Positions 1 to 34,400 of a DNA stretch of 34,400 nucleotides are shown in pieces (position 1 is the first letter of the stretch; each line of letters begins with the position of its first letter). The stretch covers positions 1 through 34,400 of the forward strand of contig UQMR01000021.1 of assembly GCA_900542255.1 (NCBI GenBank), in the 5' to 3' direction. Position numbers and translations under genes: made by a program. The notes below the pieces were generated by a model. The model searched no databases. It saw only the letters and a list, made by a program, of their open reading frames with translations, and was not told the origin of the DNA. The stretch is from an uncultured Porphyromonadaceae bacterium. Lineage in GTDB: Bacteria > Bacteroidota > Bacteroidia > Bacteroidales > Barnesiellaceae_A.

Positions 1-2166
1 CCGGCAGCCCCGACAGCTCCGATAAACAGCGACGGGGAGACTCTTCCCGACAGCCTGCTGGAACACATTGTGGAACTGATCAACGCTTCGCTGCCCGACT
101 TCGTACGTACGTGCATCGACCGCGAGAGCGAGAAACGCTACATCTATGAGCACTTGGGCGACTCGTTCAAAAATTACATTGCCGAACTCAGAGGGCAGGC
201 CCGCTCGACCGTAGAACAGGAGGTGGCCGCCACCCGGCAAAAACTGGAAGAGGAGCTGGCTGCCCAAAGACGCAAGACGGCCGAACTCGAAGAACAGAAG
301 AACGAGATAAGAAATGCCCAACTGAGTGCCGAACGGCAGAAACGCGCTTTGCACGACAAGGTGCACGACTTGGACAATCGTGTGGCTACGTTGGAGGCAG
401 AGAAGGAGCAATATGAACTGGAAAACAAGAGCCTCCTGAACAAGTTGAAGGTGGCCGACGTGAAACAACACGAGCTCGACGAGGTCATGAGCGAGAACAC
501 GCGGCTCCTGGGTGTAATACAGGAGTTGAAAAACGCTCATGCGGATGAGTCGGCTTCGGCCGAGATAGAGGAGCTCAGGCAACAAGCGGCACAGGCGACT
601 GCTTCGCTCGATGAAGCAATACAAAAGGCCGAAGTTCTGTCGGGCGAAAACGAGGCTTTACGACGCGACATCGAGGAGAAAGAACAGGCCATCAGCGAGA
701 AGGAGCTGATGGTAGAGCAAATCGGCAGCGAGAAGTCGTCGCTGCTGGCGGCATGCGATGAGCTGAAAACGACAAACGAGTCTTTACAACGCCTCATCGA
801 GGAGAAAGAACAGGCCATCAGCGAGAAGGAGCAGATAGTAGAGCAAATCGGCAGCGAGAAATCGTCGCTGCTGGCGGCATACGATGAGCTGAAAACGACA
901 AACGAGACTTTACAACGCCTCATCGAAGAGAAAGAACGGGCCATCAGCGAGAAGGAGCAGATGGTAGAGCAAATCGGCAGCGAGAAGTCGTCGCTGCTGG
1001 CGGCATACGATGAGCTGAAAACGACAAACGAGGCTCAGATATCGGCTTCGCAAACGCTGGAACAGACACAAGGCGAACTTACAAAGGCTCATGAGGAGCT
1101 GAAAGAGGCGCAAGAGAATATAGCCCGCCTGGAAGAGAATCTTGCCCAGGAAGTGCTCTTGCGCAAAGGGCTGGAAGAAAAGAGCGGTGTATTGCAAAGT
1201 GACCTCGACACGAGTGTGCAACGCTGCAACGAACTGGAAACTTCGCTCCAAAAGATGCAGGAGGGCGAGCGTGCCGAGCAACTGGCCCTGGAAGAGAGTG
1301 CCGCCCAACTGAGCGAACTGAAAAACAGTTATGCCGCATTACAGCAAGAGCGCAATGTGCTGTCGGCCCAAAACGAAGAGTATAAACGACAGATTGAGCG
1401 CAAGAGCGAGGAGATTGAGAAAGCGCAGGCCGAGGCGGAACAACACGTTGCCCGACTGGCCAGTGCCGACGCCATGATTGCCGAGCTGAAAAAACAAAGT
1501 GCCGATGCCGAAGCTGCCCGCACGGAGCTTGCCGAGCGTGACAAACGTATTGCCAAGCTGACCGAAGAGAATGCCGAGCTGAGCAAATTCGTAGAGCTTA
1601 CAGGCAAGGTAGAGGAGAAGATAAACCGGTATGAAGAGATAGAGACTGCCAAGCGTCGTGCCGAGCGTGAGCTTGCAGAGCTGCGGACGCGCATGGAGGA
1701 GGTGCAGCAGGAGGCCGACCGGTGGAGAGAAGAGGCCAAAGGGAAATCGTCGCCGGCCGATGCCGAGGAGCTGCGCAAGGCCAAGGAAATGATTGCCGCA
1801 CTGAAAAAACAACGGCAAGAGCTTATCTCGCAGACGGCTACTCTGCGTACGCAGAACAAGGCATACGAGAACCAGATTGCCGCAAGGGAGACGACGAAAA
1901 AGGAGGTTGCCGACAACGGCATCCACGAGGATATAAAAATCACCTTCGGCAACGATTCTGCCCCTGCCGAGAAAACCGAGAAAGCGGCGGTAAACATCGA
2001 TGACTGCTTCAACTGGATGAAGCCCGTACGGCCCGACAGCCTTGAAGAGGAGAAGCGCCGGAAAGAGGAGGAGAAGCGTCGCGCAGAAGAGGAAGAGAAG
2101 GCCCGGGCTGCCGAAAAGGAGGCTCGCAAAAACACCGATACCTCGTCGCAAATGAGCCTATGGTAA
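1..2166 (+). CDS. Long coiled-coil protein of unknown function (5' end outside window)
   Basis: The frame is open from base 1, so the GTG at 70 is probably internal and the gene starts upstream; at least 721 residues are visible. The protein is almost entirely charged, Glu/Lys/Gln/Ala-rich heptad sequence, an extended coiled coil, after a short predicted globular stretch (bases about 70-190). Bases about 669-1046 hold three near-identical 126-bp (42-residue) tandem repeats. A less charged stretch at about 1930-2040 (containing DIKITFGND and FNWMKPVRP) is followed by a Lys/Glu/Arg-rich helix and the C-terminus MSLW. No signal peptide or membrane segment is visible, but the true N-terminus is missing. 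Only 48 bp separate it from the polyprenyl synthase gene, suggesting co-transcription. I do not recognise the family; a structural or SMC-like scaffold role would be a guess from composition alone. Confidence 0.8.
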   Translation, partial: PAAPTAPINSDGETLPDSLLEHIVELINASLPDFVRTCIDRESEKRYIYEHLGDSFKNYIAELRGQARSTVEQEVAATRQKLEEELAAQRRKTAELEEQKNEIRNAQLSAERQKRALHDKVHDLDNRVATLEAEKEQYELENKSLLNKLKVADVKQHELDEVMSENTRLLGVIQELKNAHADESASAEIEELRQQAAQATASLDEAIQKAEVLSGENEALRRDIEEKEQAISEKELMVEQIGSEKSSLLAACDELKTTNESLQRLIEEKEQAISEKEQIVEQIGSEKSSLLAAYDELKTTNETLQRLIEEKERAISEKEQMVEQIGSEKSSLLAAYDELKTTNEAQISASQTLEQTQGELTKAHEELKEAQENIARLEENLAQEVLLRKGLEEKSGVLQSDLDTSVQRCNELETSLQKMQEGERAEQLALEESAAQLSELKNSYAALQQERNVLSAQNEEYKRQIERKSEEIEKAQAEAEQHVARLASADAMIAELKKQSADAEAARTELAERDKRIAKLTEENAELSKFVELTGKVEEKINRYEEIETAKRRAERELAELRTRMEEVQQEADRWREEAKGKSSPADAEELRKAKEMIAALKKQRQELISQTATLRTQNKAYENQIAARETTKKEVADNGIHEDIKITFGNDSAPAEKTEKAAVNIDDCFNWMKPVRPDSLEEEKRRKEEEKRRAEEEEKARAAEKEARKNTDTSSQMSLW
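669..1046 (+). repeat. Three tandem 126-bp coding repeats (42 residues each)
   Basis: Units begin at 669, 795 and 921, each opening with IEEKE and continuing through SEKSSLLAA and DELKTTNE. The copies differ at only a few bases, for example ELMVEQ, EQIVEQ and EQMVEQ. The period of 42 residues is exactly six heptads, so gain or loss of a unit keeps the coiled-coil register. The near-identity suggests recent duplication or gene conversion. Confidence 0.9.
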
Positions 2167-2214
2167 ATCGCAGGACAACAAACAGAAAGAAATATCAGAG
2201 TATAACATAAGTCT

Positions 2215-3192
2215 ATGGAAAAGAGATTGACACGGTATTTAGAGATGATAAATGAGGCGCTTGCCGAGATAAAATATCCGCAAAGCCCCGACTCGCTATA
2301 TGCACCCATCAGATATGAGCTCTCGCTGGGGGGCAAACGCATTCGCCCGGTGCTTACGCTGATGGCTTGCGAACTCTTCGGAGGCGATCTGCAACAGGCT
2401 CTCAAACCGGCTATGGGTATAGAGATATTCCATAACTTCACGCTGCTGCATGACGATGTAATGGACAAGGCCGATATGCGTCGCGGCAAACCTACGGTGC
2501 ATAAGGTTTGGGACGAAAATCATGCCATACTCTCGGGCGATGCCATGCAGATACTTGCTACGCAATATGTGGCGCAGGTGGCTCCCCGGTTGTTGCCCCA
2601 GGTCTTGGAGACGTTCCTGAAAACGGCCATAGAGATATGCGAAGGACAACAACTTGACATGGAATTTGAAACCCGCAACGATGTCACGGCCAATGAATAC
2701 CTGAATATGATACGGCTGAAAACTGCCGTGCTGCTGGGTTGCGCGCTGAAAACGGGCGCCATAATTGCCGGCGCACCCGTTGCACAGGCTGCCTCGCTAT
2801 ACCGTTTCGGCGAGAATCTGGGCATGGCGTTCCAGCTGCAAGATGACTACCTCGATGTATATGGCGACCCGGCTGTATTCGGCAAGAATATAGGCGGAGA
2901 CATACTCAATGACAAGAAGACTTACCTCTTGATAGAGGCCTTGCAACAGGCTCAGGGCGATGACCTCGCGCTGCTAAACCGTTATGTGGGGAACAGCGGC
3001 ATTGCTTCCGAAGAGAAGATAGAGGCTATAACCGGGGTCTATAACCGCACCGGCACCGACAAGCTCTGTATCGAGAAGATAGATACATACTACCAGGCTG
3101 CCCTGGCTTGCATGGATGAGATTCTTGTACCCGAAGACCGTAAATTACCCCTGCTTGCTCTTGCTTGCGAATTGATGAAACGCGACCACTGA
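2215..3192 (+). CDS. Polyprenyl diphosphate synthase (trans-isoprenyl synthase family)
   Basis: A 325-residue soluble enzyme expected to condense isopentenyl diphosphate onto an allylic diphosphate, making the longer prenyl chains used for quinones or carrier lipids. The family hallmarks are present: GGKRIRP at about 39-45, the first Asp-rich motif DDVMD at 80-84 followed by RRGKPTVH, and the second Asp-rich motif DDYLD at 210-214. Length fits the family. Chain length, and hence whether it is farnesyl/geranylgeranyl or octaprenyl synthase, cannot be fixed from these motifs, so no symbol is given. The ATG at 2215 follows an A-rich leader. The next gene starts one base after the stop codon, a tight operon junction. 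Dxs of the same pathway is encoded at 20189. Confidence 0.93.
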   Translation: MEKRLTRYLEMINEALAEIKYPQSPDSLYAPIRYELSLGGKRIRPVLTLMACELFGGDLQQALKPAMGIEIFHNFTLLHDDVMDKADMRRGKPTVHKVWDENHAILSGDAMQILATQYVAQVAPRLLPQVLETFLKTAIEICEGQQLDMEFETRNDVTANEYLNMIRLKTAVLLGCALKTGAIIAGAPVAQAASLYRFGENLGMAFQLQDDYLDVYGDPAVFGKNIGGDILNDKKTYLLIEALQQAQGDDLALLNRYVGNSGIASEEKIEAITGVYNRTGTDKLCIEKIDTYYQAALACMDEILVPEDRKLPLLALACELMKRDH

Positions 3193-3193
3193 A

Positions 3194-3895
3194 ATGCCAT
3201 ACCGACGACTACCCAATACTGACGCTGCCCGCGTGGCGGCGCTTGAAAAGGCCGTAGGCATGGAATTGCGACAATCGGCCGGCAAACAGCCAGCTTCGTT
3301 CAAGGTGCTGAACGAGGCCAGGGTGCTGTTGCCGCGACTGAAAGCTGCCATCACTCAATTTCGCTATAACTATGAGCAGCTCGGCAAGAGTAACAAACAG
3401 TGCCAACCGCTTGTAAAGAGTGCCCGCATGTATATATCGCACTTTATACAGGTGCTCAATATGTCGGTATCGCGCCAAGAGATAAAAGCCGAACACAAGA
3501 GGCTCTACGAACTGGACCCCGACGATTTCGCAGTTCCCGACCTGATGAGCGAAGAGGCTGTATTGTTGTGGGGCAAGCGTATCATTGAGGGCGAAAACCG
3601 CCGAATGGCATTGCGAGGCGGCACTCCGATATATAATCCCACGATTGCCAAGGTGAAGGTGCACTATGACTGCTTTATGGAGGCGCGATATAGCCGCGAC
3701 CGTTTCAGGGAGCAGATGCAACGCTCGCTGCAACAGCTCAACAAATTGCGTACCGAGGCCGATGCTCTCATTGCCGAGATATGGAACCAAGTGGAGGCTT
3801 ACTATGAGGAGTGCAAGCCCGATGAACGCATGGCCCGCTGCATGGAATATGGGGTGATATATTACTACCGCAAGAACGAGAAGAACGCCGAATGA
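3194..3895 (+). CDS. Conserved-looking helical protein of unknown function
   Basis: A 233-residue protein without signal peptide or membrane segments. It looks mostly alpha-helical, with a basic N-terminal half (MPYRRLPNTD, LPRLKAAITQFRYNYEQLG) and a C-terminal helical region with several Tyr and Arg residues (VEAYYEECKPDERMARCMEYG, trailing off into a charged tail). The ATG is one base after the polyprenyl synthase stop, and its own TGA overlaps the ATG of the TatD gene by four bases, so translation is probably coupled through all three genes. I do not recognise the family. Its constrained junctions argue that it is real and co-expressed. Confidence 0.82.
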   Translation: MPYRRLPNTDAARVAALEKAVGMELRQSAGKQPASFKVLNEARVLLPRLKAAITQFRYNYEQLGKSNKQCQPLVKSARMYISHFIQVLNMSVSRQEIKAEHKRLYELDPDDFAVPDLMSEEAVLLWGKRIIEGENRRMALRGGTPIYNPTIAKVKVHYDCFMEARYSRDRFREQMQRSLQQLNKLRTEADALIAEIWNQVEAYYEECKPDERMARCMEYGVIYYYRKNEKNAE

Positions 3896-4659
3896 TAGAC
3901 ACGCACACGCATATATACTTGCCGGAATTTGACAACGACCGCGATGATGTCGTCTTGCGGGCGGCAAATGCCGGCATACACTCTCTTATATTGCCAAACA
4001 TAGATGTCTCGACCGTAGATGCCCTGCACGAGACGACGGAGCGTTACCGGGGCCGGTGCCATGCTGCCATGGGGTTGCATCCTACCTCGGTAGAGGATGA
4101 CTACCCGGAACAGCTCTCCCGAATAAAGGCGCTCTTGGAGAGCCGCCGATACTGCGCCATAGGAGAAATAGGAATAGACCTTTACTGGGACAAGAGCCGG
4201 CTGCAAGAGCAGAAAGAGGTTTTTGCCCGACAAACGGAGTGGGCGGCCGAATGGTCGATGCCTGTCATCATACATTGCCGAGAGGCACTGGATGAGGTGT
4301 TGGAGGTGTTGGAGAGACTCGGGAAAGGATGTGTGACGGGGGTATTCCACAGCTTCACGAGTGGTGTTGCCGAGGTGGAGGAGATACGCCAACGGGCGGG
4401 AGACTTCTATTTCGGTATAAACGGTATCGTAACTTTCAAGAATGCCCACATGGAGGATACGCTTCATGCGATAGGCCGGGAGCGCCTGCTTTTGGAGACT
4501 GATGCCCCTTATCTGGCTCCGGTACCTCGCAGGGGTAAGCGCAACGAACCGGCATACACGGCTTTTACGGCGGCTCGCGTGGCCGACATCCTGGGCGAGA
4601 GTGTCGAGGAGGTGGATGCCGTCACTACGGAGAATGCCCGGCGCCTGTTTGGTGTGTGA
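3892..4659 (+). CDS. TatD-family metal-dependent deoxyribonuclease/hydrolase
   Basis: A 255-residue TIM-barrel amidohydrolase-type enzyme. The metal ligands of the TatD family are visible: HTH at 5-7, the bridging Glu92 in GEIGID, His128 in IIHCRE, His153 in FHSFT, and Asp204 in ETDAPYLAP. TatD proteins act as 3'-5' exonucleases in DNA repair or turnover; paralogues (YcfH, YjjV) are not separable here, so no symbol is given. The start overlaps the previous stop in an ATGA arrangement. It is the last gene of the plus-strand cluster, and the following 130 bp lead into a converging operon. Confidence 0.93.
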   Translation: MIDTHTHIYLPEFDNDRDDVVLRAANAGIHSLILPNIDVSTVDALHETTERYRGRCHAAMGLHPTSVEDDYPEQLSRIKALLESRRYCAIGEIGIDLYWDKSRLQEQKEVFARQTEWAAEWSMPVIIHCREALDEVLEVLERLGKGCVTGVFHSFTSGVAEVEEIRQRAGDFYFGINGIVTFKNAHMEDTLHAIGRERLLLETDAPYLAPVPRRGKRNEPAYTAFTAARVADILGESVEEVDAVTTENARRLFGV

Positions 4660-4728
4660 CCTGCTTTTTTACAATGGAGGGGGGGGAAGTAGAAAGCCTC
4701 GCGGCTCGTTGCCCGCGGTAAACAAAAA

Positions 4729-4764
4729 GGGAGTGCGGCGATACAGGATATATGCCGCACTCCC
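4729..4764 (-). terminator. Rho-independent terminator of the receptor/phosphatase operon
   Basis: A perfect 11-bp inverted repeat (GGGAGTGCGGC at 4729-4739, GCCGCACTCCC at 4754-4764) with a 14-nt loop. Read on the minus strand the stem is followed by CTTTTTGTTT, so it ends the minus-strand transcript leaving the gene at 4793. On the plus strand it is followed by an A-run, so any service to the TatD cluster would be weaker. Confidence 0.85.
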
Positions 4765-4792
4765 GAAAAAGAAACGATAAGAGTTATGGAAA

Positions 4793-5731
4793 TTATTTTT
4801 TCTCTATCACATAGTCGTAAAGCAGATTGCCGTCGGCATCGAGCAGGTAGAAAGAGAGGGCCTTGTCGGAAGCGTTGACAACGGTGAAGCCTGCTTTGTT
4901 GCTGCAAAAGCGGGTGCCGGCGATGGGTTGCACGTCGCGAGCCAAAGAGCCGGAGGAGTTGACGAGGTAGTTGACGGTCTCATTCTCTTGCTTGATGTGC
5001 TGGAAGTTGTGGATATGCCCGCAGAGATAGAGGTCGACGCCATATTTTTCGAGCAAGGGTTTCACGCGGGCCTGCATGTCGGCGCGCTCGCTGTTTGACT
5101 TGTACGTTTGGGCGTAGACGGGATGATGGCCGAGCACGATTTTCCACTTGGCGGTACTTGTTTTGAGTGCGTTTTCGAGCCACGCGAGCTGCTCCTCGAC
5201 AGATTGTTTACCGGCATCGGGATACTTCTCGGTGTCTTCGCGATACTTGTCGATGAGAGGTGTGGTGTCGATAAAGAAGAGGTCGACCATCTCGTTGTCG
5301 CCGGCCTCCATAGAGACTTTGTAGTATTTACCGGGGGCATTCCACCGACGGCTAACGTTGCTGTAATCGAGTACGGCTTGGGTGTTGCCCCGATATTCGT
5401 GATTTCCGCATACGGCGTACCAGTCTATCATAAGCTCGGGATGTGCGTAAATCAACTCGTAGTTGGTCATCCACAGGGGGTCGGAGGTGCTTGCCACTCC
5501 CTCGAAGTGGTGAACGTCGCCTGCGGCAGCCACAAACTCTATGTCATTTTGCTCGGCTACCATACCCATGCGCTCGGCAATGGGTTTCTGCAAGTAATAG
5601 CCGTTGCGCCCCAAATCGTTGGCCAGGATAAACGAGTGGCTGTCTTCGCCAAATACGGGAAGTGTCTTCTGAGCTGCCAGCGGTAAGACAAGCAGCAGGG
5701 ATAACCATAGTGATGCAAATAATCTTTTCAT
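4793..5731 (-). CDS. Exported purple-acid-phosphatase-like metallophosphoesterase
   Basis: A 312-residue calcineurin-fold phosphoesterase. The signal peptide is clear (residues 1-21, ending in LPLAAQ), so it is exported to the periplasm or beyond. The blocks resemble tartrate-resistant (type 5) acid phosphatases: Asp39 in NDLG (usually GDWG), Asp72 in GDVHH (usually GDNFY), GNHE at 109-112, a WNAP-KYY segment at about 130-137, GHHPVY at 201-206 and GHIH at 238-241. The Tyr ligand that makes these enzymes purple appears to be His75. It ends the operon, 31 bp after the beta-helix lipoprotein gene. Hydrolysis of a phosphate ester is the likely reaction; the substrate is unknown. Confidence 0.88.
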   Translation of the reverse strand: MKRLFASLWLSLLLVLPLAAQKTLPVFGEDSHSFILANDLGRNGYYLQKPIAERMGMVAEQNDIEFVAAAGDVHHFEGVASTSDPLWMTNYELIYAHPELMIDWYAVCGNHEYRGNTQAVLDYSNVSRRWNAPGKYYKVSMEAGDNEMVDLFFIDTTPLIDKYREDTEKYPDAGKQSVEEQLAWLENALKTSTAKWKIVLGHHPVYAQTYKSNSERADMQARVKPLLEKYGVDLYLCGHIHNFQHIKQENETVNYLVNSSGSLARDVQPIAGTRFCSNKAGFTVVNASDKALSFYLLDADGNLLYDYVIEKK

Positions 5732-5762
5732 AATCTGAGTGTTTTGTTTTGGTTATGGAGAA

Positions 5763-7073
5763 TCATTTCATGCCGTAGGCTCCAAACCATACGGAAGGTG
5801 CCGGAGAGACGAACGAGGATGTCTCGTAAACCCCGTTGGCGAGCCCGTCGAATGTGAGTGCCGAGGCGTAGTGACGGTTGAAGTCGGTTTTTCCGCCCGA
5901 AAGTGCCGGAGAGCCGGCTGCGAGCGAGAAGTCCCAATCGTTGTTGTAGGCAACGGGGGCATTTTCGTTGTTGCCGCCACAGTTGATGTCGATATTGCTT
6001 TGTTGCTCGAAGCGGACGAACATGGGGTCTTTCTCGCCGGCAAAGGTACTGTTGATGTCGTTATCGCCATGCAAGATGCCTTCTAAATCGTCGGGCATCA
6101 TCTGATTTACGCCGACTTGGGTAGATGCAAAATAGTAGTTGGGGGTAATTACCGAGTTTATAGCATCGTAGGGCTCTTCGGTGTCGCTCTTCAAGCCCCA
6201 ACGGCAATCGTAAACGAGGTTGTTGTAGAGCTTGACGGCGATGCTCTCTTCGAGCCAGATGCTGCCACCCTTCACGCCGGGACGACGCCAACCGCTGTTG
6301 ACTATCGTGTTGTTATAAACATACAAGTCGGACTGAATGTTGGTAAAGCCCGAGTTGGAGAGCTTGAATCCGTTTGTATTGGCATCATAGATGAGGTTGT
6401 AACAGATGTCGGCAAGGCACTCTGACTTGTAGTTGATGGCTTCTCCCCCGTCGTATCCGTTGCAGATGAAGCGGTTGTTGGCTACGATAGAACGGCCTCC
6501 GGTGATGTAAATCTGGTCCTCGGCATTGTTGCGGAAGGTGCAGTTCATAATGACAAACTTACCGTTGGGATTGCAGAAGTGGAATGCCGGCACGCCCTCG
6601 CCTGTCTCGGTCTTGAAGAGCTGGTGCTGGAAAGATGCCGAATTCTCGGTTGTGAGCGCACCGCCATACTCGACGATGGCATGGAGCATAACGACCTCCT
6701 GGCAGTCGTATCCGCAAATGATACCGCCCCAGTTGCGTGAGAAACGGTCGGACTGAGAGGATGCCTCGACGGTGAAGGTGACGGGTTTCTCCTCGGTACC
6801 GAGAACGTACATATTGCCCAGTACCACGATTTCGGGCTTGACGGCTGCATTGGAGGCCACGATGCGTGCACCTTCGTAGATATAGAGCGACTTTCCTTCG
6901 GGGACGATGAAATGGTCGGTGAGCGTCACAGTGGTATCGGCGCTCCAAACGATGGCGTCTTTGGGAAGTTTCTGGCCACCGTCACCGGTGTTGCTACTAT
7001 TTCCGGGTTCTTCGTTGCAAGAAGCAAGCATAGCCAGTGCGGCACATGCGAGCATACATTTGAAAGTTTTCAT
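5763..7073 (-). CDS. Surface-type lipoprotein with predicted right-handed beta-helix
   Basis: A 436-residue lipoprotein. The frame is open back to 7163, but the ATG at 7073 is preferred because it gives a standard lipoprotein signal: MKTFK, a hydrophobic core, then LASC with Cys19 as lipid attachment site. The residues right after Cys (NEEPG) are acidic, as in the lipoprotein export signal that sends Bacteroidetes lipoproteins to the cell surface. The body has irregular beta-rich rungs with Asn ladders (IMNCTFRNN, IVANNRFICN, LYVYNNTIVNSG, VKLYNNLVYDC), typical of parallel beta-helix proteins. No catalytic motif of a polysaccharide lyase or pectinase is evident. It lies 44 bp downstream of the receptor gene and 31 bp upstream of the phosphatase gene, so it is probably a surface binding partner. 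Exact ligand unknown. Confidence 0.85.
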   Translation of the reverse strand: MKTFKCMLACAALAMLASCNEEPGNSSNTGDGGQKLPKDAIVWSADTTVTLTDHFIVPEGKSLYIYEGARIVASNAAVKPEIVVLGNMYVLGTEEKPVTFTVEASSQSDRFSRNWGGIICGYDCQEVVMLHAIVEYGGALTTENSASFQHQLFKTETGEGVPAFHFCNPNGKFVIMNCTFRNNAEDQIYITGGRSIVANNRFICNGYDGGEAINYKSECLADICYNLIYDANTNGFKLSNSGFTNIQSDLYVYNNTIVNSGWRRPGVKGGSIWLEESIAVKLYNNLVYDCRWGLKSDTEEPYDAINSVITPNYYFASTQVGVNQMMPDDLEGILHGDNDINSTFAGEKDPMFVRFEQQSNIDINCGGNNENAPVAYNNDWDFSLAAGSPALSGGKTDFNRHYASALTFDGLANGVYETSSFVSPAPSVWFGAYGMK

Positions 7074-7117
7074 CTTTGTCAGTTGTTGGTTTGTTATAAT
7101 AGTTATTGAAGAGATAA

Positions 7118-9865
7118 TCACAGTTTGTAGCGTACTCCTAAGAGGAAGCTCGCACCTTCGCACTCCTCCTCGATGAGTGTGTAGCCCTTAGAGGCGTCTT
7201 GGCGGGGGTAGTTGTTGTTATATTCGCTCAGATTCTTGATGTAGATGCGCGAAGGGGTATTGAGGAGATTGGTGCCCTTGAAGAAGAGCGAGATGCCGTG
7301 CGGGAAGCGCTTCTCGACAGAGAGGTCGAGGCTGAACGAACCTGCCATCCAATGGTCGTTGTCGTAGTAGTGCGAGACGACAACCATGCGCTCGCCTGTG
7401 TAATTGCCGGCAAGCTGCACATCCCATCCGTAGCGGGTGTTTTTATAGAGCAGCGAGAGATTGGCCACGTGCGGGGCTTGCCCGACAAGAGGTCGCTGCT
7501 GCATGACGGTGTTACGAACCAACTTCCCGCTTTCGTCGCGGGCATACAGGGTCTTGGGGGACTCTATCTGCGAGTAGGTATAGGTGTAGTTGGCCTTGAT
7601 ACCGAAATAACGGAAGTAGTAGATAAAATCGAGCTCGACACCGACGTTGGTGGCATTGCCGAGGTTGGTGAATCCGTAACCGAACTGGCGATTGTTGACC
7701 GAGTAGTAGGCATACTCGATGGGGTTCTGTATGTGCTTGTAGAAGAGGCCGGCCATGAGCTGGTTGGTTGTTCCCATAAACCACTCCCAGCGCATGTCGA
7801 TGTTGTCGATGACGGCGCGTTTGAGGTCGGGGTTGCCGTACTCGGTGTACTCTTCCTCGATGATGGAGTAAGGCACTATCTCGAAAAAGCCGGGACGGTT
7901 GATGGAACGATAGTAGGAGGCTCTGAGGTTCATGTCTTTGCGAGGCATGTATTTGAGGGCTACCGAGGGGAGAATGTCCCAATATTGCTGCCCTCCGTCG
8001 GGCTCGTTGCCGGCGGGTGGGAAATACATGTGGTAGAACTGGTCGGTATGCTCGGCTCGTGCTCCTGCAACGACCTCCCAATACTCGCTGCCGTAGGTGG
8101 CCATGAGATAGGCTGCGCCGATGCGCTCGCCGGCATCGTAGGTAAGAGGGCCAACGCCTCCCTGCGGCGCTACGATACGCCACTCTATCTCGTCGAGGGT
8201 GTTGAAGTCGGTTCCTTGTACGGGACGTGACGTGGCGGCAGGGACAAAGCGGTACGAGACGTAGTCGCTGCGGCGCGCCTTGTCGCGATACATACCACCG
8301 ACCTTGGCCGACAGGGTGTTGTCGCCCAGTTCCTGCCGGTATTTCAAGTTGACGTAGGCCGCCCAATCGCGGTCGTCGTTCTGCTCCCAGCGCCGCTCGC
8401 TGTTGTCGGCGGTAATATAATCGACATAGCTTTGCCGGTTGTTTTCGAGGGTGATATAGGTGTTGTCGGGGCGGTTGTTAGAGGCATAGCCTCCGGCGAG
8501 TGTCCAGTCGGCCGAGAAGAGGGCCGAGAGGCGGTGCGAGCCTTTCAGCGTAGAGGCGAATATCAGTTGCCGGGTAAGTCGCGAACGGGTCTCTAACTGC
8601 TGCAACACATTGCCTTCGTCGGGAGCGTAATTGAGCGACAGGTCGGTAACGGTAGACTCGCGCACCTGCTGACGGTCGCTGCCTATGAGGGCGTTGTACC
8701 ACTCTATGATATGGTTTTCGTTAAACCGCCAATCTAATTTGAGGTGCGCTCCGTATTGCATGCGGTGCTCGGAATAGAAGCGCTCTTTCATGTCGGTGAG
8801 GTGTACCTCGTTGGTGCTTTGGGTGACGTCGTCGGTAAAGAAGAGCGACTCCTTGCCCTGATAGTAATTTTGGAAGCTGACAGCCAACAGCACGCCCAAC
8901 CGTTTGTCGATGAAACGGTTGCCTACGGTGAGGCCGGCCACCATGTCGGGCAGTGCGGTCTGTGACGAGAGTTGTGCCGTACCGCGGCCGAAATCGGAAA
9001 CGGAGGCATTGTAGTCGCTGCCATACAACGTACGGGGGGCATCCCATGTGATGCCGCTGCGGTTGTAGGTCGTGAAGGGATGCCCCATCAACGAAGTGCC
9101 GTAGCCGGCCGAGAGATAGGCTTGCACCACCCACTTGTCGGGGGCGTTTTTCATCACCATATTCACCACGCCGCCGGTGGCATCTCCCTCCATATCGGGG
9201 GTGAGCGACTTGCTTACCTCCAAGCGGTCGAGCAGCTCTCCGGGGAAGATATCGAGAGGCACATACCTGTTTTTATTATCGGGGCTCGAAATCTTTACAC
9301 CGTTTACCAAGGTATAATTGTAACGTTTGTCCATGCCTCGCAGCACGGCATACTGCCCGTCGCCCGAGCCGTTGCGTTCGAGTGTGACGCCGGAGACACG
9401 CGCCAGGATGTTGGATACATTGAGGTCGGGCGAAATCTCTATGCTGCGGGCACTCACGATATTGCTGACAAGAGGCGATTGCTTCTCGCTGAGACGGGCA
9501 CTTGCGTCGGAGCCGCGGTCGGCAGAGGCCAGAATCGTCACCTCGCCCAACGCATGGTCGGCGGGAAAGACGTCGATGAGCAACTTCTCGGTGGCGGGCT
9601 CTTTCACCACTTGTTCCCGGCTTTTGTAACCCACATAAGTACAGACCAGGGTTACAGGTTGATGCTCGGGGATATCATGGAGAACAAAAGAGCCGTCCAA
9701 ACCGGAGGTCGTACCGATGCGCGGGTTCTCTTTGACATAGATATGCGCTCCTATGAGCTCTTCGTGGGAATGGGCATCTTTGACGATACCCGAAAGGGAG
9801 GCGGCATAAAGTGCGTTTGATGAGGCCGCTGCGAGCAAAAACAGTGATAAAAATTTAGGTTTCAT
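7118..9865 (-). CDS. TonB-dependent outer-membrane receptor
   Basis: A 915-residue receptor. The ATG at 9865 is chosen over the upstream frame start at 9919 because it begins a clean signal peptide ending near ALYA-ASL (residue 22). Residues 23-105 form a carboxypeptidase-regulatory-like beta domain (LSGIVKDAHSHEELIGAHI, TYVGYKS), typical of Bacteroidetes receptors. The plug spans about 118-240 (VLRGMDKRYNYTLVNGV, EVSKSLTPDMEGDATGG), followed by a 22-strand-type barrel ending LLGVRYKL. The plug motifs resemble the receptor group first defined in Xanthomonas and Caulobacter rather than SusC, and no SusD partner is present. It heads the operon with the beta-helix lipoprotein and phosphatase, so a phosphorylated ligand is an inference. 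Confidence 0.93.
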   Translation of the reverse strand: MKPKFLSLFLLAAASSNALYAASLSGIVKDAHSHEELIGAHIYVKENPRIGTTSGLDGSFVLHDIPEHQPVTLVCTYVGYKSREQVVKEPATEKLLIDVFPADHALGEVTILASADRGSDASARLSEKQSPLVSNIVSARSIEISPDLNVSNILARVSGVTLERNGSGDGQYAVLRGMDKRYNYTLVNGVKISSPDNKNRYVPLDIFPGELLDRLEVSKSLTPDMEGDATGGVVNMVMKNAPDKWVVQAYLSAGYGTSLMGHPFTTYNRSGITWDAPRTLYGSDYNASVSDFGRGTAQLSSQTALPDMVAGLTVGNRFIDKRLGVLLAVSFQNYYQGKESLFFTDDVTQSTNEVHLTDMKERFYSEHRMQYGAHLKLDWRFNENHIIEWYNALIGSDRQQVRESTVTDLSLNYAPDEGNVLQQLETRSRLTRQLIFASTLKGSHRLSALFSADWTLAGGYASNNRPDNTYITLENNRQSYVDYITADNSERRWEQNDDRDWAAYVNLKYRQELGDNTLSAKVGGMYRDKARRSDYVSYRFVPAATSRPVQGTDFNTLDEIEWRIVAPQGGVGPLTYDAGERIGAAYLMATYGSEYWEVVAGARAEHTDQFYHMYFPPAGNEPDGGQQYWDILPSVALKYMPRKDMNLRASYYRSINRPGFFEIVPYSIIEEEYTEYGNPDLKRAVIDNIDMRWEWFMGTTNQLMAGLFYKHIQNPIEYAYYSVNNRQFGYGFTNLGNATNVGVELDFIYYFRYFGIKANYTYTYSQIESPKTLYARDESGKLVRNTVMQQRPLVGQAPHVANLSLLYKNTRYGWDVQLAGNYTGERMVVVSHYYDNDHWMAGSFSLDLSVEKRFPHGISLFFKGTNLLNTPSRIYIKNLSEYNNNYPRQDASKGYTLIEEECEGASFLLGVRYKL

Positions 9866-9883
9866 AATTATCTTTTCACGCCG

Positions 9884-9920
9884 CAAAATTATGGGGAGTA
9901 TGTTACATCTCTGTATCAAA
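9884..9920 (-). promoter_or_regulatory. Possible promoter of the receptor operon
   Basis: On the minus strand TAATTTTG (9884-9891) matches the Bacteroidetes -7 box TAnnTTTG, and TTTG at 9917-9920 could be the -33 element. The 25-bp gap is longer than the usual 19-21, so the upstream element is doubtful. The resulting leader would be only about 13 nt. Confidence 0.4.
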
Positions 9921-10174
9921 AGGAATACTGCACGGTATCAAACAAGTGATATTTCAATTACAATCGCAGAGCTTCATACCGCCGGCAAGGCGGCTATATA
10001 TAATATGTATATGATGATACCGGCCTTGCAGCCTATATACAGCCTCACGCACGCAGCAGAAGAGGCACGGGAAGCGTTGCATGATGGGGAACGGAGAGGG
10101 GCGAATGTTCTGAAAAGAAGAAAAATAAAAGTTATAATCTGCAACAGAGCGGCTGGGGAACAGAAAGAAAAATA
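9921..10174. other. Non-coding divergent intergenic region
   Basis: This stretch separates the minus-strand receptor operon from the plus-strand DUF456 gene. It contains short GC-rich pieces (GGCAAGGC, GGCCTTGC) flanking an AT-rich patch at about 9995-10015. The open frame across it has no conserved character. I found no convincing riboswitch, in particular no cobalamin-type box, and no RNA gene. Confidence 0.5.
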
Positions 10175-10182
10175 TATATTTG
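10175..10182 (+). promoter_or_regulatory. Candidate -7 promoter box for the DUF456 gene
   Basis: TATATTTG matches TAnnTTTG and lies 26 nt before the ATG at 10208. No clear -33 TTTG is seen at the expected distance. Confidence 0.5.
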
Positions 10183-10207
10183 TGACCGGGAAAAGAGTCA
10201 GGAAACA

Positions 10208-10684
10208 ATGGAAGTAGTTCTGCTTATACTCTCTATCTTGTGTTTCGTAGCCGGTTTTGCCGGATGTATCTTGCCTATGTTGCCGGGACCGCCGCTCAGC
10301 TACGCGGGCATGCTCTTGCTGCAATGGAGCGGGTATGCTCACCTGAGTACTACGGCTCTCATCGTGTGGGCCATAGTCGCCGTTGTGGTGTGTGTGATAG
10401 ACTTTTTCCTCACGCCGTGGATGACACGCCGCTTCGGCGGGAGTAACGGCGGAAGCTGGGGTGCGGTGGTAGGTCTTGTCGTGGGTATGTTCCTGCCGTG
10501 GCCGGCCGGCCCTCTGCTGTGTCCTTTCATAGGAGCTCTGATAGGGGAACTTATCATGGGTGCGCGCGACTTGAAGCGGGCAACGCATGCTGCATGGGGC
10601 TCGTTTCTCTCGTTCTTTGCCGGCACGGGGATGAAGCTGCTGGTATGCGGCGGTATGATGGGAGCTGCACTATGCAGTCTATAA
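10208..10684 (+). CDS. DUF456-family inner-membrane protein
   Basis: A 158-residue protein with about four or five hydrophobic segments. The family pattern is recognisable: CILPMLPGPPLSYAG near residues 20-34, a Gly-rich middle (GGSNGGSWGAVVGLVVGM), then FIGALIGELI. The DUF456 family is widespread and of unknown biochemical role; the Gly-rich repeated segments suggest close helix packing. The ATG at 10208 is preceded by AGGAAACA, a reasonable ribosome binding site. It is transcribed away from the receptor operon, and a separate promoter lies before the next gene, so it may be a single-gene unit. Confidence 0.85.
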   Translation: MEVVLLILSILCFVAGFAGCILPMLPGPPLSYAGMLLLQWSGYAHLSTTALIVWAIVAVVVCVIDFFLTPWMTRRFGGSNGGSWGAVVGLVVGMFLPWPAGPLLCPFIGALIGELIMGARDLKRATHAAWGSFLSFFAGTGMKLLVCGGMMGAALCSL

Positions 10685-10759
10685 GAGAAATTCCTCATGC
10701 CATTGCACCTTATATGACTAATTAAGCCATAAATTTCCTACCGAAACAGAGAAGTTTTG

Positions 10760-10767
10760 TATCTTTG
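10760..10767 (+). promoter_or_regulatory. Promoter -7 box for the DUF4919/slyD-like genes
   Basis: TATCTTTG is a perfect TAnnTTTG box in an AT-rich stretch, placing transcription start near 10773. This makes any translation start upstream of about 10775 impossible from this promoter and decides against the longest open frame (10757). Confidence 0.7.
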
Positions 10768-10864
10768 CATAAAGATAGCGGCCCAAGGGGCCATAACCGC
10801 TTTTGCTACAAGAGGCCCGATGATGACAGAAATGCCGCTCACCTATTATACGACTCATGCTGCC

Positions 10865-11599
10865 ATGACAGATATTATAAAACGATATATTATAAAAGGC
10901 TTGCCGGGCTGGCTCGTTGCCGTATGTTTTGTGTTTGCTACTTGGTGCCATGTAGCGGCACAGAAATTGCCTGACATGCAAATTCCCGATTTTACGGAGA
11001 TAAAAAAGGCTGTGAATGACCCGGCGTCGCCGTTCTACTACCCCAATCTGGTGCGAAAGTACAACGCGAAGGATACGACCATGACGCACGAGGAGTTTCG
11101 CTACTATTACTTGGGCTACATTTTCCAGGAGGACTATAATCCCTACCGCAAGTCGGAGTATTCGCACCAGCTGGACCGCCTCTACAAGCAGACCCAACAT
11201 AGTGTGGGCGAATGTGAGAATATCGTGAAGTTTGCCCTTCTCACGCTGGCCGACGACCCCTTTGACTTGCGACAGATGAACTTCCTCATCTACGCCTTGA
11301 AGGAACAGAACAAGTATAAGGAGGCGGCGATATGGGAGTTCCGCATGAACCACCTCATACAGGCCATCCTCTCGACGGGCGACGGGAAAGCTCCCGAGAC
11401 GGCATGGTATGTCATATCGCCGGTACACGAATATAACATACTGAACCGCCTGGGTCTCACGGGGAAGGATTTTGTCTTTGTGGAGCCCTACTACGATTAT
11501 GTGGAGGTGGACAAGAACCCCTTGAAAATAGAGGGGTATTACTTCAACGTACACCATATCCTCGATGTCTTCGACCGGAAGTACCGCTACGAGGAGTAG
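10865..11599 (+). CDS. Exported DUF4919-family protein
   Basis: A 244-residue protein with an N-terminal signal peptide (MTDIIKRYIIKG, hydrophobic core, WCHVAAQ). The body matches my memory of DUF4919 proteins of Bacteroidetes: DPASPFYYPNLVRKY, then YYYLGYIFQEDYNPYR, a helical repeat-like middle with tetratricopeptide-like character (ALKEQNKYKEAAIWEFR), and a C-terminal segment ending YYFNVHHILDVFDRKY. Function is unknown. The ATG at 10865 gives the best signal peptide; an ATG at 10820 preceded by AGAGG is a possible alternative that adds 15 residues. The slyD-like gene begins 39 bp downstream and is probably co-transcribed. Confidence 0.8.
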   Translation: MTDIIKRYIIKGLPGWLVAVCFVFATWCHVAAQKLPDMQIPDFTEIKKAVNDPASPFYYPNLVRKYNAKDTTMTHEEFRYYYLGYIFQEDYNPYRKSEYSHQLDRLYKQTQHSVGECENIVKFALLTLADDPFDLRQMNFLIYALKEQNKYKEAAIWEFRMNHLIQAILSTGDGKAPETAWYVISPVHEYNILNRLGLTGKDFVFVEPYYDYVEVDKNPLKIEGYYFNVHHILDVFDRKYRYEE

Positions 11600-11638
11600 G
11601 TTCTGATGATGAATTATAAACCAATCAAAGATAATGAT

Positions 11639-12211
11639 ATGAAAATAGAGACTGGTAAATGGGTTGAGCTGCAATATGAGCTGTATGCTTACACCGACGG
11701 TGAGCCCGAAGAGTTGATGATGAGTACTCCTGAGGGCGAACCGGAGAAGTTTGTATATGGCGTCGACGAAGCCGTACTCCCCGTTTTCATGGAGAAAATA
11801 GCCGGATTGAAGGCCGGAGACAAATTTGATTTTACAATACCGGCCGAACAGGCTTTCGGGCTGCGCAACGAGAACCATATCATGAAACTCGACCGCAACC
11901 TCTTTCTCAATCCCGAGGGTGAACTCGACAACCGGGTGAAATCGGGTGCCACGCTCCCCATGCACACGACAGACGGGGCTTTGGTATATGGGTTGGTACT
12001 GATGGTCGAGAAAGATGGCGTGACCATAGACTTCAACCATCCGTTGGCCGGCGAGAACCTGCATTACAAGGGAGAGGTAAAACTTGTACGAGATGCGACC
12101 GAAGAGGAGCTGAACCCGCCTCACAGCTGCGGATGTTGCAGCGGTTGCGGCGGCCACGACCATGGCTGCGACGACGGTTGCTGCGGCGGTTGCGGCAGTC
12201 ACGAATGCTGA
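11639..12211 (+). CDS. slyD: SlyD-like FKBP-type peptidyl-prolyl isomerase with metal-binding tail
   Basis: A 190-residue cytoplasmic prolyl isomerase and chaperone. The FKBP half-domains flank an insert-in-flap domain as in SlyD: VELQYELYAY at the N-terminus, GVDEAVLPVFMEKIAGLKAGDKFDFTI, QAFG, then the flap insert and DFNHPLAGENLHYKGEV. The last 29 residues (codons from about 12122) hold nine Cys and four His in CGCC, HDHGC and GCCGGC clusters, matching the nickel/zinc-binding tail of SlyD. The ATG at 11639 is preferred because it aligns with the family start; an ATG at 11606 in the same frame would add eleven residues. A strong terminator follows at 12255. The symbol is by similarity of architecture. 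Confidence 0.88.
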   Translation: MKIETGKWVELQYELYAYTDGEPEELMMSTPEGEPEKFVYGVDEAVLPVFMEKIAGLKAGDKFDFTIPAEQAFGLRNENHIMKLDRNLFLNPEGELDNRVKSGATLPMHTTDGALVYGLVLMVEKDGVTIDFNHPLAGENLHYKGEVKLVRDATEEELNPPHSCGCCSGCGGHDHGCDDGCCGGCGSHEC

Positions 12212-12254
12212 TTTTATCGCAACGCCCCTAAGGAATTTATCACAATTGCTGCAA

Positions 12255-12295
12255 GGGTGTGTCATCTGACTTTCGAGCATGACACACCCCCTTTT
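12255..12295 (+). terminator. Rho-independent terminator after the slyD-like gene
   Basis: A perfect 11-bp inverted repeat (GGGTGTGTCAT at 12255-12265, ATGACACACCC at 12279-12289) with a 13-nt loop is followed by CCTTTTATT. It lies 44 bp after the slyD-like stop codon. Confidence 0.85.
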
Positions 12296-12435
12296 ATTGG
12301 ACCCGAGCCTGCCGGTATCGAGTGGCTACAATGCGGGTAGTGCGGAACGATACGGATTTTTGATATCGGCAGATTGCATACGGAGCGATGTGCTATCGTG
12401 TATCGTCGGGCCATGGAGCAGACGGAGAGAGTGCC

Positions 12436-13938
12436 ATGAAAAGCGAGTTGCGCAAAGGTGCGACCTATAACTACCTGAACCTGTTGCTGGTAAATGCAAC
12501 GGGACTGGTGCTTACGCCTTTTATCATACGTTGCCTCGGGCCCTCACAATATGGGTTGTATCTTCTTGCCGGGGCTATTGTACCTTACCTTACGCTTCTC
12601 GATTTCGGCCTGGGGAAGACAACTACCCGATATGTCGCCTATTACCGTGAACGCGGCGACGAAGAGGGGTTGCGCGCCTGTCTTGCCTCTATATTCCGCC
12701 TCTGTGTGCTGCTGTGCGCCGTATTGCTTGCTGCCGGGGCCTCGCTATATTTTCTTGCGCCGCAACTGTGGGGCTCTCATTTCGACTCGGAGGAGGTGGC
12801 ATCCATGCGGAGGATGATTGCGGTCATTGCCGTGACGCAGGCCTTTATTATTCCGGGCAACATATTCACGGCTATCTGCAACGGATGCGGACTCTTTGCT
12901 TTCCCGCGAGGGATACAGCCGATAAAATATACGCTGCGTGCCGTATGTATAGGCCTGCTATTGTGGCATGGGGAGAAGGCCCTGGCTCTGATATGCGTAG
13001 ATGCAGCCCTCAACATAGGGGTTGTGATTGCTACTTGCCTGTATGTGCGCCGCCGTATTGTATGGCCGTCGCTGCGAGAGGCTGCGACGATGCCCTTGAA
13101 TCATATTCTGCCATACGCTTTCTGGATAGCGATATATCAGGCGACTGCCGCATTCCAATGGAATACGGGACAGATTGTTGCGGGTATGACGCACGACTCG
13201 CTGGCAGTGGGGGTAGCCGGGGTAGGCATACTGCTGGGATGCATGTATGGATATTTTGCGGAGACTATCAACCGGATGCTCTTGCCCCGCGCAACGCACA
13301 CGGTGTGCCTCCATGCCGACAAGCGGCTTGTAACGGATGAGATGATAAGGATGGGCAGGATGGTATTATTACCACAGTCTTTTATCTTGGGCGGCTTCGT
13401 GATTTTCGGCGGGTCGTTCGTACGGCTGTGGGCGGGCGACATGTATGGGCAGGCCTACCCTATCGCTCTCGCCATCATGGCTTCGTGGACGGTGCAACTT
13501 ACCGGTGACTACGGAAATTCGCTGCTGGAAGCACACGGAAAAGTGCGAACACTCTCGGTTATCAATTTTATATGTATATTTGCCGCCGCTATCGCATCAT
13601 ATTATGCTTCCCGGCAATGGGGACTGGGTGGGATGACCGCGGCTCTGTGCTGCGGAACAATCGCTGCCACCATTGCCAATCATATATATTACCGCAAGAG
13701 ACTGGGTGTGGAGAGCGGCAGATACTTCAAAGCGGTATATATGCGCATCATCGTCGCCACGGCTCTGATGGCGGCCTTGGGACGCATGGTATGGGAACCT
13801 TTTGCAGCATCGTGCAACTGGATAGGACTTGCCACCGGATGTGCGGCTTATGCGCTTATATATGCGTCTGCGAGCTATTTTATCGCTTTGACGCAACAGG
13901 AGAGAGAGAAACTAAAAACATTATGCTTACGAAAGTAG
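12436..13938 (+). CDS. Polysaccharide/oligosaccharide flippase (Wzx-like, MOP superfamily)
   Basis: A 500-residue polytopic membrane protein with about 12-14 hydrophobic segments. The N-terminus (KGATYNYLNLLLVNATGLVLTPF, LGPSQYGLYLLAGAI, LLDFGLGKTTTRYVAYYR) is characteristic of lipid-linked oligosaccharide flippases, which move glycan repeat units across the inner membrane. The ATG at 12436 is chosen over 12388 because the conserved N-terminus begins there. The stop lies 16 bp inside the next gene, a glycosyltransferase, so the two are translationally coupled. There is no polymerase or larger glycan cluster in the window, so the substrate is unknown. Confidence 0.9.
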   Translation: MKSELRKGATYNYLNLLLVNATGLVLTPFIIRCLGPSQYGLYLLAGAIVPYLTLLDFGLGKTTTRYVAYYRERGDEEGLRACLASIFRLCVLLCAVLLAAGASLYFLAPQLWGSHFDSEEVASMRRMIAVIAVTQAFIIPGNIFTAICNGCGLFAFPRGIQPIKYTLRAVCIGLLLWHGEKALALICVDAALNIGVVIATCLYVRRRIVWPSLREAATMPLNHILPYAFWIAIYQATAAFQWNTGQIVAGMTHDSLAVGVAGVGILLGCMYGYFAETINRMLLPRATHTVCLHADKRLVTDEMIRMGRMVLLPQSFILGGFVIFGGSFVRLWAGDMYGQAYPIALAIMASWTVQLTGDYGNSLLEAHGKVRTLSVINFICIFAAAIASYYASRQWGLGGMTAALCCGTIAATIANHIYYRKRLGVESGRYFKAVYMRIIVATALMAALGRMVWEPFAASCNWIGLATGCAAYALIYASASYFIALTQQEREKLKTLCLRK

Positions 13939-14762
13939 GAAAGGATTCGACACAAACTGCGCCCAAGGTATCGGTCGTGATGGGCATCTATAACTGTGCC
14001 CGTACTCTGCGCGATGCAATAGAGTCGGTCTTTCACCAGAGCTACGGTGACTGGGAGCTGATTTTGTGCGATGATTGCTCTACCGACGACACATATCGCA
14101 TTGCGCAAGAATTTGAACGGAAGGATTCCCGTATCAAGCTCTTGCGCAATGCCGAAAACATGGGATGCAATATCGTACTGAACCGCTGTATTGCAGCGGC
14201 AAGGGGTGAATATATCGCCATCATGGACAGCGACGACGAGTCGCTGTCCCTCCGTCTCGCGCGCGAGACGGAGTTTCTCGATGCCCACCCGCAATATGCT
14301 CTCGTTGCCTGTGCGGCCTCGTTCTTCGACGACGAGGGCGACTTCGGCATCCTGCGTAAAAAGGAGATTCCCGATATAAAAGATTTTGCATACAGTATCC
14401 CGCACCTACACGCTACGTGCATGATACGACGCGATGCCCTGACGGCCATAGGAGGATATGGCAGCCATCGGAGGATGACAAGGGTGGAGGATTACTATAT
14501 GCTGGCACGCCTTTATGCCGCGGGGTATCGGGGGTATAACTTGCAGGAGGTGTTATACCGCATTTGTGATAATGCGGCCTCTTATAAGCGCCGTACGTGG
14601 CAGAACCGCATGAATGAGGTGTACACTTTCGGGGCGGCACACAAACTTCTGAAACTTCCTTTCTATTCGCGCATCGCTCTGCTTCGCCCTGTTTTGGTGG
14701 GTATCATGCCCAATTTTCTCTATCATTTGCTGCATCGCAAGGTGCGCCTCCGTCAGAAATAA
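13923..14762 (+). CDS. Family 2 glycosyltransferase (GT-A fold)
   Basis: A 279-residue sugar transferase. The frame is open far upstream (13572), but that part is a shadow of the flippase gene; the ATG at 13923 starts just before the conserved KVSVVMGIYNCARTLRDAIES. Hallmarks are ELILCDDCSTDDT, ENMGCNIVLNRCI, and the DxD-type metal/nucleotide-sugar motif in IAIMDSDDES, followed by the acceptor region RRMTRVEDYYMLARLY. No membrane span is obvious apart from a weakly hydrophobic C-terminus. It overlaps the flippase by 16 bp and overlaps the opposite-strand gene ending at 14753 by 10 bp tail to tail. Donor and acceptor sugars cannot be read from the sequence. Confidence 0.9.
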   Translation: MLTKVGKDSTQTAPKVSVVMGIYNCARTLRDAIESVFHQSYGDWELILCDDCSTDDTYRIAQEFERKDSRIKLLRNAENMGCNIVLNRCIAAARGEYIAIMDSDDESLSLRLARETEFLDAHPQYALVACAASFFDDEGDFGILRKKEIPDIKDFAYSIPHLHATCMIRRDALTAIGGYGSHRRMTRVEDYYMLARLYAAGYRGYNLQEVLYRICDNAASYKRRTWQNRMNEVYTFGAAHKLLKLPFYSRIALLRPVLVGIMPNFLYHLLHRKVRLRQK

Positions 14763-15238
14763 TTCACCGGACGCCGTGTTGCGGCTTGTGTCAGGCGGAT
14801 GTCGTGCAAAACCATCCCGACAGAGGCTTCATAGCGACGAAGAGCATCGGCGGCAAGCTGGGCCGACTTTCCATAGAACCAGCGGCTCAGCAGGTATGAG
14901 ACGATGGCGCGGCGCAACTCGTGCAGCAATAATGCGTCGATGCTTTCGCTGCGTTCCAGAGGCAGACGCAACGCAAAGGTGACCCCCTCATCGGTTGCCG
15001 CACTCCCCTCGCCTGCGTATGCCGACAGACGGGGCAAGATGGCCGCGTATGCCTCGTGACAGGCACGATGTACCAAGGGCATCTCGTCGGTTGTGATAAT
15101 CAGCTGCGATACACGCGGCTCGGGTTGTGCCAAGGCGGCCGTCGAGGCTGCCAGATAGGAGCTCTCGGCCAGGGCTTCGTGCAAGATGTCATCGAAACAG
15201 ATGGCTATTGAAACATCTTCGTATTCTATCTTTTTCAT
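14753..15238 (-). CDS. Unrecognised 161-residue protein
   Basis: The ATG at 15238 (MKKIEYEDVSIAICFDD) is chosen over the longer frame to 15391 because that extension overlaps the upstream gene and looks non-coding. No signal peptide or membrane span is seen. The protein is rich in Ala, Leu and Arg; the C-terminal half (LLHELRRAIVSYLLSRWF, LAADALRRYEASVG) looks helical. Size and composition recall small structural proteins of Bacteroidetes phages, but I cannot support this. It probably follows the 141-residue gene in one transcript, 88 bp downstream. Its 3' end overlaps the glycosyltransferase gene. Function unknown. Confidence 0.72.
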   Translation of the reverse strand: MKKIEYEDVSIAICFDDILHEALAESSYLAASTAALAQPEPRVSQLIITTDEMPLVHRACHEAYAAILPRLSAYAGEGSAATDEGVTFALRLPLERSESIDALLLHELRRAIVSYLLSRWFYGKSAQLAADALRRYEASVGMVLHDIRLTQAATRRPVNYF

Positions 15239-15326
15239 GTTGCTGTATATTATGTTTACGTCCCGTAATTTTTGATTGAAAAGGTTGATTGCCGGGTACT
15301 TATGACCCGATGATGCCGGCGGGGTG

Positions 15327-15752
15327 TCAATGGTGGGAACGTTGCAGGTTCCTTTGCTTGCGCTGTAACTGAGAAAGCAGGTTGCGCGCACTTTTTATCG
15401 TCATGTAGAAGCGGGGGGCTGAGTGCTCGGAGAGAACTGTCATCAATGCCTCATTGAAACTCTTGCGGTTCTTGCAGCGTTCCATACATTCGAGCGTGCG
15501 ACGTGTCAACTCTTGATACATCTCCTGTTTGAGCCTATTGTTGCAGGGATATGGCTTTCCTTGCAGGATGCTGCAAATGTTGCGTCGTGCCAGCTCGTAG
15601 GTTACATAAAAACGGGGGGCTCCCCCGGAGATGGTACGCTCGATGAGCTCTTCGCGAGAGACGTAGGGTGCCTTGTCGCCCAAATCATGCAGCACTTTGT
15701 GGTAAGCTGCAAGAAAATCGCGGTCGCGGTCGTTCTTGAAATATAATTTCAT
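15327..15752 (-). CDS. Unrecognised 141-residue protein with internal duplication
   Basis: A small, basic, soluble protein. Residues 13-66 and 80-132 look like two diverged copies of one unit of about 55-67 residues: each ends in APRFY-T followed by an AR-containing helix (APRFYVTYELARRNICSIL at 45-63, APRFYMTIKSARNLLSQL at 112-129). The C-terminus is strongly basic (QRKQRNLQRSHH), which would suit nucleic-acid binding. No named family is recognised. A good promoter and repeated operator-like motifs lie just upstream, so it is probably the first gene of a regulated two-gene unit. Confidence 0.75.
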   Translation of the reverse strand: MKLYFKNDRDRDFLAAYHKVLHDLGDKAPYVSREELIERTISGGAPRFYVTYELARRNICSILQGKPYPCNNRLKQEMYQELTRRTLECMERCKNRKSFNEALMTVLSEHSAPRFYMTIKSARNLLSQLQRKQRNLQRSHH

Positions 15753-15801
15753 AAGATATGCATTTTATGGTTTTTAATACTGCTTCGGATTCCCGACAGG
15801 G

Positions 15802-15809
15802 CAAAGATA
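15802..15809 (-). promoter_or_regulatory. Promoter -7 box for the 141-residue gene
   Basis: On the minus strand the sequence reads TATCTTTG, a perfect TAnnTTTG box, about 50 nt upstream of the ATG at 15752. The upstream side is strongly AT-rich. No clean -33 TTTG is present. Confidence 0.6.
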
Positions 15810-15813
15810 GTAT

Positions 15814-15870
15814 ATAATATGGTATTTTTACATGCAATAACGGGTAAATTTACCATATTATTTTACCATA
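15814..15870. promoter_or_regulatory. Cluster of TACCATA motifs, candidate operator
   Basis: The motif TACCATA occurs at 15851-15857 and 15864-15870, and inverted (TATGGTA) at 15818-15824. The outer pair forms a perfect 11-bp inverted repeat (15814-15824 with 15851-15861). A 12-bp perfect palindrome, GGTAAATTTACC, sits at 15843-15854. The cluster lies just upstream of the minus-strand -7 box and between two divergent promoters, a typical place for regulator binding. The binding protein is unknown. Confidence 0.5.
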
Positions 15871-15938
15871 GCATTTTCAGTAATCTTATAGTTGATTAAA
15901 AAGAGGGTTGCGGCACACTCGGATAAAAAAAATTTAGC

Positions 15939-15946
15939 TACTTTTG
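15939..15946 (+). promoter_or_regulatory. Promoter -7 box for the GSCFA gene
   Basis: TACTTTTG matches TAnnTTTG and lies 22 nt before the ATG at 15969, giving a short leader. It probably drives the GSCFA and murF-alr genes. Confidence 0.6.
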
Positions 15947-15968
15947 AACAATAAACCCGCGCGACGAC

Positions 15969-16976
15969 ATGAAATGGACTACGCCCGTAACAGTGGCGAC
16001 AGAGAAGGGATATTTGCGACATGGAATGCCCATACTGATGATGGGGTCGTGCTTCGCCGACCATATAGGCTCATACTTGCAGGAGGCCAAGTTTGACGTA
16101 TGCCTCAACCCATACGGCACGTTGTACAATCCCGAGTCGATAGCGAGTGCCATAGAACGACTGGCGGAGGGACGCCCTTACGAAGAGGAGGAGCTGCGCT
16201 ACGACGGTTTCCTGTGGTATAGCTATATGCATCATGGTAGTTTCTCGTCGCCCGACCGCAGCGCGGCTTTACAGGCCATGAACCGAAGCTACAAACGGGC
16301 GGCCGACTTGCTGCCTCGCTGCCAACGGCTTATAGCGACTTGGGGTACCGCTTATGTCTACCGGCTGAAAGAGACGGGCATGACGGTGGCCAACTGCCAC
16401 AAACAGCCCGAAAAGGTCTTTGAACGGGCCCGCATAGAGGCCGATGAGATTGTAGCCCGCTGGGAGCTGCTCACTCAACGGCTGCACGAATATGCCCCCG
16501 GATGCCGCGTGCTACTCACGGTAAGCCCCATACGCCACCTGCGCGACGGCGCCCACAACAACCAGCTGAGCAAAGCGACGCTGCTGCTTGCCGCCGATGC
16601 CTTGTGCCGAAGATATCCTGAGACGTACAGCTACTTCCCGGCCTACGAAATCGTAATGGATGAGTTGCGGGACTACCGTTTCTATGCAGAAGACATGACG
16701 CATCCTGCAGCGGCGGCTGTGGCCTACATAAGAGAGCGTTTTGCCGAGGCTTACTTTACGTCGGAGACCGCACGCCTTGCCACTGCCTGCGAGAAGATTG
16801 CGACAGGATTGCGCCATCGCCCCCTCAAAGGGTGCAGCAGCCCGGCATACCGGGATTTTGCAGCTTCGCTGCTCAGGCAGATGGATGAGCTGGCTGCGGG
16901 CTGCGATGCCATAGACTACTCGGCCGAAAGAAAAGAGATAGAACAACTTTTACAACATAACTGCAATGAACTATAA
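15969..16976 (+). CDS. GSCFA-domain protein (SGNH-like)
   Basis: A 335-residue protein carrying the name-giving GSCFA motif at residues 26-30 (MMGSCFADHIG), where the Ser is the putative nucleophile of an SGNH-hydrolase-like fold. Further family features are NPYGTLYNP near 47-55, TWGTAYVY, LLTVSPIRHLRDGAHNNQLSKA and a YFPAYEIVMDELRDYRFY--DMTHP block near 220-245 that supplies the His-containing C-terminal motif. The biochemical role of GSCFA proteins is not settled; esterase or acyl-transfer activity is inferred from the fold. The start of the murF-alr gene overlaps its end by 11 bp, so expression is linked to peptidoglycan synthesis. Confidence 0.9.
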   Translation: MKWTTPVTVATEKGYLRHGMPILMMGSCFADHIGSYLQEAKFDVCLNPYGTLYNPESIASAIERLAEGRPYEEEELRYDGFLWYSYMHHGSFSSPDRSAALQAMNRSYKRAADLLPRCQRLIATWGTAYVYRLKETGMTVANCHKQPEKVFERARIEADEIVARWELLTQRLHEYAPGCRVLLTVSPIRHLRDGAHNNQLSKATLLLAADALCRRYPETYSYFPAYEIVMDELRDYRFYAEDMTHPAAAAVAYIRERFAEAYFTSETARLATACEKIATGLRHRPLKGCSSPAYRDFAASLLRQMDELAAGCDAIDYSAERKEIEQLLQHNCNEL

Positions 16977-19437
16977 CACGTCACAAATTGCCACCATCAT
17001 AAAAGCGCGATGCAATGTGCACGCCGACTATAAACTGTCGGTCCTCTTGACCGACAGCCGCTCGCTCACGTTTCCCGAAGAGAGCCTCTTCTTTGCCCTT
17101 GTGACGGAACGCAATGACGGACACCGCTACATAAAGGAGTTGTATGACAAGGGTGTGCGCAACTTTGTGGTACGACAAATCCCCGATAACGCCGAGGCTA
17201 TGCCCGAGGCCAATTTTCTTGTCGTAAACGATACCCTGGCCGCCTTGCAAATGTTGGCTGCCTATCACCGCCGGCTGTTTGACATCCCGGTAATAGGCAT
17301 CACGGGCAGCAACGGCAAGACATCGGTGAAAGAGTGGCTGCACCAACTCTTGCAAGAGGATTATAACATTGTGCGCTCGCCGCGCAGCTATAACTCGCAG
17401 ACGGGCGTGCCGCTCTCGGTATGGCAGCTGAACGAAAAGACGGAGCTGGCTCTCTTCGAGGCAGGCATATCACGCCCCGACGAGATGCAACGGCTCGAAG
17501 AAATCATACAACCTACGATAGGCCTTATCACGAATATCGGAGAGGCGCACCAAGAGGGTTTCTCGTCGATGCAACAGAAGTGTATGGAGAAGCTCACGCT
17601 CCTGAAAGGGTGCGACTGCATCATTTATGACGGCGACAACGAGCTGATACGGGAGTGTGTGGAGAAACTCTGCCTGGGGGCTTACGAGATAGCCTGGTCG
17701 CGCAAGGACCGCGACAAACCGCTCTATATATCGGCCATCGTCAAGGGGGAGAACTCGACCCGCATCGACTATACCTACCTGCAATATATGCTGAGCATGA
17801 CTATCCCGTTTACCGATGATGCCTCGATACAGAATGCCATACATTGCCTCGCCATCATGCTATACCTGAACCGGATGCCCGAGGTTATCGCGGGACGCAT
17901 GCAACGGCTCACCCCGGTGGCGATGCGTATGGAGGTGAAAGAGGGCAACAACGGGTGTCTCATTATCAACGACAGCTATAACTCTGACATAGACTCGCTG
18001 ACGATTGCTCTCGACTTTCAGGCACGGCGCGCCGCTACGGGCAAGATGAAGCGCACGCTTATCCTCTCGGACATTTTCCAGACGGGATTGCCGCCGGCTA
18101 CGCTTTATCGCAAGGTGTCGGAGTTGCTCAAAGCCAAAGGCATAGAGCGGCTCATAGGGATAGGACCGGAGATATCGGACAATGCCTATCTTTTTGATAT
18201 AGAGAAGAGTTTCTACTCCGACACGCGGGAGTTTGTAGAGAAGCTCACCCCTTCGGAGATGTTCCGCAACGAGCTTATCCTCATCAAGGGCGCCCGCAAT
18301 TTCCACTTCGAGCTTATATCGGAGGCTCTTGAACTGAAACAGCACGAGACGATATTGGAGGTCAACCTCGACGCTCTCGTAAACAACCTGAACCATTACA
18401 AAGAGATGCTCCACCCCACTACCAAGGTAGTGTGTATGGTAAAGGCGTTCGGCTACGGTGCCGGGTCGTATGAGATAGCGAAGACGTTGCAGGAGCGCGG
18501 CGCCGATTACCTGGCGGTGGCTGTTGCCGATGAAGGAGCCGAGTTGCGCAAGGCGGGTATTACCATGCCTATTATTGTGATGAATCCGGAGATAAGCAGT
18601 TTCCGCACGCTTTTCAGCTATCGGCTCGAACCGGAGATTTACAGCTTCAACCTCCTGAGTGCGCTGCTTGCCGAGGGCGAAAAGCTGGGGGTGTCGGGCT
18701 ACCCGGTACACATCAAAATCGACTCGGGAATGCACCGGCTGGGATTTACCGAGGAACAAATCGATGACCTCACGGTGGTGCTGCAATCGCAAATCGTACT
18801 GATGGCCCGCTCGGTCTTCTCGCATTTTGCCGGCAGCGACGAGAGCATACATGATGCCTACACGCAACGGCAGATAGAGATATTTACCCGCTGTGCCGAG
18901 AAACTGCAAGCTGCCTCGAAGCACAAAATCATGCGGCATATCCTTAATACGGCCGGTATAGAGCGTTTCAGCGAGGCTCAAATGGAGATGGTGCGGTTGG
19001 GGATTGGCCTGTATGGCATATCGCCGACGGGTGAAAAGAGAGGGTTGCAACCTGTAAGCACGCTGAAAACGACGATTCTGCAAATACACGAGTACGAGGC
19101 GGGCGAGACAATCGGTTATGGCCGCCACGGTGTGTTGAAACGCCGCTCGCGCATTGCTGTCATCCCCATAGGATATGCCGACGGTATGGACCGCAGATTA
19201 GGCAACGGTCGCGGCGAGGTGTATATCAACGGCGCAAGAGCTGCCATTGTGGGGAATATATGTATGGATATTTGCATGGTCGATGTCACAGAGATATCCT
19301 GTAATGAGGGCGACCGCGTAGAGATATTCGGAGAGCATATCCCGGTGGAGGAGATTGCCGGCAAACTGGACACGATTTCCTACGAGATACTCACCTCGGT
19401 ATCGACACGCGTGAAACGGGTATATTACAGAGAATAA
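16966..19437 (+). CDS. Bifunctional MurF ligase / alanine racemase
   Basis: An 823-residue fusion of two consecutive cytoplasmic peptidoglycan enzymes. Residues about 1-455 are a Mur ligase: ATP-binding loop GITGSNGKTSVKEW (GSNGKT at 114-119), NIGEAHQEGF, and NDSYNSD of the central domain. This half joins D-Ala-D-Ala to UDP-MurNAc-tripeptide (MurF). Residues about 460-823 are a fold-type III PLP alanine racemase with Lys493 in VCMVKAFGYG as the PLP lysine, HIKIDSGMHRLGF, and the C-terminal IGYADGMDR and GNICMDICMVDV. The racemase supplies D-Ala for the substrate of the ligase. The fusion is well known in Bacteroidetes. It overlaps the GSCFA gene by 11 bp. Confidence 0.96.
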   Translation: MNYNTSQIATIIKARCNVHADYKLSVLLTDSRSLTFPEESLFFALVTERNDGHRYIKELYDKGVRNFVVRQIPDNAEAMPEANFLVVNDTLAALQMLAAYHRRLFDIPVIGITGSNGKTSVKEWLHQLLQEDYNIVRSPRSYNSQTGVPLSVWQLNEKTELALFEAGISRPDEMQRLEEIIQPTIGLITNIGEAHQEGFSSMQQKCMEKLTLLKGCDCIIYDGDNELIRECVEKLCLGAYEIAWSRKDRDKPLYISAIVKGENSTRIDYTYLQYMLSMTIPFTDDASIQNAIHCLAIMLYLNRMPEVIAGRMQRLTPVAMRMEVKEGNNGCLIINDSYNSDIDSLTIALDFQARRAATGKMKRTLILSDIFQTGLPPATLYRKVSELLKAKGIERLIGIGPEISDNAYLFDIEKSFYSDTREFVEKLTPSEMFRNELILIKGARNFHFELISEALELKQHETILEVNLDALVNNLNHYKEMLHPTTKVVCMVKAFGYGAGSYEIAKTLQERGADYLAVAVADEGAELRKAGITMPIIVMNPEISSFRTLFSYRLEPEIYSFNLLSALLAEGEKLGVSGYPVHIKIDSGMHRLGFTEEQIDDLTVVLQSQIVLMARSVFSHFAGSDESIHDAYTQRQIEIFTRCAEKLQAASKHKIMRHILNTAGIERFSEAQMEMVRLGIGLYGISPTGEKRGLQPVSTLKTTILQIHEYEAGETIGYGRHGVLKRRSRIAVIPIGYADGMDRRLGNGRGEVYINGARAAIVGNICMDICMVDVTEISCNEGDRVEIFGEHIPVEEIAGKLDTISYEILTSVSTRVKRVYYRE

Positions 19438-19476
19438 GGATTTAATAACAGAACTAAAACAGAAAGGGAATAAAAG

Positions 19477-19785
19477 ATGCTTGGACTTTCGGGTACGGCT
19501 TATTTTATATTGGTAATCATCATTGCATTGGCCGGGAGGCGGCGTACGATTGGTTTCGGATGGCCGTTTCTCTTGGGAGTGTTGTTTACTCCCATCGTGA
19601 GCCTTGTTGCTGTACTACTGTCGGATAAGTTACCCAACGGCGATACCCGCTGGGGCTGTTTGTGGCCTCTTGTGGTAATGCTGTTGCTGCTCATTCTGGC
19701 GATTCCGGTGCTGCTTCTTTTCGGAGCCGCCATCATGGCTTTCTTTGCCTCGGTGGCCGATACGGGCGGCATGATGAGTATATGA
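19477..19785 (+). CDS. Small three-span membrane protein, unknown function
   Basis: A 102-residue hydrophobic protein with segments at about 5-20, 28-47 and 62-92, separated by basic (AGRRRT) and polar (SDKLPNGDTRWG) loops. It starts 39 bp after murF-alr with an A-rich leader (AGGGAATAAAAG before the ATG) that could serve as ribosome binding site. No family is recognised. Likely at the end of the GSCFA/murF-alr transcript. Confidence 0.65.
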   Translation: MLGLSGTAYFILVIIIALAGRRRTIGFGWPFLLGVLFTPIVSLVAVLLSDKLPNGDTRWGCLWPLVVMLLLLILAIPVLLLFGAAIMAFFASVADTGGMMSI

Positions 19786-19855
19786 CACGGGCCGCAGTGC
19801 TTGCAAAAGCTGCCTGCAAGAGAGTGGGAATATTGATTATATGACAAAGTTTGCT

Positions 19856-19863
19856 TACATTTG
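19856..19863 (+). promoter_or_regulatory. Promoter for the dxs cluster
   Basis: TACATTTG matches TAnnTTTG; TTG at 19833-19835 is a plausible partial -33 element with a 20-bp spacer, close to the Bacteroidetes spacing. Transcription would start near 19870, which excludes the TTG at 19861 as start codon for the next gene. Confidence 0.6.
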
Positions 19864-19980
19864 CGTGCCTTTCCCGACAAGACAGGAGGAGATGTGAATG
19901 AGGGTAATGCGACGATGTATGCAGGGAAAAACCTTGCAGACGATTGTCAGCCCAACAGGACCCCAAGAAAAAGAAAAAGA

Positions 19981-20166
19981 ATGCGCAGATTTTCTACTTT
20001 CAATATCGTATGCCTTGTGTTGCTGTGGTTAGCCTTGTGCGGCTTTGTCATAGCAAAGGCCGAGCTTAATTTTGCGACGGTCTTCTCTATCATTGCATCG
20101 GGCATCATTGTCTTTGTACCGGTGTACAAGAGCAAGAAAAAGGAGAGAGAAAACAATAAGAAATAA
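19981..20166 (+). CDS. Small two-span membrane protein, unknown function
   Basis: A 61-residue protein with two hydrophobic helices (about 7-24 and 30-48) and a Lys/Arg/Glu-rich C-terminal tail. The ATG at 19981 follows an A/G-rich leader (AAGAAAAAGAAAAAGA), and the upstream in-frame part is unlike protein. An ATG at 19915 in the same frame would add 22 residues. It precedes dxs by 22 bp, so it is probably co-transcribed with it. Confidence 0.55.
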   Translation: MRRFSTFNIVCLVLLWLALCGFVIAKAELNFATVFSIIASGIIVFVPVYKSKKKERENNKK

Positions 20167-20188
20167 GCAATAGGAGAGCAACGGAATC

Positions 20189-22093
20189 ATGGCGGAAACG
20201 ACCCAACATAATTTGTTGTCAGAGATAAACAGCCCCGAAGATTTGCGACGGCTCCCGGTGGAGATGCTGCCGCAGGTGTGCCGCGAGTTGCGCGGCTTTA
20301 TCATTGATGCCTGCTCGAAAAACCCGGGACACTTCGGGTCGAGCATGGGGGCAGTAGAAATCACGGTGGCGCTGCACTATGTATTCGACACGCCTTACGA
20401 CCGCATTGTATGGGACGTAGGCCATCAGGCATACAGCCACAAGATACTCACGGGACGCCGCGACAAATTTGACACCAACCGCAAACTGAATGGTATCAGC
20501 GGTTTTCCCAACCCGAAGGAGAGCCCCTATGATGCTTTTATAGGGGGGCATGCCTCCAATTCCATATCGGCCGCCTTGGGTATGGCGATTGCCACCGAAC
20601 TGAGGAAAGATGAGCCGGAGCGCAAGGTTATCGCCGTCATAGGCGATGCCTCTATCGCGGGCGGACTGGCCTTTGAAGGCCTCAACAACGCCTCGACGAA
20701 TCCCAACAACCTCCTCATCATACTCAATGACAACGATATGGCAATAGACCATAACGTGGGAGGCCTCAACAACTACCTCGTAGATATCACCACCTCGCGC
20801 CGCTACAACCGGATGCGCAACAACCTGTATCAACTGCTCAAACGGCTCAACCTCATCGGGGAGGAGCACCGGGGGTCGATTCTGCGATTCAACAACAGCC
20901 TGAAATCGCTGCTGACAAAACAACAGAATATCTTTGAGGGTCTCAACATAAGGTACTTCGGCCCTACCGACGGCCACGATGTGGAAAACATCGTACGTAT
21001 CCTGCAAGACATCAAAGAGATGAAAGGTCCCAAGCTGTTGCACTTGTGTACCAAAAAGGGCAAGGGCTACGAGCCGGCCGAGACGTCGCCGACTTTATGG
21101 CATGCTCCCGGGAAATTCGACAAGGAGACGGGCGAGGTGCTTATAGACAACGACCCGAATAAGCCTTGTAAGTTTCAGGAGGTTTTCGGCCGTACTCTGG
21201 TAGAACTTGCCGAGCAAAACGAACGCATCGTTGCCATCACGCCGGCAATGCCCACGGGCAGCTCCATGACCTATATGATGCAGCGTTTCCCCGAAAGGTC
21301 GTTTGACGTAGGTATCTCGGAGGAGCATGCCGTCACCTTCTCGGCCGGACTGGCCAAGGAGGGCCTGCTGCCCTACTGTTGCATATACTCTTCGTTTCTG
21401 CAACGCGCTTACGACGAAATCATACATGACGTGTCGATACTGGGATTGCCGGTTACTTTCTGCATAGACCGCGCCGGTATCGTAGGCGAAGACGGAGTAA
21501 CGCATCACGGCAGTTTCGATTTGAGTTACATGCGCTGCATCCCGGGCATGACCATTGCCGCTCCGATGGACGAGCATACCTTGCGGCACTTGTTATACAC
21601 GGCTCAGGCCGTAGAACATGGCCCGCTGGCTATACGTTACCCGCGCGGCGGCGGCGAGATAACCCAATGGCACTGCCCGATGCATGAGATACCCCTGGGC
21701 AAAGGCCGTAAACTATGCGACGGCAAGAGCGATATCGCTGTGCTGAGCATAGGCAACATAGGTACGGCTGCCATGCACGCCATAGAGAAGGCACGGGAGA
21801 GGGGTATAGAAGCCGCTCACTACGATATGATATTCTTAAAACCGCTCGACGAAGATATTCTGCAAGAGGTTGCATCGTGCTACCGACGTATCATCACCGT
21901 AGAGAATGGCACCATCGTGGGAGGATTGGGCTCGGCTATCATAGAGTGGCTCAACGACCACGGCCATAACATCAGAGTAAAACGAGTAGGCATCCCCGAC
22001 CGCTTTATAGCACAAGGCACTGTCGCTCAGTTGCATAAATTGTGCGGGATGGATGTCGACAACATATACGAGATCCTTACGACTGAATGGTAA
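20189..22093 (+). CDS. dxs: 1-deoxy-D-xylulose-5-phosphate synthase
   Basis: A 634-residue thiamine-diphosphate enzyme that condenses pyruvate and glyceraldehyde 3-phosphate, the first step of the MEP isoprenoid pathway. Family landmarks are [36 protein letters not shown], the thiamine/Mg2+ motif [16 protein letters not shown] (from residue 152) with LNDNDMAID, the catalytic Glu378 in [10 protein letters not shown], and [15 protein letters not shown]. Length matches the family. Preceded by a GGAGAG-containing leader. It is followed 21 bp later by trkA. Its product feeds the polyprenyl synthase encoded at 2215. Confidence 0.97.
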
Positions 22094-22114
22094 AAATTTT
22101 TATCGAAAAGTAAA

Positions 22115-23449
22115 ATGAAAATCGTGATAGCCGGTGCCGGTGAAGTAGGCACCCACTTGGCCAAATTGCTCTCACGCGAAGAGCTCGACGTCGTGCTCAT
22201 AGACAGCGACAGCAGCAAACTTGCCATGCTGGACTCTAACTACAACCTCATGACCGTTGTGGGCAACCCCACATCGTTCTCGGTACTCAAAGAGGCGGAT
22301 GTGGCCAGCGCCGGGCTTTTTGTGGCGGTAATGCCTTACGAGACACGCAATATCGTGGCTTGTACCATAGCGTCGCAAATGGGTGCGGAACAAACCGTTG
22401 CCCGCATAGATAATTATGAGTATCTCAAACCCGAGAACCGCGAATTTTTCAAACGCATGGGTGTGCACCACCTCATCTTCCCCGAAATGCTTGCCGTGGA
22501 AGAGGTTATAATGTCTATGAAGCATACGTGGGCACGCAATTGGTTTGAACTCTACAACGGTGCTCTCATCCTCATCGGCGTAAAGCTGCGCGACACGGCC
22601 AGCATTATCAACAAAAAGCTCTACGAACTGACCAGCCAAAGCAACATCTTCCACATCGCGGCCATCAAACGCGAAAACCGAACCATCATCCCGCGAGGTA
22701 ATGACGAAGTGTTGTTGGGCGATATAGTGTACTTTACGACCACGTCGCAATACATCGAACAGATACGCGAGATATGTGGTAAACGCACCATTACCGTCAA
22801 AAACGTCATGATAATGGGCGGCAGCCGCATCGCCATACGCATCTCGACCTCGATAGGCGACGAGGTACGCATAAAACTCATAGAGACAGACCGTGAAAAG
22901 GCGTACAAACTGACCGAACAGATGAAGCATACCGCCATCATACAGGGCGACGCTCGCGACGAAGAGCTTCTCAAAGAGGAGGGTATAAGCAACATGGATA
23001 TGTTTATCGCCCTCACAGGAAGTTCCGAGGCCAACATATTGGGCTGCCTCACGGCAAAACGGCTGGGTGTGCCCCGCACGGTAGCCGAGGTGGAGAACCT
23101 GCAATATATCCCTATTGCCGAGGGATTGAATATAGGTACTATCCTCAATAAGAAGCTGCTGGCTGCCAGCCACATTTTCCAGATATTGCTGGATGCCGAC
23201 TCGTCGAATGCCAAATGCCTCGCCCTGGCCGATGCCGAGGTGATAGAGATGACGGCCAAGCCGGGCTCGAAGATTACGCGACAAGTCGTCAAAGACCTGA
23301 ATCTTCCTACCGACATGACGCTGGGCGGTGTCATACATAACGGTATAGGTTATATCGTATCGGGTAATACGCAGATACGACCGGGCGACCATGTTTTGGT
23401 GTTCTGTCTTGAAACTGCCATCCACAAGATAGACCGATGGTTTAACTAA
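22115..23449 (+). CDS. trkA: Trk potassium uptake regulatory subunit TrkA
   Basis: A 444-residue cytoplasmic protein built of two RCK_N/RCK_C repeats. The first Rossmann motif is IVIAGAGEVGTHLA at residues 3-16 with an acidic ribose-binding end VVLIDSD; the second is MIMGGSRIAIRIS at about 231-243, in which the Gly pattern is degenerate (GGSRIA). TrkA binds NAD(H)/ATP and gates the TrkH channel encoded 11 bp downstream. The pairing and order match the trkA-trkH arrangement of many Bacteroidetes. Confidence 0.95.
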   Translation: MKIVIAGAGEVGTHLAKLLSREELDVVLIDSDSSKLAMLDSNYNLMTVVGNPTSFSVLKEADVASAGLFVAVMPYETRNIVACTIASQMGAEQTVARIDNYEYLKPENREFFKRMGVHHLIFPEMLAVEEVIMSMKHTWARNWFELYNGALILIGVKLRDTASIINKKLYELTSQSNIFHIAAIKRENRTIIPRGNDEVLLGDIVYFTTTSQYIEQIREICGKRTITVKNVMIMGGSRIAIRISTSIGDEVRIKLIETDREKAYKLTEQMKHTAIIQGDARDEELLKEEGISNMDMFIALTGSSEANILGCLTAKRLGVPRTVAEVENLQYIPIAEGLNIGTILNKKLLAASHIFQILLDADSSNAKCLALADAEVIEMTAKPGSKITRQVVKDLNLPTDMTLGGVIHNGIGYIVSGNTQIRPGDHVLVFCLETAIHKIDRWFN

Positions 23450-23460
23450 ATAAGCGGACG

Positions 23461-24918
23461 ATGAAAAGAATCAATTTCGGCATCATATTCCGCATACTCG
23501 GCATTCTGCTTTGCATAGGGGCGGCTTTTCTTTTTATCCCCACCGCCATGTCGTTCTACTACGACGAGCCCGAGCAATGGATGTTTCTCCTCTCGGCCTG
23601 CGCGACCTTGATTACGGGTACTGTGCTTGCCACCACGCTCCGCCACCACCGCGCCATCAATGACCGCCGTGAGGGTATTCTCATAGGAGTGGGTGCATGG
23701 CTCACTTTTACGGTTGTAGGGATGCTGCCTTTTCTTGGCATAGGGACGTCGCTGTCCGACGCTGTCTTCGAGACCATCTCGGGCCTGACCACGACGGGGG
23801 CTACCATATATGAGGATATAGACTCTCTTCCGCACGGCATTCTGCTGTGGCGCAGCCTGTTGCACTGGATAGGCGGTATAGGTATCATCGTCTTTACGGT
23901 AGCATTGCTGCCCATGCTCAACCACCGAGGCGGCATGCTGCTGTTCAGCAACGAGGTGTCGGGCATGGGACAGGAAAAGCTGACACCGCGCATCAACCAG
24001 ACGGCTCTGCGGCTGTGGCTGTGCTATCTGGTGCTTACCATCATCATAACCTTGTTGTTGTATGCGGGTCCCATGGACTTGTTTGATGCCGTCAACCACG
24101 CATTCGCCACCATATCTACGGGCGGATTCTCTACCCGGCAGGCAAGCATCGCGTACTATAACTCGCCCTATATAGAGTATGTAATCACCCTGTTTTCTTT
24201 TGTGGGCGGACTGAATTTTGCCATCCTCTACAATACCATCTTTCACAACCACACCCGGCTTTTCAAGGCCGAACAGATACGATGGTATGCCGGTATAGTA
24301 GTCGCTGCCAGTGTTGTCATAACCGCGGGACTCTTCATCAAGGGCGAGTATGCTACCATAGAAGAGTGTTTCAGGAAGGCCATCTTCCAGGTGACGACTA
24401 TCATTACGACAACCGGATTCAGTACGGCCGACTACATTACATGGGGCACTTTCTATACGCTGCTGCTCATGTTGCTGATGTTCTTCGGCGGATGCGGCGG
24501 CTCTACCAGCGGTGGTGCCAAGATAGACCGCATGGTGATACTTGCCAAACATGCCCGCAACGAGTTGTACCGCGTACTGCATCCCAATGCCATACGTCCC
24601 GTACTATATAACGGCAAGGTGCTGCCCCAGGAGGTCGTATCGAAAGTTCTCTCCTTCACCGTTTTCTATGTTTTGACATGGGTATGCGGAGCTGTTTTGC
24701 TATCTATTACCGGCGTAACGCTGGGCGAAGCGGTAGGATGCGCTTTGACATGTTTAAGTAATGTAGGCCCAGGATTAGGCGTGGCAGGCCCCTCCGGCAC
24801 ATTCGCTCCTCTGCCCGACATTGCCAAGTGGATTTTGTCGGCCATGATGCTGATAGGACGTTTGGAAATATTCACAGCTCTTATTATCTTTACACCTATG
24901 TTCTGGCGAAATTCTTAG
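23461..24918 (+). CDS. trkH: Trk potassium channel subunit TrkH
   Basis: A 485-residue inner-membrane potassium transporter with four MPM (membrane-pore-membrane) repeats. The four pore loops can be read as SGLTTTGAT, STGGFST, TTTGFSTADY and SNVGPGLGV, each supplying a filter Gly. It forms the pore regulated by TrkA. The fourth pore loop (about 24740-24785) uses an unusual run of A/T-ending codons compared with the rest of the gene. A promoter for ftsK follows in the 138-bp gap. Confidence 0.95.
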   Translation: MKRINFGIIFRILGILLCIGAAFLFIPTAMSFYYDEPEQWMFLLSACATLITGTVLATTLRHHRAINDRREGILIGVGAWLTFTVVGMLPFLGIGTSLSDAVFETISGLTTTGATIYEDIDSLPHGILLWRSLLHWIGGIGIIVFTVALLPMLNHRGGMLLFSNEVSGMGQEKLTPRINQTALRLWLCYLVLTIIITLLLYAGPMDLFDAVNHAFATISTGGFSTRQASIAYYNSPYIEYVITLFSFVGGLNFAILYNTIFHNHTRLFKAEQIRWYAGIVVAASVVITAGLFIKGEYATIEECFRKAIFQVTTIITTTGFSTADYITWGTFYTLLLMLLMFFGGCGGSTSGGAKIDRMVILAKHARNELYRVLHPNAIRPVLYNGKVLPQEVVSKVLSFTVFYVLTWVCGAVLLSITGVTLGEAVGCALTCLSNVGPGLGVAGPSGTFAPLPDIAKWILSAMMLIGRLEIFTALIIFTPMFWRNS

Positions 24919-24970
24919 TCGCAAAAGAATTTTCAGAAAGGTTATGCTTACAACAGGTACAGGCTGGCAC

Positions 24971-24978
24971 TAAATTTG
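24971..24978 (+). promoter_or_regulatory. Candidate promoter -7 box for ftsK
   Basis: TAAATTTG matches TAnnTTTG in the trkH-ftsK gap, giving a leader of about 70 nt before the ATG at 25057. No good -33 TTTG is present. Confidence 0.5.
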
Positions 24979-25056
24979 CATTGAAAAAACGGGCACTCCT
25001 CTCACGACAAGGATATGCCGCACAACGGATGAAACTTTATAGAACGATACAAAAAG

Positions 25057-27585
25057 ATGAAGGCAACCAACCATAAAAAGAAAAAAAGCGATAACAATCC
25101 CCCGAAAGAGAAAGCCAAGGAGAAGAAAAGCTACACGCCATTCTACAAACGCGAGAGTGTGCAGTTTATCACGGGATTGATACTGACCTTTGCAGGTATA
25201 TTTATCTTTATTTCTCTCGTTTCGTTTTTCTTTACCGGCGATGCCGACCAGAGTGCGGTAGAGAACTTGTCGACGAAACAACTTTTCGATATAGATAACG
25301 AAATAGAAAACTGGACGGGTACCCTCGGCGCGATTACTTCGAACCTGCTCATCAACCGCTGGATAGGATTGTCGGCGTTTATCTTCACGGCTTGGTTGTG
25401 TATCGTGGGTTTGCGCCTGATGCGCGTAAACCAAGCCAATATGTGGCGCACAACGATATACTGCCTGCTGGGGAGCATCATTTTATCGGTATTTTTCGGG
25501 TTTCTATATGTCAACATGGGTATAGACTCTTTCCTTTCGTGGGGAGGCAACCACGGCTACATTGCGGCCAAGTACCTGCACAGCATCATAGGCCCGTGGG
25601 GAACGGCGATGATTATCATCGTATTGGTCGTGACGCTGCTCGTGATGATAAGCCGCAGCACCATAGACTTTATACGCAAGGCCTTGAAGGCAAACATTTT
25701 CAGTAATCCCTTCAAAAAGCCGGCGCAAACGGCGGGCCCGTCGCCTGATGGCGATGCAAGCGGCTCGGACGATGCCGGTGCAGAGGGAAAGCCTTCGGAG
25801 GAGGGTGTGGAGATACCTTTTGCCGAACCCGATGCGGGGTTGTTTACGTTTGTAAATGATGCCGGGCCGGAAGACTCAACCCCTGCCGAACCGGACAGGA
25901 AGGCCGATGAGCCGGCCGCTGCGTCGCCAATCGATACGATTACCACGCAAAAGAGCGAAGAGAAAAACGAAATAACCATCGATGTCCCGGCTGTACTGTC
26001 GGGTGAAGGGGAGCCGTTGTTTACCGTATCGACGGGTACGAAAGAGGAGCTTTTGGATGAGGTCATCAGCGAAGAGTATGACCCTACGCTCGACTTGCCC
26101 CGCTACCGCAAGCCCTCGCTCGATTTGCTGAACGATATCACGGCCAAACAGAATGTGGTGGATATAACCGAGTTGGAGAGCAACAAGCAGCGTATCACGG
26201 ATACGTTGCAGACTTTCGGCATCGAAATAAGCTCTATACAGGCTACCGTGGGACCTACGGTGACACTCTACGAAATAATACCGGCTCCGGGAGTGCGCAT
26301 ATCGAAAATAAAGAATCTCGAAGATGATATTGCGCTGAGCCTTGCGGCGCTGGGCATACGTATCATTGCCCCCATCCCGGGGAAAGGGACGGTGGGTATA
26401 GAGGTCCCCAACAACGACCCGCAGACGGTGTCGATACGCTCTATCATAGCCTCGCGCAAGTTCCAAGAGTGCAAGTATGAGCTGCCCATCGCCCTGGGAA
26501 AGACCATCACCAACGAAGTCTTTATCGCCGACCTCACCAAGATGCCGCACGTGCTGGTGGCCGGTGCCACAGGACAGGGTAAATCGGTGGGCCTGAACGT
26601 TATCATCACGTCGTTGCTCTACAAAAAGCATCCGGCCGAGCTGAAACTGATACTGATAGACCCCAAAAAGGTAGAGTTCGGGATTTATGCCGATATAGAG
26701 CGGCACTTCCTGGCCAAACTGCCCGATACGGAAGATGCCATCATCACCGATGTAACGCAGGTGGTGCAGACGCTGCAATCGGTAACGAGGGAGATGGACA
26801 TGCGCTATGACTTACTCAAAGAGGCTCACGTGAGAACCATCAAAGAGTATAATGCCAAGTTCAAGGCCCGCCACCTGCTGCCCAGCAAGGGGCACAGGTT
26901 CTTGCCTTATATCGTGGTAATCATCGACGAGTTCAGCGACCTTATCATAACGGCGGGCAAGGAGGTGGAGTCGCCCATCATACGCATCGCTCAGCTGGCG
27001 CGTGCCGTGGGCATACACATGATTATCTCGACACAACGCCCGTCGACCAACGTAATCACGGGTATCATCAAGGCCAACTTCCCGGCCCGTATCGCTTTCA
27101 GGGTACAGGCTATGGTAGATTCCCGTACCATCCTCGACAGCCCGGGAGCCAACCAACTCATCGGCCGGGGCGACATGCTTATCTCGCAGGGCGGCGAGAT
27201 GGTGCGCGTGCAGTGTGCCTTCATAGATACTCCCGAGGTGGAAGGGGTGTGCAAATTCATCAGCGAACAACAGGGCTACTCTGAGGCGATGCCTCTGCCC
27301 GAGTATATCCCCGATAACAATGGCGACGGCAATGGCGGCAACGCCTTCGATACCAAAGAGCGCGACCCGCTCTTTGAGGAGGCGGCACGCTTTATCGTAT
27401 CAAACCAACAGGCCTCTACCTCGTCGTTGCAACGGCGCTACTCGATAGGATACAACCGTGCCGGGCGTCTGATGGACCAGATTGAGGCAGCCGGCATCGT
27501 AGGCCCGTCGGTGGGTGGCAAGCCCCGTGAGGTGCTTATCATAGACCTCATGCAACTCGAAAACAAACTCGATGCAATGAAATAA
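25057..27585 (+). CDS. ftsK: DNA translocase FtsK
   Basis: An 842-residue division-site DNA pump that moves chromosome ends and activates XerCD recombination. The N-terminus is Lys-rich, followed by about four membrane helices (residues 35-205). A short acidic, Pro/Ala-rich linker (about 225-310) is far shorter than the E. coli linker. The motor holds Walker A GATGQGKS (Lys509) and Walker B VVIIDEFSDL (Asp624), and QLARAVGIHMIISTQRPSTNVITG. The gamma winged helix spans 770-840 (DPLFEEAARF, SIGYNRAGRLMDQIEAAGIVG) with the canonical GYNRA recognition residues for KOPS-like sites. lolA follows by 18 bp. Confidence 0.97.
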   Translation: MKATNHKKKKSDNNPPKEKAKEKKSYTPFYKRESVQFITGLILTFAGIFIFISLVSFFFTGDADQSAVENLSTKQLFDIDNEIENWTGTLGAITSNLLINRWIGLSAFIFTAWLCIVGLRLMRVNQANMWRTTIYCLLGSIILSVFFGFLYVNMGIDSFLSWGGNHGYIAAKYLHSIIGPWGTAMIIIVLVVTLLVMISRSTIDFIRKALKANIFSNPFKKPAQTAGPSPDGDASGSDDAGAEGKPSEEGVEIPFAEPDAGLFTFVNDAGPEDSTPAEPDRKADEPAAASPIDTITTQKSEEKNEITIDVPAVLSGEGEPLFTVSTGTKEELLDEVISEEYDPTLDLPRYRKPSLDLLNDITAKQNVVDITELESNKQRITDTLQTFGIEISSIQATVGPTVTLYEIIPAPGVRISKIKNLEDDIALSLAALGIRIIAPIPGKGTVGIEVPNNDPQTVSIRSIIASRKFQECKYELPIALGKTITNEVFIADLTKMPHVLVAGATGQGKSVGLNVIITSLLYKKHPAELKLILIDPKKVEFGIYADIERHFLAKLPDTEDAIITDVTQVVQTLQSVTREMDMRYDLLKEAHVRTIKEYNAKFKARHLLPSKGHRFLPYIVVIIDEFSDLIITAGKEVESPIIRIAQLARAVGIHMIISTQRPSTNVITGIIKANFPARIAFRVQAMVDSRTILDSPGANQLIGRGDMLISQGGEMVRVQCAFIDTPEVEGVCKFISEQQGYSEAMPLPEYIPDNNGDGNGGNAFDTKERDPLFEEAARFIVSNQQASTSSLQRRYSIGYNRAGRLMDQIEAAGIVGPSVGGKPREVLIIDLMQLENKLDAMK

Positions 27586-27603
27586 TTTCTATATCTTTAC
27601 CCC

Positions 27604-28230
27604 ATGATACGGAGAATAACCCTACTCTTTGTGATATGTATCGCCGCATGGATGCCGTCTCAGGCTCAAAAGTCGGCAGAGGCGTTGCTGGATAATGTGA
27701 TAGAGCAGATGCACAAAGCTCGCGGCATCACGGCAGAGTTTACCCTGCAAGGCGACGAGCGCAATGCCTTGTATATGCAGGGCGAGCTGAAAATGAAAGG
27801 GAAGAAATTCTTCTTGCAAACCAATGGCATGGCTACCTGGTACGACGGCAAAACGATGTGGTCTTATGCCGAAGTCACGGGCGAGGTAAATGTCTCCGAA
27901 CCCACAACACAGGAGCTCATGAGCATCAACCCGTACTACTCGATAGACAAGTACAAGAAATCTTTTGTCGTAACCGAGTTGCAGGCTGCCAGAGGGGGCG
28001 AACGCCGTATCTGCCTCACGCCTACGGGCCGCAACACATCGATAGCCCGTATCGTGGTGACCATAACGACGGGCTCTCTGCAACCGGTATCGTTTGAGAT
28101 TACCGACCTCAACAACTCGACGAGCCGCATCTCGGTAACGAACTACCGCACCGATGCAGACCTGACCGAGGATACGTTTGTATACGACGCTTCGCTATAC
28201 CCGCAAGCTGTCGTGGTAGACCTCCGCTAA
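27604..28230 (+). CDS. lolA: LolA-like periplasmic lipoprotein carrier
   Basis: A 208-residue exported protein with signal peptide (MIRRITLLFVICIAAWMPSQAQ). The LolA fold signature is visible: amphipathic helix SAEALLDNVIEQMHKARGITAEF, then the beta strands GELKMKGKKFFLQT, WYDGKTMWSYAEVTGEVNVSEP and YPQAVVVDLR at the end. LolA carries lipoproteins from the inner to the outer membrane, relevant to the lipoprotein at 5763. The gene lies directly after ftsK, as in enterobacteria. The symbol rests on fold and position; Bacteroidetes members are divergent. Confidence 0.86.
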   Translation: MIRRITLLFVICIAAWMPSQAQKSAEALLDNVIEQMHKARGITAEFTLQGDERNALYMQGELKMKGKKFFLQTNGMATWYDGKTMWSYAEVTGEVNVSEPTTQELMSINPYYSIDKYKKSFVVTELQAARGGERRICLTPTGRNTSIARIVVTITTGSLQPVSFEITDLNNSTSRISVTNYRTDADLTEDTFVYDASLYPQAVVVDLR

Positions 28231-28280
28231 GGTTGAATATGCTGATTTTACCCATAACCGACTTATAAATAACGCATAAT

Positions 28281-29216
28281 ATGGAAAGAACCAAATGTCT
28301 GATTATCGGCTCGGGTCCTGCCGGATATACCGCAGCCATCTATGCTTCGCGAGCCAATCTCGCCCCTATCCTCTACGAGGGACTTACCCCGGGGGGACAA
28401 CTCACTACAACGACCGACATAGAGAACTTCCCGGGATATCCGGAGGGTGTATCGGGTACTGAAATGATGGAGGACTTGCGCAAACAGGCAGCCCGCTTCG
28501 GCGCCGATATACGCACCGGCGAAATATTGTCGCTCGATACCGATGCCCGCCCGATGGTGGCAAAAACCGATGACGGCACAGAAATCGCTGCCGATACCAT
28601 CATTATCGCCACAGGTGCCTCGGCAAAATACTTAGGTCTTGCCGACGAAACGAAGTATGCCGGCATGGGCGTATCGGCATGTGCCACATGCGACGGATTC
28701 TTCTACCGCAAGAAGGTGGTGGCTGTGGTAGGCGGCGGCGATACGGCCTGTGAGGAGGCTGTATATCTCTCGCACCTTGCCAAGCAGGTGTATATGCTGG
28801 TGCGCAAGGATTACCTGCGTGCCTCGAATATCATGAAGGAGCGCGTAAACGCTACGCCCAACATTACTGTCCTCTTTGAGACACAAGCAGAAGGGCTCTA
28901 CGGCGACAATGGCGTAGAGGGTGTTCACCTGGTAAAGAAGCGCGGCACTCAGCAGGAGGAGCGCTATGACCTGCCTATCGACGGATTTTTCCTTGCCATA
29001 GGACACAAACCGAACACCGATTTTCTGGCCGGGAAAGTAGAACTTGACGAACAGGGTTACATAAAGACGGCTCCATATACCTCTGAGACGAACTTGCCCG
29101 GAGTCTTTGCCGCCGGCGACGTTGCCGACCCTCGCTATCGCCAAGCTATCACGGCTGCCGCATCGGGTTGCCGTGCCGCTATCGACGCAGAGCGCTACCT
29201 GCTGTCGAAGGCGTGA
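28281..29216 (+). CDS. trxB: Thioredoxin reductase
   Basis: A 311-residue flavoenzyme passing electrons from NADPH to thioredoxin. The FAD motif is IIGSGPAGYTAAIYASRA near the N-terminus, the redox pair is Cys134/Cys137 in ACATCDGFFY, the NADPH motif is VVGGGDTACEEAVYL, and the second FAD motif is FAAGDVADPRYRQAITAAASG. All landmarks are intact and the length is normal. It lies 50 bp after lolA, and a small FtsK-gamma-like gene starts 40 bp after it, so the three are likely one transcript. Confidence 0.96.
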   Translation: MERTKCLIIGSGPAGYTAAIYASRANLAPILYEGLTPGGQLTTTTDIENFPGYPEGVSGTEMMEDLRKQAARFGADIRTGEILSLDTDARPMVAKTDDGTEIAADTIIIATGASAKYLGLADETKYAGMGVSACATCDGFFYRKKVVAVVGGGDTACEEAVYLSHLAKQVYMLVRKDYLRASNIMKERVNATPNITVLFETQAEGLYGDNGVEGVHLVKKRGTQQEERYDLPIDGFFLAIGHKPNTDFLAGKVELDEQGYIKTAPYTSETNLPGVFAAGDVADPRYRQAITAAASGCRAAIDAERYLLSKA

Positions 29217-29256
29217 AACCGCATGACAATATTTACTTCTATAAAGGGATACGATT

Positions 29257-29568
29257 ATGGAAACGAAATCGGAGAACGCAAAGGATATCAAAATTCTGCC
29301 TGATGTCTCTGACAGAGACCACGACAATGTGGCAGCAAGGCTTATCATGCCCCAAAATCCCGACCCCTACTTTGCTGCCGCGGCACGCTATGCCGTGAAA
29401 AACGGTAATACAAGATTTGCATCGTTGAGAGGCGGCATCGTACCCTTGTCGCATGCGACAAGGGTAATGCAACAGCTGCAACAAGCGGGCATTATAAGCA
29501 AGGAGCCTCCCCATCTTGTGTTGGTAAGGGATTGCGAGGCCTTGGAGAAGGCTCTCGCCCGTCTATGA
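29257..29568 (+). CDS. Stand-alone FtsK-gamma-like winged-helix protein
   Basis: A 103-residue protein whose residues 35-100 resemble the C-terminal gamma domain of the FtsK encoded nearby (770-840). Shared features in order are DP-F--AAR--V-N, SL, A-R-M-Q, and AGI. By hand I count 17 identities over about 46 aligned positions with one single-residue gap. The recognition helix differs: GYNRA of FtsK is replaced by PLSHA, so DNA specificity may be changed or lost. Residues 1-34 are polar and look disordered. The gene follows trxB, with a terminator after it. The role is unknown; it could be a DNA-binding protein or a partner of Xer/FtsK. Confidence 0.75.
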   Translation: METKSENAKDIKILPDVSDRDHDNVAARLIMPQNPDPYFAAAARYAVKNGNTRFASLRGGIVPLSHATRVMQQLQQAGIISKEPPHLVLVRDCEALEKALARL

Positions 29569-29604
29569 GATATCTCTGCACGGAAGTTACTATAACAAAA
29601 TGTC

Positions 29605-29642
29605 GCCGATATGAAATAAATATTTTCATATCGGCATTTTTT
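29605..29642 (+). terminator. Rho-independent terminator after the FtsK-gamma-like gene
   Basis: A perfect 12-bp inverted repeat (GCCGATATGAAA at 29605-29616, TTTCATATCGGC at 29624-29635) with a 7-nt loop is followed by ATTTTTTAT. It closes the ftsK-lolA-trxB transcript. Confidence 0.88.
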
Positions 29643-29651
29643 ATCATATTG

Positions 29652-29664
29652 CTATTGACAATAG
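29652..29664. promoter_or_regulatory. Small palindrome upstream of the Crp/Fnr gene
   Basis: CTATTG-A-CAATAG is a perfect 6+1+6 palindrome about 100 nt upstream of the -7 box at 29764. It could be a site for the adjacent Crp/Fnr protein, but the match to known FNR or CRP boxes is poor. Confidence 0.25.
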
Positions 29665-29763
29665 GCAGGTTATAAGAGATGCAATTGTAAAAAGCATTGT
29701 CAGAAAAGCATGTTAAACAATAGATTATTATACGAAAACTACATCGGATATTATTTTTTTATA

Positions 29764-29771
29764 TATATTTG
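29764..29771 (+). promoter_or_regulatory. Promoter -7 box for the Crp/Fnr gene
   Basis: TATATTTG matches TAnnTTTG, 26 nt before the ATG at 29798, in a strongly AT-rich stretch. Confidence 0.65.
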
Positions 29772-29797
29772 TAGAGTTAACGTATAGCAGTACATAA

Positions 29798-30499
29798 ATG
29801 GTAAAAAAGAGTACATTAGAGTCTATCCTGCAAAACGAGATGTCTGATTTCTGGGCGCTCCTCGACAGTGAAGAGAAGCACGTACTATCGGACAATTTCG
29901 TCATACAGAATTTCAAAAAGAACGAAATCATTTATTGCGAGGGAGACCAACCGCTGCAATTGATGTATCTTCTGAAAGGGAAAGTAAAGGTGTACAAGAA
30001 AGGGATAGGCGACCGCAACCAAATCATCAGACTTATCCGGCCGGGTGAATACTTCGGATACAGAGCCTATTTTGCCCACGGAAACTATGTCGCATCGGGA
30101 GCGGCCATCGAAGCATCACAAGTAGGTTTCCTGCCTATGAAACTCGTAGAAGAACATGTACACCGCAACATAGACCTCGCCTTTTTCTTTATAAGGGCTC
30201 TTGCCGACAACCTGGGGCAATCGGATACCCGCACCGTAAACCTCACACAAAAACACATTCGCGGGCGTCTTGCCGAGGCCATTATCTTGCTATACGAAAA
30301 CTACGGCTATGAGCCCGACAGCCAGACTCTAAACATATACCTTTCCCGCGAAGACCTTGCCAACCTTTCTAACATGACGACCTCAAATGCGATACGCACC
30401 CTTACGGCGTTTGCGGCAGAACATATCCTGGTAGTAGACGGCCGGAAGATTACGATACTCGACGAGGAGCGGTTGCGCCGCATCAGCAAATTCGGATAA
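29798..30499 (+). CDS. Crp/Fnr-family transcription regulator
   Basis: A 233-residue regulator. Residues about 30-115 form a cyclic-nucleotide-binding-type beta roll (FKKNEIIYCEGD, LLKGKVKVYKKG, IRPGEYFGYRAYF); residues 125-150 are the dimer helix; residues 150-230 are a winged helix with the recognition region SREDLANLSNMTTSNAIRTL at 183-202. The phosphate-binding Arg/Ser pair of cAMP receptors is not evident after EYFG, and there is no N-terminal Cys cluster for an Fe-S centre, so the effector is unknown. It has its own promoter and follows a terminator, so it is a single-gene unit. Confidence 0.92.
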   Translation: MVKKSTLESILQNEMSDFWALLDSEEKHVLSDNFVIQNFKKNEIIYCEGDQPLQLMYLLKGKVKVYKKGIGDRNQIIRLIRPGEYFGYRAYFAHGNYVASGAAIEASQVGFLPMKLVEEHVHRNIDLAFFFIRALADNLGQSDTRTVNLTQKHIRGRLAEAIILLYENYGYEPDSQTLNIYLSREDLANLSNMTTSNAIRTLTAFAAEHILVVDGRKITILDEERLRRISKFG

Positions 30500-30545
30500 C
30501 GTTACAGAATACAAAATAGAGATTGTTCGTCTCACTTATGAACAG

Positions 30546-30584
30546 AAGAGCTGTGGTAAAATGCCTGATTTTATCACAGCTCTT
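30546..30584. terminator. Strong hairpin after the Crp/Fnr gene
   Basis: A 17-bp inverted repeat with one G-T mismatch (30546-30562 with 30568-30584) and a 5-nt loop, 46 bp after the stop codon. The T-run on the plus strand is weak, so it may act as a terminator together with other features or stabilise the transcript end. Confidence 0.65.
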
Positions 30585-30795
30585 GATATAAATAATCCCC
30601 GATAACCCTTTATTCGGCCATAGGAAATTCCCGCCCTCTCTTCTACGGAGTGTGCGCGAGCCAAACGCTCAAACGGCAAAGCCCTTATGCTCCCCTCCCC
30701 CACAGAACGGGGCTATGGCAGGGAGAAGTTCCCGGCCATAGCCGCACGATACACTGTTATATAATTGTTGCAATTATGCCATGCCGTGTGTGGCA
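30585..30795. other. Non-coding convergent region with a GC-rich stem-loop
   Basis: No gene is seen between the Crp/Fnr hairpin and the 3' end of the leucine-rich-repeat gene. GGCTATGGC (30711-30719) pairs with GCCATAGCC (30735-30743), and GGGA (30721-30724) with TCCC (30730-30733) inside it, giving a 13-bp stem with one mismatch. No T-run follows on either strand, so it does not look like a standard terminator. Confidence 0.5.
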
Positions 30796-31851
30796 TCAGT
30801 AATTCCACTGCCCGGCCACCATCCGGAGGTTATAATCTCCGGCAGCACGCAGGTCGGTTATCTGGTTGAAGCGACAATCTACATAGACCAGATTGGGACA
30901 CTGAGAGATGTCGAGGAATGTCAGCTGGTTGTTGTCGCACAGGAGGCGTTCGAGCATGACAAAGCCGCTCATATCGAGTGTCGACAAATCATTGTACGAG
31001 CAGTCAACATAAGAGAGCGAGGCGCACTCGCCGAGCGAGAGCTGGGAGAGGTCGTTATAGGAGCATACCAAGTCGGAGAGTGCCGTACAGTTTTTCAGCG
31101 CCAGAGCCGTCATGTGATTGTCGCTGCAAGAGAGCGAGGTCAAGGAGGTGAGGTCTTGTATGTAGAGGTTGGCTATGCGGTTGTTGTCGATATTGAGGTT
31201 GCGCAGTCCCAAAGTACCCGTGAGGTTGATGCCGGTGAGATTGTTATAGCCGCAATAGAGGTTGCGCAGGTTGGCACAGCTGTCTACATCGAGAGTTTCC
31301 AGATGACAGCTCTGTATGTAGAGTGTCTCTATCTGCGGAGCGGAGGCCAAGCTAAACTCTACGAAGAGGTTGCCCGAACAGTTGAGCGTTTTCAGACGCG
31401 GCGCACCGGTAACCGAGAGGTCGACAAGGCGATTGTGCGAGCAGTCGAGCACAGAGAGGGCCGGACAACTTGCTATCGAAAGAGATGAGATGTCGTTGTG
31501 GCAGAGTTTTGCATCTTGCAGAGAGGTACAACCGGCCAGATTGACGGATTCGATTTTGTTGCGGCAAAGGTCTACCTTTTTGAGCGATGTAAACCCCGAC
31601 AGGTTGATGGAGCCTGCCAATTTCTTATCGCCCCACTCGATGGAGACGACCCGGCCGTCGCTACCCCATACTACCCCGCTCCACGATGCCGGATTGTTGA
31701 GGGAGAGCCGCAGGCGTATATAATTGGCATCGCCGTGTGCCGACGTTTGCTGCAAGAATTGCCTTAATTGCGATACTTCTTTTTTGTTTTGTGCCGTCAC
31801 TGCCGCGATACCGGCAAGAATGGCAACGGCAATAAGTAAGATTCTTTTCAT
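30796..31851 (-). CDS. Exported leucine-rich-repeat protein
   Basis: A 351-residue protein with signal peptide (MKRILLIAVAILAGIAAVTAQ). Residues 89-340 are twelve consecutive repeats of exactly 21 residues with the pattern LxxLxCxxNxLxxLxLxxCx. Residues 22-88 form an N-terminal cap with a beta segment (GSDGRVVSIEWGDKKLAGSINL). The last eleven residues have no sorting domain or lipobox, so it should be periplasmic or released. LRR proteins usually bind proteins; the partner is unknown. The high conserved-Cys count follows the LRR consensus and need not form disulfides. It stands alone on the minus strand, 101 bp downstream of the CvfB-like gene. Confidence 0.9.
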   Translation of the reverse strand: MKRILLIAVAILAGIAAVTAQNKKEVSQLRQFLQQTSAHGDANYIRLRLSLNNPASWSGVVWGSDGRVVSIEWGDKKLAGSINLSGFTSLKKVDLCRNKIESVNLAGCTSLQDAKLCHNDISSLSIASCPALSVLDCSHNRLVDLSVTGAPRLKTLNCSGNLFVEFSLASAPQIETLYIQSCHLETLDVDSCANLRNLYCGYNNLTGINLTGTLGLRNLNIDNNRIANLYIQDLTSLTSLSCSDNHMTALALKNCTALSDLVCSYNDLSQLSLGECASLSYVDCSYNDLSTLDMSGFVMLERLLCDNNQLTFLDISQCPNLVYVDCRFNQITDLRAAGDYNLRMVAGQWNY

Positions 31852-31952
31852 AACATGAGTATTTGGTTAGGACTATGCCCTTGCAATAGGAAGAGCTACG
31901 ACCTAACAACAAAACGATGTCATGAAATGTTCAATCGCCCTTGAAGGGGGAA

Positions 31953-32789
31953 CTATACCAACTTGATGCCTTCGGGTAGTATAACGATGCGGTGAGCCTT
32001 ATAGAGTGCCCCTATCGTCTTCTTAAAGTTCTTCTTGCTGCACCCGAACTGCTCGGCTATGACGGCGGCATCGCTTTTGTCGCCGTAGGGAAGGAAACCT
32101 CCTGCCGCGGTAAGGGCATCGACTATTTTCAGAGAGAGGTCGTCGACGTTTTTCTTATATCCCGCAGGTTGTAGGGCGATGTCTAACTTATCGTCGTCGC
32201 GAACTTTCCGTACATAGCCGGTGAGGTAATCGCCGGGCTCTACGGGCGAGAATATCTCGTTGCGGTAGAGCATACCCCAGTGCTTGTTGTCGACGATAAC
32301 TTTGTAGCCGAGCTCGGTCTCTTGTACTACAAGGAGGTCTACGGGTTGGTTGATATGGTAAGCGGGCGGCTCGTTGTCGAGAAACTTGTCGACTTTTGCC
32401 GAGGCGGCAATACGCCCGGAAGCCTTGTCGATATAGGCATATACGAGATATACGCCCCCTTCGCGCATGGGTGCCCGCTGCTCGGCAAAGGGTACCAACA
32501 AATCTTTGGCCGTAATGCCCCAGTCGAGGAATGCCCCTACCCGATTGACCGATTTGGTTTCGAGGAAAGCAAACTCGCCTACCATGATATAGGGCTCTTC
32601 GGTAGTGGCTATGAGGCGGTCTTCGCTATCGTAGTAGACAAAGGCCTCTATCTCATCGTCGATGGCGGTGCCTTGGGGCACATATTTGAGGGGCATGAGT
32701 ATCTCGCCATGCTCGCCGCCATCGAGATAGATACCGAATTCGACCTCTTTTACGACGCGCAGGGTATTATATCGTCCGGGTTGTAACAT
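31953..32789 (-). CDS. CvfB/YitL-like S1-domain RNA-binding protein
   Basis: A 278-residue cytoplasmic protein with the architecture of CvfB: S1-like beta barrels at about 1-65, 66-130 and 145-210 (VVKEVEFGIYLDGG, VNRVGAFLDWGITAKDLLVPF, LGYKVIVDNKHWGMLYRNEIF, YLTGYVRKVRDDDKLDIAL) and a C-terminal winged helix (LPYGDKSDAAVIAEQFGCSKKNFKKTIGALYK). CvfB of Staphylococcus affects virulence gene expression through RNA; the role in Bacteroidetes is unknown. A promoter box lies at 32858. Confidence 0.9.
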   Translation of the reverse strand: MLQPGRYNTLRVVKEVEFGIYLDGGEHGEILMPLKYVPQGTAIDDEIEAFVYYDSEDRLIATTEEPYIMVGEFAFLETKSVNRVGAFLDWGITAKDLLVPFAEQRAPMREGGVYLVYAYIDKASGRIAASAKVDKFLDNEPPAYHINQPVDLLVVQETELGYKVIVDNKHWGMLYRNEIFSPVEPGDYLTGYVRKVRDDDKLDIALQPAGYKKNVDDLSLKIVDALTAAGGFLPYGDKSDAAVIAEQFGCSKKNFKKTIGALYKAHRIVILPEGIKLV

Positions 32790-32857
32790 AATCTTTTTGT
32801 TTTGAGCAGCATATTGCCACCATCACTGCGTTGGACAGATGGTGTGTGGTGGGGTTG

Positions 32858-32865
32858 CAAAGATA
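32858..32865 (-). promoter_or_regulatory. Promoter -7 box for the CvfB-like gene
   Basis: The minus strand reads TATCTTTG, a perfect TAnnTTTG box, about 70 nt upstream of the ATG at 32789 and within the gap to the aldehyde dehydrogenase gene. Confidence 0.6.
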
Positions 32866-32892
32866 CGAAAATATGCCAATATCTACCATCCG

Positions 32893-34272
32893 TTATCGCA
32901 AAAGGCGCTTGACCCACCGCATACGGTCGGCATAGGGAGGGCATTTGAAGTCGAGATATAGGCGCGTGGTGGTGCGCACTACGGGTTTTGCGTGGCTGAA
33001 CAACTCGAAGCTATAACGCCCGTGGTAGGCACCCATACCGCTGGCGCCCATACCGCCGAAGGGCAAACGGTTGTTTGCCACGTGTACGATGGTGTCGTTG
33101 ATGCACACGCCGCCGGAGGCTGTATGGTTTATCATATAACGGGCTTGCCGCTTGCTCGATGTGAAGTAGTAGAGTGCCAAGGGGGTGGGATGCCCGTTGA
33201 CATACTCGACGCAATCGTCTATATCGCTAAATGGAACAATGGGGAGAAGAGGCCCGAAAATCTCAGTTGTCATAAGCGACGAGGTGGCGGGGGCGTTCTC
33301 TATCAGAGTAGGCTCTATATAAAGCTGGTTGCGGTCGGTAGCGCCGCCATGCACGATATCGCCCTCTTTCAGGAGGAGGGCCAGACGGTCGAAGTGGCAG
33401 GTATTGACGATGCGCGGATAATCGGGACTTTGAGCGGGGTTGTCGCCATATTGTGTCTTTATCTCCTCTATGATTGCCTTTATGAGAGGCTCCTTGACCT
33501 GCTGGTGTACGAAAAGCGTATCGGGGGCAACGCAAGTTTGGCCGGCATTGAGCAACTTGCCCCATACAATGCGCTGCGCGGCAATACGCAGGTCGGCATC
33601 GGCATCGACAATACACGGGCTTTTGCCGCCCAATTCGAGGGTAACGGGTGTGAGGTAACGTGCGGCAGCCTCCATCACACGATGGCCGTAGGCCTCGCCG
33701 CCGGTATAGAAGATATAGTTCCACGGGAGCGACAACAAAGCGTCGGTAACCTCCATGTCGGGCTCTACGGCTGCTACATATTCGTCTACAAAGCATTCGT
33801 CTATCAGACTTTGCAAACAAGCGGCCGTATGGGGAGCCTCTCCCGAAGGCTTTATCACAACGCAGTTGCCGGCAGCTATTGCGCCGACAAGGGGCAATAG
33901 AGCGAGATTGAAGGGATAGTTCCACGGTGCGATGACAAGTACCAACCCGCGAGGCTCATAATGGATGCTACTGCGCGACCCGAAGAGGAAAAGCGGTGTC
34001 GGGCAACGGCGCCGGGCTGCCCACGAAGACAAGTGGCGCTGCACGTAACTTATCTCGCTGAGCACCATGCCAATCTCTGAGGCATAGCTCTCGAAGGGAG
34101 CTTTTCCCAAATCGGCGTGCAGGGCCTGCATAATATCGGCCTCATGCTCTATGATACCTTCGCGCAAGCGGTCTAAGGCTGTGAGGCGATATGGAATCTC
34201 GCGTGTGATGTGCTCGTTGAAGAACAACCTCTGCCGCTCGTGCAAGGCGGCATACTTCTCTTTATCAATCAT
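32893..34272 (-). CDS. Aldehyde dehydrogenase family protein
   Basis: A 459-residue NAD(P)-dependent aldehyde dehydrogenase of the short, class 3-like type. Conserved points are PWNYPFNLALLPLVGAIAAGN (117-136), KPSGEAPHTA, the catalytic Glu213 in TLELGGKSP and nucleophile Cys247 in NAGQTCVAPD, then EIFGPLLPIVPF and PFGGMGASGMGAYHG near the C-terminus. The usual FTGS is YTGG here. The C-terminus (KCPPYADRMRWVKRLLR) is basic and could touch the membrane, as in fatty-aldehyde dehydrogenases, but it has no clear membrane span. The substrate is not decidable. A promoter box lies at 34337. Confidence 0.94.
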   Translation of the reverse strand: MIDKEKYAALHERQRLFFNEHITREIPYRLTALDRLREGIIEHEADIMQALHADLGKAPFESYASEIGMVLSEISYVQRHLSSWAARRRCPTPLFLFGSRSSIHYEPRGLVLVIAPWNYPFNLALLPLVGAIAAGNCVVIKPSGEAPHTAACLQSLIDECFVDEYVAAVEPDMEVTDALLSLPWNYIFYTGGEAYGHRVMEAAARYLTPVTLELGGKSPCIVDADADLRIAAQRIVWGKLLNAGQTCVAPDTLFVHQQVKEPLIKAIIEEIKTQYGDNPAQSPDYPRIVNTCHFDRLALLLKEGDIVHGGATDRNQLYIEPTLIENAPATSSLMTTEIFGPLLPIVPFSDIDDCVEYVNGHPTPLALYYFTSSKRQARYMINHTASGGVCINDTIVHVANNRLPFGGMGASGMGAYHGRYSFELFSHAKPVVRTTTRLYLDFKCPPYADRMRWVKRLLR

Positions 34273-34336
34273 ATTGCAGAACTGTTTATATTCTTCTTGC
34301 CGGATGATACGGCTGCATTCTCCCTATATTGTGTGG

Positions 34337-34344
34337 CAAATATA
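34337..34344 (-). promoter_or_regulatory. Promoter -7 box for the aldehyde dehydrogenase gene
   Basis: The minus strand reads TATATTTG, matching TAnnTTTG, about 65 nt upstream of the ATG at 34272. Confidence 0.6.
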
Positions 34345-34400
34345 CGAAAACTCGCCCGATTTCGGATGGATTTAGGAAGAATAATGTAAACTATTGGGCT

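Follow-up and report, generated by a model that had tools for sequence, protein, structure and literature searches.

The gamma domain of FtsK is a winged helix in which one small surface both reads KOPS and switches on XerD, two roles that are hard to separate (PMC5052618). According to that paper (Keller et al. 2016, PMC5052618), the XerD contacts lie at FtsK residues 1288-1296 and are a subset of the residues that contact KOPS DNA; R1289 has the strongest effect on XerD activation, and E184 of E. coli XerD is its partner. Further along the helix, the substitutions R1300A, E1303A, and E1306A blind FtsK to KOPS (Sivanathan et al., PMC2680272). Single FtsK_gamma-like phage genes have also been published, their role being called still unknown, together with an FtsK_gamma-fused small terminase in the Bacillus phages Sam46 and Sam112 (PMC8190038). 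PMC9879509 tabulates a Borg protein family that has PF09397. In the portion of the open-licence PMC literature that was retrieved, we came across no description of a solo gamma protein encoded on a chromosome.

Here we describe a candidate for such a protein, encoded in a window of 34,400 nucleotides (the whole stretch of DNA analyzed). All five genes concerned lie on the forward strand, in the order ftsK, lolA, trxB-like, a 103-aa ORF, and a Crp/Fnr-like gene, with the following features:

25057..27585, + strand: ftsK, whose canonical gamma domain is encoded at 27364-27576 (above the Pfam cut-off for FtsK_4TM, alpha, motor, and gamma)
27604..28230, + strand: lolA-like gene of the ftsK row (Pfam LolA_2 above cut-off; synteny)
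28281..29216, + strand: trxB-like gene of the ftsK row (Pfam Pyr_redox_2 above cut-off; synteny; the name trxB is that of the original prediction)
29257..29568, + strand: solo FtsK-gamma-like gene, 103 aa (ORF, BLASTP, dN/dS, hhalign, profile search)
29314..29364, + strand: solo-specific conserved segment RDHDNxAARLxMPxxPD, codons 20-36 (A3 alignment, model)
29362..29532, + strand: winged-helix region aligned to FtsK gamma, codons 36-92 (BLASTP, hhalign, alignment, model)
29440..29487, + strand: loop and recognition helix, VPLSHATRVMQQLQQA, codons 62-77 (model, alignment with FtsK)
29605..29643, + strand: hairpin with T run at the end of the row, resembling an intrinsic terminator, 12-pair stem (conservation)
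29798..30499, + strand: Crp/Fnr-like regulator gene downstream of the solo gene (Pfam cNMP_binding and HTH_Crp_2 above cut-off; synteny)

The solo ORF has the start, stop, and 103-aa length originally predicted for it, and its start is well constrained because the reading frame opens at 29245, only 12 nt before the ATG. FtsK translocases carry their motor, membrane, and gamma domains on a single polypeptide; the solo product, at 103 aa and without a motor domain by Pfam, does not belong among them and is motor-less, as had been claimed. Gaps along the ftsK-lolA-trxB-solo row are short (18, 50, and 40 nt), and a hairpin with a T run spans 29605-29635 downstream of the solo ORF. A consensus scan returned no terminator-like site on the + strand from 25842 to 29604; because its total is close to the chance expectation (6 sites found, 5.8 expected), the hairpin is recognized by its conservation in a second locus, L001, and in relatives. 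The gaps and the hairpin are thus as the proposal of a shared transcript would have them, and ftsK, lolA, trxB, and the solo gene presumably form one transcript. In relatives without the solo gene, the Crp/Fnr-like gene adjoins trxB. Nothing in the window reached the Rfam gathering threshold. Elsewhere in the window, two adjacent inverted repeats at 14225-14273, the second a perfect 24-bp palindrome, fall within a frame (13572-14762) that has a Pfam Glycos_transf_2 match.

The solo ORF almost certainly encodes a diverged paralogue of the FtsK gamma winged helix that lacks the motor, and its sequence makes this homology firm. BLASTP against the cell's own FtsK gave 25 identities in 69 columns (E 1e-7, for a single pair), which betters the 17 identities over about 46 positions originally counted by hand. 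A lineage gamma profile, built from 33 gamma sequences of related bacteria and searched against the 711 stop-free frames of at least 40 aa in the window and L001, gave 144 bits for both FtsK proteins, followed by 29.8 bits for one solo protein and 25.7 bits for the other, the lower value being that of the window's copy (E 2.8e-7 among the 711 frames). No unrelated frame scored above 8.8 bits, and among 5000 composition shuffles the highest score was 8.7 bits. In the reverse direction, the solo-family profile (A1) found FtsK as its next match in the carrier genome (E 2.7e-7) and as its best match in eight non-carrier genomes of the genus, where PF09397 exceeds its cut-off; one of the eight had a further weak match (E 0.005). 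Across the order, A1 matched at E 1e-3 or better in 57 of 393 genomes, with nothing at that threshold in the other 336; apart from the solo gene and one contig-edge frame, the matches listed lay in frames of at least 342 aa, a size to be expected of FtsK. The best solved matches of the predicted fold (mean pLDDT 73, from an alignment in which 63 of 68 rows were FtsK gamma) are FtsK gamma structures, in a comparison with the families of the fold list. A model built from a solo-rich alignment was too poor to use.

The surface through which FtsK gamma acts is largely altered. The model has a recognition helix at residues 64-77 and a short helix at 20-28, and VPLSHATRVMQQLQQA of the solo protein aligns with IGYNRAGRLMDQIEAA of FtsK, which bears out the predicted change from GYNRA to PLSHA. 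When the solo protein is mapped manually to E. coli numbering (RQFRIGYNR being the peptide 1289-1297), R1289 and R1300 are kept as R58 and R69; R1292, I1293, G1294, N1296, and R1297 are replaced by I61, V62, P63, S65, and H66, the cell's own FtsK having S at 1292. From the KOPS-reading set R1300, E1303, and E1306, R69 is kept and Q72 and Q75 replace the acidic residues; in the XerD-contact set (Q1288, R1289, R1292, I1293, G1294, and N1296), only R1289 is identical. The earlier description of GYNRA as KOPS reading holds insofar as the GYN stretch touches DNA, but it is incomplete, because the XerD contacts are a subset of the KOPS DNA contacts and GYN therefore serves both sides (PMC5052618). 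The solo wing is three residues shorter than that of FtsK gamma, and its winged-helix part has a basic pI of 9.85, versus 6.40 for the cell's FtsK gamma. Segment 20-36 is invariant at 12 of 17 positions in the five rows of A3, an alignment that omits the variants P0003, P0006, and P0007 (P0007 differs at position 36), and has no likeness in the FtsK linker of the window or L001.

We conclude that the solo protein most likely no longer reads KOPS in FtsK's way, nor activates XerD via the known peptide. Among the roles originally proposed, a new DNA specificity appears to fit best. We assign a probability of roughly 50% to the reading that it is a free protein which binds DNA with altered specificity and is neither a canonical KOPS reader nor an XerD activator. 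Such a protein, with the winged-helix core retained in sequence, the reading surface altered, the wing shortened, and a conserved N-terminal segment peculiar to it, would bind DNA sites other than those of FtsK, would perhaps self-associate via the N-terminal segment, and, made together with FtsK, could function either as a small regulator or as a nucleoid protein. The original prediction stands as regards a free, motor-less, FtsK-gamma-derived winged helix in the ftsK row; its XerD and FtsK roles found no support in our tests.

One such role is that of a decoy or inhibitor that docks on XerD, or joins FtsK gamma on DNA, and thereby tunes dimer resolution. We regard this as possible but unlikely. 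The solo gene does lie in the FtsK gene row, and R58 is the equivalent of R1289, the residue strongest for XerD activation (PMC5052618). However, every FtsK row of alignment A5 has R1289 although E184 is absent from most Bacteroidales XerD, so that conservation of R1289 is no sure sign of XerD binding, and a single identity among six contact residues also speaks against the role. The idea of an XerD adaptor is weakened because FtsK's XerD surface is mostly replaced in the solo protein. The XerD of one carrier genome (G001, locus L069), which is above the TIGR02225 cut-off (the XerC-like protein of that genome is below the XerC cut-off), has Glu at the E184 position; this residue occurs there in none of the eight non-carriers (G002-G009) and in 1 of 27 other Bacteroidales. 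That observation favors the modulating role, but it concerns one carrier and one position and was picked after the fact. It is quite improbable that the chromosomal paralogue, produced in step with FtsK, has come to specialize in opposing or tuning Xer dimer resolution, with a matching change in XerD of the carrier lineage (Glu at the E184 position).

The substitution pattern bears on whether the gene is functional at all. The window and L001 copies differ at 84 nucleotides in 103 aligned codons, 51 of them at third positions. The dN/dS of 0.087 is rough, with dS saturated at 1.9; 528 of 2000 bootstrap replicates were saturated and uncorrectable, and the finite rest ranged from 0.044 to 0.218, with uncorrected pn/ps at 0.126-0.335. 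Corresponding dN/dS values for the neighbors are 0.020 (trxB), 0.012 (crp), 0.005 (FtsK gamma), 0.077 (lolA), and 0.069 (whole ftsK), and amino acid identities are 77% for the solo protein, 82% for lolA, 89% for ftsK, 95% for trxB, and 97% for crp. By these measures, the solo gene is protein coding and evolves faster than its neighbors yet under constraint. A decaying or useless partial ftsK duplicate would be short, lineage restricted, and quicker evolving than its neighbors, as this gene is, and P0003, P0006, and P0007 look damaged; but the third-position pattern, the dN/dS below 1 throughout the finite bootstrap ranges, and the full-length relatives (P0002, the L001 copy, P0004, and P0005, at 70 to 99% identity) make decay improbable. 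P0003 is without 12 residues of the recognition region and, since it lacks them, shrinks the invariant positions of that region when added; P0006 and P0007 have an altered, longer C terminus resembling a frameshift.

A perfect 26-bp palindrome, TACCCTTGTCGCATGCGACAAGGGTA, is present in the solo gene at 29441-29466, over the codons for VPLSHATRV; no other in the window whose loop is 6 or less surpasses it in length. At the same site, L001 lacks any inverted repeat with an arm length of at least 8. The palindrome may serve as an operator or reflect a templated mutation, and it might account for the shortening of the variant P0003.

By the general Pfam models, the assignment to FtsK gamma nearly gives way to another winged-helix family. 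FtsK_gamma (PF09397) matches residues 36-83 of the window's solo protein at E 0.021 and 15.0 bits, and the G001 copy at 14 bits, below the curated cut-off of 30.6 bits; HTH_Crp_2 (PF13545) matches residues 66-98 at E 3.6e-4 and 20.9 bits, below its cut-off of 27 bits, over 33 residues that cover model positions 38-69 of 70. Both models match all five A3 members (best E 6.8e-6 for HTH_Crp_2 and 1.5e-4 for FtsK_gamma), and PF13545 is present as a precomputed domain on the relative P0004. Lineage-matched profiles decide for FtsK gamma: hhalign gave 97.1% probability over 73 columns between the solo family and the gamma profile, versus 0.1% for a Crp profile that was built from C-terminal regions of ten Crp/Fnr proteins orthologous to the neighboring gene's product, misses the solo family, and represents one Crp subfamily only. 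NCBIfam yielded no match to the solo protein, PHROGs yielded weak matches only (best E 0.0058), and a PDB sequence search with the protein or the A3 profile yielded nothing meaningful. A small regulator of the Crp type or of another winged-helix type, unrelated to FtsK gamma and similar to it by convergence, would account for the slightly better HTH_Crp_2 scores and the P0004 domain, but it is highly improbable given the short subthreshold match on the window protein, the failure of the genus Crp profile, and FtsK as the solo profile's next match in the carrier and as a match in the eight non-carriers.

How the gene came to stand where it does can be read in part from the non-carriers. In six of the eight, the trxB and crp matches are only 197-235 bp apart; the spacers of all eight contain no solo-gene remnants (best E 1.2 among 244 peptides). 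The other two, L038 and L043, have unrelated spacer frames of 458 aa and 514 aa, and the L043 contig ends before crp. A hairpin follows trxB in all eight, with the GCCGATATG stem in four and other stems in four; the GCCGATATG hairpin of the window and of L001 stands after the solo gene rather than after trxB, which places the solo gene between trxB and the row terminator. The frames in L038 and L043 make the spacer downstream of trxB look like a place of repeated insertion. The solo profile scores the cell's own FtsK at 32.1 bits and the best other Bacteroidales FtsK at 35.3 bits; as the profile shows no preference for its own FtsK, duplication of the cell's own gene and uptake from a relative are indistinguishable. 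We infer an origin by gain rather than by many losses, and by copying, in which the 3' end of an ftsK gene would have been copied into the trxB-terminator spacer in one Barnesiella lineage.

Relatives are few. Among 5.8 billion proteins, a single-sequence search returned five and a profile search six, in a method that requires shared five-residue words. Pattern scans, which may miss relatives without the patterns, found 58 stretches in genome contigs, one of them a true relative (the L001 locus, from a genome labelled uncultured Barnesiella, with the same gene order as the window), and 14 in viral contigs, none a relative. L001, whose trxB-like protein is 95% identical, also points to the probable species of the window. 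No record in the phage and plasmid collections matched the solo protein. Within the carrier's genus, one of nine genomes examined (G001) has the gene, which on these searches is lineage specific, in Barnesiella-like gut bacteria. A survey of 148 Bacteroidota genomes for FtsK_gamma (E 1e-5 or better) found one match in 145 and two in 3, at least three of the matches listed being in frames shorter than 300 aa (one of these at a contig start); this survey is blind to copies as divergent as the carrier's (E 0.102). A search with the FtsK gamma piece returned 1612 proteins; judging by their names and the shortness of their contigs, most of the 120 listed are pieces of FtsK from the ends of contigs.

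Compared with FtsK gamma (PF09397; 2j5p, 2ve8, 2ve9, and 5dcf), the solo protein, which we observe to be homologous, restricted in distribution, constrained in evolution, and encoded beside ftsK, retains the winged-helix core in sequence and the equivalents of R1289 and R1300, and shares a D-xxx-LE tail with Barnesiella FtsK. It differs in being without a motor, in its replaced GYN loop and two replaced KOPS residues, in its shorter wing and own N-terminal segment, and in scoring below the Pfam cut-off. The C-terminal HTH of Crp/Fnr proteins (PF13545) is similar in sequence in the recognition helix and tail, but the match of the window protein is partial and subthreshold, and the genus-specific Crp profile misses it. 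The window's canonical gamma domain matches 294 phage records, including gp53 of Gordonia phage Bowser, a 348-aa frame annotated as an FtsK-like translocase. Closest in kind are the phage single gamma proteins and the Sam46/Sam112 fusion, which likewise have gamma without the FtsK motor (PMC8190038). The Sam46/Sam112 domains are said there to keep their DNA-binding sites, whereas the solo surface has diverged; unlike the phage genes, the solo gene is chromosomal, lies in the ftsK row, and has a rewritten binding surface. Motor-less gamma proteins are thus already known in phages, and the chromosomal, ftsK-row copy with the apparently rewritten surface is the new part. It adds a chromosomal case to the phage single gamma genes, whose role is unknown according to that source, and is an example of the sequence-reading part of a motor turned into a free protein. 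As a paralogue with a kept core and a rewritten surface, it offers a natural test of which residues serve which role.
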